This document shows, one piece after another, positions 1 through 11,639 of a stretch of DNA of 11,639 nucleotides. The position numbers and the translations under genes were made by a program. Numbering within the stretch: position 1 is the stretch's first letter; the number at the start of each line of letters is the position of its first letter. The DNA is from Diplocarpon mali (taxonomy: Eukaryota; Ascomycota; Leotiomycetes; Helotiales; Drepanopezizaceae): NCBI GenBank assembly GCA_024741835.1, contig JAENRP010000665.1, positions 1-11,639 of the forward strand, given 5' to 3'. Under the pieces are notes generated by a model. The model was not told the DNA's origin and did no database searches. It saw only the letters and a list, made by a program, of their open reading frames with translations.

Positions 1-132
1 ATAAAGTTGAATTATATAAGAGTTTTTAATAATCAATTTATATAATTTATAAATAATAATTATAAAGTAATCTTTAAGCCTAAAATTAAAGATAGACTTT
101 ATATTATCTTAAAGGTGATATTATAGAAATTG

Positions 133-603
133 ACTCTTAAGCTAGACTTATAAGTGGATTCCTTTAAGGAAAGTATACTCTTTACCCTAATATAATTAAG
201 TAAGGATAAGGAGAATAGATAGACTCTTAAATTAGGATTATAAGTAAAATTTATAAAAATAACTCTTAAGCTAAGACTATAAGTAGATTATAAAGTATCC
301 TTAAAGATAACTCTTAAGCTAGGATTATAAGTAAATTTAATAGAAATGACTCTTAAGCTAAGACTGCAAGTAGATTTTGCAAATTTGCTAATAATAACTC
401 TTAAGCTAAGATTATAAGTGAAATTCGCAGAAATAACTCTTAGGCTAGGACTATAAGTGAAATTCGCGAATTTATTAGAGACGACTCTTAAGCTAGGACT
501 ATAAGTAGATCTTGCTATTTTTAGGAAATCGACTCTTAAGCTAGAACTGTAAGTAGATCTTGCGATTTTATTAAAAACGACTCTTAAGCTAGGCTTGCAA
601 TTA
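133..603 (+). repeat. In-frame 39/48-bp coding minisatellite within the copia frame
   Basis: Ten copies of a motif reading T-L-K-L-[GR]-L-Q-V (Gln usually now TAA or TAG) begin at 133, 223, 262, 310, 349, 397, 436, 484, 532 and 580. The intervals are 90, 39, 48, 39, 48, 39, 48, 48 and 48, all multiples of three, and every copy is in the copia pol phase. Spacers encode a short hydrophobic/basic stretch (for example D-L-A-I-L-L-K-T), giving 13- or 16-residue peptide repeats. Because the core is palindrome-like, the opposite strand is also open and reads T-Y-S-P-S-L-R-V repeatedly. That minus-strand frame (288-614) opens only at a TTG and is best read as a mirror image. The core is a diverged version of the dispersed 24-bp element found elsewhere in this window. 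The array lies just before the GAG-pre-integrase part, where copia normally has the protease-to-integrase linker. Confidence 0.85.
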
Positions 604-1620
604 GAAAATGGCAAAACCTTAAATTGCTATTACTAGTCCTTTCTAGCCGCTAATAATAAAGCATCGATTAACAATAGGCTATTAAAGCTATTAAAAGCCA
701 AAAGCCTATTAAGGTATTAGTTAATATATAGAAGATTCGCATATTTAAGGTTAAAGAAATTAAAGGGCTTATATAAGGTCTTAACTTTAAAATAGAAGAT
801 TTAAGTACTAAAGGATCACTTAATACACTGAATTTGCAAGCTAATAAAACTTTAAAATCAAATATAAACTAAGCTTAATCTATAGAAAGATTTGATACTA
901 ATACTAATATCTATTAATACTATTAGACTATTTATAACTTTAATTAAAGGAAATAATTAGTTTTCTTAAATAGTAGATAACTCTACTTAATAGATATAGA
1001 CCATTTGCGCTAAGACTAAATCTAAGCTTATAGAAAAGCTAGAAACTTAGAAAGTAATAGAGGAACGCTAGACTTAGTTAAAGCTAATAGCTATTAGGTT
1101 TAATAATATATTAAAGATTAAAGTAAAGCTTAATAAATAGGTAAAATAAGGAGTTTATTATAAACTAATTATAATATATAAAGGTTTCTATTAGAATAGC
1201 ATTACTAAGCGAAGCATTTAATAAGTAGAAATTGACTATTGCGCTCTATTATAAGATACTAACCTACTATTAGAATTCTAAGACCTTGCGGTTAAGGCAG
1301 ATATATACTTATAAAATAGAATAGGTAGTAGACTAATAGTTAATAGCACTTAAATATCACTATATAAAGTATATTTTAAATAGAAGCTAAGCTTAGACTA
1401 TATCTATATCTTTAAAAGCATTTGCTACTCTTATATTAGCCTAAAGTCCTAGCCTATAGGTATAAAGAGTAAGAAGCTAATAGACTAAGGTAGAAAGTAT
1501 ATATTTATTAAGTATATTAAATAGATAATAAAGTAGTAGATAGTATATGTGCTAGATCTAAGGCGAGTAATTATATTCTTAATAGTTGAGTTTAATAAAT
1601 TTTAAAATAGGAAGGAGCTG
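601..1620 (+). pseudogene. copia GAG-pre-integrase and integrase domains (degraded)
   Basis: In the copia pol phase the GAG-pre-integrase signature is visible around 721-780 as L-I-Y-R-R-F-A-Y-L (family: a W-H-R-R-x-G-H-L type block). The integrase core follows. V-D-N-S-T at 973-987 corresponds to the family's VDD-S-R block, and I-R-F-N-N at 1093-1107 to IRSDNG, its catalytic Asp now Asn. T-K-R at 1204-1212 corresponds to the AER block that carries the catalytic Glu, now Lys. Both replacements are G-to-A transitions, so this integrase could not catalyse strand transfer. Downstream, E-F-*-D-L-A-V-K-A (about 1273-1299), I-F-K-S-I-C-Y (1408-1428) and Y-I-F-I-K-Y (1498-1515) match the conserved post-core segments (EAVxTA, FGCxCY, FIGY). 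Assignment of the catalytic residues is by eye against the family pattern. Confidence 0.82.
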
Positions 1621-2160
1621 TCTTTAAAGCTCTATATACCTAGAGATTTATAAGGTATACTATTTAATAGTAATACTATTAAGCCGAACTAATAACCCCT
1701 TTCTCTTAGCTTAGGTATATTAAGTGTACCTATTAATTAATAACCTATTAGTCGCTTAAAGGCCGAATAGACTATTCCTATTATTTGCAAACTACTTAAA
1801 GTATAAAATAACTTCGATATTATTATCCCTTTAATTAAAGCACCTATAGTAAAGGATATTCTTAAAATAAGTATAAGTAATAATAAGCCTCTATTACTAG
1901 AAAGCGGTTCCTTAGATAATAAGCCTATAGAATCTATAGCCGAACTTACGTCTTTAAAGAGGAATAGAGACCTAGAATTAGAAGATACCTTAAATAAACG
2001 CAAGTCTAAGCGTATCTAGGCTATAATAGTGCATAGGATCTATAAGCTTAAACTCTAATAGAGCTTTAATAAAGATAATGCATTCTTAGCCGCTAAGGGG
2101 ATAATAAAAATCTCTTTTCTAAAGATATATAATAAAGCTATTAACGATTTAGAGAATAGA

Positions 2161-3054
2161 GTAGTATAGAATAAGGCAATTTAAAAGGAGATAAGCTCTC
2201 TTATTACAAATAGTATATAAATAGAGGAACTAATACTAAAGGACGTAAACCTAGTATTAACAAAGTGGGTCTTTATAATTAAAATATATATAGATAGGAC
2301 CTTTAAATGTTATAAGGCAAGGCTTATAGCTAAGGGCTTCTCTTAATAGTATAGAAAAGACTACTTCGACACGTTTGCGCTAATAGTTCGTATAGATACC
2401 CTTTGCATATTTATAGTAATAGTAGCTGCTAAGAACCTTAAATGTAGATAGTATAATATTAAGAATGCATTTACTAAAGCGATTATAAAGGAACGGATTT
2501 TTCTCTCCTAACCTAATAGTATTCCTATATACGCTAGCCACTCTCTTTATATACTTTACAATATCTATAGGCTTAAATAATCAGCTTATAATTAAAACCT
2601 CTTATATAGCTTTACTTTAATAGAAATGGGATTCGTTTAAAGCTTAGCTAACCCTTATCTATTTACTTATATTAAGTATAGAATTAAGTTGCTACTATAT
2701 ATTAATAATATTGCTATAGCTATAAAAATAACTATTTAATTAGATTGGTTCTTTATAATAATTCGGAAACGTTTTAATATTAAGGATCTAAGGGGAATTT
2801 ATAAGATCCTTAGTATCTATATTATAAGGAACCGCTCTACTTAAGAACTCTAGTTAGATTAAGAATAGTATATTAAGAAGATCCTAGACCGAATAGGACT
2901 CTCTACTTATACTCCTAACTTTAAGCTAAAGTGTACTCTAATCGAAGGAAAGTATAATAAGTTAAAGCCTACTAATGAAAATGAGTAAAGAAGAGATCTA
3001 AAGAAGTACTAATAGGATATTAGAGTGATTATATATACTATAGTATATATAAGA
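2161..3054 (+). pseudogene. copia reverse transcriptase domain (degraded, truncated)
   Basis: The RVT_2 family blocks appear in order and one phase: T-K-W-V-F (2260-2274), K-A-R-L-I-A-K-G-F (2314-2340), Y-N-I-K-N-A-F (2452-2472; family MDVKNAF), Y-R-L-K-* (2566-2580; family YGLKQ), Y-I-N-N-I-A-I-A (2698-2721; family YVDD) and I-K-D-L-R-G (2776-2793). The two polymerase-active-site Asp codons GAT are now AAT, and Gly in YGLKQ is now Arg, all G-to-A changes. The domain ends in I-Y-T-I-V-Y-I-R (3031-3054), the start of the block that normally continues TRPDI before RNase H. The next base is the first T of the telomere tract, so RNase H is missing. The antisense open stretch 1737-2003 just upstream is a shadow of this pol frame. 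Confidence 0.9.
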
Positions 3055-3099
3055 TTAGGGTTAGGGTTAGGGTTAGGGTTAGGGTTAGGGTTAGGGTTA
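3055..3099 (+). repeat. Interstitial telomeric repeat, (TTAGGG)7 + TTA
   Basis: Seven perfect TTAGGG units occupy 3055-3096, followed by TTA. TTAGGG is the usual telomere repeat of filamentous ascomycetes. The G-rich strand reads left to right, so the orientation is that of a chromosome end lying to the right of the copia fragment. The tract separates two unrelated truncated retroelements at single-base resolution: copia ends at 3054 and gypsy coding is readable from 3098. It is perfectly preserved while its flanks are mutated, but this does not prove youth: neither strand of TTAGGG contains CpA, so RIP has no preferred target in it. Confidence 0.97.
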
Positions 3100-3907
3100 T
3101 AAGAACTAGATAAAACACTTTTATAGAATACTTTTTACTTATCGAACGATAATCTATAAACCGACTGGAGTTATACTATTTTTCTTTATCTATAGCAAAG
3201 AGGCATAGCTTCCTCTTAAATCCTAATAGCCTATTTAAAGATTATTTAACTATAGTCAAATTTAGAACCGTTTTAATTTGCTTATAATAAGATGCTAATA
3301 ACTTAAGCTCTAAGATATAGATATAAAGGAAATCATTCTGCAAAAGAAATAATATTAGGAAAAAGCTAAGGAAGCATAAGCTGCTTTTAAAATACTTAAA
3401 ACGTACCCTATTTGAAAAGATAATCTTATCTTAGTTTATAATATTATAAGAAGTATTAATATATTAATAGATATTAAACTTAATTATTAATAGCTTAGTC
3501 TATTTAAGGTTAAATCTAAGTAGAAAGAAAAGGGATGCTATTCTCTTTAGGAACTTGATAAAGTCGATATTAAAGGAACCTTCGTAGCCAATCGACTAAA
3601 GCGCTTTTATTAATGCAATTAGACCTTATTCCCTTTAAAAGACGAATTAGAAATTAATATAAACTCCGAATCTTCTATAGGAACCGATAGCAATATAAGC
3701 AATTTTAAACCCTTAGATAAAGACTAAGATTTTTCCAACTTAACTTATAAGCCAGTCCTACGAGTAAAGAATATTAAAATATCTAATTAATCGCAACCTT
3801 AAGTTATTATTCTTAAAATATCTAAAGAATATAAGTAGGAATATTAAACGATTTCCTAGCCTATCAATTATCCTACCTTCCTTTAATCCTTATTTTTATA
3901 TTTTTAA
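3098..3907 (+). pseudogene. Ty3/gypsy integrase C-terminal fragment (RIP-degraded)
   Basis: In the phase starting at 3098 the translation resumes as Y-K-N-*-I-K-H-F. It then gives R-T-I-I-Y-K-P-T-G-V (3143-3172), matching the R-T-T-x-R-x-S/P-T-G block of gypsy integrases, and S-K-E-A near 3194 matching the following Y-G-x-E segment. A basic helical stretch (about 3270-3400) and a decayed 'GDLVL' type segment (N-L-I-L-V-Y, 3422-3439) follow. The domain closes with K-G-T-F-V-A-N-R-L-K-R-F (3572-3607), the G-T-F-x-G-N-R-L-K motif near the end of pol in fungal gypsy elements. An acidic/serine-rich tail continues past it and contains a copy of the palindromic peptide element (3743-3766). The exact end is uncertain; I place it at the TAA of 3905-3907, after which composition turns pyrimidine-rich. 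RT, RNase H, protease and the integrase catalytic core are absent, and no LTR is recognisable. Confidence 0.82.
3743..3766 (+). repeat. Palindromic peptide element, gypsy-tail copy
   Basis: Reads T-Y-K-P-V-L-R-V in the phase of the gypsy fragment. The last three codons (cta cga gta) match the well-preserved copy at 7277-7300 except for one third base. The inverted-repeat arms are now imperfect. Confidence 0.7.
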
Positions 3908-4159
3908 TAAGGTCGCTTCCTTTATTATTTAAGATATAGATCTTTTAAGATCACTTTAAATTCTTACCTACTTTGACTTATTTTACATTCTTAATATTAG
4001 CCTTTAATTATAATATTCTTATTACTTTCTTTAAATAACAAATAAAAAGTCCAATTTCCTTAATATATATATAGTAAACCTATTGCAGCTTATATGCCCT
4101 TTTAATTCTTATACCCTATTAAACTCTCTTATTTATACTCCCTATCTTTCATAAGTAAT
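3908..4159 (+). promoter_or_regulatory. Pyrimidine-rich leader before pseudogene A
   Basis: No coding phase can be followed here. The + strand is rich in T and C runs, as is common in fungal promoters and 5' leaders, and has several TATA-like stretches (for example around 4062-4073). The equivalent region before pseudogene B (7517-8052) has the same character. No specific factor site can be named. Confidence 0.4.
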
Positions 4160-5005
4160 ATGCCTTTAAAGAACTTACAAATGGTTTTATCTACTGCAAT
4201 AAAGGATAAATAAGTACTAGTTATAAACTTCTCTTAAGATAGTAGAGCTATTATATTATTAAAGAGCTTTAAATCGACCTATGCAGCCTTAGGAGATATA
4301 GAGTAATAAAAACTCCTTTTAACTTACGCGAATACTATTAGCAACCTTTTAACTTAAGTAGCCTTTGGAATTCTCTAATTTAACGACTTTTTAATTAAAG
4401 AATTAAGATTAAAGGGAATCTCTAAAGAGGAATTCTTAGCTAATATAGATTAATATATAACCTTGGCTAACACTTTTAAAATGGACTAAGATAAAAGGGA
4501 AGAATCTATTTAACGTTTGGATAATTTAGCTACTAATAAGAAAGGACTCTTATTTCGGTCATATTTCTTAATAAATATTAATTCTAATAATAGAAGGCGA
4601 GTATTATTAAAAATTCTTAAAGAAAATACTCCTATAGCTAGAGCTATTTAGATTCTCAATTTCTTTATTATTTAAGAGGGAGTAGTAAAATTCTAAGGCA
4701 ATCGAATTCGCAGTTGCCGATTTGTAAGCCTATTTAATGCAATACTTATAGCAGTTAATAGAGCTATAAAAAGATCAAATTAGGCTATAGATATTACCCT
4801 ACCTAATAGTACTATTATTAATATACTAGTGCTCTGCGCTTCTACTTATAGTTTGCTTATTTTAAAAGAAAACTAAACTCTTATATTAGGGTTTAGATAA
4901 GATTTCTTTAATAATAAAAAAGAGAATTAGTTATTTATAATTAAGCCTACTTTGAAATTCGCCTTTTAGCTTAAAGATATAATAAGTGCTGAATTATATA
5001 ATTTA

Positions 5006-5029
5006 ACTTATAATCTTAGACTAAGAGTT
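5006..5029 (+). repeat. Palindromic peptide element in A, site 1
   Basis: Reads T-Y-N-L-R-L-R-V in the phase of A (codon 283). It occupies the same place as the copy at 8941-8964 in B, preceded in both by an N-L dipeptide. The inverted repeat is largely lost. Confidence 0.65.
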
Positions 5030-6391
5030 AGAAATGAGAATTTTAAAACTGGACCTAACTTGCCTTTTGCTAAAATGATTCTAAAAACTGCTATTAAATA
5101 AATTGCCCGAACGCTTAGCGCAGCCTCTTTAGAGTTTTTGGAATCTTTAGGAGACTCTCTTCTAGCTAAATAACCTATTTTAGCTCGACCTTTAAGAAGA
5201 ATAGATCATTTGATAGCTACCTTAGCTAATTTGTAATTTGAAATTAAAGGATTGCGCGCTCGCTTAAACTCCTTCCTTAACAATTTAAAGGAGCTAGTTC
5301 TTAACTTCTTTATATTTATATACAACTGTTTTAGAAATAATAATATAAGGGAAGACCTTATTCCTACTACTTTAAAGATAATTAGGAGAGCTATTAGATA
5401 GATTTAATAGCTTATCTTAAACGAGTTCGCCCTTATAGATATTATTCAATTCTTTAATAATTATAGAAGTTAAGAACTTAGTCTTTTAAATGCTAAGCGA
5501 GACTATTTTATCTTATAAGAAAGAGAATATGAAGAGGAATCTATTAATTAGGACATTTGTAATTATAGCAATATGCCTTAATCGGTTATTCTTAACCTTA
5601 AGCTTAAAGAACGATATAATATTTAAGTATCCTTTGTAATAAAAACTCGCTTTTAATAGTATCTTCTTAGCATAAGAATTAAAGGGAGAAGACTTTACGA
5701 CCTTTATATTCGCTCTCTTTTAATTTACTATAATCTTAATTATAAAGGATTTAATATTAACGAAACTATTAAATACCTCGAACTTTTCTATAATATAGAA
5801 GATATCGATCTTTTTCTAATCTACTTTAATAATCAATTCTTTATCTCTTTAAAGATACGCAAATCTAACCTATTAATAATAGAAGCATCTCTAGGTACTA
5901 TAAAATTTAAAGCTGATCTTAAAGCCTTAAAAGCGTTAGAGCCGATTAAATGGAATAATTCTTTCTTTTCAACATTTTTAAGCAATAAATAGCAAAAGGA
6001 AATAAAAGAAGAAGGGTCAATTGTAATGCCTGAACCCTTTAAATGCCTCTTTCTAACTGATAATTTTACTATTAATAATAGTGCTTTTATAGGTATATTC
6101 CTTTCTATTATAAGATAAGAAGCAAAGATATACCTTTATCACTTCCGCCTTACAAATAATGCAACCTTTATACCTTCTTATTTTCTTTATAATATAATAT
6201 TCAGTTTTATTTAATAAGTCCTTTGGATATATTATAGACTCTACCTTTTAGCTATAATAGTGAAAAATAGAAGAGCCTATTAGCTTATAGCCTATCCTAA
6301 ACCTCTCTAATTAATTAGCCTTAGTCTTTATAATTAAGTTGTTTTAATAAAAAGAGATATAAGTGCTACTAATAAAGAAATTCCAATTTTT

Positions 6392-6415
6392 ACTTATAGT
6401 CCTAGCCTATAAGTC
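6392..6415 (+). repeat. Palindromic peptide element in A, site 2
   Basis: Reads T-Y-S-P-S-L-*-V in phase (codon 745). The arms ACTTATAGTCC and AGCCTATAAGT pair at 9 of 11 positions around a single central base. It lies at the site equivalent to 10357-10380 in B, about 30 codons after the shared Y-P-K-P. Confidence 0.8.
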
Positions 6416-7276
6416 AATTTTATTAGAAAGTAAGTCTTAGATTATTAGATCCTACTAATCGGATAAAGACTAGCTTTTAAAAGCCTTAATAGGTAGGTCG
6501 GCTCTTAGTCGAATGTAAAACTCACTCTATCTATAAAGAAGATAAGTCGATAGACTTCCTAAGCACTCGGTTCAAAATCTCAACTAGCTTATATAACTAT
6601 AAAAATAAAGTAAAAAGAGATCTTACGGCTTATTACTAATAAGAGTAACCTTATTATAATAATAATAAAATAAGGGCACCTTTTTAAAATACGCTTAAAT
6701 AAACTTTATAAAATTAGTGACTTTATGACCTTTTATAACAACTATATAGCTATTTGCAATAAGAATACCTTAGAAAATAAGACTCGAATCTCCGATCTTA
6801 TCTTTTCAGTCTTTACTTTAGAGCAACCTTTAGTGCCTTAATAAATTAATATAAATAAAACTATTATACCTTTTAAGGTAGCTTTTCATCTTAAGAACTG
6901 CAGTAGCCTCTTTAAAGCTATTATTAGTTAGCGCTCTTAAATAGATCCTTCTATTATAATTAAAGTATAGGAGTTATTCCTTCTTAATAAGGATAAATTG
7001 AAAATCCACCTTATAGAATATAATCAAAAACTCTTTAATGCCCTTATTAAAGCCTAGATAAACGTTATAAATACTAAGTCGCTTCTTTATAGACTTAAGT
7101 CTTAAGGATAATGCAATAAAGTAAATGTTATTTAAAAGCCTAATATACTAATTGATAAAGGCATTATTATAAGAAAATTTGGAAAAGAAACAAACTGAGA
7201 TACTAGTATAGTGCTAGACCTTGATTTAGGAACCAATCTCCTATTTTTACCCTTAAGCTTAGAAACGCTAAGACTG

Positions 7277-7300
7277 ACTCGCAAGCCCAGCCTGCGAGTA
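7277..7300 (+). repeat. Palindromic peptide element in A, site 3 (best-preserved coding copy)
   Basis: Reads T-R-K-P-S-L-R-V with no stop, in phase (codon 1040). It has a perfect 7-bp outer stem, ACTCGCA with TGCGAGT, and 9 of 11 arm positions pair. CpG and CpA sites are intact here, so this copy probably shows the pre-RIP sequence best. It is equivalent in position to 11179-11202 in B. Confidence 0.85.
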
Positions 7301-7516
7301 AGGTTGGACTTAGCTAGCTTTAGCCTACGAGATGGTTCGGATGAACTTCGGCTACTAATCCTAGGGGTATAAATAGAGGTTCCTTTAGTAAAGGTACCTA
7401 AATTAGAGAAATCGCTAAGAGGTAAGAACTAACGCAAGAGAAGAAGACTCTAAAGTGATGATAAAATTAACAATTGAGTCAAACGATCTAGGAAATCAAG
7501 TCTATCCCCCTTTTGA

Positions 7517-8052
7517 AAACTATTTAGAGAAATTGCAAATTAGAAGTTGAATTTTTTTTAAGATTATCTACTTTTTATATACCTGCACCTCTTTATTCTT
7601 AACCTATTATTTTACTCTATATATATTCTTTATTTACTTTACTCTTTATATGATTTAGTCTTTGATTATTCCCTTTATATGCAACTTTCTAACGCTTACC
7701 TTTGAAATATCGTCCTTACCTTTAACAATTGTCATTTACTAATTGTAAGTCCTTATATATATTATACCTTACTTTTGTTCCCACTTTCGGCCTCTTTATA
7801 CCCACTTTTCCTTTGCGCGCTAATGCGATTCCTATCTTTATAAATAAACCTCTTCCTGCACTATAATTATACTTTTTTTTTACCTTTTTTATAACCCTAC
7901 TAAACCCTAGTACTAGCACTAATAATACTACTAGTATTATCTTTCTATTATTAATCTTTTCTGATTAAAGCTTTTGGTCTTAATAAATTCTTTTTAAAGA
8001 GGATTTATTCTTCTACCAGTTGAACCCTATCCCTTTTATTAAATAATTCATT
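7517..8052. promoter_or_regulatory. Intergenic region between A and B, pyrimidine-rich
   Basis: No coding phase is supported. The + strand is strongly T/C-rich with T-runs (7552-7559 and about 7873-7880) and TATA-like stretches, consistent with A's 3' end plus B's promoter and leader. The minus-strand open stretch 7722-7919 gives a Lys/Arg-rich peptide only because the other strand is pyrimidine-rich; it has no homologous feel, so I leave it out. The only structured elements are the palindrome at 7922-7940 and two CCCTA words at 7895-7909 that look telomere-like but are not tandem. Confidence 0.5.
7922..7940. promoter_or_regulatory. Perfect 19-bp palindrome upstream of B
   Basis: Arms ATAATACTA and TAGTATTAT are exact reverse complements around one C, about 110 bp before the ATG of B. 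It could be an operator-like dimer site or chance in AT-rich DNA; there is no counterpart evident before A. Confidence 0.3.
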
Positions 8053-8940
8053 ATGGTACCACTAGGCATAAGTAAAAAGGCCATACCTAAGAAGAGCATA
8101 GCTGTCGTCGCATTAGGCAGTAAGACCTTAGTCGCCTTTAGCAACGAACTAATATTAGAGGGAGGATTCTCTTAGGATAGTAAAACTTTAAGATTATTGG
8201 AAGATGTTATAAGCACCTATAGAACATTAGGTGAAATAGAATAGCAAGTATTCCTAAACTCATTTATAAAAGTATTAAATTATAGAATTTCTACTATAGA
8301 AGAAGGATTTCTAGGATTTGATGACTTCTTTGAAAATAAATTAAAAACCAAAGGTATTAATCGAGAGAAGTTTTTATAAGAATATTAGGGTTATGCCAAC
8401 TCTATAGACTTATTTCGGAAGAATAGAGATAAAAAGGAGGAGTGTACTAAAAGACTATTGCAATTTACTAGCAGTACCTATGGCATATTATTCCAAACCT
8501 ACTTTATGATAGATATTACCGCTAATAACGCCCTATAGGGGCTTAGAAAAATCTTTAAGATATATCAACCTATAGCAAAGGCCATATAGGTATTAAATTA
8601 TTTCACTATCTAAAAAGGTATGAAAAAGCTGTAGGGAAATAGCATTAGAGGTAGAAAATTTATTAGGTTCTTAAGCACTATTATATACTCTACTATTCAG
8701 ACTATAAAAGACAACCTATTATAGTATGATAATCTTACACTTTCCGACCAAACTGTTCTAAATACACTTAGCCTTTAATAGTTATAATATAGTCTACTTA
8801 TTATAAAAGAAAAGATGACTTATCTCGCTAAGTATATTATAAATTACTTTAATAATAAGATAGAGAGATAGGAGTTTATTATCCCTATTACTTTAAAAAT
8901 GCTACTACCCTTAGTAGGAATAACTAATAAGGAGAATTTG

Positions 8941-8964
8941 ACTTATAGGCCTGGCCTATAAGTG
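8941..8964 (+). repeat. Palindromic peptide element in B, site 1 (perfect inverted repeat)
   Basis: Arms ACTTATAGGCC and GGCCTATAAGT are perfect 11-bp reverse complements around one central T. It reads T-Y-R-P-G-L-*-V in the phase of B (codon 297). It shares its position with 5006-5029 in A. Confidence 0.88.
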
Positions 8965-9126
8965 GAATTAGTATATAAGGAGGATATCCTTAAGCTAGAG
9001 ATTGCTATGATACTAGGAACTTAAGCAGCTAACTTGCCCGACTACCAATCCTCTGACTCAAACGAATTTAAATTACTATCCTTAGAAATGCCCTAAATAC
9101 CTTAAACACTAGTAGCAAAGAAAATG

Positions 9127-9150
9127 ACTCGCAAGCCCGATCTATAGGTC
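9127..9150 (+). repeat. Palindromic peptide element in B, site not occupied in A
   Basis: Reads T-R-K-P-D-L-*-V in phase (codon 359). The left half is identical to the copy at 7277 for 12 bases; the right half has decayed. The matching part of A has no such motif, so it was gained in B or lost in A. Confidence 0.72.
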
Positions 9151-10356
9151 AGAATATATAATAATATAGACTTAGAAGATAAGCTAACGGATAAAGTAGA
9201 TAATGCTATTACTAATATATTAGAAATTTTTAATAATATTAAGAAAGATATTTTTAATATTATTCAATCCTTCCTTAAGGACTTGCAAAAGTTTGTTTTC
9301 AAATTTTATAAGTCGATAATAAAGCGTTTAAGAAAGGAAGGTTAGGAAGAAGTTTTATTAATATAGGAAGGAATAGCAAGAGCTGTTAAATAAATTATAA
9401 AACTGCAATAAGATGAATTCTCTATAGATAATATTATATAGTTCTTTATTAATTATAAGAAATTGAATAGTAACTACTATATTCTTAAAGAAAAGTCAAA
9501 AGATAGTACAACTATTGTCTTTATAGAATGCTATTAAGTTCCCTTTAATATTAAGATAATACTATAGTATAGTAATAGATTTAAAATTATAGTAATATTA
9601 GAAATGAAAATAAGACTCTCTAAATTTATAGTAGGAATATTCAAGGACTTTAATTTTGATAAATTCTACGCCCTTTATAAACGATAATACGCGCAGTACT
9701 ATAGGCTGGCGATAATAGGCCTTAATAATAAAGATATATTATCTAATATCTATAAATTTTGCACTGCTCTTGACTTAAAGTTGTTTTTACTATACTTAAG
9801 GAATTATACAATTATAGCCACTAGTAATAGAATAGCAAGCTAGGTTAAGAAAGATATATTATTAGGATTCGCTAAATTCAAAGTGGCGCCTGAAGCTTTG
9901 AAATTATTCTATAATATCGCCTGGACTCCCGCTTAATATAATGCTATATTAACTAGTAATAAATTAATATCATTTTAAAGCAAAGGTTTTTTAAATATAC
10001 CTAAACTATTCAGTTGTGCTTTCTTAAGTACTATATATATATATAGTTATAGTTCTCGCGCAAAGACTTCATTTTTAACATTAGTATAAAAAGAACTGGA
10101 AATGTATAGATATCATTTCCGAATCTCCGATAAGAAGCCAGCTCCTCTATCCGCATTCCTCTATAATATGACTTATAGTTTAATATAACAGACTTTAAGA
10201 ATGTACTATAGATTATACCTAGGCGCTCTGCTTACTTATTATAATTCTTTATACAAGCTAGTAATATACCCTAAGCCTATACAGTTTATTAAGGTTGACT
10301 ACTATTCGAAAATCGTTGCAACTAGAATTAATACTAATATAAGATTTGTAAGATTG

Positions 10357-10380
10357 ACTCTTAGGCCTAGCTCGTAGGTC
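10357..10380 (+). repeat. Palindromic peptide element in B, site 2
   Basis: Reads T-L-R-P-S-S-*-V in phase (codon 769), about 27 codons after Y-P-K-P as in A. Arm pairing is mostly lost. Confidence 0.7.
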
Positions 10381-11178
10381 AGCCCTCCTAATAATAGAAC
10401 TATTAACTACTATATCATTCTAGTAGCCAAATAGTCGACCGGCCAATTTGCTATATAGGAGAAGTCTTATAAATCATCAATCCTTATATTAATTAGACCT
10501 AAGAATGCTTAATGGATTTCGATAAACTTAGTATGAAGCGCTGCTTAATAAAAAGAATTAAATATTAAACAAAGGATATTCTTAAAAGAATATATTTCTA
10601 ATAAGACCGTCCTATTCTTAGTGTTTATAAGATAAGGAACATTTATTAACTTAGATTCGGAATAAGAACTTGGCAAAGGCGGCTTCCTTACGATTAGCAA
10701 TAACTATACTAAAGTTGTCGGGAACAAAGCCCTTAAGAATAGAGTGGACCTAGAGGACTTTTCGATTAAAGCCATTAATATAAAGCGACCTTAGACGGCA
10801 AGATAGAGTATTATAGGCGATTTATTTGCAAAGTTCTATATAATACTTAGAATAACAAAAGGTGGTCTATTATTAAAGGCGCTTATAGAAAGAAGACTAT
10901 AGAATAATCTATTAGTTATAATAATAGTAAAAGACTTATTCTTAAAGGATATTACGCAGTTGATAATCTATTTAAAGAAATACGAGTAAGAACTATTCGA
11001 AGATTTTGCGAACACTTAGAAAATGATTCAATAGTTAAAGCTATAGCTATATAGAGATAAGTCTTAGGCTAAGACTAAGGGTATAGATAATAGTATCGAG
11101 GCTAATAATATGATCGACGAGGTCATTCTTCTTAAGAAATACTCTATTAAGAAACCTTGAGCAAAGACCTTAGAAATG

Positions 11179-11202
11179 AGTCCTAGGCCCGGCCTATGAC
11201 TC
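11179..11202 (+). repeat. Palindromic peptide element in B, site 3
   Basis: Reads S-P-R-P-G-L-*-L in phase (codon 1043). Arms AGTCCTAGGCC and GGCCTATGACT pair at 10 of 11 positions around one C. The stop is TGA, the product expected from a C-to-T change in the CGA (Arg) of the intact copy. Confidence 0.82.
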
Positions 11203-11526
11203 GATCTAGAGAAAGGTAAGGATAAAGAACTTATATCTATAAAATCCCCTGCCGCATCCCTCCTAGTAGTAGATAACCCTTTAAAGGATAATAATTATAA
11301 TAAAGATAATAATAATAATAATGCTATAATATAAGTCTCTCTTCCTATCGGCAGAAGCCGTTATACTATACTAGGATCCGTAAAGAGCATAGAAGCTCCT
11401 ACTATACCAAGACCTATTTCATTAGATACTAATAGCGATACTATAAGAAGAAGTGGTCGTTTAGTAAAGAGAGTATTATCTAGTAATAGTTCTCCCTATC
11501 CTCTAAAGAGAACTAAGGAAAACTAA

Positions 11527-11639
11527 TACCTAGGTTAGTTCTATTTTTTTAATTATTTTTACGATTCTATAGTTTGTTTATTTGTATTGCTAGCTTCGTT
11601 TTCTAACTCCTGGGCCCGGCCCGTAGGTAAAAGCGCATA
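11527..11639. other. Non-coding tail after pseudogene B
   Basis: No open phase. It starts with a weak inverted repeat straddling the stop of B (ACCTAGGT centre at 11528-11535 with AACTA and TTAGTT flanks), then T-rich sequence as in a 3' untranslated region, then the GC-rich palindromic element at 11606. The window ends 10 bases later. Confidence 0.5.
11606..11629 (+). repeat. Palindromic peptide element, GC-rich copy outside A and B
   Basis: Reads T-P-G-P-G-P-*-V in the same internal codon alignment as the others, centred on GGCCCGGCC-like sequence. It is the most GC-rich patch of the window. The surrounding phase contains stops, so it may lie in non-coding DNA or in a gene that continues beyond the window. 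Confidence 0.6.

Follow-up and report, generated by a model that had tools for sequence, protein, structure and literature searches.

Palindromes in the window and its decayed reading frames

The window, the whole analysed stretch of 11,639 nucleotides from Diplocarpon mali, has a G+C content of 28%. It contains a tandem array in a copia element (copia-1), the tail of a Ty3/gypsy-like element (gypsy-2) and two decayed open reading frames on the forward strand: ORF A (4160..7477) and ORF B (8053..11526), the latter with 51 in-frame stops besides the terminal one. Both frames have intact relatives in Diplocarpon coronariae: P0007 (PZA11_006394) is 63% identical to ORF A over 1105 aa, and P0003 (PZA11_006393) is 64% identical to ORF B. 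The best match of P0003 in the D. mali genome is 74% identical and has 31 stops. ORFs A and B are old paralogues, about 36% identical to each other. The decayed reading of ORF A has no Pfam match, and ORF B and P0001-P0006 have none above the cut-off. Relatives of the host ORFs were found in a fungus only, and among the candidates scored no protein relative outside D. coronariae appeared at E up to 10. The structure of P0003, predicted from five sequences, has a mean pLDDT of 30.6, which is too poor to use.

All nine palindromes reported by a sequence-only reading of the window were found again at their places, and the arm matches it gave for four of them (8941, 11179, 6392 and 7277) are correct. 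The copy at 3743..3765 (7 of 11 arm positions matching) lies in the tail of gypsy-2, in phase 0 by reading alone. ORF A carries copies at 5006..5028 (8/11; site 1), 6392..6414 (9/11; site 3) and 7277..7299 (9/11; site 4), where P0007 reads LTRGPGPGVR, FTRGPGPRVN and LTREPGPRVR, respectively. In ORF B, the 23 bp copy at 8941..8963 (11/11; site 1) has decayed to TYRPGL*V, and intact relatives read LTRGPGPRVE; the copy at 9127..9149 (4/11; site 2) has no counterpart in ORF A; those at 10357..10379 (4/11; site 3) and 11179..11201 (10/11; site 4) correspond to LTPGPGSRVS and MTPGPGPRLD in P0003. Sites 1, 2 and 4 of ORF B fall within stretches that by eye read as Pro/Glu/Ser-rich. The copies at 3743, 5006, 6392 and 7277 share the frame of ORF A (mod 3 = 2), and those at 8941, 9127, 10357 and 11179 share the frame of ORF B (mod 3 = 1). 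The ninth copy (11606..11628; 7/11) follows the stop of ORF B, and no phase is assigned to it.

In the window copies, C-to-T changes at CpA and CpG account for the decay. The intact D. coronariae relatives read T-R-G-P-G-P-R-V or close variants, and therefore the T-R-R-P-G-L-R-V of the sequence-only reading, with its occasional stop, is a product of decay and not the original form. In most cases the palindrome is translated as a single linker of eight residues.

With a RIP-tolerant motif, 19 places in the window score at least 19/23, against 0.74 expected from 50 Markov shuffles. This motif was drawn from the same 19 copies, and the independent test is the genome-wide count given below. Palindromy alone is a weak signal: at least 9 of 11 arm positions match at 13 places, against 8.8 expected in shuffles, and the 11/11 match at 8941 is the only value that the shuffles never reached. 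The copia-1 array (133..602, forward strand) consists of ten tandem copies in frame 1, the frame of the copia reverse transcriptase match at 2644-3012, and its spacings (90, 39, 48, 39, 48, 39, 48, 48 and 48) are all multiples of three.

Genome-wide copies and their hosts

Across the genome the palindromic pattern occurs at 7,877 places and the control pattern at none. The core is ACTCSCGGKCC N GGMCCGSGAGT, and its symmetry continues weakly for about six bases on each side. Undecayed copies are GC-rich palindromes within AT-rich DNA. The undecayed pattern has no exact match in the prokaryote genome collection. Flanking sequences form 17 clusters, of which 15 have at least three members, or 24 groups if split by site. 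In a hand-picked set of 24 contexts, all carry T at position 3, 21 carry A at position 21, and the centre is free (C 12, T 5, G 4, A 3). The arms pair at 211 of 264 positions, compared to 200.9 in shuffles, a modest excess that 19 of 2000 shuffles reached; positions 9 and 15 are variable but do not clearly change together, and arm co-variation is weak. The palindrome extends outwards, with a pyrimidine at -2 and a purine at +2 in 28/28 representative copies each, not all of which are independent. As RNA, three single cores are predicted to fold into hairpins of -11.8 to -15.4 kcal/mol (z -2.6 to -3.2).

In the sampled cases the copies lie inside retrotransposons of unrelated families. The hosts are two copia elements, two Ty3/gypsy-like elements and the A/B ORFs. 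The gypsy-1 locus L062 encodes RVT_1, Integrase_H2C2 and SH3_Tf2-1, and the copia-2 locus L038 encodes gag_pre-integrs, in each case in the frame of the palindromes. RVT_2 is matched in L058 and in L063. The L063 array itself has no Pfam match at E up to 0.1, and the RVT_2 match there lies on the strand opposite to it; the link to copia-1 therefore rests on the window, where array and reverse transcriptase share one frame. We take gypsy-2 to be a Ty3/gypsy element mainly from its pol motifs; solved structures gave only weak matches to its pieces, among them a Ty3-type reverse transcriptase chain (4ol8, E 0.73), and BLASTP did not align a gypsy-2 piece with a gypsy-1 piece. One spacer is common to a gypsy and a copia array at 15 of 18 bases, where the maximum in 300 shuffles was 14. 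Judged by the spacing pattern, the gypsy tail of the window and A/B seem to belong to a single element. The sequence-only reading had treated these two as unrelated hosts; in the window they are not independent, but independent hosts exist elsewhere in the genome.

Neighbouring copies less than 140 bp apart are separated by multiples of three in 38 of 42 distinct spacings, the exceptions being 61, 64, 119 and 124. The array units measure 39-54 bp, mostly 13-18 residues. At one site within gypsy-1 the number of tandem copies varies, and tandem number is the only thing that we saw vary at the sites. Minisatellites occur inside the ORFs of LTR retrotransposons, and the arrays resemble them in the length of their mostly in-frame units and in their changing copy number. 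They differ from minisatellites in that one palindrome unit turns up in elements unrelated to each other and is also found singly.

Orientation, phase and codon usage

An asymmetric base in the core shows that coding frames contain the palindrome in either orientation: gypsy-1 (L062) reads T-P-G-P-G-P-R-V and copia-2 (L038) reads T-R-G-P-G-P-G-V. This agrees with the earlier proposal of a dispersed palindrome whose two strands encode the same kind of peptide. Stop codons are absent from all six frames of the undecayed core in 64/64 core variants; in-frame insertion should therefore be tolerated in either orientation.

The phase had been described as constant, and this holds for 13 of the 14 judged contexts, which are in phase 0. 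It fails as a universal rule in the remaining one: the gypsy-2 coding context is in phase 1 and reads L-A-x-x-A-x-E in 7/7 copies read, preserving the DNA and losing the peptide. When phase is taken from the frame with fewest stops, 18 of 24 groups are in phase 0, five in phase 2 and one in phase 1. This is a poor measure under decay, as mutation-made stops confound the rates per frame, and it misses site 3 of ORF A, where the intact protein gives the phase.

A pattern allowing all synonymous codons of the peptide matches 118 places, and 50/50 among the matches listed use the codons of the palindrome, many of them being copies of the same element. These 50 places have ACT at codon 1 and a codon 7 that ends in A; elsewhere the paired third positions are limited to C/T, G/T, C/A and G/A, and all four bases occur only at the unpaired centre. 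The free synonymous choice expected of a conserved protein motif is thus not seen in them. Codon uniformity and the loss of the peptide in phase 1 indicate that the copies share DNA letters rather than a peptide.

Origin of the palindrome and comparison with known systems

We consider it somewhat probable (roughly 55%) that this is an old DNA-level coding mini-palindrome in the linkers of unrelated LTR families, copied mainly with its hosts and by tandem duplication. This reading builds on what is shown above: DNA common to the copies, hosts that are unrelated, a bias in phase, variable tandem number and decay. The palindrome would have come long ago, in a Diplocarpon-like genome, into the linkers of several LTR retrotransposon families unrelated to one another. 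In-frame insertion would have been tolerated either way, with phase 0, encoding the flexible linker TRGPGPRV, mostly kept; the high copy number would stem mainly from host retrotransposition and from local tandem duplication of units whose length is mostly divisible by three. For the crossing between families, which we infer, our preferred route is an uncommon copying event, for instance a template switch by the reverse transcriptase at the hairpin, which would bring in the hairpin with a few flanking bases. We count against this explanation the missing empty sites and the nearly equal length of ORF B copies (both detailed below), the sites common to A and B, which imply longer retention than strictly passive hitchhiking would give, the weak co-variation, the four spacings not divisible by three and the stop-based phases.

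As a tentative alternative, the palindrome may serve the retrotransposons as a functional site in DNA or RNA, for example one bound by a dimeric protein of the host or of the element, or a hairpin used in packaging or reverse transcription, that lies in frame and is kept by selection on the nucleic acid. LTR superfamilies of one fungal lineage might then share a nucleic-acid module of 23-35 bp, placed in a harmless linker and kept for its DNA or RNA role. The conserved paired third positions around a free centre, the -2/+2 extension, the presence of several copies per element in unrelated superfamilies and the persistence in another reading phase in gypsy-2 all fit such a site. So does the retention of sites 1 and 3 in both A and B: at their divergence, it has lasted longer than passive hitchhiking strictly predicts. 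Against it stand the variable tandem number in gypsy-1 and the weak co-variation of the arms, and no known motif was identified. A short module common to unrelated retrotransposons would open sequence exchange between copia and gypsy elements to testing; it would also demonstrate that DNA-level constraint or hitchhiking can determine the letters of a coding stretch.

We think it unlikely that the palindrome moves now, or moved recently, as a mini-element with an insertion mechanism of its own, in the way of the mobile GC clusters of yeast mitochondria. Dispersal over unrelated elements and both orientations in coding frames would suit mobility, as would site 2, present in ORF B and absent from A; this is the sole presence/absence pair, and the linker around it has diverged too far to fix exact ends. 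However, none of 160 scored copies at four sites is empty (the 40 best per site, four being the queries themselves; ranking by likeness to the filled copy works against finding empty ones). The insertion ends and any target-site duplication are therefore not definable. Copies of ORF B are nearly equal in length (40/40 scored), and on contig C1, 50 of 51 places fall in three islands of about 67 kb out of 560 kb. Recent movement is not supported, and present insertion, implied by the sequence-only reading, has these empty-site counts against it. Yeast mitochondrial GC clusters are described as 30-80 bp, mobile and mostly in non-coding DNA (PMC4464245); some are inserted in var1. The palindrome resembles them in being short, GC-rich when undecayed, scattered through AT-rich DNA and in part coding; it differs in belonging to a nuclear-size assembly and in lacking the presence/absence polymorphism of a mobile cluster at the four sites scored.

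Still less probable is a peptide linker, TRGPGPRV, that evolved separately in unrelated proteins, as the earlier note had allowed. The phase bias, the Pro/Glu/Ser-rich surroundings in ORF B and the array spacings, mostly multiples of three, would be expected of a linker, but the narrow codon set of the 50 places listed strongly disfavours convergence, the phase-1 coding context lacks the peptide, and one copy lies downstream of ORF B; we reject it on codon uniformity and the phase-1 context. Chance in AT-rich decayed DNA, for which only the mild enrichment of palindromy in the window speaks, is refuted by the genome-wide count against its control and by the 19 window places.

We found no description of an in-frame palindromic coding element in fungal retrotransposons in the open-licence full-text literature. 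Of the suggested fungal coding mini-element, the shared DNA palindrome is upheld, and present insertion finds no support. The comparison with Rickettsia palindromic elements (RPEs) is apt in kind: palindromic DNA lies in frame in unrelated coding sequences and adds a peptide, here in one phase in nearly all judged contexts, with insertion itself inferred. RPEs, as characterised in the source cited, are about 150 bp long, bacterial and first reported from unrelated metabolic genes (PMC10969869); the palindrome here has a 23-bp core, is fungal and, at the sampled loci, occurs only in retrotransposon contexts. Further precedents are the GC clusters in yeast var1 and the PARCELs (palindromic amphipathic repeat coding elements). 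PARCELs, described from diverse bacteria and from some microbial eukaryotes, encode an amphipathic repeat of 25 residues (75 nt), and their HMM overlaps DUF285 (PMC2996958). The peptide and size differ from that description, and Pfam detected no DUF285-like repeat in P0001-P0006 or the L063 array. The palindrome shares with PARCELs, as described there, coding dyad symmetry, variable-number tandem arrays and a link to mobile elements, which PARCELs have in some taxa.

Decayed copies and their intact relatives

The genome searched was the 49.4-Mb assembly of 676 contigs, in which the window is contig C655; the relatives of its ORFs mark it as fungal. Each of the nine copies of the palindrome listed in the sequence-only reading was found in its place, and the copia array of the window adds ten tandem copies. 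The G+C content of the window is 28%, and its mutation pattern is the mark of repeat-induced mutation. With L036, a less decayed relative, standing in for the ancestral sequence, 16 alignments with 15 loci and the window (both strands) put C-to-T change at 54–60% at CpA, 39% at CpG and 9–16% at CpC and CpT. Decay thus reaches CpG besides CpA, which is wider than the classical CpA context.

A degenerate pattern of the palindrome matches 7,877 places in the genome (3,841 + 4,036, the centre base serving to count every site a single time); the reversed control matches none genome-wide. At up to two mismatches the undecayed form matches 138 times on one strand and 134 times on the other, in many cases at one place read both ways, and the control never matches. 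No exact copy of the fully symmetric undecayed palindrome, ACTCGCGGGCCNGGCCCGCGAGT, exists in the whole genome; copies one mismatch away from it are common. The exact undecayed pattern is absent from the prokaryote genomes and viral contigs searched. Among the matches listed, contig C1 holds 51 of the first 100 places, 50 of these 51 lying in three islands (∼67 kb of 560 kb), and C2 holds none of the first 100.

The decayed ORFs A (4160–7477) and B (8053–11526) are adjacent paralogues of ∼1.1 kaa each. A protein search with ORF B, translated with X for stops, recovered four Diplocarpon coronariae proteins of 1071–1157 aa. A search with one of them, P0003 (PZA11_006393), returned the same four and one paralogue, P0007 (PZA11_006394), which matches ORF A; the two locus numbers are consecutive. 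Pfam gave no match above cut-off for either ORF. D. coronariae has the pair as intact neighbours; the present genome contains decayed copies of B, at least 40 in number. The intact sites read LTRGPGPRVE, LTRGPGPRVN, LTPGPGSRVS and MTPGPGPRLD in B, and LTRGPGPGVR, FTRGPGPRVN and LTREPGPRVR in A. By reading, mutation of ACTCGCGGGCC at its CpGs yields ACTTATAGGCC on one arm and the complement on the second arm, the sequence of the perfect copy at 8941; decay therefore accounts for the stop in TYRPGL*V.

Symmetry and reading phase

Opening the pattern at all third positions recovers 118 places genome-wide. Among the 50 listed of these 118, which are not independent, many being copies of one element, the third base is T in codon 1 and A in codon 7 in every match; codons 3 and 5 have only G/T and C/A, codons 2 and 6 have C/T and G/A, and all four bases occur only at the unpaired centre. 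In 24 hand-chosen contexts, too, the third position with the most freedom is the centre, and positions 9 and 15 vary as well. At positions 5/19 of these contexts the pairs G-C, C-C and G-G are present, and the pair C-G, whose reading would be TPGPGPGV, does not occur. The proposal that the palindrome can be read from either strand holds: both orientations occur in coding frames, as TPGPGPRV in gypsy-1 and TRGPGPGV in copia-2. The common feature of the copies is the DNA, not the peptide, and the strongest rival to a coding mini-palindrome simply copied along with its hosts is that the palindrome is a functional nucleic-acid site.

In 28 representative copies (compared loci and window), position −2 is always Y and +2 always R, and a weak RAWTY...RAWTY symmetry extends outside the core; these features may represent element ends or a target preference. 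Spacer, too, is common to the arrays of gypsy-1 and copia-1 (15 of 18 bases). At least 12 of 18 bases agree in 13 flank pairs, where the null gives 0.59 on average and 4 at most. Four of the 12 flank pairs among the matches listed join gypsy-1 with copia-1 and two join B site 2 with locus L069, perhaps related hosts; the pair c17/c18 falls inside one locus.

Phase was judged in 14 contexts, with ten of the 24 site-level groups outside the judgement. A single phase had been claimed, and 13 contexts are indeed in phase 0: B sites 1–4 and A sites 1, 3 and 4 (from intact proteins), the PR-RT and RH-IN linkers of gypsy-1, the copia-1 array, two copia-2 sites and, by reading alone, the gypsy-2 tail at 3743. 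The RH-IN-like site of gypsy-2, however, is in phase 1, encoding ...LKGTR-LA(V/S)(L/P)A(R/C/Y)E(S/L)-N(K/E)RIL... or a close variant. In 7/7 copies of this site, phase 1 has fewer interruptions than either other forward frame, and in two of them it is fully open across 93–117 codons. Its stop rate is 2.7 per 100 codons, compared with 14.2 and 11.9 for the two remaining forward phases. When sites common to A and B are counted once, ∼10 of 11 are in phase 0 (probability ∼1e-4 under equal thirds, by our own arithmetic). The phase is therefore biased yet not fixed, consistent with selection against the peptides of other phases. No frame stands out in cluster 5, one of the ten groups outside the judgement, and the copy at 11606 lies beyond the end of ORF B.

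Host elements

Flank comparison of 180 sites produced 17 clusters, 15 with at least three members, and a site-level split of 173 sites produced 24 groups, two of them singletons; the host range described here comes from loci brought up by the searches, not from a random sample. Domains lie in the frame of the palindromes in gypsy-1 (locus L062: RVT_1, Integrase_H2C2, SH3_Tf2-1) and copia-2 (L038: gag_pre-integrs). L063 and L058 carry RVT_2, the RVT_2 piece and the array being on opposite strands in L063; in the window, the copia array and the RT match are both in frame 1. Between the end of this RT match (3012) and the gypsy-2 remains sits a TTAGGG telomere repeat of 7.5 perfect copies (3055–3099), internal to the contig.

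From its pol motifs we take gypsy-2 to be Ty3/gypsy-like, with weak database support. A spacing pattern of 1009, 1916, 162, 1967, ∼2697 and 1386, followed by the A and B sites, occurs at two places on C1 and at one on C4; in the first C1 set, the fifth place coincides with the gypsy-2 site used in the empty-site comparison. Because the recurring pattern includes this site, gypsy-2 is probably part of one long element together with A and B, which seem to be its extra ORFs. The D. coronariae paper reports 20.7% LTR/Copia and 5.7% Ty3; "palindrom" is absent from the main texts of the D. coronariae and D. rosae papers.

Transmission and tandem change

The simplest account is an old coding mini-palindrome carried by retrotransposons. 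It would have entered several families before their spread, by a route between families that we infer, and would now be copied by its hosts. RPE (PMC10969869) and PARCEL (PMC2996958) are precedents for a coding palindromic element, and the yeast GC clusters (PMC4464245) are a further one.

Copies lacking the element, as sought in the sequence-only reading, did not emerge at the four sites compared. We compared the best 40 of 199 candidates for B site 1, of 164 for gypsy-1, of 254 for gypsy-2 and of 172 for copia-2; all 160, the four queries included, are filled, with no element-sized gap, in a ranking by likeness to the filled copy that is biased against empty sites. Among the same best 40, one gypsy-1 copy carries an extra unit, and copia-2 site lengths vary by −3 to +15 bases. 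With all 160 copies filled and unit number varying, tandem change is therefore the only change seen. Copies of ORF B measure 1153–1170 aa in 40/40 (best 40 of 622 candidates), sites 1 and 3 being common to A and B and site 2 occurring in B only. Gypsy-1 copies show length steps near 5 and 15 aa, and four small gypsy-1 stretches, together with L062 and L067, contain one or two 45-bp units. Neighbour spacings below 140 bp in the loci and window are multiples of three in 38 of 42 distinct values, the others being 61, 64, 119 and 124.
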